Shown here: positions 1 to 64,000 of the stretch, piece after piece
How positions within the stretch are numbered: the stretch's first letter is position 1
Layout of the letters: every line of letters starts with the position of its first letter
DNA from: Deltaproteobacteria bacterium
GTDB lineage: Bacteria; Myxococcota_A; UBA9042; DTJE01
Length of the DNA: 64,000 bases
Direction of reading: 5' to 3'
NCBI GenBank assembly: GCA_029555025.1
Contig: JAKPTZ010000051.1
Span: 1-64,000, forward strand
Notes under the pieces: generated by a model
What the model was told of the DNA's origin: nothing
The model's database searches: none
Seen by the model: the letters and a program-made list of their open reading frames with translations, nothing else
Position numbers and translations under genes: made by a program

Positions 1-138
1 TTATAAAGGGCCCCCCACGCTTGCAGACCTTACCGGCCGTGGCTTGGATTAATCCGCCGCTCGATTCAATGGACGAAGCAAAGGTGGTGCTTGCTTAAAT
101 TGTGGATGGTATATGTCTCAAACTTGTTGACAGGTTCC
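1..138. mobile_element. Possible right end of an insertion sequence that interrupts hsdS
   Basis: The reading frame of hsdS (minus strand) is normal up to the conserved Glu-Glu-Gln-Lys-Arg-Ile and then becomes meaningless for four codons before a stop at 118-120. The break lies at about 133-138. Between the break and the window start, an open frame on the plus strand ends at 96-98, about 40 bases before the break. This matches an insertion-sequence end in which the transposase stops a little inside the terminal repeat. The 25 bases ending at 138 would be the terminal inverted repeat. The other end and most of any transposase lie outside the window, so this is inference from the gene disruption only. 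Confidence 0.35.
3..98 (+). CDS. C-terminal fragment of an unidentified protein, possibly a transposase
   Basis: An open frame enters from the left edge and gives about 31 residues ending Asp-Glu-Ala-Lys-Val-Val-Leu-Ala before TAA. It contains the segment TLPAVAWINPPLDSM. I do not recognise the family. Its position just inside the point where hsdS is broken suggests the tail of a transposase reading toward the element end. It could equally be a chance frame. Confidence 0.2.
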   Translation: MKGPPRLQTLPAVAWINPPLDSMDEAKVVLA

Positions 139-621
139 GATTCGCTTTTGTTCTTCCAATGGGGGAACTGGAACCTCCAAACGGTGAACAGACGTAAGGT
201 TGATGTTCTGCTGAACCGACCCTGTAGCGACAGAACTCAGCAAAGACTGCCCGGATGGGGAATTAAAGAAGTACATGTAGAAAAGAGGATCCGCAATCTC
301 TGTATTAAGGCGAAACCTGATTAGGAAGGCTCCTGGCAAGACCGGCAGCCTGAATCCGTCAAAAATCGCTGTCGTACCTATCCGACCGCTTCTGGATATA
401 ACCAAGTCTCCCTTCAACAGGAGATGTTGTTCGAATTTTGATAAATCGAGATTGGCCAGCGGCATCGAGACGTAGTCAATCCTTCCGTCCTCACTGAGAT
501 CGGTTGTCCTGAGGGTCGCCACATTTCCATCCCGGGCATAAGCATCCGCAGGAAAACGCGGGCCAAAAGCACTGTGCTGGCAAATATCGCCGAACCTTAA
601 GGTCCTCCACTCACTCCCCAT
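118..621 (-). pseudogene. hsdS: Type I restriction-modification specificity subunit HsdS, truncated after the first target-recognition domain
   Basis: HsdS wraps the DNA target and tells the HsdM methylase and HsdR nuclease which bipartite site to act on. The start ATG at 621 overlaps the hsdM stop (ATGGGGAGTGA), the usual coupled arrangement. About 160 residues are a clear first recognition domain: FGPRFPADAY near the start, VISRSGRIGTTAIF in the middle, and SVQQNINLTSV followed by VPPLEEQKRI at the beginning of the central conserved helix. Full HsdS is normally around 400 residues with two recognition domains. Here the frame changes after KRI and stops at 118, so the second domain is missing. 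A half-size HsdS can sometimes work as a dimer, but the abrupt non-homologous ending favours disruption. Confidence 0.8.
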
Positions 622-2287
622 AGCCCAGCTCCTGCAGGATCTTGGCGATCTCACCGTCCAGCCTGACTGATTCGGCCTGTTGCTGGCGGTACTGGGCGAC
701 CAGGCGGGCCATCTTTTCGTCAAAGGGCTCGCCGTCGTCTTCGACGGCCTCGGCGCCGACATAGCGGCCAGGGGTCAGGACGTGGCCGTGCTTGCGGACT
801 TCTTCCAGGCCGACCGACTTGCAGAAGCCCGGGACGTCACGGTAACCGTCGGCAACGGTACTGCCCTGCCCCACCGCTTCGCCACGCCACGCATGATACG
901 TGTCGGCGATGCGAGCGATGTCGGCGTCGGTCAGTTCGCGATGCGTCCGGTCAACCATGACCCCCAGCTTGCGGGCGTCGATGAACAGGATTTCGCCACG
1001 GCGGTCACGAAGGCCGCGGGGATGCTTGTTGCGCGTCAGGAACCACAGGCACGCCGGGATCTGGGTCGAATAGAACAACTGCCCCGGCAGGGCCACCATG
1101 CAATCTACCAGGTCGGACTCGATCAGATTCCGGCGGATTTCGCCTTCGCCGGACTGATTCGACGACATACTGCCGTTCGCCAGCACGAAACCGGCAGTCC
1201 CGTTCGGGGCCAGGTGATGAACCATGTGCTGGACCCAGGCAAAGTTTGCATTGCCGACGGGCGGAACACCGTACTTCCAGCGCTGGTCATCGCGCAGCCG
1301 CGCCCCGTCCCAGTCGGAAATATTGAACGGCGGATTAGCCAGGATGTAATCGGCCTTCAGGTCTGGATGCCGGTCGTTATGGAACGTGTCCCCGTGCGCG
1401 ATGTGCGCGTCGATCCCGCGAATCGCCAGGTTCATCTTGGCCAGACGCCACGTGGTGTAATTCGATTCCTGCCCGTAAATCGAGATGTCGGGCCTGGACT
1501 GGCCCGGAACGCCGCCGCTGTGATGCGTGATGAACTCGATCGACTGCACGAACATGCCGGCCGATCCGCAGCACGGGTCATAAACGCGGCCATTGTATGG
1601 TTCCAGCATCTCGACCAGAGTCTTGACGATACAGCGCGGGGTATAGAACTGGCCGCCCTGCTTGCCTTCGGCGCTGGCGAACTGCGACAGGAAGTATTCA
1701 TACACCCGGCCCAGGGTATCCCTGGCACGGCTGGCCTGGTCGCCGACCACGATATTTCCAACCAGATCGACCAGTTGTCCCAGCTTTTCCTTGTCCAGCG
1801 ACGGACGGGCGAATTCCTTTGGCAGGACGCCTTTCAGCGTGGGGTTGTCGCGCTCGATGGCCTCCATGGCGTCGTCGATGGCGCGCCCGACCGTGGGCTG
1901 GCGGGCGACCGACTTCAGGTGGGGCCAGCGGGCCTCGCGGGGGACCCAGAAGATATTTGCGGCGCGGTATTCGTCGATGTCCTCGCGCAGGCCGACGGCG
2001 GCTTCGGCGCGATTCGGGGTGCCTGGCGGCAGGAAGTTCTGGTCGGCCGGGTCATCGACGGCGCGGGTCAGGTATTCGTGGCGCTCCAGGAAGGCGTCGG
2101 ATATGTATTTAAGAAACAGCAGGCCCAGCACGACGTGCTTGTATTCGGCCGCGTCCATGTTGTTGCGCAACTTGTCGGCCATCGCCCACAGGCTGGCCTC
2201 ATAACCGATCACCGCGCCGTTTTCACCGGCCGCGACGCCACCGGCCTTTGCTGCCCTGCCCTTTCCCGCCCCCGCATGTCTTGCCAT
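611..2287 (-). CDS. hsdM: Type I restriction-modification DNA methyltransferase subunit HsdM (N6-adenine)
   Basis: HsdM transfers methyl from S-adenosylmethionine to adenine N6 at the site chosen by HsdS. The protein of about 558 residues has the HsdM N-terminal helical domain ([20 protein letters not shown]), the SAM-binding motif [10 protein letters not shown] and the catalytic NPPF motif within ILANPPFN. An ATG at 2287 preceded by GGGGTG fits the family's usual N-terminus better than the upstream GTG at 2335 or ATG at 2326. It is translationally coupled to the broken hsdS downstream. No hsdR lies in the window. With hsdS broken, the methylase may have lost its normal specificity. Confidence 0.95.
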
Positions 2288-2396
2288 CGATAACACCCCA
2301 GCCCGAACCCCTGAACCGGCCACCATTTGTGACACGTCTTATGTTGACGGAAAGTATCATCCGCGGCCCCGGCGGGCAAGGATGAAACAGACGAAA

Positions 2397-3323
2397 TCAA
2401 AGCGAAGTGAACCCGGTCAAATGTGCCTGATCGGCTTCGCAAACGGAGTTATGTCTTGGATAGACAACAACGAATGTTCCCTTAAGAGATGCACCACCGA
2501 CAAGACGGGAATACAGTTGTTCGCACTGCTCGCCACGATTGCAGTACACGGTAATGCTTTCAAACGAGTTTTCCCGATCCGTTATCTTAAAAGCCCTCCA
2601 GACCCTGGGATTGTCAAACCGGCAGTTGTAGTACTGTGACGCCTCGACATACCCGGTTATCCTGGCAGGTCGTTCAAGCAAATCCGCATAGCGCAATTTG
2701 TATTCCTTGATGGACGAAACCAGGACCGGAATCTGTTTTTGTGCCTTGGCCAACTGTTTCAACAACGAACGCCCGGAAGCCGCCGAAGGACATTTCGGGC
2801 AGGCCTGCAGGCACTGTTCAACAACAGAAATTGCAGAATCAAAGGCGCTGTCGGTCTCACCCGTGGTCACCGTATTCCTGTACGGCTCCATACACCCGAC
2901 CAACTCGATGTCGTCCATCTTCTTCAACATTTTTGATGCTTCAACTGTCAAACGCGATTCGGGGTACCGATCCGTCAATGCTTTAATGCGAAGCCTCGCT
3001 GCGGTGTACTGTTCCTGATCAAAAAGATCCTTCGCCTGGGCAAACAGGGCGACGTCTGTTTGTTTCAGATCCTCCAGTTCAGCGCGAACATTGGCCAGGA
3101 TGCCCTTGCATTGTTCAGTCTCCTCCGTCCTGGCCGCCAGATTGCTTCTTGCCTGGGCGATGTCGGACTGACACTGGGTGCATGTGGGATCAGGCTGGCA
3201 GACAACCGGCGGCGCCGCGGGCGCTGGAGGCTGGGACGGCGGCTCCACAGAACACGAGACCATGCACCAATACGGCAACATAGTTACCATCAGCAACGCC
3301 ACGAACCTGGAAACCATTTTCAT
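2397..3323 (-). CDS. Predicted lipoprotein with periplasmic coiled-coil/TPR-like domain
   Basis: The product is about 308 residues. The chosen start has GGAGG five bases upstream, and the in-frame ATG four codons earlier overlaps that GGAGG, so it is less likely. The N-terminus is a signal peptide with a possible lipobox (MVSC), followed by a Pro/Ala linker. A Cys-rich stretch (CQPDPTCTQCQ) comes next, then a helical heptad-like segment with Gln/Glu and Ala/Arg, then a TPR-like section (ALTDRYPESRLTVEASKML) of the kind found in envelope proteins. The C-terminal 100 residues hold four cysteines and resemble no family I know. It stands alone on the minus strand. Function unknown. Confidence 0.75.
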   Translation of the reverse strand: MKMVSRFVALLMVTMLPYWCMVSCSVEPPSQPPAPAAPPVVCQPDPTCTQCQSDIAQARSNLAARTEETEQCKGILANVRAELEDLKQTDVALFAQAKDLFDQEQYTAARLRIKALTDRYPESRLTVEASKMLKKMDDIELVGCMEPYRNTVTTGETDSAFDSAISVVEQCLQACPKCPSAASGRSLLKQLAKAQKQIPVLVSSIKEYKLRYADLLERPARITGYVEASQYYNCRFDNPRVWRAFKITDRENSFESITVYCNRGEQCEQLYSRLVGGASLKGTFVVVYPRHNSVCEADQAHLTGFTSL

Positions 3324-3715
3324 ACTAACCTCCATCTACCTGTTAAAAAAACAAAGCCTGCCGAAATCAGCGTGCGAGCAACCTGTGATGTCGGCGCCCG
3401 ACACGAGCCAGAACGCCTGACCTGGCGGAATGGCCTTTGTGCTGCCGGACTCCGTCAAACCATTACATCCCATATGGGCCGGCTTGCCCGGCATTCGACA
3501 AACGGACCGCGGCGGTTTAGCTCCGGAATGCCCCGTGGCCGCATGCAGTCGTGACCCACTTCCAACCGATACACCACAGGCCGGCAAGATTCCTGCCGGT
3601 AATGCGATTCGACGCAATCGTTTGCCCACGATGCAGGTTGTCCAGTTCTGCGACCGTCTGGACGCGCAGAAGTAATCTGCCGATCCTGAAAAAATGGCTG
3701 CGAGCGGGAATTTGA
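3324..3715. other. Intergenic region downstream of the DEAD-box helicase
   Basis: This is about 390 bases between the helicase stop and the lipoprotein start. It holds one perfect 6-bp-stem hairpin (CCGGCA at 3581-3586, TGCCGG at 3594-3599, seven-base loop) without a T run, so it is not a convincing intrinsic terminator. Short open frames on both strands lack ribosome-binding sites and recognisable products. I see no RNA gene. Confidence 0.4.
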
Positions 3716-5899
3716 TCAGCGGCGGCGGGCGGGGGGGGTGCGACGATCCGGGGTGCGGGACGGACGGTCGCGCGGGGGACGGTCTTCGTGCCTGCGGGCG
3801 TCAATCTTTTCCAGCTTCGATTGAATCATCAGGGACAAGTCCAGGTAGCGGTTCGCGACCTTGGTCTTCTTCAGGATCGAAAAGACCCGGTCCGGCATGC
3901 CGACCGGCAGATCGACGGTGCTGTAATCGTCAAAGATGTTGATGTGGCCGATATCCTTGCCCCGCAGGCCGGCCTCGTTCGCAATGGCCCCGACGATGTT
4001 GCCGGGCATCACGCCGTGCGTATGGCCACATTCAAGGCGGTAACGATCCATCCCCGGATCGGGTGCGCGATCGACCGGGGGACGGCGGGCCGGAAGTTCT
4101 TCCCCAGGCGCGGCCTGCCTGCGCAGGGGCCTGTCGCCACCCGACATCTGACGGTTCTCGAACTGGCGCTCGGCGGGACGGTCTCCGAATCCGCGGGCGG
4201 CACGCGAGCCTTCACGGACGACAGGACGTTCGCCTTCGCGGTTGCCTGCCCGGTCACCCTCGCGGAAAGCAGGACGCTCGCCGGGACGATCCGTCGTGCG
4301 ATCAAACGCGCGATCGCCGAAACGCGGCGGCCTGCTGCCATATGCCGGGCGCGGGCCACGATTCGTTGACGGTCTTGGATCCATCGCCGGTTCCGGCATG
4401 CGATCAATCAACAGCGGGACGCTGCCCTGCATCTGTCTTGCCAGCGCGGCCGCAAGGCTTATGGCCGGAACCCCGGTTTCTTCCTGATATTCCTCGATTA
4501 TCCTGGCAAAAGGCTGGCAGCCGTCCTGCTTCAGCGCATCGGCCAGGCGCAGCTTGAACTTCTCGATCCTGGCGCGGTTTACGCCGTCAAGCGACGGCAT
4601 TTCGTACGGCTCCAGGCGCTGGCGCGTGGCGCGTTCGATGTCGGCAAGAAAGCGCCTTTCACGCGGAGTCGCGATGATTATCGCCTGGCCGCTGCGCCCT
4701 GCCCGCCCGGTTCTTCCAACCCGGTGAACGTAACCTTCGGTGTCGTGTGGCGGGTCATAGTTGATTACATGGCTGATACGATCCACGTCCAGTCCGCGCG
4801 CGGCAACGTCGGTAGCGACCAGGATGTCCTGACGACCATCCTTGAAGCGGTTGACGGTCCGTTCACGATCACACTGCTTCATGTCGCCGTTAAGCGCACT
4901 GGCGGGCAATCCGCATTCCGACAGGGCTTCGGCAATCTCGATGGTGGCCGACTTCGTCTTGACGAAAATCAGGACGCCGTCATGTTCCTCGGTTTCCAGA
5001 ATCCTGGTCAACACTTCGAACTTGTTATAGTTCTGGGTTATCCAGTACCTGTGGGTGGTGTTTTCGGCCGTCGCCGTCGCGTTCCTGATGGTGACCTCTT
5101 CCGGGTCGCGCAGGTACTTGCCGGCAATTCTTCGAATCTCGGGTGGCATCGTGGCCGAAAACAGCGCCGTCTGGCGTTCCTTCGACGTCTGCTCCAGAAT
5201 CCATTCGATATCCTCCGCAAAACCCATGTTCAGCATCTCGTCGGCTTCGTCCAGCACCAGAAAGTGCATGTGATCCAGCTTCAACGTGTTGCGACGCATG
5301 TGATCCATTACGCGCCCCGGAGTTCCGACGATGATGTGGACACCCTTCTTCAGGGCGGAAAGCTGTTCGGCAAACCCCTGGCCGCCATAGACCGGCAGAA
5401 CACGAATGCCACGCAATCCGGATCCGAGTTGTCCGAACACCGATGCGACCTGGATGCAAAGCTCGCGGGTGGGGGTCAGGACCAGGACCTGCGGAACCTG
5501 GTGGGTCACGTCAATCCTTGAAAGAATCGGCAGGGCGAACGCGGCCGTCTTGCCCGTTCCGGTCTGGGCCTGGCCGACAATGTCCCTGCCGGCCAGCAGC
5601 AACGGAATCGTTGCGGACTGAATCGGGGTCGGGGTTTCCCAGCCAAGATCGCGCAATGCCGTCACCAATGGTTCGGACAAATCCATGTTGAAGAACGTTG
5701 GGACATCCACGTCGTCTTCAACCGTCGGGGCCACCAGGGTCTCGACAGACTCGGGCGCTTCGACCGGCTTGGCCGCGCGGGGCTTTCGTGGCTTCTTTAG
5801 GGTTTCAACCTGCTGGGTTTCAACCTGCGGGACTTCGACCGGCGGGACTTCAGCCGGCTGAACTTCGGAAATCCGGGACTTGGACGATACTTTCGGCAT
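3716..5899 (-). CDS. deaD: DEAD-box ATP-dependent RNA helicase, DeaD/CsdA type
   Basis: It unwinds RNA duplexes during ribosome assembly, mRNA decay and cold adaptation. The protein has 727 residues. Residues 1-65 are an unusual extension with Val/Glu/Pro/Gln near-repeats followed by a Lys/Arg patch. The core carries motif I AQTGTGKT (111-118), PTRELC, GTPGRVMDHM, DEADEM, SATMP, VATDVAARGLD and HRVGRTGRAG. After the core comes an Arg/Asp/Gly-rich low-complexity tract (about 530-630). Near the C-terminus is a DbpA-type RNA-binding fold (YRLECGHTHGVMPGNIVGAI), and the end is a basic Arg/Pro tail. AGGA stands eight bases before the ATG. It is monocistronic. Confidence 0.97.
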   Translation of the reverse strand: MPKVSSKSRISEVQPAEVPPVEVPQVETQQVETLKKPRKPRAAKPVEAPESVETLVAPTVEDDVDVPTFFNMDLSEPLVTALRDLGWETPTPIQSATIPLLLAGRDIVGQAQTGTGKTAAFALPILSRIDVTHQVPQVLVLTPTRELCIQVASVFGQLGSGLRGIRVLPVYGGQGFAEQLSALKKGVHIIVGTPGRVMDHMRRNTLKLDHMHFLVLDEADEMLNMGFAEDIEWILEQTSKERQTALFSATMPPEIRRIAGKYLRDPEEVTIRNATATAENTTHRYWITQNYNKFEVLTRILETEEHDGVLIFVKTKSATIEIAEALSECGLPASALNGDMKQCDRERTVNRFKDGRQDILVATDVAARGLDVDRISHVINYDPPHDTEGYVHRVGRTGRAGRSGQAIIIATPRERRFLADIERATRQRLEPYEMPSLDGVNRARIEKFKLRLADALKQDGCQPFARIIEEYQEETGVPAISLAAALARQMQGSVPLLIDRMPEPAMDPRPSTNRGPRPAYGSRPPRFGDRAFDRTTDRPGERPAFREGDRAGNREGERPVVREGSRAARGFGDRPAERQFENRQMSGGDRPLRRQAAPGEELPARRPPVDRAPDPGMDRYRLECGHTHGVMPGNIVGAIANEAGLRGKDIGHINIFDDYSTVDLPVGMPDRVFSILKKTKVANRYLDLSLMIQSKLEKIDARRHEDRPPRDRPSRTPDRRTPPARRR

Positions 5900-6333
5900 T
5901 CGACATTCCTGTGGACAAGGATTCCGGCAGGCGAACCGTCAAGGTCGTTCCCGCAGGCGGAACCTGTTTTACACTCGGGATCTTAAGCGGCTGACACAAA
6001 CCCGTTTCAGGGGGACCGTTGATTCACTGCAATCAACATTCAAGTCCGCCCGGACCGTCGCGGCCTGCCACTGATCCACGTAAAACCAAGGCCAGGAAGG
6101 TCGGGAACCAGCTTTGCGGGAATTCCGGCAAAGTGGCGGCAGGGTAGTTGAAATCTTAAGGAAAATCAAATAATTACTTCACGCATTGAAAAGTTGGTCG
6201 CATCGATTCATCCCAATGTGCTCAATAATCGGATTTGGGGCTGATACAATCCGCCTGGCGACAGGGGCCGTCGAAACCGGGTCAGATCACCGGAGCGGGA
6301 ATCCGGGACGGCTTGCAACAAGGAAGTCAAACC
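5900..6333. other. Divergent intergenic region between deaD and yjbQ with two inverted repeats
   Basis: This 434-base spacer carries the promoters of the two flanking divergent genes. Visible structures are a perfect 7-bp hairpin (GTTGATT at 6018-6024, AATCAAC at 6031-6037, loop of six) on the deaD side, and a 22-bp palindrome at 6112-6133 (CTTTGC, GGAATTCC, GCAAAG) with one symmetric mismatch pair. deaD-type helicases often have long structured leaders, but no clear -10/-35 pair for deaD was found. Confidence 0.45.
6242..6250 (+). promoter_or_regulatory. Extended -10 promoter for yjbQ
   Basis: TGATACAAT matches the extended -10 consensus TGnTATAAT with one mismatch. It lies 84 bases upstream of the yjbQ ATG. 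No good -35 is present, which is usual for extended -10 promoters. Confidence 0.5.
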
Positions 6334-6753
6334 ATGAAAAGCACCACAAGGTATCTTGAATTCACGGTTCCCCAGCGCAGGGGTTTCATCAACATCACGC
6401 GCACCGTCGAACAGATCGTGGCCGAAAGCGGCATCCGTGAAGGACTGTGCCTGGTCAACGCCATGCACATCACCGCAAGCGTCTTCATCAACGACGACGA
6501 ATCCGGGCTGCACGCGGACTACGACCAGTGGCTTGAAACGCTGGCCCCGCACGAGCCGGTTTCCAGGTACCGCCACAACTTAAGCGGCGAAGACAACGGC
6601 GACGCCCACCTTAAGCGCCAGATCATGGGGCGCGAGGTCGTCGTCGCCATCACGAACGGCAGGCTCGACTTCGGTCCCTGGGAATGCATCTTCTATGGCG
6701 AATTCGACGGCCGCCGCAGGAAAAAGGTCCTGGTCAAGGTCATCGGGGAGTAG
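6334..6753 (+). CDS. yjbQ: YjbQ family protein (UPF0047, secondary thiamine-phosphate synthase-like)
   Basis: This is a small conserved enzyme-like protein; family members have weak thiamine-phosphate synthase activity and otherwise unknown roles. The 139-residue product covers the whole family: [18 protein letters not shown] at the start, the [20 protein letters not shown] block, the conserved [15 protein letters not shown] and the terminal [16 protein letters not shown]. The ATG at 6334 has AGGAAG seven bases upstream; an in-frame upstream start at 6235 lies ahead of the probable transcription start and has no ribosome site. Confidence 0.95.
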
Positions 6754-6792
6754 AAGCCGCGGGGAGTAAGCTCCGGGGGGAGTAAGGCCGGG

Positions 6793-7206
6793 TCACTTTT
6801 CCGATCGCGGAAGCAGTTCATTCAAGCGATTGGGGTCGTTGTCCAGCAACCGCAACAGATTTGCCATCGAACGGGTTATCCAGTCCCGGCCGCTTTCGTA
6901 CCGCTGGAAGGCGTGCGGGCCCCCGCCCAGGATCGCACTGGCCTTGCGCTGCGACAGCTTCAGCTTCTTGCGGATGCGGGTGATTTCCTTTGGCAGAAGA
7001 AGATTGTCGGCCTGGGCCTTCATCCTTGCAAAGGCTTCGAAACTGCCCTCCACTTCATCCCAGTTCAAAAGGACTTCGCTGCAGTTGGTGCAATACCATC
7101 CACGCTGCATTATCGTGGTGCAAAGTCCCTTGTAGGAAATCTCCTGGGGACGGGTGTCCAGAACCATCTCGGCCCCGCATTCGTGACAGAGCGTTCTTTC
7201 ATCCAT
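6793..7206 (-). CDS. mqsA: MqsA-type antitoxin and operon repressor
   Basis: MqsA neutralises the MqsR RNase and represses the operon. The 137-residue protein has both expected halves. The N-terminal zinc-binding domain uses Cys7, Cys10, Cys39 and Cys42. The C-terminal XRE-type helix-turn-helix spans about residues 72-125 (LKLSQRKASAILGGG then FQRYESGRD). AAGGAG overlaps the end of mqsR and lies nine bases before the ATG, and only three bases separate the genes, so the pair is co-translated. Order toxin then antitoxin is that of Escherichia coli mqsRA. Confidence 0.95.
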   Translation of the reverse strand: MDERTLCHECGAEMVLDTRPQEISYKGLCTTIMQRGWYCTNCSEVLLNWDEVEGSFEAFARMKAQADNLLLPKEITRIRKKLKLSQRKASAILGGGPHAFQRYESGRDWITRSMANLLRLLDNDPNRLNELLPRSEK

Positions 7207-7209
7207 GAT

Positions 7210-7521
7210 CTATTTCTCCTTGAACGACAGCAACCTGAAGTCAGCCACCCTGTCTTTCGTGAATTTCACGTACAGACAAATTCCGGCAAAGGGAACATGG
7301 TAAACATCCTGCCAGACATCATGTTCGGCGTTTGCCGTCATCGATTTGTAGAAGTGACCTGGCAACATCGACTCAATCACGGCACAGACTCCATCAGGCG
7401 AAAATCCCATCAGCATGGCACTGGTCCAGGCCGAAGCGGTCATTGTGCGCCCGTTCCGCCTTGCAAATGCCGCCTGGAAAGCTCGCAGGTCATAATGCGG
7501 CCGCCGCTTTTCGTTGTACAT
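7210..7521 (-). CDS. mqsR: MqsR-type mRNA interferase toxin
   Basis: MqsR cleaves mRNA (at GCU in E. coli) and stops growth when MqsA is degraded. The 103-residue protein keeps every catalytic residue known from the E. coli enzyme: Lys in FYKSM, Gln in WQDVY, Tyr in CLYVKF and Lys in the terminal FKEK. The ATG at 7521 is preceded by GAAGGTG and aligns with the family start; an in-frame start at 7548 would add nine residues not found in relatives. An intact toxin next to an intact antitoxin implies a working module. Confidence 0.95.
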   Translation of the reverse strand: MYNEKRRPHYDLRAFQAAFARRNGRTMTASAWTSAMLMGFSPDGVCAVIESMLPGHFYKSMTANAEHDVWQDVYHVPFAGICLYVKFTKDRVADFRLLSFKEK

Positions 7522-7526
7522 TGTGG

Positions 7527-7539
7527 CACCTTCAAGGTT
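7527..7539 (-). promoter_or_regulatory. MqsA operator palindrome upstream of mqsR
   Basis: Read on the minus strand the site is AACCT-TGA-AGGTG. It matches the MqsA-binding palindrome of E. coli mqsRA (AACCT-N3-AGGTT) at nine of ten arm positions. It starts only five bases from the mqsR ATG and contains its ribosome-binding site, so MqsA bound here could not be far from the initiation region. Only one copy was found. Confidence 0.65.
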
Positions 7540-7676
7540 GCAGATCAAGACTCTTCATGGTGACGCCTGGACACACGGGGACATCTTTCGACAGGGATCT
7601 CAATCTGTTGCATGTTCAGGTGAATCGCGGCAGAAGGTGGCTGGTTCTTGTGCCCGGACCGGAGCCCGTCACTGAA

Positions 7677-7705
7677 TTGACACCGGCAAGGTTTGTAAAG
7701 ATACT
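7677..7705 (+). promoter_or_regulatory. Sigma70-type promoter for the Cys-rich lipoprotein gene
   Basis: A perfect -35 TTGACA (7677-7682), a 17-base spacer and -10 GATACT (7700-7705) lie 58 bases upstream of the ATG at 7763. Confidence 0.6.
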
Positions 7706-7762
7706 TCGCCCATAACTCATGACGATCGCCGCCATTGCGGCGACAAAACCAGGGGACATTTC

Positions 7763-8311
7763 ATGAAACACGTCATCCAGGTCATCGCCGCGGCCGCCAT
7801 CATCGTGGCGGCAGGCTGCGAAAGCGGCCCGGACTGCACCACAGTCTGCAACGACTTCACCCAGTGCGGCCCACAGTCAACGATGTACGACAAGTGCATC
7901 ATGCGGTGCCTTAACGGATTCTTCGAGGACGCGTGCCTTGAATGCTCGGACTTCGGTTCCGAAACCGACGGCGCCTGCACCGAGCTTCGGACATGCTTTT
8001 ACAACAACTGTTTCGCATGGGACGTCGGCATCCCCGCCATCGACCCGGCCATTCAGGCCCAGGCCTGCGCAAATCCCCCGCCCGACGGCACGCCGAACGC
8101 CGACATGCAGGACTGCGGAATCTGGCGCGAGCTGATTTCGATGTGCAAGGGCGACGACGCCATGGCGGCGGGCGGCGAGGCCGAGTGCAAGAAATCGTAC
8201 AACTCGCCGGAATGCACAGCCTGCCTGGATCTGAAGGACTGCACCGACCTTCTGGCCTGCAACGTCCTTAACTGCCGCTGGACCATCATGGCCGGCTGCA
8301 CGTTTGAATAA
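7763..8311 (+). CDS. Cysteine-rich secreted lipoprotein
   Basis: This 182-residue protein has a lipoprotein signal (helix then VAAGC, modified Cys19). GGGGA precedes the ATG, and a good promoter lies upstream. The mature part has 23 cysteines including the modified one, in CxxxC and CxxC pairs (CTTVCNDFTQC, CTACLDLKDC). That suggests a disulfide-stabilised extracellular fold of the kind common in Myxococcota. No enzymatic motif was seen. Its stop is only four bases from that of the convergent large lipoprotein gene. Confidence 0.8.
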   Translation: MKHVIQVIAAAAIIVAAGCESGPDCTTVCNDFTQCGPQSTMYDKCIMRCLNGFFEDACLECSDFGSETDGACTELRTCFYNNCFAWDVGIPAIDPAIQAQACANPPPDGTPNADMQDCGIWRELISMCKGDDAMAAGGEAECKKSYNSPECTACLDLKDCTDLLACNVLNCRWTIMAGCTFE

Positions 8312-8315
8312 GGGT

Positions 8316-11300
8316 TCAATCAGAAATTGAAGGCGGTGCCAGGCGCAGGGCGACCCCGTTCATGGTCTGCTTGATACCGTTGCCGCCGGCGCGCATCAAC
8401 TCATTGTCACCGACGATTACGACGACACGGCCGTCCGGGGTCGCCGTCGCTCCCCAGATTTCCTGGTCATATCCGCCTTCCGGACGGATCAGGGCTGGCT
8501 CCGACCACGAAACGCCATCCGCTGAAACGGTCCATGCAGCCCGTTCCAGATCCGCCCCCGCGTTCATCGTTCCCATGAACGCAACCCTGCCATCGTCCAG
8601 CCGCACGGGAACCATTGGCGGCTCCCAGTATGAAGGCAGGATCGCCTGCGCTTCGTCGCGGAACAAATCCGATGAATAGTGCGCCGTGTATTGAATGCCG
8701 GGCCCCTTGGCGTCGATCCGCAGCATTACAAGGACGGGCGATTGCTCCGAACCGGCCAGAACCGCGGTCGAAACGTCCAGTTCCATTTCCTGGCGAACCC
8801 CCGTCACATTTGAATCGACCAGGTTTCCGGAAGCGTCGAAGCGACGGATGTCCAGTTCCCCGGAACGCCAGGCATCATCAAGGCTGGAGATAACCATGAA
8901 ACCATCCTTCATCGGCAGGATGTTCAGACAGGACTTAATCGTGGAATACAGGTTCGCCGGAACCGGAATCCTCGGGGCCAGTTCAACGGGCTGCGGCTCG
9001 GCAACCGTCATGTCCGCCAGATACCAGATGCCAACCTCTGTTGGACGGCCGCCATCGGCGCCCTGAACCGGCTGATGCGTCACGAACGCCAGCCCATCAC
9101 CGACCTGGACAGCCTTAAAAACGTACCCGGCAAGCTGCCTGCGGTTCGTCCAGTTGCTTCCGCCGTCGGATGATTCCACCAGCAGATCGGTGCCTGTATT
9201 GGCTTCGCGCATCAATCCAAAAACGGTGCCTGGCCTGGAAGCAACCTGGAAAAACTGGCGCGGCGCCTCAAAGACGACCTGGGGCTGGGCCGTCATCGCT
9301 TTCGTCCATACGGCGCCCCCCTGCCCCTTCGGTGGTTCGGCCATGTAAAGCGCGCTCAAGCTGTCCAGCGAATGTTTATCCAGTTCGTCGTACCTGGCGC
9401 CGGCATCCATCATGATCGTGCCGTCAGCCAGCGCGACCGGCTGCATCGACAGGGGCTCGGCCGTCGTGACATCCCCCAGCCGGGCGCCTTCAATGTCTGC
9501 GGCAGCATCCCGCGCGACCTTCGGTGGCGTAATCGTAACCAGATCCAGCCGATAGCCTGAATGATTCGTCAGGAAGGTCATCCGCGATTCGTCGGCCACC
9601 CATCCATAGACGCGGTTCATTCCGACGAACTCGTCGGTTTCGCCGTCGATTGGCGCCAGCAATTCCGGCCTGTCGTATGACATGCGGCCATTTCTGCTGA
9701 ACTTGACAAGCGGCGACAGATTTCCGTCGCCGACCCAGACGTTGCCATCAATCTGAAGCCCGAACAACTCGACCGGGTCGCCGGGGTCACAGAAACAGAC
9801 CGAAAACGGCCCGTCACCGAAGCCCCACCCGAAATGAGCCAGATCGAAAGCGTCGGATTCGGCATCAAGATTCATCGACCAGATCAGGCTGGCGGCCGCT
9901 CCCGCCGGTGTCGGGCGCGGAACCGTGACCTCAAACGGATATTTGTACGAATCGGACAGACCGTCATCCAGGCTTTCCAAGGGCCATTCGGAACGCTGCC
10001 AGGCCCCGCCTGACGTCTGATAAACGAATGGATACGACCAGGACCGGTTCAGTTCCTTTTCGGTCAGCAGGACCTTCGGAACGTTCCAGCCCGGATCCGG
10101 GGGCAGCAGCAAAAGATTGCTGACGTCAAAGGCGTTTATCTTCGCCGTCGCCTCGCACCCGTTGACTCCCTCGGCAAATCGGAATTCTTCCACTTCCTGA
10201 ACCGTTACCGACTCCGGCGTCATGGTCGCAAGGCGCAACAGACGCACGCAAGGGGTGACAGGATCGGTCGCGTCGTGCTGCCACACCAGATAAGCAAGCC
10301 ATGCCCCGCCACCTGGACGCGGCAGAATCGACATCAGCTCGCGATCCATGTCCAGGTTGTGATCACCTGTCCAATACAATGGGTCGGCATCCGCCGCGTC
10401 CATGTCATGCCGCCTGGGAATCTGCATGAAACTCCAGGTGCCAGGCTGTTCGCCGGGCCTCTGAATCGCGACATGCAACCCCTGCATGACGCTTGACTGT
10501 GCCACGACGTACCTGACATCGTTCGAATCAACGGCATACTGCGGCTGCCAGAGATTTTCCCGGAAACCACCGATCTGCTGCACGCCGAAACCGCTTCCAG
10601 TCCATTCCATATGCAGCAGAGCGTTCCACTGGACTGCCACTGCGGTCGCCTCGAAAACCGCCGATGGCCACCCTCGCGAATCCAGGGCCAGTCGGTGTTT
10701 ATGGGAAAAAATCGGGTTCCTCAGATGAACCGGCACGCCGCGGATGTCGCCCGTGTCGCTGGTGCCGTCGAAATCGACGACTTCCAGCCGATGACGCCCG
10801 TCCGGTGGCGCGGAAATGCTGCCCTGAACAACAGTCACCGGAATTTCGGTTCGAACGCCCTGGCTCTGGAAATCCAGGAAGGTCGTGCCGGGTGCGACAC
10901 CCTTGACCCGTCTTTCGCCATCGACCACCGCGACCGCCGAGTCCCTGACCGAGATCTTCCACGGCTGCCCGGACGGATAACGCAGGCCGTCCTTGTCGGG
11001 CGCCATCATCGGTATGGCCCACACGGGCCGGGTCTCGCCCGGGACGATCGTCAACGAAGGTTGCAGCGGCGCAATCGAATCGGTATCGCCACCCATGACA
11101 TTGACGAATACCGGGCCGTATTCACCGGACAGTTCACGGATACACGGGGATCCGCGAACACCGCTGCACGTCTTGACACGAGCCTGAATCATGCACTGAC
11201 CGCGTTGGCCGGCCACGAACGTAATCAACCTCTGGCCTTCCGAAGGAACATCGATGACCGTGGGCGAATCGCACAACGTTGCGCCGTCGGCGGACCAACC

Positions 11301-11567
11301 GCCACCGCCATCAAGCCTGTGAATCTGGCCCCAAACCTGGAACGAATCAGGTTCAAACGGCTTGCCAGAGGCGTCCGTCATCGTCACCCTTATTTCAACC
11401 GTCTCACCCGGGATCACATCGATCACGCGTGATTCCAGCCCCATCACCGACGGCAACGGGGGCGGATCGGGAACCTGATCATCATCGCCACCGGCAAGCC
11501 AGCCGCATCCCACGAGTCCGAACGCGACCATCGAAAAAGCCAGAAGCCGCATCGCAACGCGCAACAT
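8316..11567 (-). CDS. Very large surface lipoprotein with Asp-box/beta-propeller-like repeats
   Basis: The start at 11567 has AAGGAGC six bases upstream and begins a clean lipoprotein signal (FGLVGCGW); a start at 11606 lacks a ribosome site. The mature protein of about 1060 residues opens with Asp/Pro linkers and two Ig-like segments (VIDVIPGETVEIRVTM; LTIVPGETRPVWAI, the second followed by a GTTFLDFQSQGV bacterial-Ig-like strand). Long beta-rich segments follow, with SSDGGSNW and SADGVSW Asp-box-like loops as in sialidase/BNR propellers. No catalytic arginine triad was recognised, so a sialidase role is not supported. Probably a cell-surface binding or structural protein. Confidence 0.8.
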   Translation of the reverse strand: MLRVAMRLLAFSMVAFGLVGCGWLAGGDDDQVPDPPPLPSVMGLESRVIDVIPGETVEIRVTMTDASGKPFEPDSFQVWGQIHRLDGGGGWSADGATLCDSPTVIDVPSEGQRLITFVAGQRGQCMIQARVKTCSGVRGSPCIRELSGEYGPVFVNVMGGDTDSIAPLQPSLTIVPGETRPVWAIPMMAPDKDGLRYPSGQPWKISVRDSAVAVVDGERRVKGVAPGTTFLDFQSQGVRTEIPVTVVQGSISAPPDGRHRLEVVDFDGTSDTGDIRGVPVHLRNPIFSHKHRLALDSRGWPSAVFEATAVAVQWNALLHMEWTGSGFGVQQIGGFRENLWQPQYAVDSNDVRYVVAQSSVMQGLHVAIQRPGEQPGTWSFMQIPRRHDMDAADADPLYWTGDHNLDMDRELMSILPRPGGGAWLAYLVWQHDATDPVTPCVRLLRLATMTPESVTVQEVEEFRFAEGVNGCEATAKINAFDVSNLLLLPPDPGWNVPKVLLTEKELNRSWSYPFVYQTSGGAWQRSEWPLESLDDGLSDSYKYPFEVTVPRPTPAGAAASLIWSMNLDAESDAFDLAHFGWGFGDGPFSVCFCDPGDPVELFGLQIDGNVWVGDGNLSPLVKFSRNGRMSYDRPELLAPIDGETDEFVGMNRVYGWVADESRMTFLTNHSGYRLDLVTITPPKVARDAAADIEGARLGDVTTAEPLSMQPVALADGTIMMDAGARYDELDKHSLDSLSALYMAEPPKGQGGAVWTKAMTAQPQVVFEAPRQFFQVASRPGTVFGLMREANTGTDLLVESSDGGSNWTNRRQLAGYVFKAVQVGDGLAFVTHQPVQGADGGRPTEVGIWYLADMTVAEPQPVELAPRIPVPANLYSTIKSCLNILPMKDGFMVISSLDDAWRSGELDIRRFDASGNLVDSNVTGVRQEMELDVSTAVLAGSEQSPVLVMLRIDAKGPGIQYTAHYSSDLFRDEAQAILPSYWEPPMVPVRLDDGRVAFMGTMNAGADLERAAWTVSADGVSWSEPALIRPEGGYDQEIWGATATPDGRVVVIVGDNELMRAGGNGIKQTMNGVALRLAPPSISD

Positions 11568-11757
11568 AAAAAAGCTCCTTTGGATGTACTCAACTGTAAT
11601 AGTCAAGCCAGGATCAAAAGCAGATGGCGGAAAATAGACGTTTCAACCACGCCAAGTCAATGCCTGAGGCAAAAATTCACAACGGCAAGTCACGACAGGC
11701 TGCATCACCGGAAGCACGGACAGAGCCGAACTGGGAAGCTGTTGACGGGAGGTGGGG

Positions 11758-12039
11758 CTACTCAAGACAAAGGCAGACTTCACGGCCCTTGGCGGGGTCG
11801 TACTTGCATTCGCCGGCATAGCCATCGTATTCGCCGAACTCGCAGGCATCGACGCAATCAATGCCGCATTTGAAATTCTCGGCGTCGCAAATCAGGATGA
11901 TTCTGTCACCCCTGCAATCGGTCCGAACTTCCGATGTGCAGGTCTCGTTACCGGTACAGGTCGGATACGTCTCAACTTCATCACAGGCAACAATCCCGGA
12001 AACAAGCAGCAGGAACATCGTTGCAAATACAAAACGCAT
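11758..12039 (-). CDS. Small cysteine-rich lipoprotein
   Basis: Only 93 residues, starting with a lipoprotein signal (LLLVSGIVACDE, lipobox IVAC). The mature 74 residues contain 11 cysteines (including the modified one), ending CKYDPAKGREVCLCLE. A GGGG run precedes the ATG. No family recognised; the spacing of cysteines suggests a small disulfide-rich secreted domain. Confidence 0.7.
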   Translation of the reverse strand: MRFVFATMFLLLVSGIVACDEVETYPTCTGNETCTSEVRTDCRGDRIILICDAENFKCGIDCVDACEFGEYDGYAGECKYDPAKGREVCLCLE

Positions 12040-12146
12040 TCAGGTACCCCTTTTATAAGCCAACGCTGTGACTCTAGCTTTGGGTTCGACCTTCGTCCAG
12101 AAAATTCTTCCGGATATTTTCCGGGATAAATGCGAAGAATCGCGGC

Positions 12147-12166
12147 GGGCGAATTTTCATTCGCCC
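12147..12166. repeat. GGGCGAAT intergenic hairpin repeat, copy 1
   Basis: Perfect 8-bp stem GGGCGAAT / ATTCGCCC around a TTTC loop, followed by GTACGG. It lies 3' of clpB. The same 20 bases plus flank recur at 26922-26941. Confidence 0.8.
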
Positions 12167-12192
12167 GTACGGGGAATGTGCTGAATCGCAGC

Positions 12193-12211
12193 GGGCGGAT
12201 GTAATCCGCCC
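12193..12211. repeat. GGGCGGAT intergenic hairpin repeat, copy 2
   Basis: Perfect 8-bp stem GGGCGGAT / ATCCGCCC around GTA, again followed by GTAC. It is a variant of copy 1, 26 bases away and directly after the clpB stop. No T run follows on either strand, so any terminator role is unproven. Confidence 0.75.
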
Positions 12212-12232
12212 GTACAGGGAAGTGAAGGGGGA

Positions 12233-14956
12233 TCAGACTTTGAAGACGATCCTATCATCTGCGGCGTCTGCGTTGACGCGGGTGCCAGGCAGGATGCGGC
12301 CCGACAGGATTTCGTCGGCCAGCGGGTTCAGGACCATGCGTTCGATAGCGCGGCGCAAGGGCCTGGCGCCATAGACGGGATCCCAGCCCTTGTCGGCCAG
12401 CAGCGCCCTGGCGGCCGGGGTCAGTTCCAGCGTGATGCTGCGACCGGCCAGCAGACCCAGGATCCGCCGCATCTGGATATCGACAATCTTTTCCATGTCG
12501 GCCCTTTCCAGGCTGTTGAACAGGATGACGTCGTCCAGTCGGTTCAGGAATTCAGGCCGGAACTGCATCCTCAGCACGGCCATGACCTGGTCGCGCACCC
12601 GATCGGCGTCAACTGCCGGCCGCGATGCACCGGCATCAAGGGAACCCGTTGTGTCAACGCCGCGATTAACACCGCCGCGCCCTTCGCCGCTTTCGCCGCC
12701 TTCGCGGCGCCCTTCCCCGCCCTCGCCGTCCGGACCGTCCAATCCGTCCGAACCGTTTCCAGCGGCCGCAGCCATAATCTCGCTGCCGACGTTTGACGTC
12801 ATTACCAGGACCGTGTTGGAAAAATCGACCGTGCGCCCCATGCCGTCGGTCAGGCGCCCGTCGTCCATCACCTGCAGCAGCACGTTGAACACGTCGTGAT
12901 GCGCCTTCTCGATCTCGTCAAACAGGACGACGGTATAAGGACGTCGCCGAACCGCCTCGGTCAACTGGCCGCCCTCGTCATGTCCGACATAACCCGGGGG
13001 CGCGCCGATCAGACGCGCCACGCTGTGCTTTTCCATGTACTCGGTCATGTCGATGCGGACCATCGCGGTCTCGTCGTCGAACAGGAACTCGGCCAGAGCC
13101 TTCACCAGTTCGGTCTTGCCCACGCCGGTCGGGCCCAGGAACAGGAAACTGCCGATCGGCCGCGCCGCATCGGACAGCCCGGCCCGCGACCGCCGAACCG
13201 CGTTTGCAATCACGGAAATGGCCTGGTCCTGGTGCACGACCCGTCTCGCAAGCCTCTCTTCCATCTGCAGCAGTTTCTTCTGCTCGCCTTCCAGCATCTT
13301 CGACACCGGTATTCCAGTCCAGGCCGACACGACCCGCGCGATATCCTCGTCATCGACCTCCTCGCGCAGCATTTTTCGGTCGGCCTGGATCTCGGCAAGC
13401 CTTCCGGACAGTTCCGCGATCTTCGCCTGCTTTTCCGGGATGCTTCCGTACTTCAGCTTGGATGCGGCCTCCCAGTCTCCACGACGCACCGCCGCCTCTT
13501 CAAGGGCGCCCTCTTCCTCCAATGCCCTCTTCAAGTCGCGGATCTCTCCGACCAGATCCTTTTCCTTCTGCCAGTGGGCCCGCAGCGCCGACAACTGCTC
13601 GCGGATATCAGCCATCTCGGCCTCGATCCGGCCGCACCGCCCGCCATCGGTGGGACACTCCTCGCGCCCGATGGCCTGCCGCTCGATTTCAAGCTGGGCC
13701 AGTCTGCGTTCCAGCACGTCAAGTTCCACCGGCATGCTGTCGATTTCCATGCGCAGACGGCTTGCTGCCTCGTCAACAAGGTCAATCGCCTTGTCGGGCA
13801 GAAAGCGATCCGGGATGTACCGATCCGACAGCGTCGCGGCGGCGATTATCGCGGCCTCCCTGATGCGGACGCCGTGGTGGACCTCGTAACGTTCGCGCAG
13901 GCCGCGCAGGATGGTGATTGTGTCGGCTACGGACGGGGCATCCACCTGCACCGGCTGGAAACGGCGCTCCAGGGCCGCATCCTTCTCGATGTACTTCCGG
14001 TATTCCTTCAACGTCGTGGCACCAATCGCGTGCAGAGTCCCGCGGGCAAGCGCCGGCTTCAGCATGTTCGAAGCGTCCATGGCGCCCTCGGCCGCGCCAG
14101 CGCCAACCAGGGTGTGCAATTCATCGATGAACAGGATGATTTCCCCGTCCGATTCCTCGACTTCCTTCAGGACGGCCTTCAACCTGTCCTCGAACTCGCC
14201 GCGGTATTTCGCGCCCGCAATCAGAAGCCCCATGTCCAGGGCGACCAGTTTCTTGTTCTTCAGGTTCTCCGGGACGTCGCCCTGCACGATCCGGCGCGCC
14301 AGCCCCTCGACAATCGCGGTCTTTCCGACCCCGGCCTCGCCCACCAGCACAGGATTGTTCTTGCGGCGGCGGGACAGCACCTGGATTACACGCCGGATCT
14401 CGGCGTCGCGACCGATGACCGGGTCCAGCTTGCCCTGGCGCGCCCTCTGGATCAGATCGATCGAAAACCGCTGCAGCGACTGGTACCTGTTTTCGGCATC
14501 CTCGTCGGTGACCCGCACATTTCCGCGGACTTCCTTCAGGGCCAGCAGGAAGCTTGAACGCTCGATGCCGGCCTCGCGCAGCAGCCGGACGGCATGCCCG
14601 TCACGTGCCGCCAGCGCCGCCAGGAACAGGTGCTCGCTGCTGATGAAGTCGTCCTTGAATCCGGCCGCTTCCTTTTCTGCCGCCGTGAAAAGGTCCTGCA
14701 AGCCTCGACTCACACCTATCTGCCCGCCGCCGCTGACCCTTGGCAGCCCTTCGACCGCACCCTGCATCCGCGACGCGATCGCGTCCGGAGACTTTTCCAT
14801 CAACTTCAGCACGCTTGCCACCACGCCTTCCTTTTCGGAAAGCAACGCAAGCAGCAGGTGCTCGACATCTATCTCCGGGTTTCCCCGTTCGGTGGCGGAC
14901 CTCGCGGCCGCCTCGATGGCCTCGCGGGCCTTTGTCGTAAATCTGTCCATCCTCAT
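12233..14956 (-). CDS. clpB: ClpB disaggregase (AAA+ chaperone)
   Basis: A cytoplasmic hexamer that threads aggregated proteins with DnaK. It has 907 residues from the ATG at 14956, which has GGAGG seven bases upstream. Order: Clp N-domain repeats, first AAA+ with GEAGVGKT, a coiled-coil middle domain (marker of ClpB rather than ClpA/C), second AAA+ with GPTGVGKT, and the C-terminal D2-small domain. Between the second sensor region (MTSNVGSE) and FRPEFLNR lies an insertion of roughly 50 residues rich in Gly, Asp, Glu and Arg (coded at about 12600-12775), not found in typical ClpB. No CIRCE element seen upstream. Confidence 0.97.
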
Positions 14957-15071
14957 CTGCAAACCTCCGGCCCGGCGTCATCAGCACAGGCGAATCGCGC
15001 ACGCCGCGACCGGATGAACTATTTGGTTGATCAAGCGGTTGTGCAAGTGCCGTCCCGTGGCGCCCGATTGG

Positions 15072-15080
15072 TGCTAACAT
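15072..15080 (+). promoter_or_regulatory. Candidate extended -10 promoter for the MFS gene
   Basis: TGCTAACAT keeps the TG of an extended -10 and four of six -10 positions. It lies 28 bases before the ATG at 15109; no convincing -35. Confidence 0.35.
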
Positions 15081-15108
15081 CGCCGGGTCGAATACGTACC
15101 GGTCAGGC

Positions 15109-16314
15109 ATGGCTGAAACAGGACAACGAAAGGACACGATCCTCGGGTTCAACCGCAACATCTTCTTCGTCGGCCTTGTCAGCCTGCTGACCGACACCTC
15201 GACCAAGATGGTCTATTCGATAATGCCGATGTTCCTGATGTCGATCGGCGCGTCCAAGACGACACTTTCGGTCATCGAGGGAATCGCGGAAAGTACCGCC
15301 GCCCTGGTCAAGACCGCGGCGGGCTTCTTTTCCGACAGGATTGGCAGAAACAAACCGTTCATGGTTGTCGGATATGCGATAACGGCAATCGTGACGCCAA
15401 TTTACGCCGCCGTCACATCACCAGTTCAGGTGCTCGCCCTTCGGTTTGTCGAGCGCTTCGGCAAGGGCGTCAGAACGGCGCCGCGCGACAGCCTCGTGGC
15501 AGGTTCGGCCACGTCCGGCAACCTGGGACGCAGCTTCGGCCTGCACAAGGCCATGGACAACAGCGGCGCCATAATCGGGCCGCTGATCGCGTTCGGACTG
15601 ATTGCAGCCCTGGGCGAAAACTACCGGATGATTTTCATCCTTTCAGCAATCCCGGCCGTCCTTGGCGTCCTTACCATCATCGGCCTTATCCGCGACGCGA
15701 AAAAACCCGCCGAAAGTCTTTACAGGAAATTCCGCTTCCGGGACTTTCCGAAGAAATTCTACCTGCTGCTGGCAATCATCTTCCTGTTCACCCTTGGCAA
15801 CTCGACCGACGCCCTTCTTATTGTGAAGGCCAACGAGGTCGGCATCAAAATCGCATATATTCCGCTGGTTTATCTGATTTTCAACGCCGTGTCCGTTCTG
15901 CTGGCGATTCCGATCGGTTCCATTTCGGACAAGGTCGGACGCGAACGCATTCTGGTGTTCGGTTATCTGGTCTATGCGGTCGTCTATCTGGGTTTCGGAT
16001 ATACCACCGACGTCCGGGTCATCGTCGGTCTTTTCGCGACCTATGGCCTGTATTCGGCCTGCACCGACGGGATCCAGAAGGCTTTCGTTTCGGAAATGCT
16101 GGACAAAAACAAGCAGGGAACCGGCCTTGGCATCTACAACGCGCTTCTTGGCATCACTCTGCTGCCCGCAAGCATCATCGCCGGGGTTCTGTACGACAAG
16201 GTCAACAACCGGGTGCCGTTTTACTTCGGCGCGGCCACCGCCATTCTCGCGGCAGTCCTGATGATTGTCTTCGCAATCACGAACCGCCGCAGGCCAGCGA
16301 CCACAACCGACTGA
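15109..16314 (+). CDS. Major facilitator superfamily permease
   Basis: 401 residues with about twelve hydrophobic helices. The first cytoplasmic loop has the MFS signature FFSDRIGRNKP, and the second half has a corresponding loop SISDKVGRERI. The segment RFVERFGKGVRTAPRDSL after helix 4 is typical of a family of uncharacterised DHA1-like permeases. Substrate cannot be told from sequence. Divergent from clpB. Confidence 0.9.
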   Translation: MAETGQRKDTILGFNRNIFFVGLVSLLTDTSTKMVYSIMPMFLMSIGASKTTLSVIEGIAESTAALVKTAAGFFSDRIGRNKPFMVVGYAITAIVTPIYAAVTSPVQVLALRFVERFGKGVRTAPRDSLVAGSATSGNLGRSFGLHKAMDNSGAIIGPLIAFGLIAALGENYRMIFILSAIPAVLGVLTIIGLIRDAKKPAESLYRKFRFRDFPKKFYLLLAIIFLFTLGNSTDALLIVKANEVGIKIAYIPLVYLIFNAVSVLLAIPIGSISDKVGRERILVFGYLVYAVVYLGFGYTTDVRVIVGLFATYGLYSACTDGIQKAFVSEMLDKNKQGTGLGIYNALLGITLLPASIIAGVLYDKVNNRVPFYFGAATAILAAVLMIVFAITNRRRPATTTD

Positions 16315-16447
16315 CGTCAGCCGGGAAGCACCGGCCCCAGGATCCCGGCAAGGTCATCCCGGCATCCGGAAATGGTTCTCATCGGCCAGAAAGGTTGAAT
16401 GATATCGAGTAGTACGCGGCCAACTGCGCGAAGGTTGTCCACCTGCT

Positions 16448-17518
16448 TCAGGTCGAAAAATCCGCCAGCAGTTCGCCGAAGGTGAAGCCGGAGTACAGAT
16501 CCGGGTCGAAGGGATAGTCCCATGTGCCTTCGCGCTGCACGATATGGCCCCCGAAACCGCTCTTGAAGCGGCGAACCCCGGACAGCGGATGTCCTTCATA
16601 ACCCTGCGGGGAAACGCCGAACATGTCGTACCAGGTGCACCCGTATGCCTTCGCGTACGTCATCACGGCCCACTGCACCGCGTACGACGCCATGTGGTCG
16701 CGCATCATCGCGTACGACGCACCGTGCAGGTAAATCGCGCACTTCTCGCTGAACGCGATGATCGCGCCCGCAAGCAGTTCGTCGTCCTTGAACGCGCAGA
16801 ACATCTGGACATCGACGTCGTCGATGGCGGGATCCGCGGCCCGGAACAACGCTTCCAGGTGTTCAATCGATGGAACAGGAAAGCCGTCACGCGAGGCCGT
16901 CTGGACATACATCCGGTGAAATGCCGGCAGGAACTCGACCGGCATCCTCTTCACAACCACCCCGCGCCTTTCCGAAAGACGGATGTTGTACCTGGTCTTC
17001 GGCTTCATGCCGGACAGGATGTCGTCAAGGTCCGGTGCAAGGTCAATCACCATCGTCACGGGCGCAAAGACATCACTCGGGGCCGCGCGCAGATTCCACG
17101 TCTGCGTGCCGAAGTTCATCCGCATCTCGCGCACACGCGTTTCCGGGCGGTAATCGGTCAGCCCCGACGTCTCGGCGACGTCCTGGTAAGGTGATCTCCA
17201 TGGCAGGTCAAACCTGACAATCCTGGTCGAATCACCGAGAATGCCGCGCACGTGATTGGCCAGCGATTCAAGGAATACGCCCCTCGCCTCCTCATCCGGA
17301 AGCGCTTCGGGACCTTGGGGCACATAAACCAGATTCCCATGATCCGCCATCTGCCTTTGAAGAAGCAGGACGTCGCCCTCCTTTCCGGCGAAGCTGAAGT
17401 CAAACGCCAGCGTACGCCATCCCAGGCTGGATTTCACCGCGGCCCAGAACGGCGTCTGGAAGACGATGTCCGTGGGTACAAGACGGCTGACGGGCTTCTT
17501 TTCAAGTTCGATTTCCAT
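16448..17518 (-). CDS. FemAB/GNAT-fold aminoacyl- or acyltransferase-like protein
   Basis: 356 residues; AAGGAG precedes the ATG. Family features are an N-terminal QTPFWAAVKSSLGWRTLAF block and a middle MKPKTRYNIRLSERRGVVV. The C-terminal GNAT half contains LLAGAIIAFSEKCAIYLHGAS and a WYDMFGVSP stretch, as in FemX/FemA-like and lipid II:glycine transferases. Such enzymes add amino acids to peptidoglycan stem peptides from aminoacyl-tRNA, but many bacterial relatives are of unknown substrate. It stands alone, convergent with the MFS gene. Confidence 0.85.
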   Translation of the reverse strand: MEIELEKKPVSRLVPTDIVFQTPFWAAVKSSLGWRTLAFDFSFAGKEGDVLLLQRQMADHGNLVYVPQGPEALPDEEARGVFLESLANHVRGILGDSTRIVRFDLPWRSPYQDVAETSGLTDYRPETRVREMRMNFGTQTWNLRAAPSDVFAPVTMVIDLAPDLDDILSGMKPKTRYNIRLSERRGVVVKRMPVEFLPAFHRMYVQTASRDGFPVPSIEHLEALFRAADPAIDDVDVQMFCAFKDDELLAGAIIAFSEKCAIYLHGASYAMMRDHMASYAVQWAVMTYAKAYGCTWYDMFGVSPQGYEGHPLSGVRRFKSGFGGHIVQREGTWDYPFDPDLYSGFTFGELLADFST

Positions 17519-17624
17519 GGCGGACTCCTTCTTTCATCGTCGGCGCCCGTCCGGCTTTCTGATCAGGTTGAAATGGCCTGACCCGGGCGCCGAACCTCGG
17601 CAACCCGGTTCGGCAGGAATGGGA

Positions 17625-19127
17625 CTAGGCCGCGCCAGTCCCCGAAACGGCGGCAGTAATCATTTCCACGGTGGCCTTGGCATCGCCCAGAAGCATGACG
17701 GTCCGCGGATCTTCATAAAGCGGATTTTCGACGCCCGAATAACCGGGACGCGTGTCAAGGTTGCAGACGACGACCGACTTCGCTTCGTGTGCAAGCAGCA
17801 CCGGCATGCCGGAAATCGGCGTTCCTTCCTTGTGGATGGCCGCCGAATTGACGACATCGCACGCGCCGACGACGAAAACCAGGTCGGTCGTCGCGAACTT
17901 CGGGTTGATCTCGTCCATCTCGATCAGTTTTTCGTAATCCACGTCCGCTTCGGCAAGCAGCACGTTCATGTGCCCGGGCATGCGGCCGGCAACGGGGTGA
18001 ATCGCGAACAGGACGTTCTTGCCCATCTTCTCCAGGGCGTTCGCCAGGGCGATGACCGCGAACTGTGCCTGGGCCAGTGCCATCCCGTAGCCCGGAATGA
18101 AAACAACCGTTTCCGCGTCCCGGGCAGCACAGGCCACCTTGGTGATCTTCTGTTCGAACGTGAGCTCGACTTCGGGTTCGATCGCCGCGACGGCCGCGCA
18201 GGCATCGGCCGCACCCTGTTCGACCGCCGAATCTTCAACGGCCGGTTCGTCGGAAACGGCCTGTTCCGCCGACTTCACTTCGCCGCATCCCTTCGAAGCC
18301 ACAGTCGTTCCCACGAAAATGTTCAGCAGGCTTCGGTTCATGGCCTTGCACATTGCCGCCGTCAGGATGAATCCGGACGACCCCACGGTTGCGCCGCAGA
18401 CCACCAGCAGACGGCTGTTAAGCGCAAGACCGGTGAACGCGGCCGCCAGGCCGGAGGCGGAGTTCAGGAACGAGATCACAACGGGCATGTCGGCGCCGCC
18501 AATCCTGATTGCGAACAGATAACCCATGGCAAGCGACAGGACGACCAGTCCGACCAGAATAATCATGACCAGGCTGCCGCTTACGTTCCACGCGAAGACG
18601 CAGGCAACCGCGACAGCAAGCGCGATCACGACCAGAATCGGATTGATGGCGGGCGACCTGCCCTGATTCTTCAGGTGGTTGTTCAACTTGGCCGCAGCAA
18701 CGATACTGCCCGACAAAGTGAACGCGCCCAGAACGACGCCTATAAAACCGCCCACGCCGCTCAGGCCGCTGACGGGAGTCCTGGAGAATCCCAGTTCCGC
18801 AAAGGAAATCATCAGCGAAGCAAGGCCGCCCATGCCGTTCTGGATGGCTATCATCGACGGCATCTGGGTCATCGGGATCTTGAAGGCGCTGACAAATCCA
18901 AGCACCAGGCCGACCGCAACCACGACAGCCAGCAACACCGGCTGACGCGAACCGTCGGTAACCAGGACAAGCGCCATGGCAGCCAGAATCGAAATCAGCG
19001 CCGCGTGATTCCCGAACCTTGCACCGGGAGGATTGCGAAATTTCGAAATCCCAAGCAGAAGCAGGCCGATGATCGCGAGTTCTATTACCAGAACCACACT
19101 GTCAGGAATGTCGATACCGGAAAACAT
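17625..19127 (-). CDS. pntB: NAD(P) transhydrogenase, beta subunit
   Basis: The beta subunit carries membrane helices and the NADP(H)-binding domain III of the proton-translocating transhydrogenase, which reduces NADP+ with NADH using the proton gradient. 500 residues; GGAGG is upstream. About nine helices are followed by the domain III signature VVFIPGYGMALAQAQF, later IHPVAGRMPGHMNVLLAEA and DTRPGYSGVENPLY. The linker between the two parts is long and acidic, with three cysteines (GCGEVKSAEQAV to PEVELTF). Third gene of the pntAA-pntAB-pntB operon. Confidence 0.97.
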   Translation of the reverse strand: MFSGIDIPDSVVLVIELAIIGLLLLGISKFRNPPGARFGNHAALISILAAMALVLVTDGSRQPVLLAVVVAVGLVLGFVSAFKIPMTQMPSMIAIQNGMGGLASLMISFAELGFSRTPVSGLSGVGGFIGVVLGAFTLSGSIVAAAKLNNHLKNQGRSPAINPILVVIALAVAVACVFAWNVSGSLVMIILVGLVVLSLAMGYLFAIRIGGADMPVVISFLNSASGLAAAFTGLALNSRLLVVCGATVGSSGFILTAAMCKAMNRSLLNIFVGTTVASKGCGEVKSAEQAVSDEPAVEDSAVEQGAADACAAVAAIEPEVELTFEQKITKVACAARDAETVVFIPGYGMALAQAQFAVIALANALEKMGKNVLFAIHPVAGRMPGHMNVLLAEADVDYEKLIEMDEINPKFATTDLVFVVGACDVVNSAAIHKEGTPISGMPVLLAHEAKSVVVCNLDTRPGYSGVENPLYEDPRTVMLLGDAKATVEMITAAVSGTGAA

Positions 19128-19170
19128 GAGAACCTCCGCCGCCCGGACTGGCCCGGGGTCGAAGCCCGAG

Positions 19171-19497
19171 TCAGGACAAAGCCTTCTTCGTCTTGAACAT
19201 CTTCAGCATCCTGTGGGAAACCATGTATCCGCCGAAAAGGTTGAACGACGCGGCAACAAGGGCGACCGCGCCAAGAACCAGTTCGATTGTGCCGACCTCC
19301 TTCGAGAACAGCAGGATACCACCCAGGATTGTCACTGCCGACAACGCGTTCGTCATCGACATCAGCGGCGTGTGAATCAGCGACGGCACGCGCGAAATCA
19401 GGAAATATCCGACCGCGCTGGCCACGACGAAGACGCCGGCCATTATCAGCATTTCGACGCCGGTGATGGCCTCGACTGCAGCGGCTTCAGTTCCCAT
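19171..19497 (-). CDS. pntAB: NAD(P) transhydrogenase, short membrane alpha-2 subunit
   Basis: 108 residues, three to four helices, with the family's VVASAVGYFLISRVPSLIHT and conserved MSMTNALSAV segments. It supplies part of the proton channel. GGGGGAGG precedes the start, three bases after the pntAA stop. A separate alpha-2 polypeptide, rather than the fused PntA of E. coli, is the arrangement seen in Rhodospirillum-type enzymes. Confidence 0.96.
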   Translation of the reverse strand: MGTEAAAVEAITGVEMLIMAGVFVVASAVGYFLISRVPSLIHTPLMSMTNALSAVTILGGILLFSKEVGTIELVLGAVALVAASFNLFGGYMVSHRMLKMFKTKKALS

Positions 19498-19500
19498 GAA

Positions 19501-20661
19501 TCAAACCTCCCCCATCGCCTTGATGGTGCCCTGATGAAGAATCTTGCCATCCTTCGTCACAAGGGAACTCTGGACGATTTCGTCGGAGTAATCCGGTTCG
19601 GTCTTGCTGTTCTTGAACATGTTCGAGATGTAATGGAACATGTTCTGCGAATACAGCCACGTCGAATGGACGGGCAGACGGCCGGGGATGTTCTGGACGC
19701 CGCATACCTGAACGCCGTTGACATCGATTTCCTTGCCGGGGGCCGTGACCGCGCAGTTTCCGCCCTGATCGATCGAAACATCGACGATGACAGAACCGGG
19801 CTTCATCGACTTGACCATTTCTTCGGTGACCAGTATCGGCGCCTTCTGACCGAACACCAGGGCGCACAGGATCACGATGTCCATGTCCTTGATAATCGGG
19901 GCAAGCGCCGCACGTTCCTTCTGAAGCCATTCTTCGGAAAGGGGAAGCGCATAGCCGCCCGGGGCAAGGGCGATGTCCTGCGGGATGTCGAACCCGGCAA
20001 CCTTCGCGCCAAGGCTGCCGCCTTCGGTCTTCGCCGCGTCGCGGATATCAAATACGTGGGTAATCGCGCCAAGACGCTTTGCCGTGGCAACCGCCTGCAG
20101 ACCGACGACGCCGCATCCGATGACCAGGACGTGGGCCGGCTTGATCATGCCGATGGCCGTCGTCATCATGGGGACAAACCTGGGCAGGTGGCGGGCCGCG
20201 TCGACGACCGAAAGGTACCCGGTGCACGTGCTCATCGACGTAAGGGCGTCCATCCGCTGGGCGCGGGAAATACGGGGAATCCCGTCCATCGTGAAAGCAA
20301 GAATCCTGCGATCCCGCAGAAGGCGCACGTTGGCGTGGCTTTCAGGATTTGCCGGATGAAGGAAGGTAACAAGCATGCGACCTTCCGGCATCATCTCGAT
20401 CTCGTTCTTGCCGGTTGCATGGTTGAATTCGGGCTGCTTGACCTTCAGGATGATATCCGCCCTGGAAAACAGTTCCTGCACATCGTGAACGATCTTCGCG
20501 CCTTCGGCCGCGTATTCCGCGTCGGTGGCGAAGATGCCGGCACCGGCACCGCTTTCGACAAGCACTTCGAACCCGAAATCAATGTATGACTTCACGCTGG
20601 AAGGAGTCATCGCAACACGACGTTCGCCAGGCATAATCTCCCGAGGTACACCAACTATCAT
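19501..20661 (-). CDS. pntAA: NAD(P) transhydrogenase, alpha-1 subunit (NAD-binding)
   Basis: 386 residues of the soluble NAD(H)-binding domain I, similar to alanine dehydrogenase. It opens MIVGVPREIMPGERRVAM. The ATG at 20661 has AGGAG nine bases upstream; an in-frame start eight codons earlier lacks one. The dinucleotide fold shows VLVIGCGVVGLQAVATAKR. The domain I loop (RDAAKTEGGSL) and the VIVDVSIDQGGNCAVT segment are present. First gene of the transhydrogenase operon. Confidence 0.96.
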   Translation of the reverse strand: MIVGVPREIMPGERRVAMTPSSVKSYIDFGFEVLVESGAGAGIFATDAEYAAEGAKIVHDVQELFSRADIILKVKQPEFNHATGKNEIEMMPEGRMLVTFLHPANPESHANVRLLRDRRILAFTMDGIPRISRAQRMDALTSMSTCTGYLSVVDAARHLPRFVPMMTTAIGMIKPAHVLVIGCGVVGLQAVATAKRLGAITHVFDIRDAAKTEGGSLGAKVAGFDIPQDIALAPGGYALPLSEEWLQKERAALAPIIKDMDIVILCALVFGQKAPILVTEEMVKSMKPGSVIVDVSIDQGGNCAVTAPGKEIDVNGVQVCGVQNIPGRLPVHSTWLYSQNMFHYISNMFKNSKTEPDYSDEIVQSSLVTKDGKILHQGTIKAMGEV

Positions 20662-20702
20662 TTTGATACTCCTGCTTGGAACCACTGCAATTCACGGTTC
20701 CA

Positions 20703-20729
20703 GGGCGCTTTGGAACAAGGAAAGCGCCC
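20703..20729 (-). promoter_or_regulatory. Stable hairpin in the pntAA leader region
   Basis: GGGCGCTTT (20703-20711) and AAAGCGCCC (20721-20729) form a perfect 9-bp stem with a nine-base loop, about 40 bases upstream of the pntAA start. No T run follows on either strand, so it is not an intrinsic terminator. The 318-base gap at 20662-20979 otherwise holds only the promoter at 20936. Confidence 0.5.
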
Positions 20730-20935
20730 CCGGTGATCCTCCAGGCCCATCCCGCGGCATCCCTGACGAAAAATCCGTCGTCGCGTCGGGCTGGATTTCC
20801 GCATCCGTCGATACCAAAGACTGCCCATTAATGCAATAGCCAAAGCACTTTGAAGCCACTTTATCCAACAGAAAAATCAATGACTCCGTCAATCAGCCGA
20901 ACATCGCGAATCCCGAACCGAAGAAGCCAGTTCAA

Positions 20936-20963
20936 TTGTAATTGTGCCCAGAACACCTATAAT
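20936..20963 (+). promoter_or_regulatory. Promoter of the radical SAM operon
   Basis: TTGTAA (20936-20941), 16-base spacer, perfect -10 TATAAT (20958-20963). Transcription should begin near 20970. That rules out the in-frame start at 20944 and limits the first protein to starts at 20980 or later. Confidence 0.65.
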
Positions 20964-20979
20964 CCTTGGCCGGGACTGG

Positions 20980-22074
20980 ATGAAGACGACTTCGATGGTA
21001 CGTGCCGACACACGCGGCGACATGCCGACACCCGGCGAATCAAGGGTGGGCAACCGCCTGCACATCTGCCTGGGATTTTCCTGCAACAACAACTGCCTTT
21101 TCTGCATGGAAGAAGACCGCGAGGCCCGCTTTCAGCGTCTGTCAAACCAGACGGCCGAAGATGTCCGCAGGATGATGACTGCCGACCCCGACGCGCGTGA
21201 AGTCATGTTCACCTCGGGCGAGCCGACCCTGCACCCGCAACTTCCCGAGTATCTGGAGATGGCGCGTGACCTTGGATTTCCGACGGTCGGGATGATCACG
21301 AACGGCCGACGGCTTTCCAACCGTGCGTACGCACGCAAGCTGCTTGAGTCCGGGCTGAACCACATCCTTATTTCGATTCACGGGCCGGACGCGCATGTCC
21401 ATGACGGACTGACACGTACAAAGGGTTCGTTCAATCAGGCCCTTGTCGGACTGGCCAACCTGCTCCTGCTGAAAAGGGAATATCCAGCCCTGAAGGTCCA
21501 CACGTCATACGTTGTAAACAAGCGCAACTACAGGCTTTTCCGCGAATTCTTCGACGTGATGCTTCCGTTTCGCGTCGATCAGCACGTGTTCAACGTGATG
21601 ATGCCGGAAGGTCGCGGCCGGGAATTCTTTGACAACCTGGTCATCCCGTACAGCATGGTTGCCGCAGAATTCAAGAAGTTCACGGATGCCCTGCCGCCAG
21701 AAGGCCTGAACAGGGTTTTCATACTGGACATACCTTACTGCACGACGGTCGGCATCAAGGATTCGGCCCGCGGATACGTGGAACGGTACTTCCACTACGA
21801 ACCGGACAGCACGGTTCTGTTCCAGGACGGGCGGACGCCGGACCAGCGTCGTCCGGAGGCCGATGCCGAGGTCTACAGCCGCAAGGTCATGTCCGGGGAC
21901 AAGCACGAGTATTCCAAAGTCACGAAGACCGTCCACGACCAGATGGTCCGCATCAAGCGCCCCGAATGCGAACAGTGCGGATACAACCACATCTGCCGGG
22001 GCGTCTTCACCAGTTACATCGATCGCTTCGGATGGGACGAATTCGTTCCGGTCCAGCGCAAGGGGGACAAATAG
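20980..22074 (+). CDS. Radical SAM protein 1 with C-terminal CxxCx5C cluster
   Basis: Radical SAM enzymes use a [4Fe-4S] cluster to cleave SAM and start radical chemistry. From the ATG at 20980, 364 residues. The catalytic CxxxCxxC is Cys35-Cys39-Cys42 (SCNNNCLFC). The SAM-binding strand reads TSGEPTLHP, one Ser replacing the usual first Gly. Later come an IPYC segment and a C-terminal triad Cys330-x2-Cys333-x5-Cys339 with RG after it, suggesting a second (auxiliary) cluster. The tail FGWDEFVPV is shared with the next gene. ATGs at 20995 and 21022 are possible alternatives. First of four consecutive radical SAM genes; its TAG is directly followed by the next ATG. Confidence 0.92.
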   Translation: MKTTSMVRADTRGDMPTPGESRVGNRLHICLGFSCNNNCLFCMEEDREARFQRLSNQTAEDVRRMMTADPDAREVMFTSGEPTLHPQLPEYLEMARDLGFPTVGMITNGRRLSNRAYARKLLESGLNHILISIHGPDAHVHDGLTRTKGSFNQALVGLANLLLLKREYPALKVHTSYVVNKRNYRLFREFFDVMLPFRVDQHVFNVMMPEGRGREFFDNLVIPYSMVAAEFKKFTDALPPEGLNRVFILDIPYCTTVGIKDSARGYVERYFHYEPDSTVLFQDGRTPDQRRPEADAEVYSRKVMSGDKHEYSKVTKTVHDQMVRIKRPECEQCGYNHICRGVFTSYIDRFGWDEFVPVQRKGDK

Positions 22075-23028
22075 ATGGCCGACACGCCGCAGACGGAACG
22101 CATCGACATCAAGACCGGCTGGAACTGCAACAACCGCTGCCTGTTCTGCGTCCAGGGAAACAAGCGTGCACAGTACCCCACCAAGGACACCGCCGAAGTC
22201 TTCAAGCTGCTCGAGGAAGGCCGGCGCGATGCCGACTCCATCGTCTTCACCGGTGGCGAGGTGACGATACGCCAGGATCTGATGGAGATTGTCGCGTACG
22301 CGAAGTCGCTTGGATACCGGTCGATCCAGATCCAGACCAACGGCAGGATGCTGGCATACAAGAAGATCTGCGAAGACCTGATAAACGCCGGGGCGACCGA
22401 GTTCTCACCGGCGCTTCACGGGCACACCGCCGCGCTGCACGATTACCTGGTGCACGCGCCGGGCGCCTTCAAACAAACCGTTCGCGCCATCGCCAACCTG
22501 AAGGAACTTGGTCAGTACGTCCTTACAAACAGCGTCATCTGCCGGGCCAACTACCGCCACCTTCCCGAGCTTGCGACCCTTCTGACGTCGCTGGGGGTCG
22601 ATCAGTACCAGTTCGCGTTCGTGCACCCGCTTGGAACGGCGGCCGAGCTTTTCACTTCGATCGTTCCGCGCATGTCCCTGATCGAGCCGTTCGTTCATCG
22701 CGGACTTGACGTCGGCATCAAGGCGGGGCGAAGCGTGATGACCGAGGCCATCCCTTACTGCTTCCTGAAGGGGTACGAAATTTTCGCGGGCGAACGGGTC
22801 GTTCCCAGAACCAAGATCCTGGAAGGCCACGTAACGATACAGGATTACACGGTGCACCGGCTTACGGAAGGAAAGGCCAAGGGCCCCCGCTGCGCCGAAT
22901 GCGCGTTTAATGACATGTGTGAAGGCCCGTGGCACGAGTATCCCGACAAGTACGGCTGGGACGAATTCGAACCCCGCAGGGACTTCTCGGGTTCCCACCC
23001 GGATCTCTTTCCCGGCGTGAAGCTTTGA
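22075..23028 (+). CDS. Radical SAM protein 2 with C-terminal CxxCx5C cluster
   Basis: 317 residues. Cys18-Cys22-Cys25 form CxxxCxxC (NCNNRCLFC); the SAM strand is FTGGEVTIRQDL. The IPYCFLKGYE segment supplies a probable fourth ligand for an auxiliary cluster with Cys273, Cys276 and Cys282. The tail YGWDEFEPR mirrors protein 1, so these two are each other's closest relatives here. No spacer separates it from protein 1. GGGGGA lies just upstream, within the end of gene 1. Substrate unknown. Confidence 0.92.
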   Translation: MADTPQTERIDIKTGWNCNNRCLFCVQGNKRAQYPTKDTAEVFKLLEEGRRDADSIVFTGGEVTIRQDLMEIVAYAKSLGYRSIQIQTNGRMLAYKKICEDLINAGATEFSPALHGHTAALHDYLVHAPGAFKQTVRAIANLKELGQYVLTNSVICRANYRHLPELATLLTSLGVDQYQFAFVHPLGTAAELFTSIVPRMSLIEPFVHRGLDVGIKAGRSVMTEAIPYCFLKGYEIFAGERVVPRTKILEGHVTIQDYTVHRLTEGKAKGPRCAECAFNDMCEGPWHEYPDKYGWDEFEPRRDFSGSHPDLFPGVKL

Positions 23029-23044
23029 AATCTGGTGACAGGCA

Positions 23045-24418
23045 GTGGGCGACTTCGACGCAAGACAGGCAGCAATCGACGAAAAGCGTCTCTGGGTAAG
23101 GATCACCCGATCCTGCAACAACCGGTGCGAGTTCTGTCTTGATTCCGGGGCGCTGGGCGGCGGGCCGATTCCCGAGGACGAAGTCCGCGCACGGCTTCGG
23201 CGGGGCCGCGACGAGGGATACACCCGCCTGATCCTTTCCGGCGGCGAGGCGACCACCCATCCGAAGTTCCTGGACTTCGTCAAGTACGGCACGGAGATCG
23301 GATATTCATGGATCCAGGTCATCAGCAACGGCCGGATGTTCGCTTACGAGAGCTTCGCGCGGCAGGCGGTTGAGAACGGGCTGCGCGAGGCAACCCTTTC
23401 GATGCACGCCCACAACCAGGAACTTTTTGAAAGGCTCACCGGGGCCGGCGGCGCTTTCAAGCAGGCTGTCCGGGGCCTTGTGAACCTGAAGAGGCTTGGA
23501 ACCGTCGTATCCGTCGATATCGTCCTGACGCGCCTTAACCTGCCATACCTTCGCGAAATCATGGAATTTTACATCAGCCTTGGCGTGATGGAATTCGATC
23601 TGCTGCACCTGATCCCGTTCGGGCGCGGGTTCGAGGAAAACCGCGAGGAACTTTACGCCGACGACGCGATGATCGGACGCGAACTGGCGCGCGCCCTGGA
23701 ACTGGATCGAATCCCGGGGATGTTCATCTGGACCAACAGGCTGCCGATTCGATACCTGGAAGGTTACGAGCATCTGTTCCAGGATCCGCACAAGCTTTAC
23801 GATGAAGTGCTTGGGGAACGTCAGTCCTTTCGAAGGCTTTTCGCCGACGGGACGCCGATCGAGTGCCGCCAGCCGGAACGATGCGCTGTCTGCTTCCTGC
23901 GCGATTTCTGCGACGCGGCAATCAGGTATGCTGCCGGACAGTGGGATTCGAAGCCCGTTCCCCCGGCGACCGAGCTGGACGGCGCGCTTGCCCGCCGAAT
24001 CATCGCTGACGGCAGCCGTGACGCGGCTGGTGACTTCCCGGACGGATTAAGGATTGCAGTAAGGGAACACTTCGGCGAGGCAAGGTCGGTGGCACCGACG
24101 GTTGAAGAAGTCCGGGAAGTTACGCGGATTACGGGGCTGCCGGTAATGGGCCTGCCGCCCTGCCTTGGGGGCGTGCCGTCCTGCCAGGATGCGCCCGACC
24201 CGGGGTGTGTACAGCGCTGGCCAGCGCCGCCCCCGGGCATACTTGACGCCCGCGGCGTTCCGGAAGTTGCCGGGTTCGTTGGCTTTTACATTCGGGAACT
24301 GTACAGGGTGAAAAGCCTGCGATGCGAATCGTGCTCGATGAACGCGCGGTGCGCCGGATTGCAGGTGAACCTGGCGCGCCAATGGGGCCTGAAGGTCCTG
24401 ACGCCCGTTACGGAGTGA
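23045..24418 (+). CDS. Radical SAM protein 3, enlarged, with two CxxCx5C modules
   Basis: 457 residues from a GTG start, 16 bases after protein 2; no strong ribosome site is visible. The catalytic triad is Cys24-Cys28-Cys31 (SCNNRCEFC), with LSGGEATTHP following. It differs from its neighbours in having two auxiliary modules. The first comprises Cys274, Cys280, Cys283 and Cys289. The second is at the C-terminus, Cys427, Cys430 and Cys436. The equivalent of the IPYC segment reads LPIRYLEGYE, with Arg in place of Cys. Between the modules lies a roughly 120-residue region with extra cysteines (LPPCLGGVPSC). It may bind a third cluster or hold a recognition domain. Confidence 0.92.
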   Translation: MGDFDARQAAIDEKRLWVRITRSCNNRCEFCLDSGALGGGPIPEDEVRARLRRGRDEGYTRLILSGGEATTHPKFLDFVKYGTEIGYSWIQVISNGRMFAYESFARQAVENGLREATLSMHAHNQELFERLTGAGGAFKQAVRGLVNLKRLGTVVSVDIVLTRLNLPYLREIMEFYISLGVMEFDLLHLIPFGRGFEENREELYADDAMIGRELARALELDRIPGMFIWTNRLPIRYLEGYEHLFQDPHKLYDEVLGERQSFRRLFADGTPIECRQPERCAVCFLRDFCDAAIRYAAGQWDSKPVPPATELDGALARRIIADGSRDAAGDFPDGLRIAVREHFGEARSVAPTVEEVREVTRITGLPVMGLPPCLGGVPSCQDAPDPGCVQRWPAPPPGILDARGVPEVAGFVGFYIRELYRVKSLRCESCSMNARCAGLQVNLARQWGLKVLTPVTE

Positions 24419-24425
24419 GTCGCGG

Positions 24426-24563
24426 GTGATCGCCATTCGCCCGAAGGCCGCGCCGGACGCGTCCGCGGTATTGTGCCGACCCATTTACCCGATCGGCGCG
24501 GGCATTCGCCCAACCGATCTTGAGGTGCCGATAACGTTATGGCCAACCTTGGATACATACAGG
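24426..24563 (+). CDS. Candidate 45-residue peptide in the gap of the radical SAM array
   Basis: The only sizeable gap between the four radical SAM genes (24419-24538) is spanned by an open frame beginning GTG, with GGAG ten bases upstream. It overlaps the first 25 bases of protein 4. The peptide contains RPIYPIGAGIRPTDLEVPI, with one Cys and two IRP motifs. It could be a precursor peptide for the neighbouring enzymes. Small ORFs of this size also arise by chance in GC-rich DNA, and I see no recognised leader motif, so this is speculative. Confidence 0.25.
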
Positions 24564-25471
24564 TAACACGACTCTGCAACCAGAAATGTCGCATGTGTTC
24601 GAACCCGGAGCGCGAGGCGACCCTGACGTTCGAGCAGGCCACCGCCCTTATCGATGACTTCGTCAGCCGTCACTATGACGGGATCATCCTTACGGGGGGC
24701 GAGCCGACAATGCATCCGCAGCTTGGCGAAATCATCGGTTACGCCAAGGCCCGCGGCATGGCGTCGCGCATAATCACGAACGGCCAGAAAACCTGCGACC
24801 TGGATTTCATTCGCGGTCTGGTCGAAAACGGCCTGACACACCTCCACGTCTCGATTCAATCTTACGACCCGAAGATTCAGGCATTCCTTTCCGGCAAGGA
24901 AGACAGTCTGGAAAACGCCTTCAAAACGCTTGAAAATGTTGAAAAATGCGGAATCACTGCCGACGTCAACACCACCATAAACCATTACAATGCGGCGCAC
25001 CTGGACAAGACCGTCGCATACCTGATCCGCAGGTTCCCCTTCCTGCACCACTTCGTCTGGAACAACCTTGATCCCTCGATGAACCGGGCCACGGAAAACC
25101 CGGATGTAATTCACGAACTGTGGGAAATGGAAGTGCCCCTGTACCGCGCGATGATGCTTCTGCACGCGACCGGTCGAACCTTCAGGGCCGAAAAGGTTCC
25201 ACTTTGCTACATGGCCGAGTTCGCCTGGGCCTCCACCGAATCGAGGAAGATCATCAAGGGTGAGGAACGGATCGTCAGGTTCCTTGACGAAAAGGGAATG
25301 GTTCGCGAAACGGCCTTCAGGCACGGCAAGGCGGAATGTTGCCAGCACTGCACCTTCGACGGCATCTGCGCGGGCCTGTTCGATATGGACGTGCATTACA
25401 AATCCTCGGAGTTGTACCCGGTTTTTCTTGATCCCGAACCGATTCGACAGAAGGTGCTGTCGGAACCATAA
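24539..25471 (+). CDS. Radical SAM protein 4 with C-terminal CxxCx5C cluster
   Basis: 310 residues. Catalytic Cys13-Cys17-Cys20 lie in LCNQKCRMC, the SAM strand is LTGGEPTMHPQLGE. VPLCYMAEF supplies a probable auxiliary-cluster ligand with Cys268, Cys271 and Cys277; Cys267 is extra. The tail ends DVHYKSSELYPV rather than GWDEF. It is more like generic radical SAM/SPASM proteins than the first three. The stop lies 23 bases before the membrane protease gene, so all five are likely one operon. Confidence 0.92.
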   Translation: MANLGYIQVTRLCNQKCRMCSNPEREATLTFEQATALIDDFVSRHYDGIILTGGEPTMHPQLGEIIGYAKARGMASRIITNGQKTCDLDFIRGLVENGLTHLHVSIQSYDPKIQAFLSGKEDSLENAFKTLENVEKCGITADVNTTINHYNAAHLDKTVAYLIRRFPFLHHFVWNNLDPSMNRATENPDVIHELWEMEVPLYRAMMLLHATGRTFRAEKVPLCYMAEFAWASTESRKIIKGEERIVRFLDEKGMVRETAFRHGKAECCQHCTFDGICAGLFDMDVHYKSSELYPVFLDPEPIRQKVLSEP

Positions 25472-25494
25472 AACTTCAGGATACGGGGCTGTCA

Positions 25495-26862
25495 ATGCCG
25501 GTCGAAATCATCCCAAAGATCGTTGCCGTCGTGCTGGCGGCGATCTGCGCCGGCACCGACTTCATCTGGGGCAAGGTCTTCAACAAGGTCGTTTCAAGGG
25601 CTTTGATCTTCGCGGCCGCATGGCTGGCATTCACGGGGGCATGGCATGCTTTCGGCGGTTCGACGTCAATGCAGGAATTCCCGGTTCTGGGGATGTGGAA
25701 GGCGCCGCAGAAGGTTGAAAAGCAGGCTTTCCAGGGCAATGACGGACCGGGGGCCTGGAACTCGGGCGCGCCGGTCAGCGTGAAGCCGGAAACCGAAGAG
25801 GAATGGGAGCGGGCTCGACAGGCTCAGGCGGCCGGGGGGCCTGACGGGGCGACTGCCGTCGCCGGAAAGCCCGGGACGCCAGCCGCTTCCGGCGGGGCTC
25901 CCGCGCCGGCACCTTCATTCTGGATATACGCGGCCAAGATGGCGATCAACGCATTGACGGCGCTTGTAATCGGAATGCTGATGTGGTGGTTCGGGATGTG
26001 GGCGGCCGGCGACGCCAAGCTGTTTGCAGCGCTGGTGGCGATACTGCCGCTTTCGTCCTATGCGAACTCGTACTGGCCGTGGTTTCCGGCGTACGTCCTG
26101 ATTTTCAACAGTTTCCTGGCGCTGCTCGGCATACTTGTCGGCGAGCTGCTGATCAGGTTCATCAAACTTCTGGTGAAACCGTCCCCGGAGGACGGCGACG
26201 TCTGGAAGAATGCCCTGACATGGGTGCGGGATCACAAACTGGACATCGTGCGCGGTTTCCTTGGAATCCTTTTCTTCATGATGCTGATCAAGACCTTGCG
26301 GATGGCGACCCAGGACTTCATCGGGCTGTTTGCCACAATCCAGGACAGCACGCTGATGTACGTGATCCTTTTCCTTATCTTCCAGCCGCTTCAGAAGCTG
26401 ATGATGAAGAAGTGGGTCCTTATCCCGGCGGTGCTCTTCACGGCCGGGTTCGTTGCACACGCGGCCATCTGGCCAAGCGGGAACCACAACGTCGTGACAA
26501 TCGTTAAGATGTCGGGGCTGATGGTCGGCGTCGTCGGGTTCCTGATCACATACCAGCTTTACCTGAACGTGTTCGATTACCGGCCGATCCGGATCTGGGA
26601 GCTTCGACCTCAGATGCTTCTGTCCAGGAAGACCACCGACACGCTGAAGGAAGACCGCGACATGCTGGATCACAAGATGGGCCCTATCGGGCCGGACGGG
26701 CTCAGCAGGCAGCAGGTCGAAACGCTTAGACGGTGGTGGATTGATCGCGGCAAGGGCGGAAAAATCTGGATTTCAAGGACGATCCCGTTCGCGCCGGCCC
26801 TTTTCATCGGAACCATTCTTACCGTGATTCTGTCCGGTTACATCTTCCGGGTCACATACTGA
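25495..26862 (+). CDS. A24-family (prepilin-peptidase-like) membrane aspartic protease with extra domains
   Basis: 455 residues, many membrane helices. Both aspartates of the A24 family are present. Asp22 in AGTDFIWGKVFNK keeps the D-x7-N spacing of CpaA/TadV. Asp173 in MWAAGDAKLFAAL corresponds to GxGD, with Ala for the first Gly. Such enzymes cut the leader of prepilins (or preflagellins) on the cytoplasmic side. Unlike normal CpaA (about 170 residues), this one has a long Ala/Pro/Gly linker at about 85-140 between the catalytic halves. It also has an additional C-terminal block of about five helices with a cytoplasmic loop. It directly follows the four radical SAM genes. Confidence 0.75.
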   Translation: MPVEIIPKIVAVVLAAICAGTDFIWGKVFNKVVSRALIFAAAWLAFTGAWHAFGGSTSMQEFPVLGMWKAPQKVEKQAFQGNDGPGAWNSGAPVSVKPETEEEWERARQAQAAGGPDGATAVAGKPGTPAASGGAPAPAPSFWIYAAKMAINALTALVIGMLMWWFGMWAAGDAKLFAALVAILPLSSYANSYWPWFPAYVLIFNSFLALLGILVGELLIRFIKLLVKPSPEDGDVWKNALTWVRDHKLDIVRGFLGILFFMMLIKTLRMATQDFIGLFATIQDSTLMYVILFLIFQPLQKLMMKKWVLIPAVLFTAGFVAHAAIWPSGNHNVVTIVKMSGLMVGVVGFLITYQLYLNVFDYRPIRIWELRPQMLLSRKTTDTLKEDRDMLDHKMGPIGPDGLSRQQVETLRRWWIDRGKGGKIWISRTIPFAPALFIGTILTVILSGYIFRVTY

Positions 26863-26921
26863 TTTCCCAGGGTCAATCACGAACGCTCCAACTTCCCCAA
26901 ACCCACGGCGTGATCGCAGGC

Positions 26922-26941
26922 GGGCGAATTTTCATTCGCCC
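26922..26941. repeat. GGGCGAAT intergenic hairpin repeat, copy 3
   Basis: Identical 20-base hairpin to 12147-12166, again preceded by GC and followed by GTACGG. It lies between the convergent ends of the membrane protease and rph, consistent with a role in 3'-end formation or protection of both transcripts. Confidence 0.8.
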
Positions 26942-27035
26942 GTACGGATCGGGGGGCGGATCGGGCCGGATCATAAGTGCTCCGGTTTGGCCCCTCGAAC
27001 CGGACACTTCATGGCCGGCCACAGGCACGACTGCG

Positions 27036-27761
27036 TCACTCGTCGAGCGTGGAACGCCGGATCGTCAGGGCGGCGGTCTGGGCCGCGAACAACGCTGCCG
27101 TCCCGGTTCCGGCCAGATCCAGCATCGTGTCGAGCATGGCGCGTGAAAACGGCAGGCCCTCGGCGGTTGACTGAACCTCGATCAGGAGCCCGTCCGACGA
27201 CATGACGAAATTAGCATCGACCTGGGCATCGACATCCTCTTCATAAACGGGATCCAGGACTGCCCAACCATCGACGACCGCGACCGAAACGGCCGCGACC
27301 TGGCGAATGATCGGATCCACCTTCAGGCCACCCGAACGCAGCAGCCCGTCAACAGCCAGCCGCAACGCAATCCATCCCGCGGTGATTGACGCAACCCTGG
27401 TTCCGGCATCGGCCTGGATGACGTCGCAGTCGATGGTAATCAGGCGTTCCCCCAGCCGTTCCAGGTCAACCGCGGCCCGCAGGCTGCGACCGACAAGCCT
27501 CTGGATTTCCTGATCCCGCCCGCCCTGCTTCCGGGGCGCCCGGTCGGAGACCGAACCGGGAAGCATGGAGTACTCGGCGGTAACCCATCCCCTGCCCTTT
27601 GCGGCAAGCCAGCCCGGAACCTTGTCTGCGACGGTCGCCGCGCAAAGAACGACGGTATTTCCCTGGGTTATCATCACCGAGCCCGCAGGCCCGCGTTGAA
27701 CCCCGAGCGTAAACGATACTGGACGAAGCTGGTCGTCCCCCCTTGCATCCGGTCTTGGCAT
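27036..27761 (-). CDS. rph: Ribonuclease PH
   Basis: Phosphorolytic 3'-5' exonuclease that trims tRNA 3' ends. 241 residues, full length, from an ATG with GGGGG upstream. Family landmarks are GWVTAEYSMLPGS, the conserved RDQEIQRLVGRSLRAAVDL, IDCDVIQADAGTRVASITAG and the DLDYEED-like PVYEEDVDAQVDANFVM. It follows the amidohydrolase by 134 bases on the same strand and is probably transcribed with it, but this is uncertain. Confidence 0.96.
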   Translation of the reverse strand: MPRPDARGDDQLRPVSFTLGVQRGPAGSVMITQGNTVVLCAATVADKVPGWLAAKGRGWVTAEYSMLPGSVSDRAPRKQGGRDQEIQRLVGRSLRAAVDLERLGERLITIDCDVIQADAGTRVASITAGWIALRLAVDGLLRSGGLKVDPIIRQVAAVSVAVVDGWAVLDPVYEEDVDAQVDANFVMSSDGLLIEVQSTAEGLPFSRAMLDTMLDLAGTGTAALFAAQTAALTIRRSTLDE

Positions 27762-27895
27762 AAAACCCCCATCTCAAGTTGCGACGGCGATACCGGCGCC
27801 TGCGTCAGTTCCATTCACAAAGCGACACTTTCGAGTCCAGCCATCGCACCGATGCAGGGATGGCAAGAGCCCCCCGGGACACCGGGCATCGGCAA

Positions 27896-29080
27896 TCAGT
27901 CCGACCCGCCGTCCACAAGTAACACCCGTCGCGCCTGCGTGTCGATATCGACCTGCACGCAACCGTGGGACAGGTCCGCGGAGTATCCGGCCAGAAGTTC
28001 GTCAATCGACAGGGCCTGGCACTCAACCGCAGGGAACAGGCCATTCTGCAAAGCGGCCGCAATGCCGTGCGGCATTCCATCCGACCCGAAAAGCAGATCC
28101 CGGCCCGGCGTGAAGCCGGCGTCGTCAATCAACATCCTGAACGGGTTGTTTTTCGACAGCGTTCTCCCATCAAGACGATCGGCATAGGCTATTGAATCCT
28201 CGCTGAAATTGGGCTGCATCGACAGAGTCAGCCCCATTTCACGGGCGGTCATCGCCTGCCTGAAATCGATGAACTGGACATGCTCCAGCCTGACCCTGGG
28301 ACGAACGGTCGGGGCCACGCCGCCAAGAACCCGCAGAATCTGGTCGATTGCAAGATCCCCGATGGCGTGAACCGCAAGTCCCGGACCGTTATCAAGACAC
28401 CACGCGACCTTTTCCCGCAGTTCACGGTCGGAATGCGTCAGGACAGACGTCCAGCCCTGTCCGAAACCGGAAGACATTGCCGCCGTTCCCGACCCGAGCG
28501 CGCCGTCGGCAAACAGCTTGAAGCCGGAAAGACGGCCTCCTTCCCAGCAGCCGTCATAAAATGAATCCGGTGTAATCCAGGAACGGATCTTGAAATCCGG
28601 CCTTTCCGGCAGGTCGGCCTTGAGTCCGGGAAGCCTCAGCATGTCTTCCATGCCGTACAATCCGATTCGCTTCATCCGATTGACGAACCGTTCGGCCATT
28701 TCGGCGTCGGGCGGACAAAAGCCACCGAAGAACGTCAGAACGTCGGGCATCAGCCGCTCGGCCTCGTGTGCCGACGCGGGAACCACCGGGAAACCGGCCC
28801 TTTCCGCCACCCCCGCCGCCGCGTCGTTCATCATGTAGCCGTGAAGACTGAAATTGATAATAACCACCGGCGGAAGGCCATGAAGATCGTCCGGCCCGAT
28901 CCGCAGTCGCCCGCTGTGCCACCCGGTCACAAGCGTCGGCCGGTCGGTCGGCAGCCCTGCAAGAAGTCCAAGGGCTTCCCCGCGGTCACTGATGCCGTCA
29001 AGGGTTGGACAGCCCGAAAGCGCCAGATAAAGCGTGTAATGGTTGTGGTGATCAAAACACCTTGGAATTTTCAGGATCAT
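27896..29080 (-). CDS. Amidohydrolase family 3 (YtcJ-like) metal-dependent hydrolase
   Basis: 394 residues from the ATG at 29080, one base after the stop of the 5'-nucleotidase gene; an in-frame start at 29125 would overlap it heavily. Metal-binding features of the amidohydrolase barrel are the N-terminal HHNH, a central FKLFADGALGSG, HAIGDLAID, RLEHVQFID and SDGMPHG. Members deformylate or hydrolyse N-acyl and cyclic amides; the substrate here is unknown. Translational coupling to a nucleotidase suggests a shared scavenging role, which is inference. Confidence 0.88.
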   Translation of the reverse strand: MILKIPRCFDHHNHYTLYLALSGCPTLDGISDRGEALGLLAGLPTDRPTLVTGWHSGRLRIGPDDLHGLPPVVIINFSLHGYMMNDAAAGVAERAGFPVVPASAHEAERLMPDVLTFFGGFCPPDAEMAERFVNRMKRIGLYGMEDMLRLPGLKADLPERPDFKIRSWITPDSFYDGCWEGGRLSGFKLFADGALGSGTAAMSSGFGQGWTSVLTHSDRELREKVAWCLDNGPGLAVHAIGDLAIDQILRVLGGVAPTVRPRVRLEHVQFIDFRQAMTAREMGLTLSMQPNFSEDSIAYADRLDGRTLSKNNPFRMLIDDAGFTPGRDLLFGSDGMPHGIAAALQNGLFPAVECQALSIDELLAGYSADLSHGCVQVDIDTQARRVLLVDGGSD

Positions 29081-29081
29081 T

Positions 29082-30854
29082 TCAATCCCTTGTGATACCG
29101 CTGTACCGCGATGTATCCGGCACATTCAGGACGCCGCGCGCCCGGATTGCCTTGATGAATCCATCGCGATAGCTGTCAAAAGGCAGCGGATGGACGCGCC
29201 CCGCCGGGAAGGTCGCGAAGAACTCGTCCAGCCTGTCGCCGCCCTCGACCATGTACTGCGTCGTGACAACCCGGTACTGTTTGTTGGAATCGATTACGGT
29301 GCCCCCGGCATCCCTGATCTCGATGGGCCCCCCCGCAACCCGGGAAACCTTCATGCCCGAAATGACGGGTGCCTTTTTCACGTCATCGACCAGAAAGGTA
29401 AGCATGCGGGCGATTTCGGCACCGGTCATCGACACCAGAACGGGCGGATCCGAAAAAGGCCAGATCCGGGCGACATCGCAGACGGAAACTGGCCCGGCCG
29501 CCATGCTTGCACGGGTCGACCCCCTGTTCATGAAGGCGAAATCGGCCAAAACAGCCTTGCCGGATGAATCCACGACCGTGCCAAGTTCCCTCAGAAGGTC
29601 AACCGCAAGGTTCGCAAGCGGCGGCTCGGTCGTCCTGGAGAAGGTTATATCGGTTGCTGCGGTTGCAACTATATCGGCACACTCACTGGCGACGGCCGCC
29701 TCGACCGACAGACGAAGCTGGCGAACGGACTCGTTTGGAACGGCAACCCCCCGAAATCCGGGCCATTCGCTGGAACAGACCTTCGGAACGGGTTCGCCGG
29801 GGATGCAAACCGGCACGTGTTCCAGCACCCGAACCGCCCCGACGCGCCTTCCGGTTGCGGGATCAACGTCGATCTCGGCGTTTCCCACAACGATCCCGTG
29901 GCCGGGGTTCTCCACAATCGGTATCGACCGGCCGTCGCCGCGAAGCATGACATGGTCATGCCCGGAAACAATCAGGTCGATATCCTGGTTCGTGAAAGCC
30001 GCCTGTATGCGGGACAGTTCGCCACCGACATCGCAGGCCGCGGCGCCGGTCGCGAACAAATCACGCCCATCGGTACAGTTACCGGTCAAATGTGACAGAA
30101 CCAGGACCACGCCGGCCCCTTCCGACCGCATCTTCGGAATCACCCTGCGAAGGGCATCGACCGGCTGCTCAAACTCGACACCGACGCTTCCGGCACGTCT
30201 GGAAACGCTGGGCGTATCGGGAGTCAGGACACCGGTGATGCCGATGCGAACACCGGAAACATCAAGAATCACGTACTCGCGTATCGCCGGGTGCAATGGA
30301 TCGCCCGCCTTTTCGCGAACATTTGCAAGCACGATTGGATGCCGGGAATTCGCGATCATCCGCTTCAAAGCACCTCGCGGGTCATTGATCTCGTTGTCAG
30401 GCCCGACATCAAGGTAATCGAATTCATGATTTCCGATGGTTCGAACCGAATATCCCACCAGGTTGAAGAAGTCGGTGCAGAAAGCACCCTCCGACTTGTT
30501 CACCGCATAGTCGCCCTGAAAGCAGTCACCGGCATCGACCACGATGGTCCTTTCGGGGGCCGGCTGGCGCAAGGAAGCGATCAATCCGGCAAGGTACTCC
30601 ACCCCGCCCAGCCGACCGGGACCGGCCGCGCCATCAACCATCGACGACCCCAGCGACCCGTGTATATCGTTTGTCGAAAGAATCCTTATGGTTATTGGGG
30701 ACTTGGCGGAATCGGCGCCCTGTACCGTGGACGACTCGACCGACGCCGTCACCCCGGTTCCGACCGAACTGCCGGATCGCCCGGAGCAGGTAACCAGGCA
30801 AAGGACCATGGCGGACAGAAGACAGAACCGAATCGAGCGGGCTGCAAAATTCAT
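29082..30854 (-). CDS. 5'-nucleotidase/UshA-family lipoprotein
   Basis: 590 residues with a lipoprotein-like signal (LVTCSG). Metallophosphatase domain motifs in order: STNDIHGSLG, VDAGDCFQGD, IGNHEFDYLD, LSHLTGN and SGHDHVML. The C-terminal 5'-nucleotidase domain with its purine-binding region includes ADFAFMNRGSTR and YRVVTTQYMVEGGDRLDEF. Such proteins hydrolyse nucleotides outside the cytoplasmic membrane for phosphate and nucleoside uptake. AGGTGA lies upstream of the ATG; 49 bases separate it from the TPR gene. Confidence 0.92.
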   Translation of the reverse strand: MNFAARSIRFCLLSAMVLCLVTCSGRSGSSVGTGVTASVESSTVQGADSAKSPITIRILSTNDIHGSLGSSMVDGAAGPGRLGGVEYLAGLIASLRQPAPERTIVVDAGDCFQGDYAVNKSEGAFCTDFFNLVGYSVRTIGNHEFDYLDVGPDNEINDPRGALKRMIANSRHPIVLANVREKAGDPLHPAIREYVILDVSGVRIGITGVLTPDTPSVSRRAGSVGVEFEQPVDALRRVIPKMRSEGAGVVLVLSHLTGNCTDGRDLFATGAAACDVGGELSRIQAAFTNQDIDLIVSGHDHVMLRGDGRSIPIVENPGHGIVVGNAEIDVDPATGRRVGAVRVLEHVPVCIPGEPVPKVCSSEWPGFRGVAVPNESVRQLRLSVEAAVASECADIVATAATDITFSRTTEPPLANLAVDLLRELGTVVDSSGKAVLADFAFMNRGSTRASMAAGPVSVCDVARIWPFSDPPVLVSMTGAEIARMLTFLVDDVKKAPVISGMKVSRVAGGPIEIRDAGGTVIDSNKQYRVVTTQYMVEGGDRLDEFFATFPAGRVHPLPFDSYRDGFIKAIRARGVLNVPDTSRYSGITRD

Positions 30855-30903
30855 TCAATCACCTGCGCAAATGACCGGAAAACATGAAGTAAATCGAAAG
30901 CGT

Positions 30904-33777
30904 TCAACGACGCTTGCCACGGGCCGCCCTGGCGGCGGCCTTCTTTTCGGCATCAAGCCAGACACGCAGCTTTGCCCACGCGTCCTTCTGAACCCTTGAA
31001 TACTGGTAGCCGGCGGCCTCGGCGGCCGCAGGGCCCTTCGCAAAGACCGGCGTGTACTCCACGGCATACGTGTGCGCGCTTCTGGCACCGTCCATGTCGC
31101 CGGCCATGAAGGCGGCAATCGCCATCCCGATCAGGTTGTCCGAGTTTTCCGGTTCCATGTTCAGGGCTCGTCCGAAAACCCCTTCGGATTCAGAGTACCG
31201 TCCCTGGTCGAACATCGCGAATGCAAGGCCGCCAAGAACCTGGGGCGAGGGAGGCTCCAGGCGCAGGCATGTCCAGAAATCCGCCTCGCCCGCCGGCGCG
31301 TCCCCGTTGATAAGAGCCGATGCCCCCCGGTAGAGCAAGGGCTGGCACGAATCCGGGCGCAGCGCCGCGGCCCTGGAGAATTGCTCGATCGCCTGCGCAT
31401 ACTGCTTCGACCGGAAAAGCAGCCGGCCCTTAATCATTATTTCGTCGTATCCCCAGCCCTCTTCAGGCCCCATGCCGGAAATGGCCCTGGCCGCCTGCTT
31501 CAGGTCGCCGCGACGCAGTGAAACGGCCGCGATAGCATGCCAGTCGGACGGGTTCATCTGGCGCGACGACAGTCCGAGCTTGAACATCGCGGTTGCAGGT
31601 CGATCAAATCCCTTGTCGGCCGCCAGCCTTGAAGCGGCCGCCAGGACTGCTGGCCGGATTACGCCGGCAGCCATGGCCCGTGTCGCAAGAGTCATCGCGA
31701 CGGCCGGACGGCCGCTTTCGACAAGCCAGAAGACCAGCCTTGGCAGGGCCTTTTCACGCGCCACCGGGACATCGCCCTTCAGCAGCTTCAGAGCCTGATC
31801 CAGGGTAGCCAGCCCACCCTTCAGATCCCCGGCCACCACCTGGTGCCGGCCCTTCAACAGAAGCCAGCCGGCGAAGGCCTCGGGCTCGGAATCATCGACG
31901 CCCTCACGCTCCATCAGGGAAATGGCCAGCGCGGCCTCGGCACTTCCGGGGAAGGTGTCCAGCAGGTGAATGAAGAGATCCACCATCATTGCCGGGGCGT
32001 CGCCCCCGGATGCCACGGCCCCCTTCCACAGGGCTTCAATGGCGGCATTCCTGTTTTCCCCGACTGGAATGTCGGCGACCAGGGCTTCCAGGGATTCACC
32101 CGAAGGGCCGGCGTCGTGAAGATTTCTTGCGGCAAGGACGACGTCGCCGGGAACGGCCGAAGACCTTACGAGAGCGGCCAGCAGTTTGCCCTGGTAAGCC
32201 AGCGGACGGGCGACTTCCGGCAGGTCGCGCCGGGCCCGCGTGAATGCGTCATCCGCATCGTCCGGGCGGCCGGAGTCCAGCAGGGCCCGACCAAGCTCAT
32301 ACAGCCTGAAGCCCCTGGCATCGGTGCCGGCATCAAGGCTGGCCACCACCTGCTGCAGCAATTCCACCCGCACCGCCGGATCGCCGGTCAGAGGACGACC
32401 GGGTGGCGCGGCGGCAACGACCGAGGCAAGTCGTGCAATCGCTGCCGGGTCCGTCGGCAGGCTTTCAAACGTCATCGTCCCGATCGCCAGTTCCGCAAGC
32501 AGTGAAACCATTCCACACCTGGATCCCAGCTTGTTGGAAGCGGTCTTGACGGCCTTGACGAGATTATCGACCGGGGCGGAGGCAAGAATCGGCGTCAGTA
32601 CCATGGACAGGAATCCGGGCGAGGAACCACGCTCAGGTTCAAGGATGCCCAGCAGCGCGTTCATTCCGTATCGGCATCCGATGTCGGCACCGCCACCGGC
32701 CCTGACCGCCGCGTCGGAATCGCCGGTCGCCAGCGCGGCAACCACAAGTACAAGCCTTGCCTCGGCGACATCGGATGGAACTTCGGGACCTGGGGCGACG
32801 TAAAGACCAAGGTCATCGGTCGCGGACGGAAGCGAAGCCGGCGCCCCACCGGGCTGAGTCGATTTGACCAGAAGGGCCTCGGTGGAGCGGATCGCATGCT
32901 TCAGATCAACCGGACGCCAGTCAACCGCCGTCGGGGCGTTCTTCAAGGGCAGCGGGCTTTCCCAGATTCGGCCCATCGATTCAACCCAGGCCGCGCCAAC
33001 CCTCAGAAGTTCGGGCGGCGGCAGCACGGCAGCAGCCAGGGAAAGATAGCGCCTGACGGCGCCGGCCCATTCGGCCTCGGCGTCGGCCCCGCGCCCGGGT
33101 GACGGAGGCGGCGGCGGACATGCATCAAGCGACCGCCTGGCAAGTTGGGCATCAACAGAACCTTCGTTCAGAAAAATCATGCCTGGCATCGAACAGGCCA
33201 GGTCGCGAAGGCTTGATTCGTAATCCTCCATTCCGGCGGTCGGCCTGCCCGCGCCGGAAAAGCACGGAAGATAGGCAAAGACCAGGTTCAGCGTCTCCCG
33301 GTAAAGGCCCATGCGAAGCCGGTCAAAGATGGCGGTTCTGGCGTACAGATCCAGCTTCATCACATCTTCAAAGGACGAAATTTTTTCACACAGACCCTGG
33401 ATGGACGATGCAAGCTCATCGACCGACTCGCCAGGGATCAGCGGTGGTGGCGGCGGGGGCGGTGGTGGCGGTGGGGGCGGAGGAGAAGGCTCTGGCGCGG
33501 CTTCCGCAGCGGTGACAGGTGCCGAAGCGGCAACCGCAGGCTCGGCGGCCGGCTCGGCGGCAGGCCCGGCTGGCGTATCATTCCCGGCCGCAGGTTCGCT
33601 GACCGCCTCGGTGACGGGAGCGCCCGGTGCAACGCCTGCTTCGGCTGCAGGCGACACGGCATCCACCGCCGGGGCCGCGGCCGGATCCGGGACCTTCGGC
33701 GAAGGCTGTGCCCGAGCCGACAAGACAAACGCCGCAACCGCCATCACGGAAATGCAATACCTTATCCAGGAAGACAT
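30904..33777 (-). CDS. 957-residue exported protein with polyproline stretch and TPR repeats
   Basis: It begins with a signal peptide (MAVAAFVLSARAQP); GGGGG is upstream. Residues 25-110 are an Ala/Pro/Glu-rich linker that ends in fourteen consecutive prolines (coded at 33442-33483), a strong ribosome-stalling motif that needs EF-P. The rest is helical with tetratricopeptide-like repeats, clearest near the C-terminus (YAQAIEQFSRAAALRPDS and RYSESEGVFGRALNMEPENS). A basic tail follows. Probably a periplasmic scaffold; function unknown. Divergent from the gene at 33859. Confidence 0.82.
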   Translation of the reverse strand: MSSWIRYCISVMAVAAFVLSARAQPSPKVPDPAAAPAVDAVSPAAEAGVAPGAPVTEAVSEPAAGNDTPAGPAAEPAAEPAVAASAPVTAAEAAPEPSPPPPPPPPPPPPPPLIPGESVDELASSIQGLCEKISSFEDVMKLDLYARTAIFDRLRMGLYRETLNLVFAYLPCFSGAGRPTAGMEDYESSLRDLACSMPGMIFLNEGSVDAQLARRSLDACPPPPPSPGRGADAEAEWAGAVRRYLSLAAAVLPPPELLRVGAAWVESMGRIWESPLPLKNAPTAVDWRPVDLKHAIRSTEALLVKSTQPGGAPASLPSATDDLGLYVAPGPEVPSDVAEARLVLVVAALATGDSDAAVRAGGGADIGCRYGMNALLGILEPERGSSPGFLSMVLTPILASAPVDNLVKAVKTASNKLGSRCGMVSLLAELAIGTMTFESLPTDPAAIARLASVVAAAPPGRPLTGDPAVRVELLQQVVASLDAGTDARGFRLYELGRALLDSGRPDDADDAFTRARRDLPEVARPLAYQGKLLAALVRSSAVPGDVVLAARNLHDAGPSGESLEALVADIPVGENRNAAIEALWKGAVASGGDAPAMMVDLFIHLLDTFPGSAEAALAISLMEREGVDDSEPEAFAGWLLLKGRHQVVAGDLKGGLATLDQALKLLKGDVPVAREKALPRLVFWLVESGRPAVAMTLATRAMAAGVIRPAVLAAASRLAADKGFDRPATAMFKLGLSSRQMNPSDWHAIAAVSLRRGDLKQAARAISGMGPEEGWGYDEIMIKGRLLFRSKQYAQAIEQFSRAAALRPDSCQPLLYRGASALINGDAPAGEADFWTCLRLEPPSPQVLGGLAFAMFDQGRYSESEGVFGRALNMEPENSDNLIGMAIAAFMAGDMDGARSAHTYAVEYTPVFAKGPAAAEAAGYQYSRVQKDAWAKLRVWLDAEKKAAARAARGKRR

Positions 33778-33821
33778 CTGAACCCCCGGTTTCCAACACT
33801 GCCCGCATTTTAACCCACAAA

Positions 33822-33830
33822 TGTTATACT
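33822..33830 (+). promoter_or_regulatory. Extended -10 promoter for the gene at 33859
   Basis: TGTTATACT matches TGnTATAAT with one mismatch, 28 bases before the ATG, in the 81-base divergent spacer. Confidence 0.5.
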
Positions 33831-33858
33831 TGCCGCCGAAACTGATTCCGGTGCCTGC

Positions 33859-34683
33859 ATGGCGCGTCGATACCTAACGACAATGCTTCTCCTGCTTGTC
33901 TCGGCCGGCTTTTCCATGTCCGCGGCCGCCGCCACCGTCGAGGAGGAGTTCGCTGAGGCAGAAAACACTTTCAAGTTCCAGGATTATCCCGCGGCCGCGA
34001 AGATGCTTGAAACACTCCTGTACCCGAAAATCCGCGTCCAGGACATCAACCAGCAGTTGAAGGCCCGCGAGTACCTTGCCGCCTGCCATTTCTGGCTGGG
34101 AAACAAGGCCCGCATGGAAGAAGAGTTCACGGCCCTTCTTACCCAGGCGCCATTGCATGAACTTGATCCGTTCTTCTATCCCGGCGAATTGATCAGTCAG
34201 TTCCAGACACTGAAACTCCGCTTGATCGAACTTCACATACTCGACCCGGAAAAGGCCCGGGCCGAGGCCAAGCCCGAGTGCACGGTGACTGTCGAGGAAG
34301 TCCAGAAGCGTTCGAAACTCCCGATGCTGGTGCCGTTCGGCGTCGGACAGTTCGTGAACGGCAAAAATACCAAAGGCGCCCTCTTCCTTACGGGTGAACT
34401 GGTCTTTCTGGGTCTTAACATCGGCGCGTGGGCCGGCGCCGAATCGCTTCGCGGCGACGATGGGTTCTACTCGGCGGCCGACGCCGTCACCGCGAAAAAA
34501 TTACGTATTGTCCAGTATGTAAGCCTCGGCGCCTTCGTCGGCCTGGCAATCTGGGGCATAGCGGACGCCTTCAAGGATTTCGTCCCGGAAAAACGTAACC
34601 TGAAAGTCATCCCCTGTCCGACCGGGCAGTCCAGAAGCGGCGCTCCGGACGGGATTGGAATCTGCTTCCACTGGAGGCGCTGA
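33859..34683 (+). CDS. Exported TPR-like protein with two C-terminal membrane helices
   Basis: 274 residues with a signal peptide ([13 protein letters not shown]). The N-terminal half is one or two TPR-like units ([23 protein letters not shown]). The C-terminal half has a [19 protein letters not shown] motif and two hydrophobic segments, as in uncharacterised bacterial proteins that pair TPR-like helices with a small membrane domain. Ten bases before the sigma54 activator gene, so probably co-transcribed. Confidence 0.78.
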
Positions 34684-34693
34684 CGGAATAGAC

Positions 34694-36487
34694 ATGGCAA
34701 GAATCGTCGTACTGGCATCAGCACGTCCCCATAAGGAATATCCATTGTTCCGGCGTTCCACCATGATCGGTCGCGACGAAGGTTGCGACATCTCCCTGCC
34801 TATTCCCGGCCTGAAGCAGATTCATGCCGAAGTCGTGCTCGACGGCCAGGGTCACCGCATCATGCCGATGGATCCCAAGGCTGAAATCCAGGTCAACGGC
34901 CAGAAGACCCGGATGACGGTTCTCCAGGAATGGGATGTCATCCGGATCGGGACCGCAACGATGATCTATGTGCCGGACGACTTCAGTTTCAAGGATACGT
35001 CCGGACGCGAAGGCGAATCTTTCAAGGCGCTCGAGGCCATGTCGGCAATGGGCAGGCGCCTGATGGAAACGACGGATCTGGATCGTTGCCTTGAACTGCT
35101 GCTTGACGAGACGCTGTCGATCAGCCGGGCCACCAAGGGCTTCATCATCTTCATGGAATCCGGATCGCCGGTGGTCAAGGTTGCCAGGAACGTCGGGATG
35201 CATGAGCTTCCGGATGACGCGGTTCTCTTTTCGGAAAGCATCGTAAGGAAGGCACTTGAGAACGGAGAATCACAACTTGTGGCGGACGCCGGCTCGAACA
35301 AGGAGTTTTCCGCCGCGACCAGCGTGATCAACCTGAAGCTGACATCCGTGATGTGTATCCCGCTGAAATCCGCGGGGGAAATTCTTGGGGTTCTTTACCT
35401 TGGAACCGAGAGGCTTGCCGACCTTTTCGATGACGTCACCCTGAAAATCCTGAACGTGTATGCCGCGCTGGCAGCATCGATCGTAAACAGCGTAATGCTG
35501 ATCAACAACCTGCGACGCGACCGGGACGCTCTTCGCGAGGAAGTCAAGGTTTCACGTTTCGGTTCACTTATCGGCAGTTGCCCGGGAATGCAACTGGTAT
35601 TCGAGCGGGTTACCAGAATCGCTCCCACCGAGGTTCCCGTCCTGGTTACCGGCGAGACCGGTACCGGAAAGGAACTTATTGCAAGGGAACTCCACGCCAG
35701 AAGCAACCGAAGCCGCGGCCCATTCATCGCGATTAACTGCGGCGCAATCCCGGAAAACCTTATCGAAAGCGAGCTGTTCGGCCATGTAAAGGGCGCTTTC
35801 ACCGGCGCGGTGACGACGACCGCCGGAAAGTTCCAGGCAGCCTCGGGCGGAACGCTGTTCCTTGATGAAATCGGGGATCTTCCCTTTCACATGCAGGTCA
35901 AGCTGCTTCGGGTGCTGCAGGACGGAATGGTAATGAAGGTCGGCGCCCTGAAGCCGGATCAGGTCGATATCCGCCTTGTGGCCGCGACAAACCGGGATCT
36001 TGAGGGCGCTATCCAGGCATCCGGGTTTCGCGAGGATCTTTATTACCGGATCGCCGGGGTCGTCATCAAACTTCCCCCGCTTCGAGACCGCGGCGCCGAC
36101 ATCGACACGCTGGCACAGTACTTCCTGAAACGGTTCTCGGCGGAATTCAAGACGCAGGTTACCCGCTTCTCGCCAGAGGCGCTTGCCGCGATCAGGGCCT
36201 GGAACTGGCCCGGTAACATACGGGAAATGGAAAACCGAATCAGGAAGGCCGTCCTTTTCTCCGACGGCCAGGTCGCGGACGCAGAATCGCTCGAATTTGA
36301 AAAGGGTTCCCAGACGGCCGAACTCCTTCCGCTTGCCGCCGCGCGCGAGAACTTCGAACGCGATTACATTCTTGCGGCCCTTCAGAGGCACGGGGACAAC
36401 AAGGCCGCGACGGCAAGGGCGCTTGGCGTGGACGCAAGGACGATTTTTCGGTACCTGGAAAAGACCCAGGACGATAAGCGCGGCTGA
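34694..36487 (+). CDS. Sigma54-dependent transcriptional activator with FHA and GAF domains
   Basis: 597 residues from the ATG at 34694, the only start fitting the FHA domain; an in-frame ATG at 34655 lies inside the previous gene. Order: FHA domain at about 8-100 ([13 protein letters not shown]) for binding phosphothreonine, GAF at about 110-270 and a sigma54 AAA+ domain. The AAA+ part has [14 protein letters not shown] (sigma54 contact) and the [14 protein letters not shown] motif. A Fis-type helix-turn-helix follows ([20 protein letters not shown]). FHA-led activators are common in Myxococcota, where Ser/Thr kinases feed into sigma54 control; partner kinase not in this window. Confidence 0.93.
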
Positions 36488-36508
36488 GCAGGCCGCGGGG
36501 AAGTGCAG

Positions 36509-36997
36509 ATGAACCGGGCTTCGGAAGAAATCGGAAGAACCTCGATTCTTGGGCTGATTCTGCCACTTGCAACACTGGCCTGCGCCATCCCGCCGGAAAT
36601 CAACGTCAGGCAGGACGGCCTGAATCCGCCGTCGCTCGACCGATCGATGATCAGCCCGTCCCCCGATCAGGTTGTCGAACTCACCTCCGGCACGATCGAG
36701 TTTTCGGTCGCTTCGGCAGTGACCAATGTCGATGCCGGGGATCAACTATTCTTCCAGTGGTTCGTGGGATATCCCGAATCGGCAACGCCACGCCCCCCCG
36801 CCTTCGAGTCTTTCGACACGATCCAGTTCAACCCTTGCGGCTTCGCTGATGTGCTGGCCCCCCTCGGCTCGACGCACAGCATGGAACTCTTCATAACCGA
36901 GCAACCGATGGATTTCGATCCTGTTACCGGCAGGGTTGTTCCCGATTCATATATTTATGTAAGCTGGCCGATTCGGCTGAAGGTGTCCTGTCCATGA
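36509..36997 (+). CDS. Small predicted lipoprotein
   Basis: 162 residues from the ATG at 36509 with GGGGAAG upstream; a GTG at 36503 is less likely. Lipobox ATLACA, then a Pro-rich region and a single Ig-like beta segment (QVVELTSGTIEFSVAS). The stop overlaps the next gene's start by four bases, so the two are one unit. No family recognised. Confidence 0.72.
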   Translation: MNRASEEIGRTSILGLILPLATLACAIPPEINVRQDGLNPPSLDRSMISPSPDQVVELTSGTIEFSVASAVTNVDAGDQLFFQWFVGYPESATPRPPAFESFDTIQFNPCGFADVLAPLGSTHSMELFITEQPMDFDPVTGRVVPDSYIYVSWPIRLKVSCP

Positions 36998-38742
36998 TGA
37001 CCCGGCTGTCATTGCCGCTTCTGCTGTTTGCCGGCACTCTCATGGGAACGGCCTGCGGCGGCTCGTTTGATTCCACGTGGGATGGGCCCCCCTGGCCGGC
37101 GTCATGCCGTTCGGACATCGACTGCGAGCCGATGCAGGGGTGCTTCAAGGCCGCTGGCATCTGCGTGACGCGATACCCGGCTGGCTCCGCCCTTACCTTT
37201 TCCGTCCAGCCGAACGGCCGACTCGACACGCCCGGCGACCAGTTCAACGGAATTTACATGTCGGCTCCGGGAACACTTGACCTTCAACTTGTTCCGGCGG
37301 CGATTGCCCAGGGACGACTTGGGCGCCAGGAGGAAGACGAAGGAATCGAAATCGCCCCCGATCCGGGACGCCTGGTCGCCACCGCGGAAGGACTTATCCC
37401 AGGCCTTCAGTTCAGGTGCGAATCGGGCCACCTCGACGAAAAGAATGCGTTCGCCTGGGAACTGGCCCTTATTCCCGACCTTGACTATCTGGTCACCTTC
37501 GTTCCCGACAAGCGGACGGTGCCGCCCTGGCACTTCCGGCTTAACATCGGGCTTTCCGGCAGCGTGCAGTTCGATCTGCCGCCGAAATCGTCCATCTCGA
37601 AGGTCAGGGGAATCGTCGTCGGCTCTGAAGACGGCGGGAAGTTTCCGGTCGGGAATTCGATCGTCACCGCCCTGATTGACGGAAAGCTGGTTTCTTCCTC
37701 TGTAACCGACGACCTCGGTGTCTTTGATGTATCGGTGCCGAATCTTCCCGGACAGATCCGGATTGTCGTGGCGCCCGGCGAGTCCGGCAAGGTGTTCGCC
37801 GACAGGGAATTCAAGTGGGACTCGATCGACGACTTCCGCCAGGCGCTCCCTTCGACCGACTTCCTTGTGCTCGACGTCGGCAGTCTGCCGGTGGTGGCCT
37901 CGATTTCTCTTTATGTCGTCGGACTCAGGGAAACCGCCGTCAGGGTGCCGGTCGCCGGAACCAGGCTGTTCATCCATGGGGATGGCCCCGACGGGACATA
38001 CCGGATGCACACGACCGTTGACGAGACAAGCGTCAAACTGCTGAAGCTTCCGCCCGGCGATTACAGGATTGACGCGGTAACCCCTGGCTACGGGCTTTCT
38101 TCAAGGCTTCGCGCGGCCCAGTACTCGATGGGCCAGCGGGCGTTCAGTTTCCAGGATGGCCAGTCCGGAAACTTCGCCGTCGAACTACCGCCCCGCCCCA
38201 GGATTTCGGGGCGTATCGTTTATTCGGGAACCGATGATCCGATTCGGGATGCCAGGATTGTTTTCGCATCGACCGCGGCCGAACTGCTGCCCCTGGAAAC
38301 CCCGACCGACGCGGACGTGGTTCACGAGGCCATGAGCGACAGCCGTGGCGAATTCCTTGTTCGCCTGGATCCTGGAAATTATGCGGTCAGGGTTGAGCCC
38401 TTTTCCGGAAGCGGGCTCGCACCCGCGTCCTGGCGGTTGGTGACCATCACTGGCACGGAAAACATCCAGATTTCCGTAACCTCCGGAAGGATGCTTGAGG
38501 GAACCGTCAGGTCGGCGGACGGCAAACCCCTTGAAAAAGCCTTGATTACGTTCTTCTTTCCGACGACCTTCGAACAGTACGGACAATGGCCGATGAAGAC
38601 ATCATCAATATCCCGAACGATAAGGGAAGCTGGACGGGCAATCACCGATTCAAACGGCCGCTTCCAGGTCATCCTTCCGGATCCGGACAATCCCGCGGCC
38701 GCCATCGGGGCCATATTCACTTCATGGTCTGACGGGCAATGA
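36994..38742 (+). CDS. Surface lipoprotein with carboxypeptidase-regulatory-like repeats
   Basis: 582 residues; lipobox GTACGG. A Cys-rich EGF-like segment (CRSDIDCEPMQGCF) follows. Several transthyretin/carboxypeptidase-regulatory-like beta domains come next, recognisable by the repeat theme of a start strand, then D.G.F or DSRGEF and an LDPGNYAVRVE motif (three or four copies). Probably a binding or adhesive surface protein. Overlaps the preceding gene's stop by four bases. Confidence 0.8.
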   Translation: MMTRLSLPLLLFAGTLMGTACGGSFDSTWDGPPWPASCRSDIDCEPMQGCFKAAGICVTRYPAGSALTFSVQPNGRLDTPGDQFNGIYMSAPGTLDLQLVPAAIAQGRLGRQEEDEGIEIAPDPGRLVATAEGLIPGLQFRCESGHLDEKNAFAWELALIPDLDYLVTFVPDKRTVPPWHFRLNIGLSGSVQFDLPPKSSISKVRGIVVGSEDGGKFPVGNSIVTALIDGKLVSSSVTDDLGVFDVSVPNLPGQIRIVVAPGESGKVFADREFKWDSIDDFRQALPSTDFLVLDVGSLPVVASISLYVVGLRETAVRVPVAGTRLFIHGDGPDGTYRMHTTVDETSVKLLKLPPGDYRIDAVTPGYGLSSRLRAAQYSMGQRAFSFQDGQSGNFAVELPPRPRISGRIVYSGTDDPIRDARIVFASTAAELLPLETPTDADVVHEAMSDSRGEFLVRLDPGNYAVRVEPFSGSGLAPASWRLVTITGTENIQISVTSGRMLEGTVRSADGKPLEKALITFFFPTTFEQYGQWPMKTSSISRTIREAGRAITDSNGRFQVILPDPDNPAAAIGAIFTSWSDGQ

Positions 38743-38789
38743 TTCCCCGTGGCACCCCTGTTTTGTCTGGCCCACAAACGTGGATTTTC

Positions 38790-38798
38790 TGGTAAAGT
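38790..38798 (+). promoter_or_regulatory. Candidate extended -10 promoter for the metallophosphoesterase gene
   Basis: TGGTAAAGT keeps the TG of an extended -10 and four of six -10 bases. The transcript would have about a 110-base leader. No good -35. Confidence 0.3.
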
Positions 38799-38914
38799 TC
38801 GTTGGCCGGCGGCCCGTGCGGCGATCAGGCAAGTTCCGGCGGCGTTGGGATCCGGGAAGGGCCGCGGCCGGCTTGAGCCGGACTTGACCCCCGTTCCACC
38901 GAGGTCTTTTAGCA

Positions 38915-40606
38915 ATGAAGATGCTTGTACCTTTCGCGCTTGTTCTGATGATTTCCACTACTTCCATCGCCGAGCCCGCCGAACCGGCGTATCCCGGCGA
39001 CGATTCCCGCGTCTTCTGGTTCCTTGTCATGTCAGACCAGCACATCACGGCAAGGGATTCCGACGGTCCCGAGCGCCTCGAGTGGCTTCTGACCGACTGC
39101 ATGGACATCGTTGAACCGGACATCATCTTCAACATGGGCGACCTGACGGACGCCAGCAAGGGAGAACCGCTTGTCTCTGTCCATCCCGGCCAGCAGGACG
39201 AGGAGTGGCAACTTTACAGGCAGATTCTTGACGACACCGGAATCACCGTCGATAGATACATCGACCTGCCGGGAAACCACGACCAGTACAGCGAGCGCGG
39301 ACTCGACCACTACCTTCAGTATTCCCTGGCCGGAACGACCTTCGGACGCACCCAGCATTCGGTCGTCATCGACAAGCCCTGGGGAAGTTATCACTTCATG
39401 GGTATCGATACCGCCGGGAACGACGGCGCCGGATTCCCGTTCGACAACGCCGGCCTGGATCTGGGGGAACTGATGGAAATCCAGGGTGCGCTGCAGGATA
39501 ACACCCAGGCCCGCCTGACCCTGATGTTCGGCCATCACCCGATCGTCAGGCCCGATCTGGGCTTCAAGCTTGGTGAAGGCAGCGACGAGATCCAGGATCT
39601 CATGGGCGACTTCAACGTCCGTGCGTACTTCTACGGCCACACGCACGAATACCGCGATCTCTACTGGCCGGACAACGAACGGATGCCGACGACGCTTCAC
39701 GAGAACGTCGATTCGTTCGGCAAGGCCGACGAGAACCAACTCCTGCTGGTTTCGGTCGATAACGACAACCTGCACATCCGCCAGGTTTCGATCCAGGAAT
39801 GGCCATGGGTGATCATCACGACACCTTCGGATAGCCGACAGGGTGAATCGAATCCGTGGGCCTTCGACGTCCCGGCCGGCCTTGAATCGGCGCCGGTCAG
39901 GGCACTGGGTTTCACCGCCGACCCCTTCCTGTCCTGTGACTTCAGGGTTGACGACCTTGGCTGGCACGCGATGGCACCCCTTGGAAACCACTTGTTCCAG
40001 GCATCCATGGACACGCGCAACATGGCGCAGGGCTCCCACTCGCTTGAAGTAAGGTGCATGCCCGGTCCTTCAACCGGTCACAGGATTCGGTTCAACGTTG
40101 TCGCCTACACATGCGGAAACGGCATTGACGAGGACGAGGACGGCCTGACAGACTGGCCGGATGATCCCGGCTGCGATTCGGTTCTTGATTCCGACGAGTA
40201 CAACGAGCCGATCGTGATTGTGGACGATGTCGAACCGACGCCGGACGTACTTGAGGATATCGTCGAAGACGCGGGCCAGGATGCGACTTCGCCCGATGAC
40301 GTGACCGCCGATGTCGCGCAGCCGGGCGAAGATTCTTCCCCGCCCGTCGATGTCCTGGAAGAAATCGGCAGCAACGATGTTTCCGTGTCTGACGCGGGAC
40401 GTGATGTCGTGGCCGACATCGGGCCCGGGGCCGACCTGGCAATTGATGACGTGGATGAAGCTAACGAAGGTGACGATACGACTGCCGTGAAAGGCGGTGG
40501 ATGCGCTTCCGCGTCCGGGACGGCCGACCCGGGACTGCTGCCGGCTATGTGCCTGTTGACTCTGGCAATTCTTGCCATCTTCCGTTCAAGGAGGCGCGCG
40601 TCGTGA
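38915..40606 (+). CDS. Exported metallophosphoesterase with MYXO-CTERM-type sorting signal
   Basis: 563 residues; GAGGT precedes the ATG. A signal peptide is followed by a calcineurin-like domain: MSDQHIT, FNMGDLTD, LPGNHDQ, FGHHPIV and YGHTHEY supply the metal ligands. After it comes a Ca-binding-type repeat, CGNGIDEDEDGLTDWPDDPG. A 100-residue Asp/Val/Glu-rich stalk follows, then GGGCAS, a membrane helix and RSRRR. That tripartite end is the MYXO-CTERM pattern, cleaved at the Cys by a dedicated sorting enzyme in Myxococcota, which leaves the enzyme on the cell surface. Confidence 0.9.
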   Translation: MKMLVPFALVLMISTTSIAEPAEPAYPGDDSRVFWFLVMSDQHITARDSDGPERLEWLLTDCMDIVEPDIIFNMGDLTDASKGEPLVSVHPGQQDEEWQLYRQILDDTGITVDRYIDLPGNHDQYSERGLDHYLQYSLAGTTFGRTQHSVVIDKPWGSYHFMGIDTAGNDGAGFPFDNAGLDLGELMEIQGALQDNTQARLTLMFGHHPIVRPDLGFKLGEGSDEIQDLMGDFNVRAYFYGHTHEYRDLYWPDNERMPTTLHENVDSFGKADENQLLLVSVDNDNLHIRQVSIQEWPWVIITTPSDSRQGESNPWAFDVPAGLESAPVRALGFTADPFLSCDFRVDDLGWHAMAPLGNHLFQASMDTRNMAQGSHSLEVRCMPGPSTGHRIRFNVVAYTCGNGIDEDEDGLTDWPDDPGCDSVLDSDEYNEPIVIVDDVEPTPDVLEDIVEDAGQDATSPDDVTADVAQPGEDSSPPVDVLEEIGSNDVSVSDAGRDVVADIGPGADLAIDDVDEANEGDDTTAVKGGGCASASGTADPGLLPAMCLLTLAILAIFRSRRRAS

Positions 40607-41184
40607 ACAAGACCATGAAACTCATCATCGGCGCTGCGGCCATGGTCGTGGCGGCAGCCGTCCTGACCGGCGCGTTCTTCATCCTTGAACGTGCCCCCGC
40701 CGCCGGAAGCTCCGAAAATCACTTGAGGGATACGCTGGGAAGCCATCAGGACGGCCCCGCGCCAATCCAGATCAGGCAGGGGGCACTTGTCAATCCCAGG
40801 AAGCGGCCACCGCGCGTCATGGAGTCGATCGATCGCGACCGGGCAAGGCGAAGCCTCGCCGTTCCGATACCGACGACGCGTGATGAATTCAATGAAAACA
40901 GGCGCCAGGAAAAGGCTGCGGCCGAGGCCGAACCGCGTCAGCGCAAGGATGCGGATCCGATGACCGTCAGACACGGGCCAAGGCCGGTCGAGGCGACCAT
41001 TGAAAGCGCCGCCCGTCTTCAGGCCAAAGGTCGGACGGATGATGCGGAAAGGATGCTCCGGAATGCCATTTTGACCGAACCGAACCCGCTCAACCGGGGC
41101 CGGCTTGAAAAGGAACTGGAACAAATCAGAAGGGGTTCGGGGCGCAAGCAACCGACCGGCTCTCAGCCGTTCAAAAAGCAATAA
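40603..41184 (+). CDS. Small membrane-anchored protein
   Basis: 193 residues. The GTG at 40603 has AAGGAGG eight bases upstream and overlaps the metallophosphoesterase stop (GTGA), showing coupling; an ATG four codons later is further from the ribosome site. One N-terminal membrane helix (LIIGAAAMVVAAAVLTG), then a charged region rich in Arg, Glu and Pro. The C-terminal segment LQAKGRTDDAERMLRNAI resembles a single TPR unit. No known family. Confidence 0.7.
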   Translation: MNKTMKLIIGAAAMVVAAAVLTGAFFILERAPAAGSSENHLRDTLGSHQDGPAPIQIRQGALVNPRKRPPRVMESIDRDRARRSLAVPIPTTRDEFNENRRQEKAAAEAEPRQRKDADPMTVRHGPRPVEATIESAARLQAKGRTDDAERMLRNAILTEPNPLNRGRLEKELEQIRRGSGRKQPTGSQPFKKQ

Positions 41185-41198
41185 GACGGGTGGCCGAT

Positions 41199-43037
41199 AT
41201 GTCTTCAGAAATGCCGATTCATTCCGCCAGCTTCAAGAGACGCCGATTCCTGAACTGGTTCCCGATGGGCCTGACGTACGCCTTCCTTTACATGGGAAGA
41301 TACAACCTGACCGTCGCCAAAAATGCCCTGGGCGACCTGATGACGAAAGAGGATTTTGGCGTCATCTTCGGGGCCGGCACGCTTGTCTATGCGTTCGCGT
41401 TCCTTCTGAACGGCCCGCTCACCGACAAGATCGGGGGAAAGAAGGCCATCCTGGCGGCTTCCATGGGTTCCGGACTGATGAACCTGATCATGGGGCTTTT
41501 CGTATGGAACATGATCGTCAATCCGGGTTCGGTCTCGATCAACCTGGTAACGGCCATGTCCGTGATGTATGCGATCAACATGTATTTCCAGAGCTTCGCG
41601 GCGGTGGCCATCGTCAAGGTCAACTCGGCCTGGTTCCACGTACGTGAACGCGGCGGATTTTCCGGCATTTTCGGCACGATGATTTCGTCCGGCATCTTCT
41701 TCGCCTTCACCGTTAATTCATGGATCCTCGACCTGACAGCCGGGCTCGGGCCGGCCGGATCAAAGGCGACCTGGTGGGTCTTCCTGGCCCCTTCGGCCAT
41801 CCTCTTCGTAATGTTCTTCGTTGAACTGATCCTCCTTCGCGATTCGCCTTCAGGCGCCGGTCACGACGATTTCGATACTGGTGACGCTTCATCGGGAATG
41901 GGTGACGACGTCAAGCTTTCCTTCATCGTGAAAAAGGTTCTTACGAACCCGATCATCCTTACCGTCGCGTTCATCGAACTCTGTACCGGTGTCATCCGCA
42001 ACGGCGTCATGCACTGGTTCCCGATTTACGCCAAGGAGGTCTGGGCGCTTCCTTCGTCGCACATCCTGCGCAACGGAAGCTGGTCCGGCGACCTGTGGTG
42101 GATTATCGCGCTGATGTTCGCGGCCGCGGCCGCTCTGTTCGTCCTTTCGACCAGGTTCACCGGCAAGCGCAAGGCGTCGATGATCATTTCCGGCGCACTC
42201 ATCGCGCTGGCCCCGTTCATCCAGGGCGGTTGGGGCGGAATCCTGTTCGTTGCCGGGGTCATCGGCGGAAACGTGGCCGGATGGGTCAGCGACCTGTTTT
42301 TCCAGAGCAGGCGTGCGCCCGCGGCGGGCGGGCTTTATGTGATGCTGGCCATCTGCCTTCTGGCGATGTACTTCACGCTTGGATCCACCACTACCACGGT
42401 CGGCTGGACCGCAAGCCCCGACTACCCGCTGATGAAGGGCGACAAGGTGGTTTCCGTCAACGGACAATCCGGCCTGAAGGACTGGTCACAGATTTCCAGG
42501 GCGGTTGCGTGCATTCCTTCGAAATGCGAGGGGGAAGGCGTCAGGTGGGACACTTCCGCATGCATGTGCACCGCAAGCCCAAGGGAAACCTCGGACGGCA
42601 TCGCGACATCTTCAGGAACCTTCCAGCTTGATGTCATTCGTGACGGTGCCCCGGTCAGCGTGACGCTGAAGGATCCTCTTGTTACCGCACGCGCCGGTGA
42701 CGCCAGGCGACTGGACGCCGGTCCGGTCCTGACGTTGACCCCGTTGTTCATGGGACTGATTCTTTTCCTGGTCTCTCTTGGGGTTATCGGAACCCACGGC
42801 CTTCTTTCAGGCACGGCAACGATGGACTTCGGCGGTCGCAAGGGTGCCGCCACGGCGGTCGGAATGATCGACGGTTTTGTCTATCTGGGAACGGCGCTGC
42901 AAAGCGTGAGCCTTGGCTTCCTGACGACCCGTTCCTGGTCATACTGGCCGCTGTTCATGCTGCCTTTCGCCTTCCTTGGCGTCTTCCTGCTGACAAGAAT
43001 CTGGAAGGCCAGGCCGGGAACCGGTGGCGGTCATTGA
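41199..43037 (+). CDS. MFS permease (GlpT/UhpT-like) with extracytoplasmic PDZ-like insertion
   Basis: 612 residues. The N-terminal half matches organophosphate:phosphate antiporter-like MFS proteins: YLMGRYN-type YMGRYNLTVAKNAL, GPLTDKIGGKKAIL and TMISSGIFFAF. Between helices 10 and 11 a roughly 110-residue insert (coded about 42385-42715) begins YPLMKGDKVVSVNGQSG. It ends with a beta-strand VIRDGAPVSVTLKD, the layout of a PDZ domain, and carries four cysteines in a loop (ACIPSKC and ACMC). Such an insert is unusual for the superfamily. The ATG at 41199 has GGTGG five bases upstream; a GTG at 41190 is also possible. Confidence 0.85.
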   Translation: MSSEMPIHSASFKRRRFLNWFPMGLTYAFLYMGRYNLTVAKNALGDLMTKEDFGVIFGAGTLVYAFAFLLNGPLTDKIGGKKAILAASMGSGLMNLIMGLFVWNMIVNPGSVSINLVTAMSVMYAINMYFQSFAAVAIVKVNSAWFHVRERGGFSGIFGTMISSGIFFAFTVNSWILDLTAGLGPAGSKATWWVFLAPSAILFVMFFVELILLRDSPSGAGHDDFDTGDASSGMGDDVKLSFIVKKVLTNPIILTVAFIELCTGVIRNGVMHWFPIYAKEVWALPSSHILRNGSWSGDLWWIIALMFAAAAALFVLSTRFTGKRKASMIISGALIALAPFIQGGWGGILFVAGVIGGNVAGWVSDLFFQSRRAPAAGGLYVMLAICLLAMYFTLGSTTTTVGWTASPDYPLMKGDKVVSVNGQSGLKDWSQISRAVACIPSKCEGEGVRWDTSACMCTASPRETSDGIATSSGTFQLDVIRDGAPVSVTLKDPLVTARAGDARRLDAGPVLTLTPLFMGLILFLVSLGVIGTHGLLSGTATMDFGGRKGAATAVGMIDGFVYLGTALQSVSLGFLTTRSWSYWPLFMLPFAFLGVFLLTRIWKARPGTGGGH

Positions 43038-43067
43038 CAGCGGGCCGATTTCCCGCCCGGAGGCACT

Positions 43068-44150
43068 TTGTCGGATACGATACCGCCGGAATTTCAGCTT
43101 GAGATGTACGATTTTGACCTGCCGCAGGACAGGATCGCCCAGGTGCCGGCGCAACGTCGCGACGGTTCCAGGCTGATGCATCTTCCCATTTCCGGTGGGG
43201 CGCCGACGGATCACGTATTCTCGGACATCGTCGGCTTTCTTCGCCCCGGCGACCTTCTGGTGCTTAACGACACCCGGGTGTTCCCGGCACGCCTGTTCGC
43301 AAGAAAACCGGCCGGCGGGCTCGTCGAACTCCTTGCCCTTGCAACCGCCGAATACGGATTCTCGGCAATGTATGGAACTCATCGCGGCCTGAAAGCGGGA
43401 ACCAGGCTTTCCGTACTGGACAGGGATTCGAATGACTCGGGATTACGGGTCATTGTGACATCAACCGACCGCGGGGTCGCCCATATCAGGATGGAATGCG
43501 ACGGCGCCCAGGCGACATGTTCGGCGGCCGAGCTTTTCGATCGATTCGGCCACATGCCCCTGCCGCCTTACATCAAGCGGCCGGACGGCAGCATGGAGGA
43601 TCTGGATCGCATCAGGTACCAGACCGTCTATGCATCGAGGACCGGGGCCGTCGCCGCACCGACCGCCGGGCTGCACTTCACGCCGGCGATACTTCAGACG
43701 ATTCGGGAAGCGGGCGTCTGCACCGCTTCGGTCACGCTTCATGTTGGTCCAGGGACATTCAAGCCGGTCAGATCGGCCGACGTCAGGCAGCACGACGTCG
43801 GGACGGAAAGCTATGAAATATCGGCGGACGCGGCCAGGGCAATCAATGCCGCCGTCGATGAGGGCCGAAGAATAATCGCGGTTGGCACCACGGTGGTAAG
43901 AACCCTGGAGGCTGATGGAACTTCCGGACATGTCACGGCCGGGCAGAAGGACACGTCAATTCTTATAACCCCCGGCTATCGCTTCAAAATTATCACCGGG
44001 ATGATTACAAACTTCCATATTCCCAAGTCGTCGCTGATACTGCTGGTATCGGCACTGGCCGGACGGGAAAGAATACTTGACGCTTACCGGACGGCCGTGG
44101 AGCGTGGATACCGCTTCTATTCCTACGGCGATTCGATGCTGATTCTTTGA
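43068..44150 (+). CDS. queA: tRNA preQ1(34) S-adenosylmethionine ribosyltransferase-isomerase QueA
   Basis: Adds the epoxycyclopentane ring from SAM to preQ1 in tRNA during queuosine synthesis. 360 residues with family blocks FDLPQDRIAQVPAQRRDGSRLM, LNDTRVFPARLF, GAVAAPTAGLHFT and ITNFHIPKSSLILLVSALAG. A TTG start at 43068 has GGAGG four bases upstream; an ATG at 43104 aligns with many relatives but has no ribosome site. Directly followed by tgt, its pathway partner. Confidence 0.96.
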   Translation: MSDTIPPEFQLEMYDFDLPQDRIAQVPAQRRDGSRLMHLPISGGAPTDHVFSDIVGFLRPGDLLVLNDTRVFPARLFARKPAGGLVELLALATAEYGFSAMYGTHRGLKAGTRLSVLDRDSNDSGLRVIVTSTDRGVAHIRMECDGAQATCSAAELFDRFGHMPLPPYIKRPDGSMEDLDRIRYQTVYASRTGAVAAPTAGLHFTPAILQTIREAGVCTASVTLHVGPGTFKPVRSADVRQHDVGTESYEISADAARAINAAVDEGRRIIAVGTTVVRTLEADGTSGHVTAGQKDTSILITPGYRFKIITGMITNFHIPKSSLILLVSALAGRERILDAYRTAVERGYRFYSYGDSMLIL

Positions 44151-44190
44151 TGAATCCCGGCATTTCGCGGCGGGCGGGGCAACAGATTGA

Positions 44191-45372
44191 ATGATTGATT
44201 GCGGATTCAGATTCGAACTCCTGATGACCGATTCCCGCACCGGTGCGCGGCGCGGGCGGCTGCACACAGCACATGGAACGATTGAGACGCCCTGCTTCAT
44301 GCCGGTCGGGACTCTTGGAACGGTAAAGGGAATGCTCCCGCGGGACGTGGCCGAGGCCGGTTTCGGCATCATCCTTTCGAACACATACCACCTGGCACTT
44401 CGTCCGGGCCCTGACATCGTGGCGATGCACGGCGGACTTCATCGTTTCATGAACTGGGACAGGGCAATTCTGACGGACTCGGGCGGATTTCAGGTTTTCA
44501 GCCTTTCCGATCGCCGGCGAATCAACGAGGACGGGGTCAGCTTCAAGTCCCACATCAACGGCGACACTGTTGAATTTACACCGGAATCGGTAATCGAAAT
44601 CCAGCAGAAGCTTGGTTCCGATATCGCCATGGTTCTGGACGTCTGTCCGCCATCGACGGCAGGGATGGACGAGCTGGACAGGGCGATGGAACTGACAACC
44701 AAGTGGGCCAGAAGATGTCAGGACGCCAGGACATCCCGCAACCAGGCGGTCTTCGCCATCGTCCAGGGCGGGCTGGACATCGAAAGACGCAGGCAGCACG
44801 CGGCGGCACTTACGCCGTTGGGTTTTGACGGATACGCCATCGGCGGCCTGTCGGTTGGCGAGCCGCCGCACCAGATGTACCCGGTGGCGGCATCGACAGC
44901 CGGGGTTCTCCCGTTCGACAAGCCCAGGTACCTGATGGGCGTGGGCATGCCGGCCGACCTGCCGAACTGCGTGATGGGCGGCATCGACATGTTCGACTGC
45001 GTCTTTCCGACCAGGTGCGGACGCAACGGGACATACCTGACAAGCGTCGGACGCCTGAACATCAAGAACACCAGGTACCGCGATGATCTCGGGCCAATCG
45101 ATCCTGAATGCGACTGTCCGGTCTGCCGGAACTTTTCCGCCTCGTATCTTCGCCACCTTTTCGTGGCGGGCGAGATCCTGTCAAACGTCCTGAACACCAT
45201 GCACAACCTGCACTATTACTGGAAACTGATGGAACAGGTTCGAAATGCCATCACCGAGGGAACCCTTCCGGAACTGGCAGCCCGACTGAACACGACGCAC
45301 GGGCGGGATCCGATGGTCGGATCCGTTTGCGAATCAGCGACTTCCGGGGGTGATCCGGATGAACGGGAATAA
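44191..45372 (+). CDS. tgt: Queuine/preQ1 tRNA-guanine transglycosylase Tgt
   Basis: Exchanges G34 of GUN-anticodon tRNAs for preQ1, the step before QueA. 393 residues with the catalytic TDSGGFQVFSLSDRR, the QGGLD and GGLSVGEP segments, nucleophile region GGIDMFDCVFPTR and zinc site CDCPVCRNF with His later in NTMHNLHYY. All core residues are present. The ATG at 44191 gives a short extension relative to the family; no strong ribosome site is seen. Its stop overlaps the apbE start by 14 bases. Confidence 0.97.
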   Translation: MIDCGFRFELLMTDSRTGARRGRLHTAHGTIETPCFMPVGTLGTVKGMLPRDVAEAGFGIILSNTYHLALRPGPDIVAMHGGLHRFMNWDRAILTDSGGFQVFSLSDRRRINEDGVSFKSHINGDTVEFTPESVIEIQQKLGSDIAMVLDVCPPSTAGMDELDRAMELTTKWARRCQDARTSRNQAVFAIVQGGLDIERRRQHAAALTPLGFDGYAIGGLSVGEPPHQMYPVAASTAGVLPFDKPRYLMGVGMPADLPNCVMGGIDMFDCVFPTRCGRNGTYLTSVGRLNIKNTRYRDDLGPIDPECDCPVCRNFSASYLRHLFVAGEILSNVLNTMHNLHYYWKLMEQVRNAITEGTLPELAARLNTTHGRDPMVGSVCESATSGGDPDERE

Positions 45373-46531
45373 CGGCCCACGATATTCGCGCCGCAAGGCG
45401 CTGCTGGTCTTGACGGCATCGGTGGCTTCGGTCATCGTTGCCGCGCTTCTGGTGCTCGACATGATCCCCGGACTTCGCGGCGACCCGGGCGCCTCTGACA
45501 GTTCGAACGTTGCCAGTCGAAGCGGATTTCTTTATGCCGGCATTCCGGCCCGCATCGAATTCATGACAGATACCGGCGAGGCCATCCGGATGAACCTGAA
45601 GAACGTCCCGGATGGCGATCTTCGCCGGGGCGGCCTCTCGACTGCGAAAAGGCTGGACGGCGCCTGGGATATCCTGGTTCGAACCGGCAGTGTCTTCAAT
45701 CCCTTCGACCCGTCATCGGAACTCGCTATCCTGAACTCAAACCAGACAACCTCGCCCGTCCAGGTAAGCGACTGGATGGCACAGGTCGCAGGCTCCGCAA
45801 CCACCGTAAGCCAGATGACTTCCGGGGCTTTCGACGCCACCGTAAGGCCCCTGAAAACCATATGGAAAAATGCCGCCCAGTCCGGCGTCCTTCCTGATGA
45901 AGCCGATATCACGCACGCGCTGGGCCGTATGGGATGGGGATACGTGACCCTGCTCCGGGACGGCGAAGGCAAGTGGGAAATTGCAAGGAACCGGCCCGCG
46001 ATGGAACTTGATTTCGGGGGCATCGTCAAAGGCTGGTCCGTCGGCATGGCAATGACATTCCTTCAGGATAACGGGGTTAAGTCGGCCCTGGTTCAGGTCG
46101 GCGGTGAAATCGCCCTTGCGGGGAATTCGCCGTCCGGCAGGCCGTGGCGCATCGGAATACGCCACCCGCTTGAGCCCGGCAGCAACTGGACCATTCTGAA
46201 CATCTCGGGAAGAACCGCCGTATCGACCAGTGGCAACTACGAACAGCCCGTGATGATCGGCAATACGGCGTACTATCACATCTTCGACCCGATAACGGGA
46301 CGCCCGATCCCGACCGACGTTCTTGGAACGACCGTGGTCGTCAGTGGCGGGCCAAACCCAAACGCGATCGCCGATGGTCTTGCGACCGCATTCGCCGTCA
46401 TGGGTCCCGATCGCGCCATCGAGGCCGCGGCGAAGATGGAGGGCGTCGAAGTCCTCTTTATCGTTCGCGATCCGGCTTCCGGCGCACCGAAGGAGCGGAC
46501 GACCCCGGGCTTCGATCGGTTCAGGCACTAG
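45359..46531 (+). CDS. apbE: ApbE-family FAD:protein FMN transferase
   Basis: Transfers FMN from FAD to Thr/Ser of target flavoproteins such as Rnf/Nqr subunits, outside the cytoplasm. 390 residues from the ATG at 45359 (GGGGG about nine bases upstream); a GTG at 45350 is possible. The N-terminus is SRRKALLVLTASVAS, a membrane anchor with a Tat-like twin Arg. ApbE signatures are LDFGGIVKGWSVG, VQVGGEIALAG, YYHIFDPITGRPIPT and a final IADGLATAF. Coupled to tgt but no obvious functional link. Confidence 0.93.
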   Translation: MNGNNGPRYSRRKALLVLTASVASVIVAALLVLDMIPGLRGDPGASDSSNVASRSGFLYAGIPARIEFMTDTGEAIRMNLKNVPDGDLRRGGLSTAKRLDGAWDILVRTGSVFNPFDPSSELAILNSNQTTSPVQVSDWMAQVAGSATTVSQMTSGAFDATVRPLKTIWKNAAQSGVLPDEADITHALGRMGWGYVTLLRDGEGKWEIARNRPAMELDFGGIVKGWSVGMAMTFLQDNGVKSALVQVGGEIALAGNSPSGRPWRIGIRHPLEPGSNWTILNISGRTAVSTSGNYEQPVMIGNTAYYHIFDPITGRPIPTDVLGTTVVVSGGPNPNAIADGLATAFAVMGPDRAIEAAAKMEGVEVLFIVRDPASGAPKERTTPGFDRFRH

Positions 46532-46608
46532 CCACCTTGCTTTCACGGCTCGTCATTTACGACAGCGACAGACGCCAAATCAGCCCAAATCCGTTATAGA
46601 AATCGATA

Positions 46609-46636
46609 TTGAAAACGTTGTTGCGTGTGATATACC
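46609..46636 (+). promoter_or_regulatory. Promoter of the three-lipoprotein operon
   Basis: TTGAAA (46609-46614), 16-base spacer, -10 TATACC (46631-46636), 37 bases before the first ATG. Four of six -10 matches. Confidence 0.45.
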
Positions 46637-46672
46637 GCAGCAACTGTCTAATTAAAGGGAGGTTTTGCCCAG

Positions 46673-47077
46673 ATGCATAAAACAACCGTCCGCAGACTAT
46701 GTGTCAGTATCTGTCTTATCTCCTCGGTGTCACTGTTTCTGCTCGCGCTTGCCGGGTGCGGGCCGAAGGCAATCTATCCGGCCAATCCCCCGCAGGGCGC
46801 CAAGTGGGGAACGTTCCACCAGCGCTTCCTGAAGGTCAGGACCGTCGCTGTTTCCTCAAGCAGCAGCAGCGGCGGCACGACCACGACGACGACCCAGACA
46901 TCCCAGAACGCCAACCAGCAGTACGTCGATGCCCCCTTCAACAGCCCGCTCGAACCAGCGGTCCTGTCTGCCGGCGAGACGGTGACTGAAGATGTCCTGA
47001 AGGGCATCAACCCGACTTCCAGCAACATTTCCAGCGGCTCGACCCTTGCCGGGCTTGCCGCCCCGGGGGTGAAATGA
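46673..47077 (+). CDS. Lipoprotein 1 of three, with Ser/Thr low-complexity linker
   Basis: 134 residues; GGGAGG upstream. Lipobox ALAGC, then a short folded part and a Ser/Thr/Gly homopolymeric linker (six Ser, six Thr) coded by GC-rich triplet repeats around 46855-46895. The C-terminal 60 residues lack obvious features. Its stop overlaps the next ATG (ATGA). Function unknown. Confidence 0.72.
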   Translation: MHKTTVRRLCVSICLISSVSLFLLALAGCGPKAIYPANPPQGAKWGTFHQRFLKVRTVAVSSSSSSGGTTTTTTQTSQNANQQYVDAPFNSPLEPAVLSAGETVTEDVLKGINPTSSNISSGSTLAGLAAPGVK

Positions 47078-47760
47078 TGAAGCGAAACACCCTTGAAAGA
47101 CTGCTCCTGACAGCCATGCTGCTCTTTGCAACCATGCTTCTGGCTTGTACCCCGAAATATGGAATGCTGCACCTTCAACCGATGAAGATCTGGGAAAACG
47201 CGGTTGCCGCCGCCGGTGACGAGGACAAGGTCTCGTTCCGCGAGGCCAGCCGGCTCCAGGCCCCCGACTCGCCGCCAACCGTGGTGGTCCGCCTGTTTGC
47301 CGACACGATTCTTGCCCCGACCGGCGTCTATTTGAGTGACGAGGAATCCCACATTACCGAAACAAGCGAGATGTACTTCAACGAGCACATGTCCGCGGTG
47401 GTTTTCGATTACTTCGTCGAGCAGTACCAGGCGGCGGGCATTCCAACCTTCAGGATGTACTCTTCGGAAGCCCCGTCGAAGTGCGCCGGGGGCGAAGCGC
47501 AGACACTGAGAATCCTGGAACTCACAATCCATCATGCCGAGCTCCACAGATGGAAGCAGAAAGCGGATGAAGGCTTCAAGCTGGTCGATCTCGTTGCCTT
47601 CACATATTCATACGCCTGGAAGGATTGCACAGGCAAAGCCCTGTATTCGTCAGAGGTTATCTCCCAGGACTTCGTTTCGGCCGAATCGGCTGACGAGCTC
47701 TTTACCGTGGCGTCGATAATGGCCGTTGAAACCGCCGGCAAGCTTGCCGGCACGAGGTAG
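47074..47760 (+). CDS. Lipoprotein 2 of three
   Basis: 228 residues; lipobox LLACTP. Mixed alpha/beta mature part with one Cys (APSKCAGGEA) and a second near the C-terminus. Overlaps the previous gene by four bases and stops two bases before the next ATG. No family recognised. Confidence 0.72.
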   Translation: MMKRNTLERLLLTAMLLFATMLLACTPKYGMLHLQPMKIWENAVAAAGDEDKVSFREASRLQAPDSPPTVVVRLFADTILAPTGVYLSDEESHITETSEMYFNEHMSAVVFDYFVEQYQAAGIPTFRMYSSEAPSKCAGGEAQTLRILELTIHHAELHRWKQKADEGFKLVDLVAFTYSYAWKDCTGKALYSSEVISQDFVSAESADELFTVASIMAVETAGKLAGTR

Positions 47761-47762
47761 CC

Positions 47763-48833
47763 ATGATGAATGTAAAATCCGTTATGTGCCGATATTCATT
47801 GATACCGCTCCTTGCAGGCTGCCTGTTCATCGTCATGTTCGCAGGCTGCGGTCCGACTTTCGTGCGCGACATCGGTCGAGAGGCCATGCCGCGTAACATT
47901 CCGGTTTCCAAGGCGCACGATTGCCGCGTGTTCGTGGCCCCCGTCGCCGACGAAAGACCTGAATACGAAAAGGTTGGCGAAAACAAGATGGGCACCAACA
48001 TGGCCCTGCCGCTTCTTGTTTACTGGTACTTCAGCTATGACGGACCGATTTACCAGGATGCGACGAACCTGGGTGGGGAAGCCGTCCCTGAAAGCATCAG
48101 GACAGGCTTGAAGACGGCGCTCAACACCAGCGGCGTTTGCGCCGTCGTCCAGTCCCAGGGCGACGCGGACTTCGTTATCACACCGATCCTGAAGCATGCC
48201 TACGGCGCCGACTACAAGAAGAGCAACTTCTGGGTTCTTGCCCTTTCGGGCGGTGCCGTCGCCGTCACGAACGATTATCACTTCTACCCGCTCGGCTCCG
48301 TCGTCATGGACTTCAAGGTCACCCAGGCGAAGACCGGAAGCCCGGTCACGGAATTCGGAATTTCAGAAGGAACCATCTTCGACAAGAACCAGCCGGGATC
48401 TTCGATCGCGTTCAGCGCCAGGGGACATTCCAGGTTCCAGATGGATTTCAACCGGGCAAACGAATTGGTCATGTCATTCCATAAGGTTTTCACCAAGTTC
48501 CCCAGGCAGGTCGAACTTGCGCTGATGGCAACCGGAAAGATTCGTTCGGGCGCGTTCGACGACAAGAAATTCGCGATTGCCAGGATGGACAGGGGATACG
48601 AGTTCATGGAATGGGCGCTGGTGGATGCCGCAACCGGTCGTGTGGATTCGGCGACCCAGGTCAGGCGCTATCTTCCTGTCTTCGCGCCCCCAGGCAAGTG
48701 GGTCGTGCTTCCGTGGCAGGACGGCCTGCTGAACCATGAAGAATACATGAACCTGCTGACCAGGCTTTCGTCCAGGTTCGACATCAAGTGGGAAGACAAC
48801 CTGACCGCCGCGACCTTCGGCGGACTGAAGTAG
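47763..48833 (+). CDS. Lipoprotein 3 of three
   Basis: 356 residues; lipobox FAGCGP. Mature part is beta-rich with a VFVAPVADERPEYEK segment and a Cys in SGVCAVVQ; the first 200 residues look like a barrel-adaptor-type envelope domain, but this is weak. Three consecutive lipoproteins with overlapping or near-abutting ends probably work as a complex in the envelope. Confidence 0.72.
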   Translation: MMNVKSVMCRYSLIPLLAGCLFIVMFAGCGPTFVRDIGREAMPRNIPVSKAHDCRVFVAPVADERPEYEKVGENKMGTNMALPLLVYWYFSYDGPIYQDATNLGGEAVPESIRTGLKTALNTSGVCAVVQSQGDADFVITPILKHAYGADYKKSNFWVLALSGGAVAVTNDYHFYPLGSVVMDFKVTQAKTGSPVTEFGISEGTIFDKNQPGSSIAFSARGHSRFQMDFNRANELVMSFHKVFTKFPRQVELALMATGKIRSGAFDDKKFAIARMDRGYEFMEWALVDAATGRVDSATQVRRYLPVFAPPGKWVVLPWQDGLLNHEEYMNLLTRLSSRFDIKWEDNLTAATFGGLK

Positions 48834-48842
48834 CCGCCGGAA

Positions 48843-50768
48843 TCAATTCGAAACATTGATTGCCATCGAAGCCTGTTCAAGAAACCCGACAATAACGTCG
48901 CCAGACGGTTCTTCCGGGTGGTCGGCAATCTCGGCCATAGTCTGATTGAAAGATTCGATTATTGAAGGCTCCGGTTCCAGGCCGGCAGCGATTGAGGAAA
49001 GAAGATTCACGGCATCCATTCCGGCCACTCCCATGCGGCCGGCCTGATTGACGAACGACTCGAGGGACAGAAACAGGGGTTCGGGAAGATGCGCCACCGA
49101 CCAGCTTGAAGGAAGCCCCGCCAGATCGGAAAAGATGGTCTTCACAGCCGACGAATTGAGCGTGGCGTTTCCATCGGAAAAATCGACCCAGAACTGCGAC
49201 AACAAGGGTGCAAGTTCAGGGGCCATTGAACCGTGGAACAGGTGGGAACGGTTATGCCTTGCAAGGATAACCAGTGCCGTGGCCGCCGGGCTCTTTCCGG
49301 CAAGGAAGGCGGCCATCCGGTCAATTGCGGCTTCCGGCTGATAACCGGTCGGATTCCACGCATAGTCGGCGCACGTCACCAGGGCGGGCAGTGACGGGAA
49401 CGGGGCCGGATTCGGGTTGAACATTATGGAGTCAAGCGCCCCGGCAAGGTCGGCCGACCGTCCCACGAGCGGGCCAAGGAAATACCTGGTCGCCGTCGGT
49501 TCCCATACAGGATAGTTGTCGCCAAGCAACGGCTTGCGACGGAGCCAGGCCGCGACGCGGGCGGCATCGTCGGCCGTTATCGCGGCCGGAATAACCTCGT
49601 TGCCGGTCCATCCGATGCTGACATATTGCGGTAAACGTTGGCCTGCAAGCGGAAGCTGCGACGCCGCGTCCGGATCGTTCGTGTAGTAGTCGTTCGGCAC
49701 CCACCCGAGCTTCAGATCCGGCATGCGGGCGCGGATGGCGTCAAAAGCCGATGCCGAAAACGCGGTCACGGCATCGTCATAGGATTCAAAGGCGGCCTGA
49801 TCCTGCGAGTAAAGAATCTTGTCGGTATCGTCAAAGCTCAGGCTGAAAATTTCAAATCCAAGCGACTGAAAAAAAGCAACCTTGTCAACGAACCTGGCCA
49901 CATCCTCACTGCTGGAAAATACCAGTTGATCCAGCGGACGCACCTGGATTCCCGGAACCATCCCGCTTGCCTTGATGTCGGCGCACAGACGTTCGAGAAA
50001 GGCCACATACCCGGCATCGAAGGAATTGAAGTCTTCCGACCAGTACGGACCAATCCAATTGACCCACACATCCATCTTGGCAGCATAGATGTACTGGTTG
50101 AATTTCAAACGACCGAGCCACGGCAGGAGTGCCCTGCGCTCCTCTTCAAGGTACGGGGCACCGTAAAACGTCTCGATGACCCCGCGACCGTCGATTGCCG
50201 GCGCATCAAGGAACAGCATCCGCCTGCGCGTGGCTTCCGGTGACTCGACCATGGCACGCACGACCTGGGCCGCGGTCAGGAAGGCCATCCGAAGCCCGGA
50301 CTCGTTCGGGGCGACAAGACGAATCGCCACATTGCCGTCGGTTGTCGGCTGAACCGACAGGATATAGGCCTCACCCGAAGATGGCTTTGGATGGCCGCAT
50401 TCAGTCGCGGCCTCGTCCCAAGCCTCGAATGGAAGCACCTGAAGAAAGATGGGGGCTTCTTCCGACGTTCCTTCCGGTATCCCGGAAAACGCGATGAATT
50501 CATCCATCATCGCCCGTTCCCGATCGTCGGCAGGCAGGAACGCGACCGATGCGCCCCCCGGGAACGCCCCCGATTCCATCAATTCGCCCCATTCCATCGA
50601 CTGCAATGGAAGCGGGGTCACATGAACCGGACTGAATTCAGCCGACTCCGGGGGACACCAGGACGCGACCCATGCCCCCTCATCGACGGGGGCCCGGTCT
50701 CCGGCGCACGCCACAGCTAACAGCGCCGCCCAGGGGAACCATTTGAATTTCTGCATTTCTAACCGCAT
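48843..50768 (-). CDS. GH84-type beta-N-acetylglucosaminidase lipoprotein
   Basis: 641 residues from the ATG at 50768; a start at 50756 is also possible. An in-frame opening continues upstream to 51056, but it has no ribosome site and overlaps the DMT permease gene. Lipoprotein signal AVACAG. The catalytic domain carries the GH84 signature GVIETFYGAPYLEEERR, then NQYIYAAKMD and the acid pair in LSFDDTD, with WTGNEVIP in the substrate site. GH84 enzymes remove N-acetylglucosamine from glycans or O-GlcNAc proteins; here the substrate is probably extracellular. An N-terminal helper domain as in bacterial NagJ is present. It follows the DMT permease with about 50 bases between. Confidence 0.9.
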   Translation of the reverse strand: MRLEMQKFKWFPWAALLAVACAGDRAPVDEGAWVASWCPPESAEFSPVHVTPLPLQSMEWGELMESGAFPGGASVAFLPADDRERAMMDEFIAFSGIPEGTSEEAPIFLQVLPFEAWDEAATECGHPKPSSGEAYILSVQPTTDGNVAIRLVAPNESGLRMAFLTAAQVVRAMVESPEATRRRMLFLDAPAIDGRGVIETFYGAPYLEEERRALLPWLGRLKFNQYIYAAKMDVWVNWIGPYWSEDFNSFDAGYVAFLERLCADIKASGMVPGIQVRPLDQLVFSSSEDVARFVDKVAFFQSLGFEIFSLSFDDTDKILYSQDQAAFESYDDAVTAFSASAFDAIRARMPDLKLGWVPNDYYTNDPDAASQLPLAGQRLPQYVSIGWTGNEVIPAAITADDAARVAAWLRRKPLLGDNYPVWEPTATRYFLGPLVGRSADLAGALDSIMFNPNPAPFPSLPALVTCADYAWNPTGYQPEAAIDRMAAFLAGKSPAATALVILARHNRSHLFHGSMAPELAPLLSQFWVDFSDGNATLNSSAVKTIFSDLAGLPSSWSVAHLPEPLFLSLESFVNQAGRMGVAGMDAVNLLSSIAAGLEPEPSIIESFNQTMAEIADHPEEPSGDVIVGFLEQASMAINVSN

Positions 50769-50818
50769 GGCGACGGACACGGCCATTTTACAGGGAATGA
50801 CATTACGGGCAAACGGAA

Positions 50819-51745
50819 TCAGCGTGCCCTGGTCGCGCCATTCGAAACGAAAGGCACGAGCGCGGAGGCCGAGACCACAAGAATTCCGCCAAGCACGCCA
50901 TGAAGAGTCATCGACTCGGAAAACACGGAAACACCGATCACATAGGAGAACAGCGGATTGAAAAAGGCAAACGGGCTTACAAGAGAGGCCCTGGCCCTGG
51001 CGTACGATGCCGTCATCAGGAGTTGTCCGCAGACGCCGAAGAACCCGACAAGACACAACGCAACGACGCCCGCCGGTCTGGACAGCTCGCGCGCGACCAC
51101 ATCAAGGTCAAGATCGCCCCATCCCGTAAGCAGGGCCAGGCCAAGCACGACCGCCGCGAAAACGGTTCCCCATACTGAAAAATAGAAGACTATCAGTGGC
51201 GATGACTCGGTCACCGAGAGCTGCTTCACCGTGACGTAGGCGAGCGCCGATAGCACCGCGGAAGCCAGCCCGATGGATGCCTCGATTCCGGTTTCGGCGA
51301 TATCCGGGCCGACAAGAACCCCGACGCCCAGAAAAGCCACGAATGAAAGGGGCAGGACATGAATCGCCCTGTGCTCCTTCAGGAGGATGGCCGAAAAGAT
51401 CACGGTGAACACCGGGGCGGACTGATTCAGGACCACGGCGGTTGAAAGCGGCAGGTGTTCAATGGCGAAGAAGAACATGAACATCGCGCAGAAGCCCAGA
51501 AGCGACCGGCGGAACAGAAGCTTCTGACGATTCGATCGAAGCGATCCCTGCCTGACGATTACAATGATTCCCAGAGGAATGATGCCAAGAATGCTTCGAA
51601 AGAAAAGCGACACAAGGAAAGGCAGGCTTCCGGTCGATGCCTTGACGGCCGCGCCCATCAGGGCAAAGGACGCCGCGGAAGCCACCATGAGCAGGACGGC
51701 TGCGACGGGCCTGAACCCGTGCGATGTCTGCGCGTTCATCCTCAT
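50819..51745 (-). CDS. EamA-family (DMT) membrane transporter
   Basis: 308 residues, ten hydrophobic segments in two repeated EamA units (AAASFALMGAAVK-like start; second repeat with AVLSALAYVTVKQLS). Family members export metabolites such as amino acids or sugars; substrate unknown. No strong ribosome site. Next to the glycosidase gene on the same strand. Confidence 0.88.
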   Translation of the reverse strand: MRMNAQTSHGFRPVAAVLLMVASAASFALMGAAVKASTGSLPFLVSLFFRSILGIIPLGIIVIVRQGSLRSNRQKLLFRRSLLGFCAMFMFFFAIEHLPLSTAVVLNQSAPVFTVIFSAILLKEHRAIHVLPLSFVAFLGVGVLVGPDIAETGIEASIGLASAVLSALAYVTVKQLSVTESSPLIVFYFSVWGTVFAAVVLGLALLTGWGDLDLDVVARELSRPAGVVALCLVGFFGVCGQLLMTASYARARASLVSPFAFFNPLFSYVIGVSVFSESMTLHGVLGGILVVSASALVPFVSNGATRAR

Positions 51746-51772
51746 CTGCTTTTGAATGAAAGGGAAAGCGAG

Positions 51773-52669
51773 CTAGCGGATGACCTTCTTTCCGCCAAGG
51801 ATGCCGGTACGGATATTGATAATCTTCTTTTCCTGCGGCGCCTTGCCGGTCTTCCTGACGACAGGGGCCGGGGCTTCCGCCTCGTACTTCGCCGGAGCAA
51901 TGCCGGCCACCAGGAGTTCGGCATCGACGGATCGCGCCAGCTTCAGGGTCGAAGGGCCGTAAACAATGGGAGTCGTAACGACAGCCCCGCCGCGGGCCCT
52001 TTCTATCGGGGAATCGACGTTGAAGGCGGTCGGCGAGACCATATTCATGATCTTCCAGCCGGCAAAACCGCCACCGCCAAGCACAACCACGGCGACAGCC
52101 AGCCCGACAATCCATCCCCTGCCGCCCTTGCTGGCCTGCATGGAAACGGTTTCATGCGGCGCCGGGGCAGTCCGGGCACGCTCGGCCTCTTCCTTTCGCC
52201 GCTGGCGATCCTCGTATTCCTTAAGGGCCGCCTCGCGACGACGCCGTTCTTCCTCGACCTTGGCCCTGGCCTCGGCAGCCTTGCGGCGATCCTCTTCCTC
52301 GCGGGCCATCCGCTGGGCATCCTGCTGAACCTTCAGGGAATCCATCAGCCGGGCTGCTTCCTTCTCGGCTTCCTGCTGGGTCCGCTCGAGAATCCCCTTC
52401 AGTACGTTGCCCTTTCCCTGTGCGTGACCTTCGCCCACATGAAGCGGCGGCAGATCAAACGCCTTCATGGAGCTTGTCGGCGAAGGAGGCGGCGGGGGCG
52501 CCATCATGGACGGCGGCGCGTCGGGCACCGAGGGAACCGCTGGGACGTCGGGAACTTCCGGCCCGGACGCATCACCCGGGGCGACATCGACAGCCGGCAC
52601 ATCGGGCGTGGCGGGGTTAAGATCCCTGGATTTTTCTTCAGGTGTGTTCCTTGATTTCTTTCTTGCCAT
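51773..52669 (-). CDS. Coiled-coil protein with one central membrane helix
   Basis: 298 residues from the ATG at 52669; an in-frame TTG at 52678 is less likely. An N-terminal Pro/Asp/Val-rich region with DVPAV repeats and PPPPPSPTSS is followed by a highly charged coiled coil. The coil contains EEEDRRKAAEARAKVEEER and ends near 185. A membrane helix (GWIVGLAVAVVVLGGGGFAG) and a short extracytoplasmic domain follow. The layout resembles TolA-like or gliding/motility scaffold proteins, but no signature decides it. Confidence 0.72.
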   Translation of the reverse strand: MARKKSRNTPEEKSRDLNPATPDVPAVDVAPGDASGPEVPDVPAVPSVPDAPPSMMAPPPPPSPTSSMKAFDLPPLHVGEGHAQGKGNVLKGILERTQQEAEKEAARLMDSLKVQQDAQRMAREEEDRRKAAEARAKVEEERRRREAALKEYEDRQRRKEEAERARTAPAPHETVSMQASKGGRGWIVGLAVAVVVLGGGGFAGWKIMNMVSPTAFNVDSPIERARGGAVVTTPIVYGPSTLKLARSVDAELLVAGIAPAKYEAEAPAPVVRKTGKAPQEKKIINIRTGILGGKKVIR

Positions 52670-52773
52670 ATCATCCAACCCGACAGACTTTTCAGGTCAT
52701 CGGAAAAATTCCATCGAATGTTATTGTCTGCGAAGCCTTGCGTCAACCGTCGAACCCAAAAATCGGGAACATT

Positions 52774-53490
52774 TCAGTCCCATGGAGTGCACCCGTAAAG
52801 AAGGAACCGGGATCTGACCCGCAGAACCTTTTCGGCATAAACAAAATTGGCCGGAATCGAGTTCTTCCTGCGCGCCCGGCTGGGCATTCCAAACCCGGCG
52901 TTGTAAGCCGAAAGACCAAGCACGAGATTGTTGTCGTATCTCTTCAGGAATCTGGACAGGATGATGACACCGCACCTGGAATTCTCAATCGGGTCAAGGC
53001 GATCCCCGCAACCAAGGACGTCCGCCGGACCCGGCATCACCTGCATGAGCCCGACCGCGCCGGCCGGGGACATCGCGTTTACCGCCAGCCTGCTTTCGAC
53101 CCGCATTATCCCGAAAATGACCCCTGGGTCGATTCCGGCCTCGACGCCCACCGTCTTCGCGATTTTCCACGCGTCGCCGCACGAAATCCGCCGCGGCTGG
53201 TATGCAAATACGACCGCCTGGCGGCGCGACGAGGTCTCACCGGACGAAGCCATCCTTACGAAACCGGATGGAATCTCGAAAGCCCGACGCTCGACGATCG
53301 GCCCGTCAATTGAAAAGAACCTGCGTGAGGGCCCATGGCCGGAATCCGGCGCGGCCTGAACGGATGGCCCCCCGGGATCGGCACCGGCGAAACCTGGCGC
53401 GCCTTCCGGCGCCACATGGGCACATCCGGAAAGGAATCCCGCGAGGATCAGGATGCCGGGTATGGGGAATAAGGTTCTGTCACGTTCCAT
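52774..53490 (-). CDS. Lytic transglycosylase (SLT domain) lipoprotein
   Basis: 238 residues from the ATG at 53490, which opens a good lipoprotein signal (LAGFLSGCAH); upstream in-frame starts, including 53505, are possible. SLT domain: GVIFGIMRVESRLAVNAMSP contains the catalytic Glu, then AGAVGLMQVMP and a final YNAGFG. It cleaves the glycan strand of peptidoglycan. Divergent from a related-function pseudoenzyme at 53601. Confidence 0.88.
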   Translation of the reverse strand: MERDRTLFPIPGILILAGFLSGCAHVAPEGAPGFAGADPGGPSVQAAPDSGHGPSRRFFSIDGPIVERRAFEIPSGFVRMASSGETSSRRQAVVFAYQPRRISCGDAWKIAKTVGVEAGIDPGVIFGIMRVESRLAVNAMSPAGAVGLMQVMPGPADVLGCGDRLDPIENSRCGVIILSRFLKRYDNNLVLGLSAYNAGFGMPSRARRKNSIPANFVYAEKVLRVRSRFLLYGCTPWD

Positions 53491-53600
53491 GCTGCGGTTC
53501 ACCATACGTCCGCACGTCCGACCCGCGACAGTTCGGCGCCCAGTACGGACGGGCGCTGGGCACGCGGCCGGATTTGGTTTTATCATACAAGCGACGGAGC

Positions 53601-54431
53601 ATGCCAGAAACAATGCCGATGCCGACAGACCTCACATCCAAATGCATAATCAGATTCGCCGGCACAATGCTGCTGTCGGGACTCCTGATCTGCCCGGCGG
53701 CGGGCGCGCCGGCCACCACGGACGACGCCAGTTCCTCGGTGGTACTGATTCCCCACCCACACATCGGACTTGGCGACGTCAGGTCGGAAGCCGTCGCATC
53801 GGCAACGCGGCTGCTTGGCCTGAAGGAGTCCTTTACTCGAGACTCGTTTGCCCGCCACATCCTTTTCGTCAACGGAATCATGGAATACAGCAGCCTGCCC
53901 GCGAAGTCGTGGGCCCGCGACCTTGCGAAGAAGCTGAAGAAGAATGGGATTCTTTCCAGAAAGGGAACCCCGGCTCCTGGCGACCTGGTCATTTTCGGCC
54001 TGGAGCCTTCGGCGCCAGGCTCAATAAACACGCGCAACGTGATGGTCGGGGTCGTGGAAAAGGTTCATTCCGACAGCCTGACGTTCATCACGGCCGGCTC
54101 GAAGAAGATAATCAGGGGATCAATGAGCCTGAAAATGGGCCGTGGAAAGGATACGAAGCTCGCTTCCTGTCAGGTCACGGAAAGAAAGAAGGTTGCATCA
54201 AAAAAGCCCCCGCCCGGATCCGGAAAGAAGAAATCCGGCAGGAACACCGCGTCAAAGTCGGGCGGTTCAAAAATCACGACCGTCACAAAGCAGGTTCCCT
54301 GCAGGGCTTCCGAACTTTTCGCGGGATTCGCCGACATCGAGGCCGTCGTGAGGAAGCTTGGGAAAAGACCGACGGCGGACAGAACCGTAACGATATTCGA
54401 CGACGAACGGCCCGAGTCACTTGAGGACTGA
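53601..54431 (+). CDS. NlpC/CHAP-like exported protein lacking catalytic residues
   Basis: 276 residues from the ATG at 53601, with other ATGs at 53613 and 53619. A signal peptide (LLICPAAGAPA) is followed by a domain recalling NlpC/P60-CHAP hydrolases: APGDLVIF, VMVGVVEKVHSDSLTFITAGS, RGSMSLKM. The expected Cys-Ser-Gly of the catalytic helix reads RDSFARHILFV with no Cys, and the His of the second strand is Val (VMVGVV). It is therefore probably inactive and may regulate or bind peptidoglycan. The rest is a Lys/Ser/Gly linker and a short C-terminal part with one Cys. Confidence 0.7.
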   Translation: MPETMPMPTDLTSKCIIRFAGTMLLSGLLICPAAGAPATTDDASSSVVLIPHPHIGLGDVRSEAVASATRLLGLKESFTRDSFARHILFVNGIMEYSSLPAKSWARDLAKKLKKNGILSRKGTPAPGDLVIFGLEPSAPGSINTRNVMVGVVEKVHSDSLTFITAGSKKIIRGSMSLKMGRGKDTKLASCQVTERKKVASKKPPPGSGKKKSGRNTASKSGGSKITTVTKQVPCRASELFAGFADIEAVVRKLGKRPTADRTVTIFDDERPESLED

Positions 54432-56363
54432 AACGAAGGAAGTGGGCAGTTCCGAGAAGAAGACCGAAGGTCGGCTGGCCTGGACAAACCCGCGGAACAT
54501 CCTGGTTCTTGTGCATGTAAGGTACAGGACTTCGCGGGCCCTGGTCATCGCGACGTACATCAGCCGGCGCTCCTCTTCCGTCGCGGCCCTGTCGTTGGGC
54601 TGTCGCCCCCAGGAGGCGCCGCCGGAAGGACCCTGCAGCGGGAAAAGCCCCTGTTCAAGCCCACTTACGAAAACGCAGTCGAATTCCAGCCCCTTGGCGG
54701 CGTGAACCGTCATCAGATTCACCGCATCCTCCGAACCGGTGTCGTCAAGCGGCTGAACCAGCGCGACCCGGTCAAGGAAGGCCGCGATTCCGGTTTCACC
54801 GGTGTCGTTTGAAAATTCCTGCACCGAGTTCAGCAGTTCATCAAGGTTCTGCAGACGGCCCCTCGCCTCCTCGGTATCCTCGTCCTGAAGTGCGGCGCGA
54901 TAACCGGTAAGTTCCATCACCCTTTCAACGACGTCCCGCGCCGGCGCCTGCCTGGCGAAGGATGCAAGATCGCAGATCATCTCGACAAAGGCTCGAATAC
55001 GCGCTCGAACCGCCTTGCCCGACTGATCGCCCACCTCGGCGAGCGCCTGCATCAAAGGGATGCCTTCCAAATCGGAATGCGCCCTGACCTTGTCCATCGT
55101 GGTCTTGCCGATGCCGCGTGCCGGAACGTTCACCACACGGTCAAGCGCCACCGAGTCCATCGGATTCACCAGCAGTCGCAGATAAGAGATGATGTCCTTG
55201 ATTTCGGCCCTGTGATAGAAGCGCATTCCCCCGATTACCCGGTACGGGATCTTTCTTCGACGCAGGGTATCCTCGAACACTCGGGACTGGGCGTTGGTGC
55301 GGTAAAACACCGCCATTCGCGACAGGGCGAAGCCGCGCCGGTGCCTCGAGGCAAGTTCATCGACGACGAATGCCGCCTCTCCTGCCTCGTTCAGCAGTTG
55401 CTTGACATAGACTTTTTCACCGATTCCACGGACCGCCTGCAAATCTTTCGGATACCTGTCCCTGTTGAAGCGGATGACGCCGGAAGCGGCACCCAGCACG
55501 TTGGCCGACGACCTGTAGTTCCTTCCCAGCACGACTTTCGTCACGCCGGGAAAATCAGTCGCGAAATCAAGGATATTGCTGACGCGGGCGCCCCGCCAGG
55601 AGTATATCGACTGGTCGTCGTCGCCAACGACGCAGATGTCGGGATCCGGACGACAAAGCAACTTCAGGAAGTCGTACTGAACCAGGTTGGTGTCCTGGAA
55701 CTCATCGACAATGAGGTGGGAAAACCTTGCCTGCAGCGACTCCCGGACATCGTCGTTCTCGCGCAGGAGCCGGGCCGCCATTACCAGCAAGTCCCCGAAA
55801 TCCATGGCCCCGGCCTTGAAAAGTTCCGCCTGGTACCGCTTGAAGATGTCGGCGATGGCCCGCTCCCGAAGGGTCCCGGCCTCGGGTGGGTGGACAACGC
55901 CGTCGTTCTTCAACCGGTCGATGGCGTTCGAATACTGCCTGACTCCGTCACGCGGGATGCCCATCGAATCCAGCACCAGTTTCAGAAGCCTTTCGGAATC
56001 GTCGTCGTCATAAACGACAAAATCGGGCTTGAATCCAAGCCGGGCCCCGTGAATGCGCAGCAGGCGCAGGCAGACCGAATGGAAAGTGCCCATCCACCCG
56101 GGCGTGGCGTCGCTTCCGACAAGCGCCCGAACCCTGTCGCGCATCTCCTGGGCGGCCTTGTTCGTGAAGGTGACCGCCATGATCGATGATGGATGGACGG
56201 CCCGGTTGCCGATAAGCCACGCGATCCGGTGCGTAATCGTCCTTGTCTTGCCCGACCCGGCACCGGCCAGAATCATCAACGGCCCCGACTCGTGGGTCGC
56301 GGCGGCGAACTGCTCCGGATTGAGCCCGGACAGAATGCCTTCCGGTTGGGAATTTTCAGTCAT
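54417..56363 (-). CDS. pcrA: UvrD/PcrA-type superfamily I DNA helicase
   Basis: 3'-5' helicase for repair and replication-conflict removal. 648 residues with all core motifs: GAGSGKTRTITHRIAWL, DEFQDTN, GDDDQSIYSWRGA, TVHAAKGLEFD and YVAMTRARE. It ends about 70-80 residues short of typical PcrA, missing the disordered C-terminal tail. Its stop overlaps the convergent pseudoenzyme gene by 15 bases. No strong ribosome site. Confidence 0.95.
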   Translation of the reverse strand: MTENSQPEGILSGLNPEQFAAATHESGPLMILAGAGSGKTRTITHRIAWLIGNRAVHPSSIMAVTFTNKAAQEMRDRVRALVGSDATPGWMGTFHSVCLRLLRIHGARLGFKPDFVVYDDDDSERLLKLVLDSMGIPRDGVRQYSNAIDRLKNDGVVHPPEAGTLRERAIADIFKRYQAELFKAGAMDFGDLLVMAARLLRENDDVRESLQARFSHLIVDEFQDTNLVQYDFLKLLCRPDPDICVVGDDDQSIYSWRGARVSNILDFATDFPGVTKVVLGRNYRSSANVLGAASGVIRFNRDRYPKDLQAVRGIGEKVYVKQLLNEAGEAAFVVDELASRHRRGFALSRMAVFYRTNAQSRVFEDTLRRRKIPYRVIGGMRFYHRAEIKDIISYLRLLVNPMDSVALDRVVNVPARGIGKTTMDKVRAHSDLEGIPLMQALAEVGDQSGKAVRARIRAFVEMICDLASFARQAPARDVVERVMELTGYRAALQDEDTEEARGRLQNLDELLNSVQEFSNDTGETGIAAFLDRVALVQPLDDTGSEDAVNLMTVHAAKGLEFDCVFVSGLEQGLFPLQGPSGGASWGRQPNDRAATEEERRLMYVAMTRAREVLYLTCTRTRMFRGFVQASRPSVFFSELPTSFVSVLK

Positions 56364-56380
56364 TTATGGGGAACCCGAAT

Positions 56381-56989
56381 TCAGTTGACTGTAACGGTCA
56401 TGATGCCGCCGTTGACGCGGGCGGGCTCGCGCGAAACCACGTCGGCCACTTCGCGGAAACCGCTGGCCTTGTTCCACGTAAGTACAAGCGTCCTGGTGGC
56501 GACACGGATCTTGTCGCCGGGAAGCTGGCGCGGGACGATACCGGTAAGGATCAGGCCGGAGGGACTCTTTCCCTTCATCGTCACTTCCCACTTCATCCGG
56601 AAAAAGGTTCTGGTGCTGACGCTCGGTTCGATGCCGTCTTCGATGGCGTCAAACGCGAAGGAGTCGAATTCGATGCGATCGCCCTCAAGAATGTAAAGAC
56701 GACTGACTTCGGCAAGTGCCTCGTTTTCAGCTTCCGGCAGGGCCAGCTTGAGCAGGACGGCCGACCATCCCGGCCCGAACTGTGCCAGTTCAACCTGCTC
56801 GATCACGTCGTAACCGCGCATCTTCAAGGATTTCTTGTTAATTATCGGTCGGTTATCGACAGGCGCGACGGGCGCCTCGGCCTTCGGCACGCACTCGGCG
56901 GCGGGCTCGGGAAGCGCGTCCTGGGCCATGGCGGAACACGCGAACAAAATCGACGACGTCACAAAAGAAGCGACAGCAATACTCTTCAT
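56381..56989 (-). CDS. Exported protein of unknown function
   Basis: 202 residues from the ATG at 56989 with AGGAGG five bases upstream; a start at 57004 is less likely. Signal peptide ending FACSAMAQ, either a lipoprotein or a cleaved signal. Mature part is a single beta-rich domain with a GYDVIEQVELAQF opening and a closing RVNGGIMTVTVN. It sits 17 bases upstream of pcrA on the same strand. No family recognised. Confidence 0.72.
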   Translation of the reverse strand: MKSIAVASFVTSSILFACSAMAQDALPEPAAECVPKAEAPVAPVDNRPIINKKSLKMRGYDVIEQVELAQFGPGWSAVLLKLALPEAENEALAEVSRLYILEGDRIEFDSFAFDAIEDGIEPSVSTRTFFRMKWEVTMKGKSPSGLILTGIVPRQLPGDKIRVATRTLVLTWNKASGFREVADVVSREPARVNGGIMTVTVN

Positions 56990-57005
56990 CGGATCCTCCT
57001 GCACC

Positions 57006-57017
57006 TGTTCCGGAACA
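57006..57017. promoter_or_regulatory. Perfect 12-bp palindrome in the leader of the gene ending at 56381
   Basis: TGTTCCGGAACA reads the same on both strands and stands 17 bases before the ATG, close to the divergent promoter at 57106. Candidate operator; no matching regulator identified. Confidence 0.35.
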
Positions 57018-57105
57018 ATCCGGAAAAGCTACAAACCGGCTTCATCTTTGACCGGCCCTGAATTTGACCACATTCGAGGGCCCCAGTCAATCACGCCCTG
57101 AACTC

Positions 57106-57134
57106 TTGACCGGCCCCGGCTGCTCGTTTAGAGT
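57106..57134 (+). promoter_or_regulatory. Sigma70-type promoter for the predicted barrel protein
   Basis: TTGACC (57106-57111), 17-base spacer, TAGAGT (57129-57134), 21 bases before the ATG at 57156. Confidence 0.6.
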
Positions 57135-57155
57135 AAAGCGCCCGTTAACCAGGCG

Positions 57156-59216
57156 ATGAATCGCATGAAGATTCCTTTTCCTGCGGGGATTAAACGATTT
57201 ACCCCGACTTTCGTTCGACTGCCGGCAACGCTTGCCATGATGCTGATGCTTGCATCATCGGCGACCACTGCCGCCGAACCTGATCAGAACCCGGCGGAGC
57301 CGGTTGCCGCAGAACAGGCAGCAGCGACGGATGAACCGGCGACAACGCCCCCGGAAGCTGCCGCCGATGAACCGGCAACCGAGCCGGCCAGCGAAACCGG
57401 AAAGGCGCCCGATTCGAATGACGACTCGACCGGGGCGGCAAACGACGCCGAAGACAGGCCGACCGACGAAAAGGCCGCCGCCAGGACGTCCGATCGGGCC
57501 AGGGCCGACGACCCGGTTGCCCGCGCGGAGGCTGCGAAGATCAGGGAAGAGGCTCTTGGTGGCATCCGCAACAGGCCGCTTTCCCCGGCCGGTTACCCGA
57601 AGATCGAACACGACGGATACTTCAGGCTTCGGATGGACGGATTCTACAGGCCGCACCTTGGCACGACGGCTTATGACAATCGAACGCAGAAGGCGTACAA
57701 CTCTTCGGCTTACCCTTCGCCAATAACGGAAAACTACATCAACAAGGATCGCCTTTCGCAAGAGGACTGGTTGAGCAGCATGAACATCCGGTTCCGCTGG
57801 ATACCGACCATCCATGTAATGAAAAACATCGCCATCGTGGCGCAGTTCGACGTCCTGGACAACCTGATACTGGGTTCGACCCCGGATTCCGACGCCGACA
57901 GGCCGGACGCCCCGCTTTCGATTTTCGCAAGGTCGCAGGCCGTTCCCGATGAATCGGTGAAGGTCAAGCAGGCCTACATGATCTGGAGCCCCTTCAACCC
58001 GGACAACACGAAGGACTTCCTTCTGTCTATCTCGGCCGGCCGCATGGCCCGTCACTGGGGTCTTGGCACGATGGACAACGACGGCGGCGACATCGACGCC
58101 GATTTCGGTACCTATGTCGATCGCGTGAACGTCCTTGCCCGATACTGGAACGTGTATCTGGAACTCGGGTTCGGATGGACCGCGACTGGGGCCACCTCGG
58201 CGACGGACATCCAGGCTTACGGGCAGCCGTACGACCTTACGAACAGCGACAACGTGTTCGACTTCACCGCATCCATCTTCCAGAAGCCCTTGACGATGGC
58301 TGGAAGACTTCAGCGGGCCGACAGGCTGGTTTCCGGGAAGCCGGTGTTCGACTGGGGCGTCTATGTCCGCTACCGCTGGCAGAAGACCGATTCGAAGCAG
58401 AAGATGGACGATGCGCTGGCGGTCACGCCTGAAGCGGACTACGACGGATACGAACTTGAGGAACGCGACGCCTGGACCGTCTCTCCGAACCTCTGGATGA
58501 AGTTCGAGTGGAAGCACAGTTCAAAGGAAAGGCTGCGCCTTGAGGTCGAGGCGAACGGCATGTTCGGACATATCGGCCGAACGCCCAGGTTCCGTTTTGA
58601 CAGCACACTTGATCAATGGCTGGAAGACGGCCACCAGAGCCTGGATATCCGCTCCTGGGCGGTGGCGTTCGAGGGCGAATACCAGTGGGGTCCGGTCAAC
58701 GTCGGACTGCTGGTGGGCGCGGCCAGCGGCACGGACGCCGACTACTGGGGATGGCGCGACCGGAACAACGTCGCCACGAACAAGGATTTGAAGACTTTAA
58801 GCTCGCACTACTTCAACCCCGATTACCACGTTGACGAACTGCTGTTCCGACAGGTTATCGGAACCGTTACAAACTCGTTCTATGTGAAGCCCTGGTTCAT
58901 GTACGACTTCTTCGAAAGCCGCAAGGACGCGCTCGCCCTTGGCCTTGGCATCCTGTACGGGCAGGCCATCGAGACCAGGGCGACCCCCGGAAACGATGCC
59001 CCGCTGGGCCTTGAGATCGACGTCAACCTGCTGTACGAAAATGCCGGGGTGTTCTATGTCGGCGTGACGTGGGCCACCCTCGTCCCGTTCGACGGACTGG
59101 ACCTGGCGACCGATTACGGATGCACCGCATTGAACCAGAACGGCCGTTGCCAGGACTCCAGAATCGATTCCTCCTGGGCCATGTCCCTGCGCGGCGTGTT
59201 CGGCGTGCGCTTCTGA
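57156..59216 (+). CDS. Large predicted outer-membrane beta-barrel protein
   Basis: 686 residues; the ATG at 57156 or 57165 starts a signal peptide (MMLMLASSATTAAEP). An Ala/Glu/Pro/Asp-rich linker of about 90 residues follows. The rest is a long alternating beta sequence with aromatic girdle residues (WKHSSKERLRLEVEANGMFGHI, MARHWGLGTMDNDGGDID) ending in Phe, as typical outer-membrane porins do. It resembles the uncharacterised outer-membrane family seen in Myxococcales rather than a named porin. Confidence 0.8.
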   Translation: MNRMKIPFPAGIKRFTPTFVRLPATLAMMLMLASSATTAAEPDQNPAEPVAAEQAAATDEPATTPPEAAADEPATEPASETGKAPDSNDDSTGAANDAEDRPTDEKAAARTSDRARADDPVARAEAAKIREEALGGIRNRPLSPAGYPKIEHDGYFRLRMDGFYRPHLGTTAYDNRTQKAYNSSAYPSPITENYINKDRLSQEDWLSSMNIRFRWIPTIHVMKNIAIVAQFDVLDNLILGSTPDSDADRPDAPLSIFARSQAVPDESVKVKQAYMIWSPFNPDNTKDFLLSISAGRMARHWGLGTMDNDGGDIDADFGTYVDRVNVLARYWNVYLELGFGWTATGATSATDIQAYGQPYDLTNSDNVFDFTASIFQKPLTMAGRLQRADRLVSGKPVFDWGVYVRYRWQKTDSKQKMDDALAVTPEADYDGYELEERDAWTVSPNLWMKFEWKHSSKERLRLEVEANGMFGHIGRTPRFRFDSTLDQWLEDGHQSLDIRSWAVAFEGEYQWGPVNVGLLVGAASGTDADYWGWRDRNNVATNKDLKTLSSHYFNPDYHVDELLFRQVIGTVTNSFYVKPWFMYDFFESRKDALALGLGILYGQAIETRATPGNDAPLGLEIDVNLLYENAGVFYVGVTWATLVPFDGLDLATDYGCTALNQNGRCQDSRIDSSWAMSLRGVFGVRF

Positions 59217-59252
59217 TCCTCAAACCATTTCAAGACGGCCCTTTCATCGCAT

Positions 59253-59282
59253 TTGGGTTGGGAATCCGCCTTATGCTACAAT
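59253..59282 (+). promoter_or_regulatory. Promoter of the minor pilin operon
   Basis: TTGGGT (59253-59258), 18-base spacer, TACAAT (59277-59282); TG at 59274 makes it an extended -10. It lies 49 bases before the first ATG. Confidence 0.55.
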
Positions 59283-59331
59283 GCATCGTCGTACGTTTGC
59301 CTGACGATTCCCTTCCCGGGCCGGAGGAACG

Positions 59332-59943
59332 ATGTCCAGGACGGACTCAAGACGTGGCTTCACGTTCATCGAAATGATGATGGTCGTTGCCGTCATGACG
59401 TCGCTTGCAGCGGTGACGCTTCCGGCAGTCATGCAGGGATACAGCAGGCAGGCTGCAAGGAACGCCGCGGTCGATGTCCAGGGCATCATCGACTTCGCCC
59501 GCACCCAGGCATCGATGAGCAACATCGCCCACCTGGTGGTGCCGATACTGGCGACCGGTCCGGCATTTACCGGCCAGATTGAAGTCTGGCAGGGGATTTC
59601 ATCGGCATGCCAGAGCTTCAGGACTCCGGACGGGGTCACCGGCCAGCAGGGCGTCAGGATCCGGGTTCTGGATCTTCATGACCAGTTCCCCGAGGTTCGG
59701 ATGGTTTCCACGCACCCGGCCAACCTCCCGACGGTTCCCCTGTGTTTCAAGCCTGACGGGAGGGTGTTCCAGTTGATTGGCGACGTCACTCCCCAGATCA
59801 TTCCGGCAGTTATGGGAAGCGGCATGGCCGGCGGAACCGCGGCTTTCAGGCTCCGAAAGTTCGACGAGGGTGGAAACGCCGAGGGGCCGATACATTCGGT
59901 CATCGTTCCGTTCAACGGCATCAGCAGAAAGGTCGTGGAATAG
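59332..59943 (+). CDS. fimT: Minor pilin, FimT/GspH type
   Basis: 203 residues; GGAGG six bases upstream. Prepilin cleavage site RRG-FTFIEMMMVVAVMTSL with Glu5, then a pseudopilin helix and a beta C-terminal domain with one Cys pair. FimT/GspH minor pilins prime type IV pilus assembly. First gene of the operon, requiring a prepilin peptidase such as an A24 enzyme. Confidence 0.9.
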   Translation: MSRTDSRRGFTFIEMMMVVAVMTSLAAVTLPAVMQGYSRQAARNAAVDVQGIIDFARTQASMSNIAHLVVPILATGPAFTGQIEVWQGISSACQSFRTPDGVTGQQGVRIRVLDLHDQFPEVRMVSTHPANLPTVPLCFKPDGRVFQLIGDVTPQIIPAVMGSGMAGGTAAFRLRKFDEGGNAEGPIHSVIVPFNGISRKVVE

Positions 59944-59946
59944 GTA

Positions 59947-60582
59947 ATGCAGATGAAGGTCAACCGCCCGGCAAGAACGGCTTCGGCAAAAGGTTTCACG
60001 CTGATGGAACTGGTCGTGGTCATGGCCATTACCGTGACCGGATTCGTGGCGGCGCTTTATTTGCAGTCTTCTCTGATGAAGGGCGCTTCCAATTCGTGGG
60101 ACACGACGTGCGCCGTACAGCTTGCCCGCCACACGCTCGAAACAATCCGCCTGGAAGCCGTCGAATGGTACAACGATACCGGCGCCGGCGTCGGTGGCGT
60201 CCAGCAGTTGAAATTCGCCTATCTTCGCAATGTTGGCGCGGCGACCCCGGGCGGCACTTCCGGATGGCAGAGGGCGCCGTACGCGAATTCGGCATTGCCC
60301 TTCCAGCTTACAAACCAGCTTGGCGACAACGTCGGCTGGGACGAAGGCGCCAACGATGAAATCACCAACGCCGTGGCCCGACGCTATTGCGTGCAGTATC
60401 GATTGACGTGGATCGTGCCCAACATGCTGATCCGCGCCGAAACCAGGGTCATGTGGCCAAGGACTGACATGGCGGCCGGCAACTACGATACCTGCCCCGC
60501 CGATATGTTCAACCACCCGAACGACATCATGTCGGTGACAATTCCCATGACGGTGATGAAAAATGTCTTCGTGTCACCATGA
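59947..60582 (+). CDS. pilV: Minor pilin, PilV type
   Basis: 211 residues, three bases after fimT. Prepilin site AKG-FTLMELVVVMAI with Glu5, then the long helix and a domain with a Cys pair (CVQYRLTWIV; TCPAD). An ATG two codons later is equally possible. Overlaps pilW by 20 bases, so coupled. Confidence 0.88.
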   Translation: MQMKVNRPARTASAKGFTLMELVVVMAITVTGFVAALYLQSSLMKGASNSWDTTCAVQLARHTLETIRLEAVEWYNDTGAGVGGVQQLKFAYLRNVGAATPGGTSGWQRAPYANSALPFQLTNQLGDNVGWDEGANDEITNAVARRYCVQYRLTWIVPNMLIRAETRVMWPRTDMAAGNYDTCPADMFNHPNDIMSVTIPMTVMKNVFVSP

Positions 60583-61723
60583 TAACGGCCCCGCCCGCCT
60601 TCGGGGGAACGCTGGACTGACGATTGTCGAACTGCTGGTGGCCCTTTCCATCGCCAGCATCATAATGTTCGGGATTTATTCGGTCTATTCGGTTTCGGCC
60701 GATACTTACAGGATCCAGAACGAAATCATGGAGGCCATGGATCAGGCCCGTTTTGGCCTGGAACAGGTCAAGCGGGACATTTCAAAGGCGGCCTTCCTGG
60801 GGACGCCGAACTCGGTTGGCGACGCGATGGTGTGCCCCAAGCCGGGCAATCCAATCCGTGGAATCATCGTCGAGCGATCCGGTGCCGTTGTTAACCCGGG
60901 CTTCAACCGCAACATACAGCCGAATGGCATGATAATGTTCGGTTCGTACTGGAGCGACCAGACATACCTGACCAGAAGCGTCGTCGGATCGACGGTCACC
61001 CTTCAGACCGCGGCGGACGGGGCGCCCTTCCCGGCGACAAGGGAAGAATTCGAAAGCATCTTCACGCAGGGGCGATTCCTGCGAATCGTCAACGCGGAAC
61101 AGTACGAAGGTTACTATCTGATCCAGAGTTCGGATTTCGGATCCGGAACAATCCAGCTTCAAAGCCCAGTAACAACGGCGACTCCGCCGAATTACTGCGG
61201 GATCCAGGGTTTCGGGGTCGGCCTCGAGGCAAGCGTGGCCGGCTGGGTCAGGTACCGCCTGATTGCCGATCCGCTGGACGCGGACGGGCTGAAGATCGAC
61301 CTTGTAAGGCACGAACTGCTCGGCTCCGATCCGCTTCTGCAGACGGTGGTCGCCAATTCCGGAATCACCATGGCCGAATATGTGGTTGATCTTCAACTGT
61401 ACGATTTCGTTGTCGATACCGACCGTTCCGGACGGGCCCCGCTGCTCGTGAACCTGCAGCATGTCGATGCGGTTCTGGATGGCGGCACGCAGAAGCTGGA
61501 CATGTCGGCCGACGCCAGGCCCCAGGATCTTCGCTTCGTGACGGTCAAACTGACGACAAGAACCGTTCATGAGGACGAAAAGTTCCAGATGATTCAACGA
61601 CAGGCGCTGTTTACGCCGATCGAGGCGTACGACCTGGATCCGATCATGGAAGGCGCGGCAAGGACGGTTTCGCTGTCATCAAGGGTCGGGCTGAAGACGT
61701 TCCTGGTTCGAAACGTCAAGTAG
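60563..61723 (+). CDS. pilW: Minor pilin, PilW type
   Basis: 386 residues from the ATG at 60563 inside the pilV end. Prepilin site NAG-LTIVELLVALSI with Glu5. The large beta-rich C-terminal part, including DLQLYDFVVDT and DPRFVTVKLTTRT-like AQDLRFVTVKLTTRT, is characteristic of PilW. Third of the operon. Confidence 0.88.
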   Translation: MSSCHHDNGPARLRGNAGLTIVELLVALSIASIIMFGIYSVYSVSADTYRIQNEIMEAMDQARFGLEQVKRDISKAAFLGTPNSVGDAMVCPKPGNPIRGIIVERSGAVVNPGFNRNIQPNGMIMFGSYWSDQTYLTRSVVGSTVTLQTAADGAPFPATREEFESIFTQGRFLRIVNAEQYEGYYLIQSSDFGSGTIQLQSPVTTATPPNYCGIQGFGVGLEASVAGWVRYRLIADPLDADGLKIDLVRHELLGSDPLLQTVVANSGITMAEYVVDLQLYDFVVDTDRSGRAPLLVNLQHVDAVLDGGTQKLDMSADARPQDLRFVTVKLTTRTVHEDEKFQMIQRQALFTPIEAYDLDPIMEGAARTVSLSSRVGLKTFLVRNVK

Positions 61724-61742
61724 GAAGCGTCAAGGGGGACGG

Positions 61743-62360
61743 ATGATAATCCACAGGTCAGTTTGCCGGCGCGGTCGCCCGAAATGCCATGCGGCGCGCG
61801 CTTCGCGGAACGGGATCGGCCACCAGGGCGGCTTCATCCTTCTTCTGTCCCTGATGCTCCTGCTGGCCCTGACGGCACTTGGCTTGATAACGGCAAGGTA
61901 CACCGCATCCAACATGTCCTTTACCGGCGCCCAGAGGGTCACATCGACGGCCGAATCAATCGCGGTATCCGGCGTGGAATCCACTCTTGTCATGGGCGCG
62001 CAGAACGCCGGATCCTTCATTGCGTATCTCGATGTCAACGGCCAGGCGGTGGCGATGTCCGATTTCGCCCCGAATTTTTTTGACGCCGCCGTTGATGGAT
62101 CCGGTTCGTTCGGCAGGGAAACGGGTAACATCAACACCGCAAGCTGGCGCAGCCGGATGGTGTATTCGCAGCTTTCGACAAGGGCACCCGGGTACCAGGT
62201 GGGCGAGCACTGTTTCATCCGATACACTTCGATTACAGACGGCTTTTACCAGAACCAGCCGAATTTTGCCGATCCCGACGATATCGAAAGAAACCGTGAA
62301 CGAAACGCCCTGGCCCGCGACATGGCAACGATCTTTGTCGGTCCGATCCTTTGCCCGTGA
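61743..62360 (+). CDS. pilX: PilX-like minor pilin
   Basis: 205 residues; GGGGGA upstream. The helix begins GG-FILLLSLMLLLALTALGL and lacks Glu5, as in PilX-type proteins. A basic N-terminal leader of about 30 residues precedes it. Followed after nine bases by pilY1. Confidence 0.8.
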   Translation: MIIHRSVCRRGRPKCHAARASRNGIGHQGGFILLLSLMLLLALTALGLITARYTASNMSFTGAQRVTSTAESIAVSGVESTLVMGAQNAGSFIAYLDVNGQAVAMSDFAPNFFDAAVDGSGSFGRETGNINTASWRSRMVYSQLSTRAPGYQVGEHCFIRYTSITDGFYQNQPNFADPDDIERNRERNALARDMATIFVGPILCP

Positions 62361-62368
62361 GGTGCACC

Positions 62369-64000
62369 ATGAGAATTTTCAAGATTTTTGCCGGACTCTC
62401 GATGGTCGCACTGACATTGGCCGGTCGCCCGGCCTACGCGGTTGACCCCCTTTTCGACCCGCCTCCACCGGTCGTCCACATCCTTCTGGACACGTCCGGA
62501 AGCATGCAGTACGACTCCCAGGGCTCGACGAACGAGGATTACTGGGATCTTGCGGACGACGCGGTTCCGGTGTGCTCGCCGGATCCCGGGGTTTCGGGAA
62601 AGAGTCGTTACATAGTCGCCACCGAAGTACTTTGCGGCACGCTTCAGGATTACTGGTGCGAATACGAAAGCCGCGGCATCGGTTCGTCACACTGCCCGAA
62701 CGCCGACTGCTACTGGTCTGTTCCGCACGTCAAGGCACACGGTACCAGGATGAACGACGGCCTTCTCGATCGGGTCGGCGCCAGCTTCAAATTCGGCGTG
62801 ATGACGATGGATTCCAATCCGCTGCCGTTCACAAATTCAAGCGGCGGTTACAGTTACGGGCCGGAGTGGCTGATCGACCTTGGCGCGCAAAACGAGAATT
62901 CCCCGATCGGTCGCCTGGTTCCGCCAAGCGCTTCCGACGACCCGGCCGACATCACGACGACCAACGCCCGTGTCAGACAGTCGATTCTTGACGCCCGCCC
63001 ATGGAGCGTGACCGTTCTTGGCCCGATGCTTTACGATGCGGAATACCTGATCCGGAATCACCCCGTTCACACCGCCGACCCATACGACGCATGCCGTGAA
63101 AAGCACATCATCCTTATAACCGATGGCCGGAACAACACCGGGCTGGACATCTTCACTTACCTTGATCCGGTCGCTCAGGCCAACAGGCTGCGGCGGCTGG
63201 GGTTCGAAGTGTGGGTGGTCGGATTCAACATGGCCCCCGGATACAGCGAGGAATTGTGGGAAATTGCGACCTACAACGGAGCGCTTCCGGACGACCACCT
63301 GCTTTACGCGACCGATGGCATCGACCTTGCGAACGCGCTTCGGCAGATATTTTCAAACGTCGCCAGATCAACCCAGTCAAGGACGCGGCCGGTGGTAACC
63401 CAGAACACCGGCAACTACACCGACGTTCAATACCAGTTCAACGCCGGGTACGCGGTCGCCATGGACGCGACGGGCGGTAACTACATCCCGGACGTGATGC
63501 AGGGCATCCTTGAAAGGTCGGTTTACAAATGCGGCGTGACCTCGCTGGTTCCGGGCACCGCCGGACTCGGATCCATACAGAGCATCGGCGACAAGCTCAG
63601 TTCAACCGGCGACGGACTCCGAAATATCTACACCATGGTCGCCGGCGACCTGGAATCATTTGAAAACGGCACGAGCGACATCACGAACGAAATGCTGGCG
63701 GCCCCAAACCCGGCCGCCGGCCCCGTCCCCGACTTCGGCCGGGACACCGTTTCAGGCTGGTGCAAATCGGCACACCTCTCGGGCACGAATGAGGAAAAGC
63801 TGGCCCAGTGGCGCCTGAACCTTTTCAACTACGTCCGGGCGACCGCCGATTCGTGCAGGGCGTCGTACAAACTGGGCGCCATCTATCACTCAACGCCGGC
63901 CCTGCACGACAACCTGCGGGACGTGAACCTGCCGATTCCATCGTTTACAAACTACAAGCAGTCGATTTCCACAAGACCCGGCATGCTTTACGTCGCGACC
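62369..64000 (+). CDS. pilY1: PilY1-type pilus tip adhesin/biogenesis factor (partial, runs off the window)
   Basis: At least 544 residues, continuing past 64000 without a stop. GAGGTG precedes the ATG; the signal peptide ends PAYAVDP. A von Willebrand A domain follows with the MIDAS motif DTSGSM (Asp41) and later ITDGRNNT. It is interrupted by a Cys-rich segment (CSPDPG, CYWSVPH), as known in PilY1. The last visible residues, IYHSTPAL then PGMLYVAT, are the start of the PilY1 beta-propeller domain. PilY1 sits at the pilus tip, controls pilus retraction and binds calcium and surfaces. Confidence 0.93.
   Translation, partial: MRIFKIFAGLSMVALTLAGRPAYAVDPLFDPPPPVVHILLDTSGSMQYDSQGSTNEDYWDLADDAVPVCSPDPGVSGKSRYIVATEVLCGTLQDYWCEYESRGIGSSHCPNADCYWSVPHVKAHGTRMNDGLLDRVGASFKFGVMTMDSNPLPFTNSSGGYSYGPEWLIDLGAQNENSPIGRLVPPSASDDPADITTTNARVRQSILDARPWSVTVLGPMLYDAEYLIRNHPVHTADPYDACREKHIILITDGRNNTGLDIFTYLDPVAQANRLRRLGFEVWVVGFNMAPGYSEELWEIATYNGALPDDHLLYATDGIDLANALRQIFSNVARSTQSRTRPVVTQNTGNYTDVQYQFNAGYAVAMDATGGNYIPDVMQGILERSVYKCGVTSLVPGTAGLGSIQSIGDKLSSTGDGLRNIYTMVAGDLESFENGTSDITNEMLAAPNPAAGPVPDFGRDTVSGWCKSAHLSGTNEEKLAQWRLNLFNYVRATADSCRASYKLGAIYHSTPALHDNLRDVNLPIPSFTNYKQSISTRPGMLYVAT

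Follow-up and report, generated by a model that had tools for sequence, protein, structure and literature searches.

What do four radical SAM genes in a row, followed by the gene for a membrane protease, mature together? The question is raised by a locus in the window, by which we mean the whole stretch of 64,000 nucleotides analyzed from contig JAKPTZ010000051.1 of a deltaproteobacterial genome (GCA_029555025.1). An earlier note, made from the letters of the window alone, had listed four radical SAM genes and a protease behind one promoter, and all five open reading frames were confirmed on the forward strand (Table 1). All four array proteins (RS1 to RS4) matched PF04055 (Radical_SAM), with E values from 1e-15 to 7e-22. 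The CxxxCxxC and CxxCx5C motifs ascribed to each of them are indeed there, and they are kept in nearly all orthologs. The former was found in 12/12 RS1, 25/27 RS2, 42/42 RS3, and 83/85 RS4 orthologs and the latter in 12/12, 27/27, 42/42, and 85/85, respectively; at least two of the four CxxxCxxC misses among RS2 and RS4 are reading frames truncated by the contig. The description of the genes as lying with almost no spacing fits RS1-RS2 (0 bases), RS2-RS3 (16 bases), and RS4-P5 (23 bases), but RS3 and RS4 are not tight because 120 bases separate them. Likewise, a candidate for the single promoter was found (TTGTAA-16-TATAAT), yet it is no better than expected from shuffles, as shuffled sequence gives 2.0 sites matching at least 10 of 12 bases per region. 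A TA[CGT]AAT box recurs a short distance 5' of the RS1 start in several relatives, which makes ATG 20980 a plausible start for RS1, with 20998 or 21022 as alternatives.

Table 1. Features of the radical SAM and protease cassette, with positions in the window
Feature	Position	Strand	Basis
Promoter-like site TTGTAA-16-TATAAT, before RS1	20936..20963	+	Consensus scan, 10/12 bases match
RS1, radical SAM protein related to HxsC4	20980..22074	+	PF04055 E 1.2e-19; NF038332 HxsC4 328 bits across whole model, cut-off 500
RS2, HxsC-type radical SAM protein	22075..23028	+	PF04055 E 6e-20; NF038332 178 bits and TIGR03977 94 bits, both below cut-off
RS3, HxsC-type radical SAM protein with two CxxCx5C motifs	23045..24418	+	PF04055 E 1.1e-15; NF038332 102 bits; motifs read off sequence
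RS4, most conserved member of the array	24539..25471	+	PF04055 E 6.5e-22; alignment A1, ~80 invariant columns; 312 relatives
P5, A24-like GxGD multi-pass membrane protease (D22, D173), partner of RS4	25495..26862	+	Motifs, family alignment, AlphaFold model

Relatives of P5 were present in 20 of 138 related genomes, and their neighborhoods were compared by tblastn. The order RS1-RS2-RS3-RS4-P5 was kept in all 12 relatives from the same family or order (10 complete and 2 cut by contig ends), a conservation far beyond chance. The genes on either side of the cassette change from genus to genus, and the unit is therefore the five-gene block. The large upstream genes in the different genera encode ClpB/ClpC-like proteins, an RND pump, a helicase, an amidohydrolase, and RelA; they were rejected as partners in the system because their identity differs between genera. 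Thus, the co-occurrence of the five genes that the earlier note had named as support for a system is borne out in 12/12 relatives, and the genes are kept as an ordered block, not separately. A small conserved gene, which the note had named as further support, was looked for within the cassette in the relatives' loci, and none was seen. Identity between orthologs is 39 to 85%, against ~25 to 30% among the four paralogs, indicating that the four enzymes are old and have been kept separately. The low identity of the paralogs to one another would also suit five independently working enzymes that merely share an operon. We consider that hardly credible, given that the gene order is constant in 12/12 relatives despite changing flanks and that the RS4-P5 and RS3-RS4 adjacencies are found across phyla; the conserved order largely refutes it.

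Placement among the NCBIfam families put RS1 nearest to HxsC4, RS2 and RS3 nearest to HxsC4 and then HxsC, and RS4 nearest to HxsC. Every array protein falls below the HxsC and HxsC4 cut-offs (at best 328 of 500 bits for RS1 against HxsC4 and 94 of 268 bits for RS2 against HxsC), and we therefore call them HxsC-type, not HxsC or HxsC4. They also score against MoaA and against heme and tungsten-cofactor maturases, a similarity at the level of the superfamily. A scan of public genomes with the RS4 alignment, at one genome per species, gave 312 relatives, and the best 80 of these include members of the Myxococcota, Bdellovibrionota, Elusimicrobiota, Omnitrophota, Spirochaetota, and Patescibacteria. 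Many of the best 80 loci hold arrays with further radical SAM genes, and among them the RS4-P5 adjacency extends to the Patescibacteria, Spirochaetota, and Elusimicrobiota. Genes for HxsD, an HxsD-like protein, and HxsB are a recurring set in ~30 RS4 loci (profile-checked on examples), and 15 of the 80 have an HGS or His-Xaa-Ser repeat reading frame close to the array, usually with HGQW, HGSW, or HGAW at its end. On a contig from a Bradymonadales metagenome-assembled genome (L099), RS1 to RS4 stand on the forward strand, ordered as they are in the window and divergent from HxsB, HxsD-like, and HxsD genes on the reverse strand. Nitrogenase-component-1-like genes were seen near some RS4 loci. 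The Hxs genes are encoded together in L099 and ~15 other loci and separately, in three loci, in the genome of the window.

In that genome, the substrate that had not been visible in the window was found on another contig. An HxsA4 gene (L196:8332-8673, contig C137) scores 97.1 bits against NF038313, with a cut-off of 55, and encodes a protein of 113 amino acids in which a charged leader and a hydrophobic stretch, SSEEGKITRGQAAAIGSFMLMAGTSGQALA, come before 16 His-Xaa-Ser repeats, most of them His-Gly-Ser, and a terminal tryptophan (MASKRVPTFKKRIQDFLSSEEGKITRGQAAAIGSFMLMAGTSGQALAAG...HCSHASHGSHGS...HGSW). It is the only HxS repeat protein of the genome. When the genome was searched with a degenerate DNA pattern for three HxS units, 14 overlapping matches fell at one site on C137 and 1 more was a stray, with 1 match for a backward control. 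A search for at least three units within the window and the HxsB locus gave none. The same genome encodes HxsB (L135:2458-3957; TIGR03978, 519 bits, cut-off 370), HxsD (TIGR03976, 63 bits and 61 in a second search, cut-off 50), and an HxsD-like protein (68 bits, cut-off 41), and contig C37 carries these three together with another HxsC-type radical SAM gene. Three loci recur within the family, namely, the cassette, the HxsD-HxsD-like-HxsB-fifth enzyme locus, and the HxsA4 locus, in which HxsA4 stands behind a gene for a 188-amino-acid protein and a CobW-related gene that recur with it. A fourth locus, on contig C58, encodes a two-domain radical SAM fusion, a radical SAM protein, and a methyltransferase; its counterpart directly adjoins the cassette in genome G007 and likewise in G010, there cut by a contig end. 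The HxsD model (pLDDT 85) resembles RNA polymerase Rpb11/L-type dimerization domains (probability 1.0, E 5.6e-3) and not a winged helix; HxsD was not supported as a PqqD-like RRE.

As the Hxs genes of this genome lie in at least three separate loci, linkage is indirect there. The presence of HxsA4, HxsB, HxsD, and the HxsD-like protein in the same genome points to the array as the HxsC-type arm of a dispersed Hxs system, and we conclude that the cassette probably supplies the HxsC-type arm, together with the protease, of an HxsA4-type His-Xaa-Ser system whose genes are dispersed. The kind of pathway is thus already known, although the earlier note had recognized no described pathway with this make-up, and in place of the pilin-like substrate that it had entertained there is a protein of His-Xaa-Ser repeats whose gene is on another contig.

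Across the 138 relatives, the presence of RS4 matches that of HxsA4 nearly one to one: 55 genomes have both RS4 and an above-cut-off HxsA4, 74 have neither, and 9 (6 + 3) are discordant, some of these being fragmentary assemblies (e.g., G004, G030, and G054). Kinship inflates the nominal Fisher values, and weight is therefore placed on the near-absence of exceptions. Among the 20 genomes with P5, 19 have RS4 and 19 have HxsA4. This near one-to-one match argues against a reading in which the product of the array is a small-molecule cofactor, or its target is some protein besides HxsA4, and the Hxs co-occurrence is an inherited lineage signal. Such a reading could draw on the scores against cofactor maturases and on the nitrogenase-like neighbors of some RS4 loci; we judge it very unlikely, as the nearest families of RS1 to RS4 are HxsC4 and HxsC and as HGS-repeat genes and HxsB and HxsD genes are physically linked to RS3 and RS4 in distant genomes.

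The assignment of P5 as an A24-like protease with both aspartates stands on its motifs, which are nearly invariant in the family alignment (D22 in TDxxxGKVxN and D173 in AAGDAK), and not on the Pfam match of the window protein itself, which at 16.4 bits against PF01478 lies below the cut-off of 26.5. PF01478 was matched unaided by 5 of 21 P5 relatives, with a best E value of 2.7e-7, and the A24 aspartates are also present in A5 (D30 and D97). A profile search for P5 among solved structures gave nothing relevant. With an AlphaFold model (pLDDT 80.8), the sole sensible fold match in the PDB was FlaK (3s0x_B), at a TM score of 0.55 by FlaK length and 0.25 by query, with a nonsignificant E value of 8. 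The canonical A24 peptidase of the genome is a separate gene, on contig C81.

P5 is not universal, and its presence was compared with the HxsA4 leader, of which there are three types: SEEGK-[IV]-x and then a hydrophobic stretch (type 1), a Tat-like RR with a hydrophobic stretch (type 2), and a leader without a signal-like stretch (type 3). All 29 P5-positive rows tested have type 1 or a near variant (one SEEAK, one SEEGR, and one DEEGK), and the 25 P5-negative rows have type 2 or 3, except L104/G178. The latter is the one clear exception, with a hydrophobic non-Tat leader and no detectable P5; a more sensitive search of G178 for a divergent P5, using a model from the proteins of its sisters, found none. 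By hydropathy alone, three more P5-negative rows (L054, L088, and L105) are over the threshold; their stretches are short and lack the SEEGK motif, and they were scored negative post hoc, after the sequences had been inspected; a few Tat-like rows were likewise coded at that stage. On the RS4 tree, P5 needs four changes, and there are two supported independent pairs, one of them informative, in that the leader differs, and in agreement. With so few independent events, the correlation of P5 with a hydrophobic SEEGK-type leader on HxsA4 is suggestive, not proven.

Cleavage by P5 as a class III cutter, with Gly at -1, at ITRG/Q was rejected: P5-positive leaders have G, S, R, K, or N there, and an invariant Gly at that site was not found among them. 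Many P5-positive HxsA4 leaders have AxA-like ends (e.g., GQALA and HADA), at which an ordinary signal peptidase could cut. The radical SAM enzymes might then mature HxsA4 while signal peptidase I removes its leader and P5 processes another protein, a pseudopilin or second partner. The missing conserved Gly, the small number of independent events, and G178 would all sit well with that arrangement, which we regard as rather unlikely in view of the fixed position of P5 immediately 3' of RS4 across phyla, the HxsA4 gene in 19 of 20 P5 genomes, the absence of P5 where the HxsA4 leader is Tat-like or nonhydrophobic, and the separate canonical A24 peptidase. The proposal of the earlier note, modification of an exported polypeptide followed by release of its leader, thus holds insofar as the conserved block tracks one repeat peptide and the protease tracks a hydrophobic leader; the cleavage itself, that is, processing of an exported HxsA4 precursor by P5, we infer.

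The dispersed HxsA4-type system may accordingly be pictured as follows. HxsB and the HxsC-type enzymes would act in the cytoplasm, each installing a radical-dependent modification on the HxsA4 repeats, with HxsD and the HxsD-like protein as possible peptide-binding or docking (adaptor) subunits. The modified precursor would then enter or cross the inner membrane via its hydrophobic segment, and P5, its two aspartates at the membrane face, would cut at or near that segment to free the repeat polymer from the leader. In lineages lacking P5, HxsA4 would rely on a Tat-like leader or retain one that has no signal-like segment. As a guess from its histidine content, the His-Gly-Ser polymer might bind metal. 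We see an even chance that with P5 a RiPP-like pathway has, for the first time, an A24/GxGD aspartyl membrane protease of its own, which releases a His-Gly-Ser polymer, exported and bearing multiple radical modifications, from a hydrophobic leader, and that Hxs systems have switched repeatedly among three outlets (an A24-type leader, a Tat-like leader, and no such leader).

The His-Xaa-Ser (Hxs) system was reportedly described by Haft and Basu in 2011, with the NCBIfam families HxsA, HxsB, HxsC, and HxsD (TIGR03976 to TIGR03979). Hxs systems are a class predicted in silico. A passage of PMC9062424 cites Haft and Basu 2011 for the system. Literature searches on HxsA to HxsD, HxsC4, and SHGSHGS gave nothing on function, chemistry, or product, and one combining radical SAM, prepilin peptidase, and RiPP found no paper. 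The genome of the window belongs with the Hxs systems by its HxS-repeat peptide, HxsB, and HxsD, all above curated cut-offs. It differs in having at least five HxsC-type enzymes (four in the array, one beside HxsB, and related ones on C58) where the Hxs system has one, in adding an HxsD-like protein and a membrane A24-like protease, and in spreading the genes across at least three loci. With the HxsA4/HxsC4 subtype (NF038313, NF038332, and NF038315) it shares HxsA4 (97 bits, cut-off 55) and the HxsD-like protein (68 bits, cut-off 41). RS1 aligns along the full HxsC4 model but at 328 bits against the 500-bit cut-off, and RS2 to RS4 are more distant; no protease is among the NCBIfam names that the searches gave.

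In one genome, a candidate processing protease can now be linked to an Hxs substrate and to radical enzymes; the combination spans the Myxococcota to the Spirochaetota and Patescibacteria, and a concrete leader and a concrete protease are available for testing. P5 shares two aspartate motifs and a multi-pass membrane topology with the A24 prepilin and preflagellin peptidases (PilD, TadV/CpaA, and FlaK, 3S0X). It differs from them in that a large insert follows TM2, the C-terminal half is long, the window protein scores below the Pfam cut-off, and the genetic pairing is with a radical SAM array instead of with pilus genes. With known RiPP leader proteases (PMC10885120), P5 has in common its predicted role, leader removal after modification; in the searched text of that review, prepilin, aspartic, and aspartyl proteases do not appear. 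If the proposal is true, radical SAM enzymes in unusually large number would act on a very simple repeat peptide, whose release would fall to a type of protease new to that listing of RiPP proteases.

A pair of genes, one CobW-related and the other encoding 188 amino acids, is kept ahead of the gene for HxsA4, the His-Xaa-Ser repeat protein proposed as the cassette substrate, across nearly all fetched family genomes, and across most family members the HxsB cluster is adjoined by genes for a protein with TSP3 repeats and for a FadL-like protein of the outer membrane. A radical SAM/SAM methyltransferase cluster, found on a separate contig of the window genome, directly adjoins the cassette in the related genome G007 and also in G010, where a contig end interrupts it. 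This cluster may be an additional arm of the His-Xaa-Ser system.

Coordinates of features in the window and in fetched stretches
Feature	Stretch	Positions
CobW-related gene and 188-aa gene, 5' of HxsA4	L196	6280-8190
TSP3-repeat and FadL-like genes, adjoining HxsB cluster	L135	4935-8398
Two-radical-SAM-domain protein, second radical SAM protein, SAM methyltransferase	L136 (contig C58)	1009-5286
Same cluster	L025	191-4392
Same cluster	L024	1-1411
Nitrogenase-component-1-like genes (PF00148), near RS2/RS4 relatives	L050	2098-3513; 4026-6752
Palindrome, intergenic	Window	12147-12166; 26922-26941
Palindrome variants, upstream of HxsD	L135 (contig C37)	about 1180-1510
HxsD gene with conserved tail	L116	11310-11786

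Nitrogenase-component-1-like clusters of the L050 type also occur in L060, L061, L062, L081, L103, and L119, and the genomes of L050, L062, and L081 have Tat-like HxsA4 leaders. The L060 genome (G145) contains multiple HxsA4-like repeat genes; both leaders read there (L236, L256) are Tat-like.

The Klebsiella pneumoniae title of the metagenome-assembled genome (MAG) record CAMAWH010000012.1 (L056) is probably wrong, because its RS4 clusters with Deltaproteobacteria/Myxococcota MAGs in the RS4 tree.

The perfect palindrome GGGCGAATTTTCATTCGCCC, with a chance expectation of 0.00 occurrences, is present twice in the window, and variants of it recur upstream of HxsD; it looks like a repeat element spread genome-wide.

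Beyond the HxsD domain, the C-terminal tail DDPLGIAVPWEEK is conserved among the aligned HxsD genes (alignment A4) and is probably a docking motif. The predicted model of the domain itself is similar to Rpb11-type dimerisation folds.
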